Assembly (NCBI GenBank): GCA_020350305.1
Contig: CP070709.1
Location: forward strand, 1,137,429-1,144,346
Source: Candidatus Bathyarchaeota archaeon
Lineage (GTDB): Archaea; Thermoproteota; Bathyarchaeia; Bathyarchaeales; Bathyarchaeaceae
Direction of reading: 5' to 3'
DNA length: 6,918 nucleotides
Shown here: in pieces, positions 1 to 6,918 of the stretch
Layout: every line of letters begins with the position of its first letter
Numbering within the stretch: position 1 is the stretch's first letter
The notes under the pieces: model-generated
Database searches by the model: none
Told to the model about the DNA's origin: nothing
The model's input: the letters and a program-made list of their open reading frames with translations, nothing else
Position numbers and translations under genes: made by a program

Positions 1-12
1 ATTAATGTTGGA

Positions 13-104
13 GGGCCCGTAGCTCAGCTAGGTTAGAGCGACAGAAATTTTCCTTGTCGAAGCTCATAACCTGTTGGTCGGGAGTTCAAGTCTCCCCGGG
101 CCCA
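13..104 (+). tRNA. tRNA with CAT anticodon (probably Ile2, possibly elongator Met), with intron
   Basis: A complete cloverleaf can be drawn once a 17-nt intron (45-61) is removed, giving a 75-nt mature tRNA. The acceptor stem GGGCCCG/CGGGCCC (13-19 with 97-103) is perfect and the discriminator is A104. The D stem is GCTC/GAGC (22-25 with 36-39). The spliced anticodon stem is ACAGG/CCTGT around loop CTCATAA (63-69). The T stem is GGGAG/CTCCC around TTCAAGT. CCA is not encoded. A CAT anticodon can mean initiator Met, elongator Met, or Ile2 whose C34 is modified to agmatidine. The initiator is unlikely because initiator-specific stem features are absent. From memory, the GGGCCCG acceptor stem with A73 looks more like archaeal tRNA-Ile than elongator Met, but this is not settled. 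Only 12 nt of upstream sequence is visible, so its promoter cannot be judged. Confidence 0.9.
45..61 (+). other. Non-canonical tRNA intron at position 30/31 with bulge-helix-bulge splice sites
   Basis: The intron interrupts the 5' strand of the anticodon stem after tRNA position 30, not at the usual 37/38. Removing 45-61 restores five Watson-Crick pairs. The splice sites fold as a bulge-helix-bulge. A 4-bp helix CGAC/GTCG (39-42 with 56-59) is flanked by 3-nt bulges AGA (43-45) and AAG (60-62), with outer helix GAG/CTC (36-38 with 63-65). Cutting between the second and third bulge nucleotides on each side yields exactly this intron. This is the archaeal splicing-endonuclease rule. The inner helix is weak: two A-T pairs and a short loop. 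Confidence 0.85.
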
Positions 105-145
105 TAAAGATAGTTTTCGCAACACAAGAACTTGTAATATTTCTT

Positions 146-283
146 TTATCGAAGCGCTCTCTTTTCTAATCTGGCGAGTTTTTTCCTCTTTTTCTTCTCT
201 TTCCTTTCTTTCTTCTTAAGTGGCTTAGGTTTCCCTGCTCCTCTTTCTCTTCCTTTTTTTCCACCTCTCGTTCCTCCGCTCAC
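146..283 (-). CDS. Small very basic hypothetical protein (45 aa), GTG start
   Basis: An open frame of 45 residues begins at GTG (283-281) and ends at TAA (148-146). A strong ribosome-binding site GGAGG lies 8 nt upstream of the GTG, and no other start is available in the near upstream frame. The N-terminal third is Gly-rich (SGGTRGGKKGRERGAG). The rest is almost continuous Lys/Arg/Glu, as in PLKKKERKEKKKRKK, ending LARLEKRALR, likely a charged helix. This composition explains the striking pyrimidine-rich + strand between about 160 and 265. Its basic, low-complexity nature suggests binding to RNA or the ribosome, and it sits among tRNA genes. The Gly/Lys-rich start vaguely resembles N-terminal tails of archaeal ribosomal proteins such as S25e, but no folded domain follows, so I assign no family. 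A chance open frame in biased sequence is the main alternative. Confidence 0.55.
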   Translation of the reverse strand: MSGGTRGGKKGRERGAGKPKPLKKKERKEKKKRKKLARLEKRALR

Positions 284-332
284 AGGGTTCCCTCCTACTT
301 TTCTAATGTGAAAACAGATAGTTACGTTTCCT

Positions 333-338
333 AAAAAA
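333..338 (-). terminator. T6 run downstream of tRNA-Ala
   Basis: The - strand has six consecutive T residues (+ strand A333-A338) about 55 nt after the 3' end of tRNA-Ala and before the next gene on that strand. Archaeal RNA polymerase terminates at T-rich tracts, so this could end the tRNA-His/tRNA-Ala transcript. Confidence 0.35.
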
Positions 339-346
339 TCTTTATT

Positions 347-354
347 CTTTTATG
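347..354 (-). promoter_or_regulatory. Possible TATA box for the 45-aa basic protein
   Basis: The - strand reads CATAAAAG here. A start of transcription about 26 nt downstream would fall near 322, leaving a leader of roughly 38 nt that contains the GGAGG site. AT-rich surroundings make chance matches easy. Confidence 0.25.
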
Positions 355-392
355 CCCATTCCAAGGTCTGTAAGCCATGTAAAGACTTCTAG

Positions 393-467
393 TGGACCGG
401 GCGGGATTTGAACCCGCGTCCTCCTGGATGCAAGCCAGGCATTCATACCAAGCTGAACTACCGGCCC
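393..467 (-). tRNA. tRNA-Ala (TGC)
   Basis: This is an intact 75-nt cloverleaf with no intron. The acceptor stem GGGCCGG/CCGGTCC contains the G3-U70 wobble pair that is the main identity element for alanyl-tRNA synthetase, and the discriminator is A. The D stem is GTTC/GAAT, the anticodon stem CCTGG/CCAGG around loop CTTGCAT (anticodon TGC), and the T stem GCGGG/CCCGC around TTCAAAT. CCA is not encoded. It lies 61 bp downstream of tRNA-His on the same strand, so the two may be co-transcribed. Confidence 0.96.
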
Positions 468-528
468 ACCCGTATGTCATGAGCATAAACGTTGAACTAA
501 ACTTTTTCGCTAAGAAGAGGATGGTGAG

Positions 529-602
529 GGCCGGGGCCGGGATTTGAACCCGGGCGCCAGGCTCCACAGGCCTGTAGGCTACCAGGCTACCTCACCCCGG
601 CC
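529..602 (-). tRNA. tRNA-His (GTG)
   Basis: This is an intact 74-nt cloverleaf with no intron. The extra 5' G (G-1, at position 602) is encoded and faces C73 (position 529), the hallmark of archaeal tRNA-His. The acceptor stem is GCCGGGG/CCCCGGC, the anticodon stem CAGGC/GCCTG around loop CTGTGGA (anticodon GTG), and the T stem CCGGG/CCCGG around TTCAAAT. CCA is not encoded. It is transcribed away from the regulator gene that begins at 743. Confidence 0.96.
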
Positions 603-702
603 ACAGTTTTCGTTCATAGCCTGCGTTTGCTGTTTGATTAACAGTTTCTAGGTCTTGTTAAGCCTTTTGACGCTTCTCTGCAAGATTTCTTTTCTGTCAG
701 GC

Positions 703-710
703 TTTAATAT
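703..710 (+). promoter_or_regulatory. TATA box of the membrane-tethered regulator gene
   Basis: TTTAATAT lies 33-40 nt before the ATG at 743. A transcription start about 26 nt downstream would leave a leader of only about 10 nt. This agrees with the absence of a ribosome-binding site in front of that ATG. The preceding GGCTTTAA is repeated exactly at 1231-1238 in front of the next gene, supporting both as promoter cores. Confidence 0.5.
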
Positions 711-742
711 TCGTATCGATAATCTACTCTCTGGCGAGTTTC

Positions 743-1204
743 ATGTCCAGTCCTTCTTCATCTGATTTGGCGGTAATTGAGTCCAAGTTGAAAGGAAAAA
801 CCTTGCTCGTATACTGGCATCTGCTGAAGTCTCCAACGTCTAAGGTGGGTGTTCGTGAGATTCAGCGTTCTCTGCGTTTATCTAGTCCCAGCGTGGCTGC
901 TCATCACCTGGACAAGCTTCTTTCGCTTGGGTTGGTTGACAAGAGCAAGACAGGTGAATATTTTCTAGTGCAAGAAGTCAAGGTCGGTCTTCTAAGATTT
1001 TTCACAAAGCTGGGGCGTTTCCTCGTTCCTCGCTACCTTTTCTATTCTATTTGGCTTTCAACCATGCTAGCGTTCTATTTAATATTCTACGGATTCAGCT
1101 GGCCAACTTGCGTTCACAACGTAGCTGCCATCATTCTCGGCGCCCTAGCATCTCTCATTCTCTGGTTTGAAACCATCAGACTCTGGAGGGAAAAACCGTT
1201 CTAA
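743..1204 (+). CDS. Membrane-tethered winged-helix transcriptional regulator
   Basis: The 153-residue protein has an N-terminal winged-helix DNA-binding domain (about residues 16-78) and two predicted membrane helices (about 98-118 and 125-144), ending in a short basic tail. The helix-turn-helix lies around residues 36-65 (GVREIQRSLRLSSPSVAAHH, then LDKLLSLGLV). It has the typical MarR/ArsR-like pattern of a recognition helix followed by a leucine-rich helix and a wing. Winged helices fused to two C-terminal membrane segments recur in archaeal genomes; they are thought to sense membrane or envelope state, but the signal is unknown. The start at 743 fits the TATA box at 703-710 and a nearly leaderless transcript. 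The gene lies 75 bp before a small membrane-protein gene with a palindromic promoter, a natural candidate target. The family is clear; specific function is not. Confidence 0.85.
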   Translation: MSSPSSSDLAVIESKLKGKTLLVYWHLLKSPTSKVGVREIQRSLRLSSPSVAAHHLDKLLSLGLVDKSKTGEYFLVQEVKVGLLRFFTKLGRFLVPRYLFYSIWLSTMLAFYLIFYGFSWPTCVHNVAAIILGALASLILWFETIRLWREKPF

Positions 1205-1221
1205 AAGAAACACGAGGTGTT

Positions 1222-1251
1222 CTAAAACGTGGCTTTAAAAGCACGTTTTAG
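1222..1251 (+). promoter_or_regulatory. Perfect inverted repeat bracketing a TATA-like box (candidate operator)
   Basis: Arms CTAAAACGTG (1222-1231) and CACGTTTTAG (1242-1251) are perfect 10-bp inverted repeats separated by a 10-nt centre. The centre contains TTTAAAA (1234-1240), a good archaeal TATA box for the gene starting at 1280; expected transcription start is about 1262. A dimeric repressor bound to both arms would cover the TATA box. The winged-helix regulator encoded just upstream is the obvious candidate. The same DNA would also form an RNA hairpin if the upstream gene is read through, so a 3'-end structure for that transcript is the alternative. Confidence 0.6.
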
Positions 1252-1279
1252 CCTCTCATAACATGGAGAAAACAGAACA

Positions 1280-1606
1280 ATGAAAAAAACAGTGCTCTAC
1301 GTCTCTACTGCAGTTTTGCTAGGTGTAGCCATGATGATTACACCATTATGGCTTTCTTGGACCTCTCAAGCAACCCTCGCTCTTGAAGAAAAGCCTGAGG
1401 ATTTTGTAGAACTTCTCTGCGAATCCGCATTATCCTTTAGAAGATGGGAAGACATACAAGGGGATTTTCACCAAGTCAATCAGGAGACAACGGCTTCATA
1501 TGAAGGTGTTGAGATCTTTGCAGTCGGCTTCATTTTAGCATTGGCCGCCCGCTTTATTGTCAAAAGACGAGCACCCTACCCGCAATTTCCAATTCGTCCA
1601 GGCTAG
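1280..1606 (+). CDS. Small membrane protein of unknown function (108 aa)
   Basis: I do not recognise this protein. Residues 4-29 form a hydrophobic helix after an MKK start, either an uncleaved signal anchor or a signal peptide. Residues about 30-75 are polar and acidic with one Cys (residue 47). Residues 77-94 form a second membrane helix followed by the basic stretch KRRAP and a Pro-rich tail. The likely topology places the roughly 45-residue middle part outside the cell and both ends inside. The ATG at 1280 has GGAG (1265-1268) 11 nt upstream and a TATA-like box inside an inverted repeat at 1234-1240. It follows the membrane-tethered regulator on the same strand, suggesting a regulator-target pair. 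Its stop codon lies 5 bp from the stop of the convergent TrmI gene. Confidence 0.7.
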   Translation: MKKTVLYVSTAVLLGVAMMITPLWLSWTSQATLALEEKPEDFVELLCESALSFRRWEDIQGDFHQVNQETTASYEGVEIFAVGFILALAARFIVKRRAPYPQFPIRPG

Positions 1607-1611
1607 CTGTT

Positions 1612-2388
1612 CTACTCTCTAATGGTTTTACGTGCGAAAGTGATGTAGCCAGTGTGCCCTGTCATCAAGGTTTCAGGCCGTGTCTTTCCTTTCATGATTT
1701 GCATTCGCCGCATCAAACACTCAACGGTTTCAATGGCCACGAACCCGCTTTCTTTTAAAGCTTCAACGGTTTTCATGACTTGATCGATCGTGGGACTGAA
1801 AGAGACAAGGGTGCCGCTCCCCTTCAAAGCCAAATAAGCGTGGGAAATAACCAGCCATGGAGTTGCTAGGTCAAGAATGACAGCATCTACATCCTGCTCA
1901 TCTATACCCTCTGTAACATCTTTGTTTTTGAGCTCCACATATTCCGATACACCGGCTCTCTCCAAGTTTCTAGACGCCGTCTCCATGAACTCTTGTCGAA
2001 CCTCGTAGCTGTAGATGAATCCTTCTGGTTTGACATAAAATGCAAGAGCAGTGGTAAGCGCTCCGGTTCCAGTGCCCGCTTCAACAATGCGACTGCCTGG
2101 GCCGGCTCCGCTGAACATGACAATGAGAGCAATGTCCTTTGGATACGTTATCTGCGTCTTCCTAAACATCTTGAAAACATAATCTCGTAAGATGGGTTTT
2201 AGAGCCACAAATTCGACACCCATGCTACTCGTTACACATGTTCCATATTCCTTTCCAATCAACTCGTCCAGTTCAATGAAGCCTTTATGAGTGTGAAAAC
2301 TTTTCTCCTTCTCCACCATAACCAGATACGTTCTTTTTCGATCGAGATAGAGCAGAACGCGGTCTCCCTCGCTAATAGTTTGCGACAA
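1612..2388 (-). CDS. trmI: tRNA (adenine-N1)-methyltransferase, TrmI family (m1A57/58)
   Basis: This 258-residue cytosolic enzyme transfers methyl from S-adenosylmethionine to N1 of adenine 58 in the tRNA T loop; archaeal members also modify A57. Residues 1-70 form the small N-terminal beta domain, including the FHTHKG motif at 31-36. A linker with QITYPKD (79-85) leads to the Rossmann methyltransferase fold. Motif I EAGTGTGALT (103-112) binds the cofactor, and E129 in YSYEVR should hold its ribose. D173 in DLATPW (173-178) matches the catalytic Asp motif usually written DLPxPW. RPETLMTGHTGYITFARK near the C-terminus is the family's closing signature. Length is normal. The start is TTG at 2388: an in-frame stop lies three codons upstream, and the next Met (residue 24) would remove the first strands of the N-terminal domain. 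It lies 59 bp downstream of the aldolase-Fae gene on the same strand, so read-through is possible. Confidence 0.93.
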   Translation of the reverse strand: MSQTISEGDRVLLYLDRKRTYLVMVEKEKSFHTHKGFIELDELIGKEYGTCVTSSMGVEFVALKPILRDYVFKMFRKTQITYPKDIALIVMFSGAGPGSRIVEAGTGTGALTTALAFYVKPEGFIYSYEVRQEFMETASRNLERAGVSEYVELKNKDVTEGIDEQDVDAVILDLATPWLVISHAYLALKGSGTLVSFSPTIDQVMKTVEALKESGFVAIETVECLMRRMQIMKGKTRPETLMTGHTGYITFARKTIRE

Positions 2389-2424
2389 TAGAGTCTACCG
2401 TGCCCATCTAAACTGACCTACAAG

Positions 2425-2432
2425 ATAATAAC
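2425..2432 (-). promoter_or_regulatory. Possible TATA box for trmI
   Basis: The - strand reads TTATTATC in the 59-bp gap between the aldolase-Fae stop and the TTG start of trmI. A transcription start about 26 nt downstream would fall near 2400, leaving a short leader, which fits the lack of an obvious ribosome-binding site. Evidence is positional only. Confidence 0.3.
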
Positions 2433-2447
2433 ATTGTGGACTTTTGT

Positions 2448-3926
2448 CTACGGCGTATACTTGAAGGGGTGTTTAGCCCTCTCCTTATTCTCTATGATTT
2501 CTCCAACCGTAGGCCTACCCTCCATCGCCCTCCGTATAGCATGCCTCATAGCCTTGTAATTGCTGATATAAACTCGTTGACGATCCACAGCAGTCGGATG
2601 AACAAAAACATTGGCAATGATAATCAAATCCTCAACAGCCCCTTTAGGAATAATTCCGTCCGCCAAGCTATCTGCCACCGCCTTTGCCACACCAGCTTGC
2701 GCCGGACCATAAACCATGCTAGCCTGTCTCATATTCTTAATTGTAACAGTCGGGACAATGAGCGTTACAGGCTTAACAGTAAGGTTAGGCTCCAGAATAG
2801 CGATTAATGGCTCATGCCCAGGCGTCGGGGTAGCCTTGGCCTTCGCATAAGCCTCACCCAGCGGGCCAGTCTTCTTTCCAATCATCAAATCTATATGTGC
2901 AACTTCAGCGCCTTTTCCAGCTAAAGCCTCGCCCACACGTAGATTAAAGTCTCGGATGATTTTGGGCGTGACCTCGATGGCGGCGAAGCGTTCTTCCAAG
3001 ACTTTCTCCTCGATTTCAAATTTGATGGGTTTCGGAGTAATCTTCCCAATCTTTTCCAAGTCAAGACGAAGCTCTTCCCGTGCCTCGTAAGTCAACTCTC
3101 CTCCAACACTCAACGGCATCCTCACGGGACCAACCTTAATTCCCATCATATTCAGCGCCTCTTTCGTTCCCACAGCCCCACTTCTAGCGATTATCCTCGC
3201 AATCTTCTGCACCTTATATTGTAGCCCACGGGCCTTCTTGAGGTCACCTTTCTGAACCGAATTGTAGACATCAACCCACACGTCTGGGATAACATTGGCA
3301 CTCGCCAGTATAGCGCCTGAAGCACCAGCAGCAAGGGCAGATAGAACCACCTCATCGTAACCGCATAAGACATTGATCTTGTCTCTGACTTTCTCCAAGA
3401 CCGCGAGAATGAATTTCAACTCTCCGCTGCTATCTTTTAAGCCAACTATGCTAGGGATTTGTGCAAGATCTTCAACCATCTGCCAACTCAACCAAACTCC
3501 AGTGCACTGGGGAATATTGTAGAGAATAACGGGAAAATCAACCTTGGTTGCAATGGTGTAGAAGTGCTCGTAGATGCCCCGGTCAGTAGGCTTCAGATAA
3601 AACGGCGTCACAACCAGCGCTGCATCTGCACCAGCGTCCTTAGCATACCTTGTCATTTTAAGGGCCTGATCGGTTCCACTCGCACCAGTTCCAGCAACCA
3701 CCGACACTCTGCCATTAACTTCATCCACAACGACGTCAATCAACTTCTTCTTTTCATCTTCTGTAAGATTAACAAACTCACCGGTTGTGCCGCACGGAAC
3801 AACCCCACTCACTCCTCTTTCAATACAGTGGTTGACGAGGTTACGCATTCTTTCCTCATCCAACTCTTTTCCATCTTTAGTGAACGGAGTCACCAAGGCT
3901 GGTAAGATTCCTTCTGGCTTGAACAT
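2448..3926 (-). CDS. Fusion of DapA/NAL-type pyruvate aldolase with formaldehyde-activating enzyme (Fae)
   Basis: This is a 492-residue two-domain protein. Residues 1-296 form a complete Schiff-base aldolase barrel. Visible marks are GTTGE (46-50) for the pyruvate carboxylate, Y136 in LYNIP, and the Schiff-base lysine K164 in GLKDSSG. Residues about 329-492 form a complete Fae, the enzyme that condenses formaldehyde with tetrahydromethanopterin. VGEALAGKGAEVAHIDLMIG includes H344, matching the proposed catalytic His17 of Fae, followed by TIKNMRQASMVYGPAQAGVAKA. The domains share one uninterrupted frame and a charged linker (297-328). True dihydrodipicolinate synthases carry an Arg after the LYN(V/I)P motif that binds the aldehyde substrate; here the sequence is PQCTG, so lysine biosynthesis is unlikely. 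Substrates such as 2-keto-3-deoxy sugar acids or 4-hydroxy-2-oxobutanoate fit better, but this is inference. Start 3926 is chosen for its GGAGG site (3933-3937); an ATG at 4037 would put 37 non-family residues in front and place the promoter inside the gene. Confidence 0.92.
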   Translation of the reverse strand: MFKPEGILPALVTPFTKDGKELDEERMRNLVNHCIERGVSGVVPCGTTGEFVNLTEDEKKKLIDVVVDEVNGRVSVVAGTGASGTDQALKMTRYAKDAGADAALVVTPFYLKPTDRGIYEHFYTIATKVDFPVILYNIPQCTGVWLSWQMVEDLAQIPSIVGLKDSSGELKFILAVLEKVRDKINVLCGYDEVVLSALAAGASGAILASANVIPDVWVDVYNSVQKGDLKKARGLQYKVQKIARIIARSGAVGTKEALNMMGIKVGPVRMPLSVGGELTYEAREELRLDLEKIGKITPKPIKFEIEEKVLEERFAAIEVTPKIIRDFNLRVGEALAGKGAEVAHIDLMIGKKTGPLGEAYAKAKATPTPGHEPLIAILEPNLTVKPVTLIVPTVTIKNMRQASMVYGPAQAGVAKAVADSLADGIIPKGAVEDLIIIANVFVHPTAVDRQRVYISNYKAMRHAIRRAMEGRPTVGEIIENKERAKHPFKYTP

Positions 3927-3932
3927 ATAAAA

Positions 3933-3937
3933 CCTCC
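3933..3937 (-). promoter_or_regulatory. Ribosome-binding site fixing the aldolase-Fae start
   Basis: GGAGG on the - strand lies 6 nt before the ATG at 3926. It supports this start over the in-frame ATG at 4037. Confidence 0.8.
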
Positions 3938-3973
3938 AAACCGTCTTTTCAGACCTTACGTATTGTAACAGCA

Positions 3974-3989
3974 CTATATTTCTATATTT
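3974..3989 (-). promoter_or_regulatory. TATA region of the aldolase-Fae gene, tandem octamer
   Basis: The + strand carries CTATATTT twice in direct tandem (3974-3981 and 3982-3989), so the - strand reads AAATATAG twice. Either copy can serve as TATA box; transcription would start roughly at 3950-3960, leaving a 25-35 nt leader that includes the GGAGG site. Confidence 0.5.
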
Positions 3990-4014
3990 CCAGAGTACCA
4001 TTAAACACCAGCAG

Positions 4015-4026
4015 GATAAATAATAC
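4015..4026 (+). promoter_or_regulatory. TATA region of the aldehyde oxidoreductase gene
   Basis: GATAAATAATAC is a plausible archaeal TATA box for the + strand gene. With usual spacing transcription would start near 4041-4046, at the foot of the inverted repeat that contains the ribosome-binding site. Confidence 0.45.
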
Positions 4027-4040
4027 GTAATCACCATAAA

Positions 4041-4073
4041 CTAGTACTCCAACATATTTTGACGGAGGACTAG
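4041..4073 (+). promoter_or_regulatory. Inverted repeat overlapping the ribosome-binding site of the oxidoreductase gene
   Basis: CTAGTACTCC (4041-4050) and GGAGGACTAG (4064-4073) pair over ten positions with one A-G mismatch and a 13-nt AT-rich loop. The 3' arm contains the GGAGG ribosome-binding site (4064-4068), 10 nt before the ATG at 4079. In RNA the hairpin would hide that site; in DNA it could be a protein-binding palindrome. Which role applies depends on the transcription start. Confidence 0.5.
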
Positions 4074-4078
4074 TAGCA

Positions 4079-5893
4079 ATGATTGGAGGCTATACCGGAA
4101 ATACTCTCAAAGTAAACCTGACGAAAAGAACAACAGAGACGGAAAAACTAGACAAAAAGATTGCTAGAAAATTCATCGGCGGAAAAGGATTGGGCGCCAA
4201 AATCCTATACGACTCCACAAAACCAGGTATCGACCCTTTCAGCCCTGAAAACCTACTTATCTTCGCCTCAGGTCCATTAACCGCCACGTTAGCTCCCTCA
4301 TCTGCTCGATCTGCTGTTGTAACAAAATCGCCCCTCACAGGAATCTTCTTAGACACACAATTTGGAGGCTTTTTCGGCGTAGAAATGAAACTAGCAGGTT
4401 TTGACTGTGTCGTCATAAATGGTAAAGCCGCCAACCCTACATATCTATGGATTCACGAAAATTCCACTGAACTTATGAACGCCGATGATTTATGGGGTAA
4501 AGGCTGCTTCGAAACCGAAAGAAAACTAAAAGATCATTTGGGCAAAAGAGTTAAAGTAGCCTCTATCGGCCCTGCAGGAGAGCGTCTTGTCCGATATGCA
4601 TGTATCACTTTTGACAAATATAGGCAAGCAGGCCGAGGCGGCGCTGGCGCAGTGATGGGATCTAAAAACCTGAAAGCTATAGTTGTGCATGGCACAGGTA
4701 AGATCAAATATGCTGATCTTGAAGGTTTCAGAGAAGCTACTAAGGTTGCAGGTAAAAGAATCAAAGAGCATCATTTCACTCCCTTGCGAAGGAAATATGG
4801 GACTCCGTTATGGGTTGCCCCCGTGAATGAGGCAGCACTACTTCCAACTAGGAATTTTACAACTGGAGTTTTTGAAGGTGCTGACAACATTTCAGGAGAA
4901 AACATGAGAAGCAAAATTATCACAAAGGACGGAGCATGTTACAATTGCCCTATTGCATGCTGGAAATACAGTCAAGTTGACTCTGGCAAGTATAGAATAG
5001 ACGAGCTCGTTGGCCCCGAGTATGAAACAATTGCATTAATGGGTTCAAACTGCGGCGTAGACTCCATCGAAAACATTGCATACGCAAATCTGTTGTGCGA
5101 CGATCTCGGTTTGGACACCATTTCGACGGGAAACGCAATCGGCTTTGCCATGGAATGCTTTGAAAAAGGCTTAATCAAGAAGGAGGATACAGGAGGTCTT
5201 GGGTTGCGCTTTGGCAACGCAGATGCTGAAATAGAAATGGTGGAAAACATTGCTTATCGAAAAGGATTAGGAAACACACTTGCCGAAGGCGTAAAGAGAG
5301 CAGCTGAAAAACTCGGGGAAGGATCAAAGAGGTTTGCAATACATGTGAAAGGCTTAGAGTTTCCTGGCTATGATCCTAGAGGAGCCTTCGGGATGGCACT
5401 GGCCTACGCAACATCTGACCGTGGTGCCTGTCACCAGAGAGCATGGACCGTTAGTGCAGAGATTCGAGGGCGTTTGACGCCTAGATACTCAACTGAAGGC
5501 AGAGCCAAGTTCGTCAAGAACGCTCAAGATGAAAGAGCGATTTGTTTCTCTCTCGCTCTGTGTGACTTCATGCCACTGAAAACCAAACATTTCACAGAGC
5601 TTCTGAACACTGCAACAGGCTTCAACCTCACAGAAGACGAATACCTGAAAACAGGAGAAAGAATCTGGAACCTAACTAGGCTATTCAATGTCCGTGAGGG
5701 TATAACGCGGAAAGATGATACACTACCACCGCGTATTATGGAAGAACCGTTGCCAGACGGAGTGGCAAAGGGACAGATGATAACCAAAAGGATGCTCAAC
5801 GAGATGCTTGACGAATACTACGCCTTAAGAGTGTGGGATGAAAACGGTATTCCAACTCAGGAGAAGTTGAAGGAACTAGACCTAGCATCTTGA
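4079..5893 (+). CDS. Tungsten-type aldehyde:ferredoxin oxidoreductase (AOR family)
   Basis: This 604-residue cytosolic enzyme should oxidise an aldehyde to its acid, with ferredoxin as electron acceptor, using a tungsten-bispterin centre and one 4Fe-4S cluster. The length is normal for AOR. The N-terminal domain (about 1-205) has the early IGGKGLGAKILYD segment and the pterin-contacting RGGAGAVMGSKNLKAI (186-201). Cluster ligands are C287, C290 and C294 (CX2CX3C), with C495 as fourth. EYE at 314-316 and H452 in SDRGACHQRA match active-site positions of the family. The first pterin motif is DDLGLD (341-346). The second, usually DxxGLC, reads FSLALC (490-495), with Phe replacing Asp. Subfamily (aldehyde, formaldehyde or glyceraldehyde type) cannot be fixed from sequence alone. 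It is transcribed away from the aldolase-Fae gene, suggesting a shared aldehyde pathway. The start is supported by GGAGG at 4064-4068. Confidence 0.94.
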   Translation: MIGGYTGNTLKVNLTKRTTETEKLDKKIARKFIGGKGLGAKILYDSTKPGIDPFSPENLLIFASGPLTATLAPSSARSAVVTKSPLTGIFLDTQFGGFFGVEMKLAGFDCVVINGKAANPTYLWIHENSTELMNADDLWGKGCFETERKLKDHLGKRVKVASIGPAGERLVRYACITFDKYRQAGRGGAGAVMGSKNLKAIVVHGTGKIKYADLEGFREATKVAGKRIKEHHFTPLRRKYGTPLWVAPVNEAALLPTRNFTTGVFEGADNISGENMRSKIITKDGACYNCPIACWKYSQVDSGKYRIDELVGPEYETIALMGSNCGVDSIENIAYANLLCDDLGLDTISTGNAIGFAMECFEKGLIKKEDTGGLGLRFGNADAEIEMVENIAYRKGLGNTLAEGVKRAAEKLGEGSKRFAIHVKGLEFPGYDPRGAFGMALAYATSDRGACHQRAWTVSAEIRGRLTPRYSTEGRAKFVKNAQDERAICFSLALCDFMPLKTKHFTELLNTATGFNLTEDEYLKTGERIWNLTRLFNVREGITRKDDTLPPRIMEEPLPDGVAKGQMITKRMLNEMLDEYYALRVWDENGIPTQEKLKELDLAS

Positions 5894-5899
5894 GTCCCG

Positions 5900-5933
5900 C
5901 TTCTTTGTCTATTTAACGTGATAACAAAAGAAG
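5900..5933 (+). terminator. Hairpin after the oxidoreductase gene
   Basis: CTTCTTTGT (5900-5908) can pair with ACAAAAGAAG (5924-5933) with one bulged A and a 15-nt loop, starting 7 nt after the oxidoreductase stop. It may mark or protect the 3' end. No long T run follows on the + strand, so termination itself is not shown. A second near-palindrome, GGGTTTTAAAATCC, sits at 5951-5964 in the same convergent gap. Confidence 0.35.
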
Positions 5934-6003
5934 GAAGAGCATTCAACCTAGGGTTTTAAAATCCAAAAGTCCTTTACACTCATTTCTCAAAGCCTGGCCT
6001 CTT

Positions 6004-6918
6004 CTAGTATTTGTGCAGGTTCCGAGCCGCAATGAACGCTAGGCCACGCTCAGTGAGAGCTTTGGCAGTCCTGTTCAAAGAGTCATGTTTGTCAAGATAA
6101 TTACTAGTAAACTTTGGCATCAGACCCTGCACAAGTATATCTTTCTTAGGAACGAAGTAATCCAAGATGTCTGACGGATGCTCCCGAGTTGCCTCAATCT
6201 CAGGGACTCCACCCTCATGCTTAGCACTAATGTTCTTCACATCGGCCGCGATTTCCAGAAGTTCCTTCAATCGATCATATGGCTGTCTAACAATACTCTT
6301 GCAGGTCTCCACAATATGATGTTCAATGCGAACAATGTCCTCAAAGTCAAAGGCTTCTCGTATAGAGGCTGATAATTCAATCGTCTCATTATTGACAGAA
6401 TTCGAAAGATTAAAACCAATGAGAGGACTCGTACCATCATCCCGACTGAAGAGCTTTGCAGTCATTAGCGTCCAGAAGCAGGCGTAAGGATTATCATTGC
6501 CCAAGAATACTGAAATTTTGAATTCGATGTCAATTCCAAGTTTGTAGAGCCAGTAGCCCAGCATTACGCTCCCTAGATTTACATTCAATACTTGCTGAAC
6601 GCCGTATTTAGTGTAATAATGAAGGAATTCATCGACCCACTTCAAAGCGTATTCATTTGGCACCCCCACACCTCCGAAATAGCCTGTGATAGTTTCAGGG
6701 CCTCCTAAATGAACGTTTATAGGCAAGCCATCGGGTCCGGGCATAGTTCCTTTTGTATCTAATGTTTCCACGTAGGAAGCACCTATAATTTGCATCGCCG
6801 CTGCGAACGCGAGGATTTCATCATCCTCAACTTGTTCTTTCATGAAGCGGACGCGGATGAAGCGACTAGGCATGAGGTCTTGCTGTGCAATGGCTCTCTT
6901 TGCTTCTTCTATGAACCA
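6004..6918 (-). CDS. Unrecognised protein, C-terminal 304 residues (start beyond window)
   Basis: The frame is open to the window edge: 15 further codons precede the first Met (at 6873), and their translation, WFIEEAKRAIAQQDL, reads like a normal helix. No ribosome-binding site precedes that Met, so it is probably internal. I do not recognise the family. Alternating beta strands and helices (for example IIGASYVETLDTKG, QVLNVNLGSVMLGYWLYKLG, IEFKISVFLGNDNPYA, SPLIGFNLSNSVNNE) suggest a TIM-barrel-like soluble enzyme, but this is a guess from pattern. Notable polar clusters are GNDNPYACFW, RIEHHIVE and KHEGGVPEIEATREHP. No membrane segment or Cys-rich metal motif is seen. It converges on the oxidoreductase gene across a 110-bp gap, so co-regulation with it is not implied. 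Confidence 0.75.
   Translation of the reverse strand, partial: WFIEEAKRAIAQQDLMPSRFIRVRFMKEQVEDDEILAFAAAMQIIGASYVETLDTKGTMPGPDGLPINVHLGGPETITGYFGGVGVPNEYALKWVDEFLHYYTKYGVQQVLNVNLGSVMLGYWLYKLGIDIEFKISVFLGNDNPYACFWTLMTAKLFSRDDGTSPLIGFNLSNSVNNETIELSASIREAFDFEDIVRIEHHIVETCKSIVRQPYDRLKELLEIAADVKNISAKHEGGVPEIEATREHPSDILDYFVPKKDILVQGLMPKFTSNYLDKHDSLNRTAKALTERGLAFIAARNLHKY

Follow-up and report, generated by a model that had tools for sequence, protein, structure and literature searches.

Aldolases of the DHDPS/NAL superfamily typically handle pyruvate, and the formaldehyde-activating enzyme (Fae) handles formaldehyde and tetrahydromethanopterin (H4MPT). Such aldolases form tetramers, and Fae forms pentamers. 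In net terms, serine and ketopantoate hydroxymethyltransferases move a hydroxymethyl group from a methylene-pterin onto a small acid. The known archaeal fusion of Fae is Fae-Hps, in which Fae comes first and is joined to 3-hexulose-6-phosphate synthase (Hps), an aldolase with formaldehyde as its product or substrate, and capture of the formaldehyde on the spot has been proposed for the enzyme of M. hungatei (PMC5241800). A fae-hps gene has been reported in a MAG from microbial mats (PMC7495880), and fae genes have been assigned to Bathyarchaeia as C1 genes in a paper whose passages on these genes name no fusion (PMC11631310). In engineered E. coli, formaldehyde serves as the acceptor for a pyruvate aldolase to give 4-hydroxy-2-oxobutanoate (HOB) and then homoserine (PMC8879981, PMC7918591). 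Work on E. coli has described HOB as a "non-native metabolite" (PMC8879981) and as a "non-natural molecule" (PMC13279387).

We analyzed a 6,918-nucleotide stretch of contig CP070709.1 of a Candidatus Bathyarchaeota archaeon (the whole stretch is hereafter called the window), in which one gene (2448..3926, minus strand) encodes an aldolase joined to Fae. As the original prediction held, the arrangement departs from that of Fae-Hps: Fae is last instead of first, the N-terminal partner is a DHDPS/NAL-superfamily aldolase (PF00701), and Pfam found no Hps domain. The HOB aldolases of the synthetic homoserine cycle, E. coli RhmA and YfaU, share the proposed reaction but are promiscuous class II aldolases used by engineers (PMC8879981, PMC7918591), whereas the fusion is a natural protein with an aldolase of another superfamily and a built-in Fae. 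The proposed net reaction would be the H4MPT counterpart of those of serine and ketopantoate hydroxymethyltransferases, from which the fusion differs in protein family, in its two separate active sites, and in its proposed acceptor, pyruvate. The architecture is visible in the precomputed Pfam annotation of public proteins, so that it is deposited and apparently not discussed; we found no description of it in the open-licence PMC literature searched. The fusion is a real, conserved, and apparently undescribed enzyme architecture.

Domain architecture of the fusion protein

The gene is a single open frame with an ATG at position 3926 and 492 codons plus a stop. The frame extends 37 codons further upstream, which would give 529 aa; the 492-aa start is likely to be right because most of the 120 relatives listed are 492 aa long. 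The N-terminal half is a class I aldolase domain of the DHDPS/NAL superfamily (residues 4-291; 3054..3917, minus strand), which matched PF00701 (DHDPS) with an E value of 1.8e-80 over profile positions 2-287 of 289 and showed 38% identity to the DapA structure 2yxg. The C-terminal half is a Fae domain (residues 331-488; 2463..2936, minus strand), which matched PF08714 over profile positions 1-158 of 159 (E 5.4e-62; 208.9 bits against a cut-off of 27) and the NCBIfam model one_C_fae with 218.3 bits against a cut-off of 118, a margin of 100 bits. Both domains are nearly complete, in agreement with the full length that had been predicted. Between them lies a linker (residues 292-330; 2937..3053, minus strand).

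An AlphaFold2 model of the fusion (mean pLDDT 85, pTM 0.82) consisted of two domains and the linker, with confidence below 50 at residues 302-327, within the linker, and at residues 488-492. A Foldseek search with this model returned DapA 2yxg as the top match (TM 0.95 by target length). Because the best 50 matches, all those listed, were DHDPS/NAL-family proteins, assignment of the Fae fold rests on the sequence match to Fae 1y5y (E 2.3e-37). Lys164 (codon 3435-3437, minus strand) and His344 (codon 2895-2897, minus strand), which the original prediction had named as the key residues of the two domains, were found at these positions by alignment to 2yxg and 1y5y. His344 lies in an AHID motif and is presumably the catalytic His of Fae. 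Lys164, Tyr110, Tyr136, and His344 were invariant across 43 aligned fusions, and Lys164 and His344 were each kept in at least 97% of 71 rows of a larger alignment. Invariant Lys164 and Tyr136, together with the fold match, place the aldolase domain in the DHDPS/NAL superfamily. Taken together, the fusion is real and its two-domain anatomy is confirmed.

Distribution and phylogeny of the fusion family

Two-domain matches were found in 69 of 256 genomes of the class Bathyarchaeia, at 51-96% identity. A chance frame or a local chimaera is very unlikely because relatives in other genomes share the architecture. The closest loci (L001; genome G073) were 95-96% identical, and the closest public protein among the matches listed, also from Candidatus Bathyarchaeota, was 96% identical. 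In a search of 398 genomes drawn from the phylum only, with no class share given for them, matches reached E 1e-80 or better in 20, every one of which belongs to the 256 class genomes. The taxonomic mapping called for earlier places the strong matches of this phylum sample within Bathyarchaeia, and the fusion family is widespread within one archaeal class.

Partial or broken matches occurred in at least five further Bathyarchaeia genomes: partial matches in G045, G062, G071, and G227, and interrupted pieces only in G138. Among the 69 fusion genomes themselves, the match in G076 spans residues 1-457 only, and the fusion of G039 carries one in-frame TGA. Tandem copies of the fusion were seen in G070 and G201 (L113, 6552-9501, minus strand; L116), one of the G201 copies having an in-frame TGA. 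A 707-aa frame in G237 had PF00701 as its sole Pfam match and is hence not another Fae fusion.

We constructed an aldolase tree from 27 fusions (the window protein and 26 picked for spread) and 20 stand-alone aldolases, and a Fae tree from the same 27 fusions and the Fae domains of eight Fae-Hps proteins, with no other Fae; one Fae-Hps row (HPS_L011) was heavily truncated and filled 45% of the columns. The fusions fell on one side of a branch in both trees, with support of 100/99 in the aldolase tree and 100/100 in the Fae tree. This pattern is as would be expected from a single fusion event.

Proposed reaction of the fusion protein

The aldolase domain would hold pyruvate as a Schiff base on Lys164 and would add formaldehyde to it, or remove formaldehyde from the product (pyruvate + HCHO <-> HOB). 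The Fae domain would interconvert formaldehyde and H4MPT with methylene-H4MPT, and the tethering of the two domains would let the toxic formaldehyde pass between the sites, as has been proposed for archaeal Fae-Hps. The net reaction would be pyruvate + methylene-H4MPT + H2O <-> HOB + H4MPT. Fae captures formaldehyde favourably, and the coupled reaction is expected to lie close to balance. Because HOB is the aldol of pyruvate and formaldehyde, formaldehyde is the simplest intermediate that the two domains could share. The analysis establishes the architecture, the conserved residues, the phylogenetic depth, and the co-occurrence patterns; HOB as the substrate, the channelling of formaldehyde, and the use of H4MPT are inferred.

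The two-domain chemistry appears well supported by the anatomy, with HOB as the candidate substrate, and the chemistry of the original prediction, between HOB, pyruvate, and formaldehyde in either direction, is still the most economical reading. We give about an even chance to the fusion being a formaldehyde-channelling, two-step pyruvate hydroxymethyltransferase that works via HOB and methylene-H4MPT. In its favour stand the nearly complete domains with their invariant residues, the lack of a counterpart to Arg138 of DHDPS, the rarity of DapB and the frequency of Mch in fusion genomes, the presence of Fae-Hps beside the fusion, the threonine gene row of genome G223, the joint lack of Hom and Asd in some fusion genomes with ThrB and ThrC, and the precedents of engineered E. 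coli and of Fae-Hps. Counted against it are an aldolase domain that scores above the DapA cut-off, a threonine gene row found in one genome, a lack of Mch matches in 10 of the 69 fusion genomes, and a neighbouring gene, gene6, that is in pieces in genome G002.

A lead from the threonine pathway

In genome G223 (L098, 6281-10726, plus strand), genes for an AbrB-ACT regulator, the fusion, homoserine kinase (thrB), and threonine synthase (thrC) stand consecutively on one strand. The homoserine kinase scored 298 bits with NF002288 (cut-off 194); with TIGR00191 it reached 161 of 168 on a 292-aa frame and passed the cut-off in another search. The threonine synthase scored 376 bits with TIGR00260 (cut-off 167). 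This genome gave no match for homoserine dehydrogenase (Hom; PF00742) and none for Asd at 1e-20, and of its two aspartate kinase (Ask) matches one was below the cut-off. The gene row and the lack of a detected homoserine dehydrogenase suggest homoserine synthesis by the fusion, which in G223 would probably run toward HOB and homoserine for threonine.

We surveyed the threonine route in 80 genomes, comprising 59 of the 69 fusion genomes (10 smaller ones were left out) and 21 hand-picked genomes of the 187 others. Ask was found in 14/59 fusion genomes and 19/21 others, Asd in 8/59 and 17/21, and Hom in 11/59 and 17/21; ThrB exceeded the cut-off in 10/59 and 13/21, and ThrC in 35/59 and 18/21. 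The Hom count at first looked strong for a general replacement of homoserine dehydrogenase by the fusion, but this was rejected, since ThrB, Ask, and Asd were missing together with Hom on the window's side of the family. In the 38 fusion genomes of that side, Ask was found in two, Asd in one, Hom in two, and ThrB in one. Because these enzymes are nearly all absent there, the use of HOB for threonine is not general, and another use of the fusion must exist in these genomes, perhaps a catabolic one with gene6. ThrC-like proteins nevertheless passed the cut-off in 18 of the 38 (G073 to G188). On the contig of G002, a close relative, local tblastn detected neither Ask nor ThrB; it gave only a weak Hom match of 74 residues (E 8e-4) and ThrC-like genes of distant kinship. 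A general role as a substitute for PanB (ketopantoate hydroxymethyltransferase) was likewise rejected, since PanB is present in 23/59 fusion genomes and 3/21 others.

Among genomes with both ThrB and ThrC, Hom was missing in 5 of 10 with the fusion and in 1 of 12 without it; the latter, G235, counts against homoserine replacement. Both Hom and Asd were lacking in four of these 10 fusion genomes (G223, G226, G228, and G239) and in none of the 12 others, with a Fisher p of 0.029 that is uncorrected for kinship and comes from few, related genomes of unknown completeness. The absence of Hom in G226, G228, and G239 is weak evidence because Hom can be divergent or partial in the class, as in G230, where it scored only E 2.4e-7. 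The absence of Asd is weaker still because model TIGR00978 at 1e-20 misses G121, G035, and G216, which all have Ask and Hom, and also the E. coli control. A row of thrB, thrC, a Hom-match frame, and an Ask-match frame occurs in the non-fusion genomes G077 and G164 and in the fusion genomes G039 and G121. G223 is the only clear case that suggests homoserine dehydrogenase replacement. That some archaea make homoserine, and hence threonine, from pyruvate and the C1 unit of methylene-H4MPT through the fusion rather than from aspartate, a transaminase turning HOB into homoserine ahead of the ThrB and ThrC steps, is a tentative and rather unlikely proposal.

Gene neighbourhood and the catabolic direction

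The next gene downstream of the fusion in the window encodes a TrmI/GCD14-family tRNA methyltransferase (1612..2388, minus strand; Pfam). Of 70 fusion loci, 33 have a TrmI gene downstream of the fusion and on its strand, within 700 bases in 32. An aldehyde ferredoxin oxidoreductase (AOR)-family gene diverges from the fusion (4079..5893, plus strand; Pfam), and 9 of 70 loci have a relative of it no more than 7 kb from the fusion. These two neighbours are recurrent and have no evident link to the chemistry. A tRNA-Lys(TTT) gene was seen at window positions 13-104; at 92 bases, it is longer than usual and perhaps contains an intron. At L005 (7211-8167, plus strand) and L092, a PLP-dependent lyase-like gene follows the fusion on its strand after 57-70 bases; that of L005 was below the cut-off of all 25 NCBIfam families listed.

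A conserved neighbour linked to the fusion is gene6 (6004..6918, minus strand), which is cut by the window end and encodes about 430 aa when whole; it is also present at L003 (6545-7843, minus strand). At E 1e-30, gene6 was found in 44 of the 69 fusion genomes and in 6 of the 187 others, one of these six having a broken fusion. It lies within 7 kb of the fusion in 41 of 70 loci, as the immediate upstream divergent neighbour in 25 and, on the fusion's own strand, directly downstream in two (L112 and L114). In G002 it occurs as two incomplete pieces (676186-677292 and 1269679-1270308), one near the fusion and one far from it. Mean column identity was 81% in 28 close relatives, and all 8000 of the 8000 scored database candidates matched. 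Gene6 had no Pfam or NCBIfam match and nothing convincing among PDB sequences (best E 0.24-0.39), and AlphaFold2 on a shallow alignment gave a pLDDT of 41. Six genomes in which no gene6 was detected (G060, G063, G066, G198, G199, and G243) have a different gene, c12, directly beside the fusion (for example, L083, 6001-6933, plus strand). Two of four plasmid relatives of c12 are annotated as U32 family peptidases, and a profile comparison of gene6 with c12 gave an hhalign probability of 27%.

These neighbours bear on a purely catabolic direction, in which HOB (2-keto-3-deoxytetronate), derived from homoserine or a C4 sugar acid, would be cleaved to pyruvate, Fae would feed the formaldehyde into the H4MPT methyl branch, and gene6, or c12 in its place, would supply another step. 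Since the chemistry is the same and the direction alone differs, it overlaps with the hydroxymethyltransferase reading. Gene6 is tied to the fusion by position and co-occurrence, and the window's side of the family is without nearly the whole threonine route. In addition, a gene6 relative on Polaromonas plasmid CP087967.1 (L162, 3744-9281; 54% identity over the whole length) sits in a catabolic-looking set with a stand-alone dapA-family gene, an FAD oxidoreductase gene, a TRAP transporter, and an Ldh-family gene, so that the link between an aldolase and gene6 may be broader than the Fae fusion; in Thermomicrobium, the genes next to a c12 relative include a sugar transporter and a member of the enolase superfamily. 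However, the Polaromonas DapA keeps the DHDPS arginine (YNVPGRT) and is perhaps a regular enzyme of the DHDPS type, the annotated recurrent neighbours (a subset of the neighbour clusters) include no recognised dehydratase, the gene row of G223 is biosynthetic, and neither gene6 nor c12 has an assigned function. As the sole direction we consider catabolism possible and a minority view. Under the hydroxymethyltransferase reading, the fusion may still run toward pyruvate and methylene-H4MPT in the window's lineage.

Other functions considered for the two domains

The DHDPS/NAL superfamily includes many 2-keto-3-deoxy acid aldolases, and the aldolase domain could accept a 2-keto-3-deoxy sugar acid of greater length, such as KDG or KDX, with Fae attached for stability, dosage, or general formaldehyde clearance and no intermediate shared. 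YagE, a KDX aldolase (PMC13279387), was indeed the Foldseek match of rank 49. The archaeal KDG aldolase model NF040954 (Arch_KDGaldase), however, gave 131 bits against a cut-off of 390, the single fusion clade at 51-96% identity argues for functional coupling, and in the other known Fae fusion a formaldehyde intermediate is proposed to be shared (PMC5241800). We therefore regard this explanation as improbable.

Turning to the Fae domain, a Fae match was present in all 10 genomes searched, and nine of them had two, G007 having the new fusion only. Eight frames of the second copies were examined (the ninth, in G004, is cut by N), and the six of these that were tested were all Fae-Hps, with 585-599 bits for NF009833 against a cut-off of 274; the fusion itself scored 185 bits with this model. 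Because fusion and Fae-Hps coexist in 6/6 genomes tested, the fusion is not a stand-in for Fae-Hps. Six of the eight frames (L011-L016, from window-type relatives; L014 partly reads N) have an N-terminal extension that looks helix-turn-helix-like by eye and had no Pfam match in the two tested; L017 and L018 lack it. Mch, which marks the H4MPT pathway, was detected in 59 of the 69 fusion genomes and in 132 of the 187 others. The 10 fusion genomes with no Mch match include G009, a chromosome record; a masked Mch gene is possible, since runs of N occur in these genomes (L014 is an example). A Fae domain that no longer handles formaldehyde, and instead acts on another carbonyl or plays a structural part, would fit the identity of just 52-54% between the window Fae domain and the Fae-Hps matches of G003 and G002, but it is very improbable given that His344 and its surrounding residues are conserved and that the one_C_fae cut-off is passed by 100 bits.

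The aldolase domain resembles DapA in fold, in its Schiff-base lysine, and in Tyr/Thr catalytic residues. It scored 250 bits with the NCBIfam dapA model TIGR00674 (cut-off 206), and the public annotation of the fusion, "4-hydroxy-tetrahydrodipicolinate synthase", matches. In contrast to DapA, it has no arginine at the position of Arg138 (E. coli numbering), which we take to be the second-substrate binding residue of DHDPS. The counterpart of the 2yxg motif YNVPSRT in the window protein is YNIPQCT, with Cys141 (codon 3504-3506, minus strand) at this position. Across 70 rows (the window and 69 loci, with the broken L118 dropped), the residue is C in 46, A in 11, V in 7, L in 4, T in 2, and R in none; of 20 stand-alone relatives belonging to the class, 6 have Arg there. 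DapB was detected in 1 of the 69 fusion genomes and in 88 of the 187 others, counts that are inflated by kinship, and DapA without DapB makes little sense. Ask and Asd, the makers of the second substrate, were not detected in 36 and 37 of the 38 window-side genomes, respectively. That the fusion serves its host as the lysine-pathway DapA (HTPA synthase), carrying Fae as a passenger, is thus disfavoured and can hardly be right, and the fusion is probably not DapA despite its database name.

Implications

The fusion suggests that nature connects pyruvate with one-carbon metabolism in a way not described before. If a conserved enzyme makes or breaks HOB with H4MPT, nature has its own pyruvate-C1 route, and engineers would gain a self-contained formaldehyde-channelling aldolase. 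The public DapA annotation, a name that can mislead lysine-pathway reconstructions, would then be corrected. If the homoserine-from-pyruvate reading is true, the aspartate-semialdehyde branch would be dispensable, as G223 suggests, and the fusion would be a natural counterpart of the synthetic homoserine pathway. For archaea, the proposed reaction would add a formaldehyde-handling enzyme beside Fae-Hps, and the metabolic reading of Bathyarchaeia would change.
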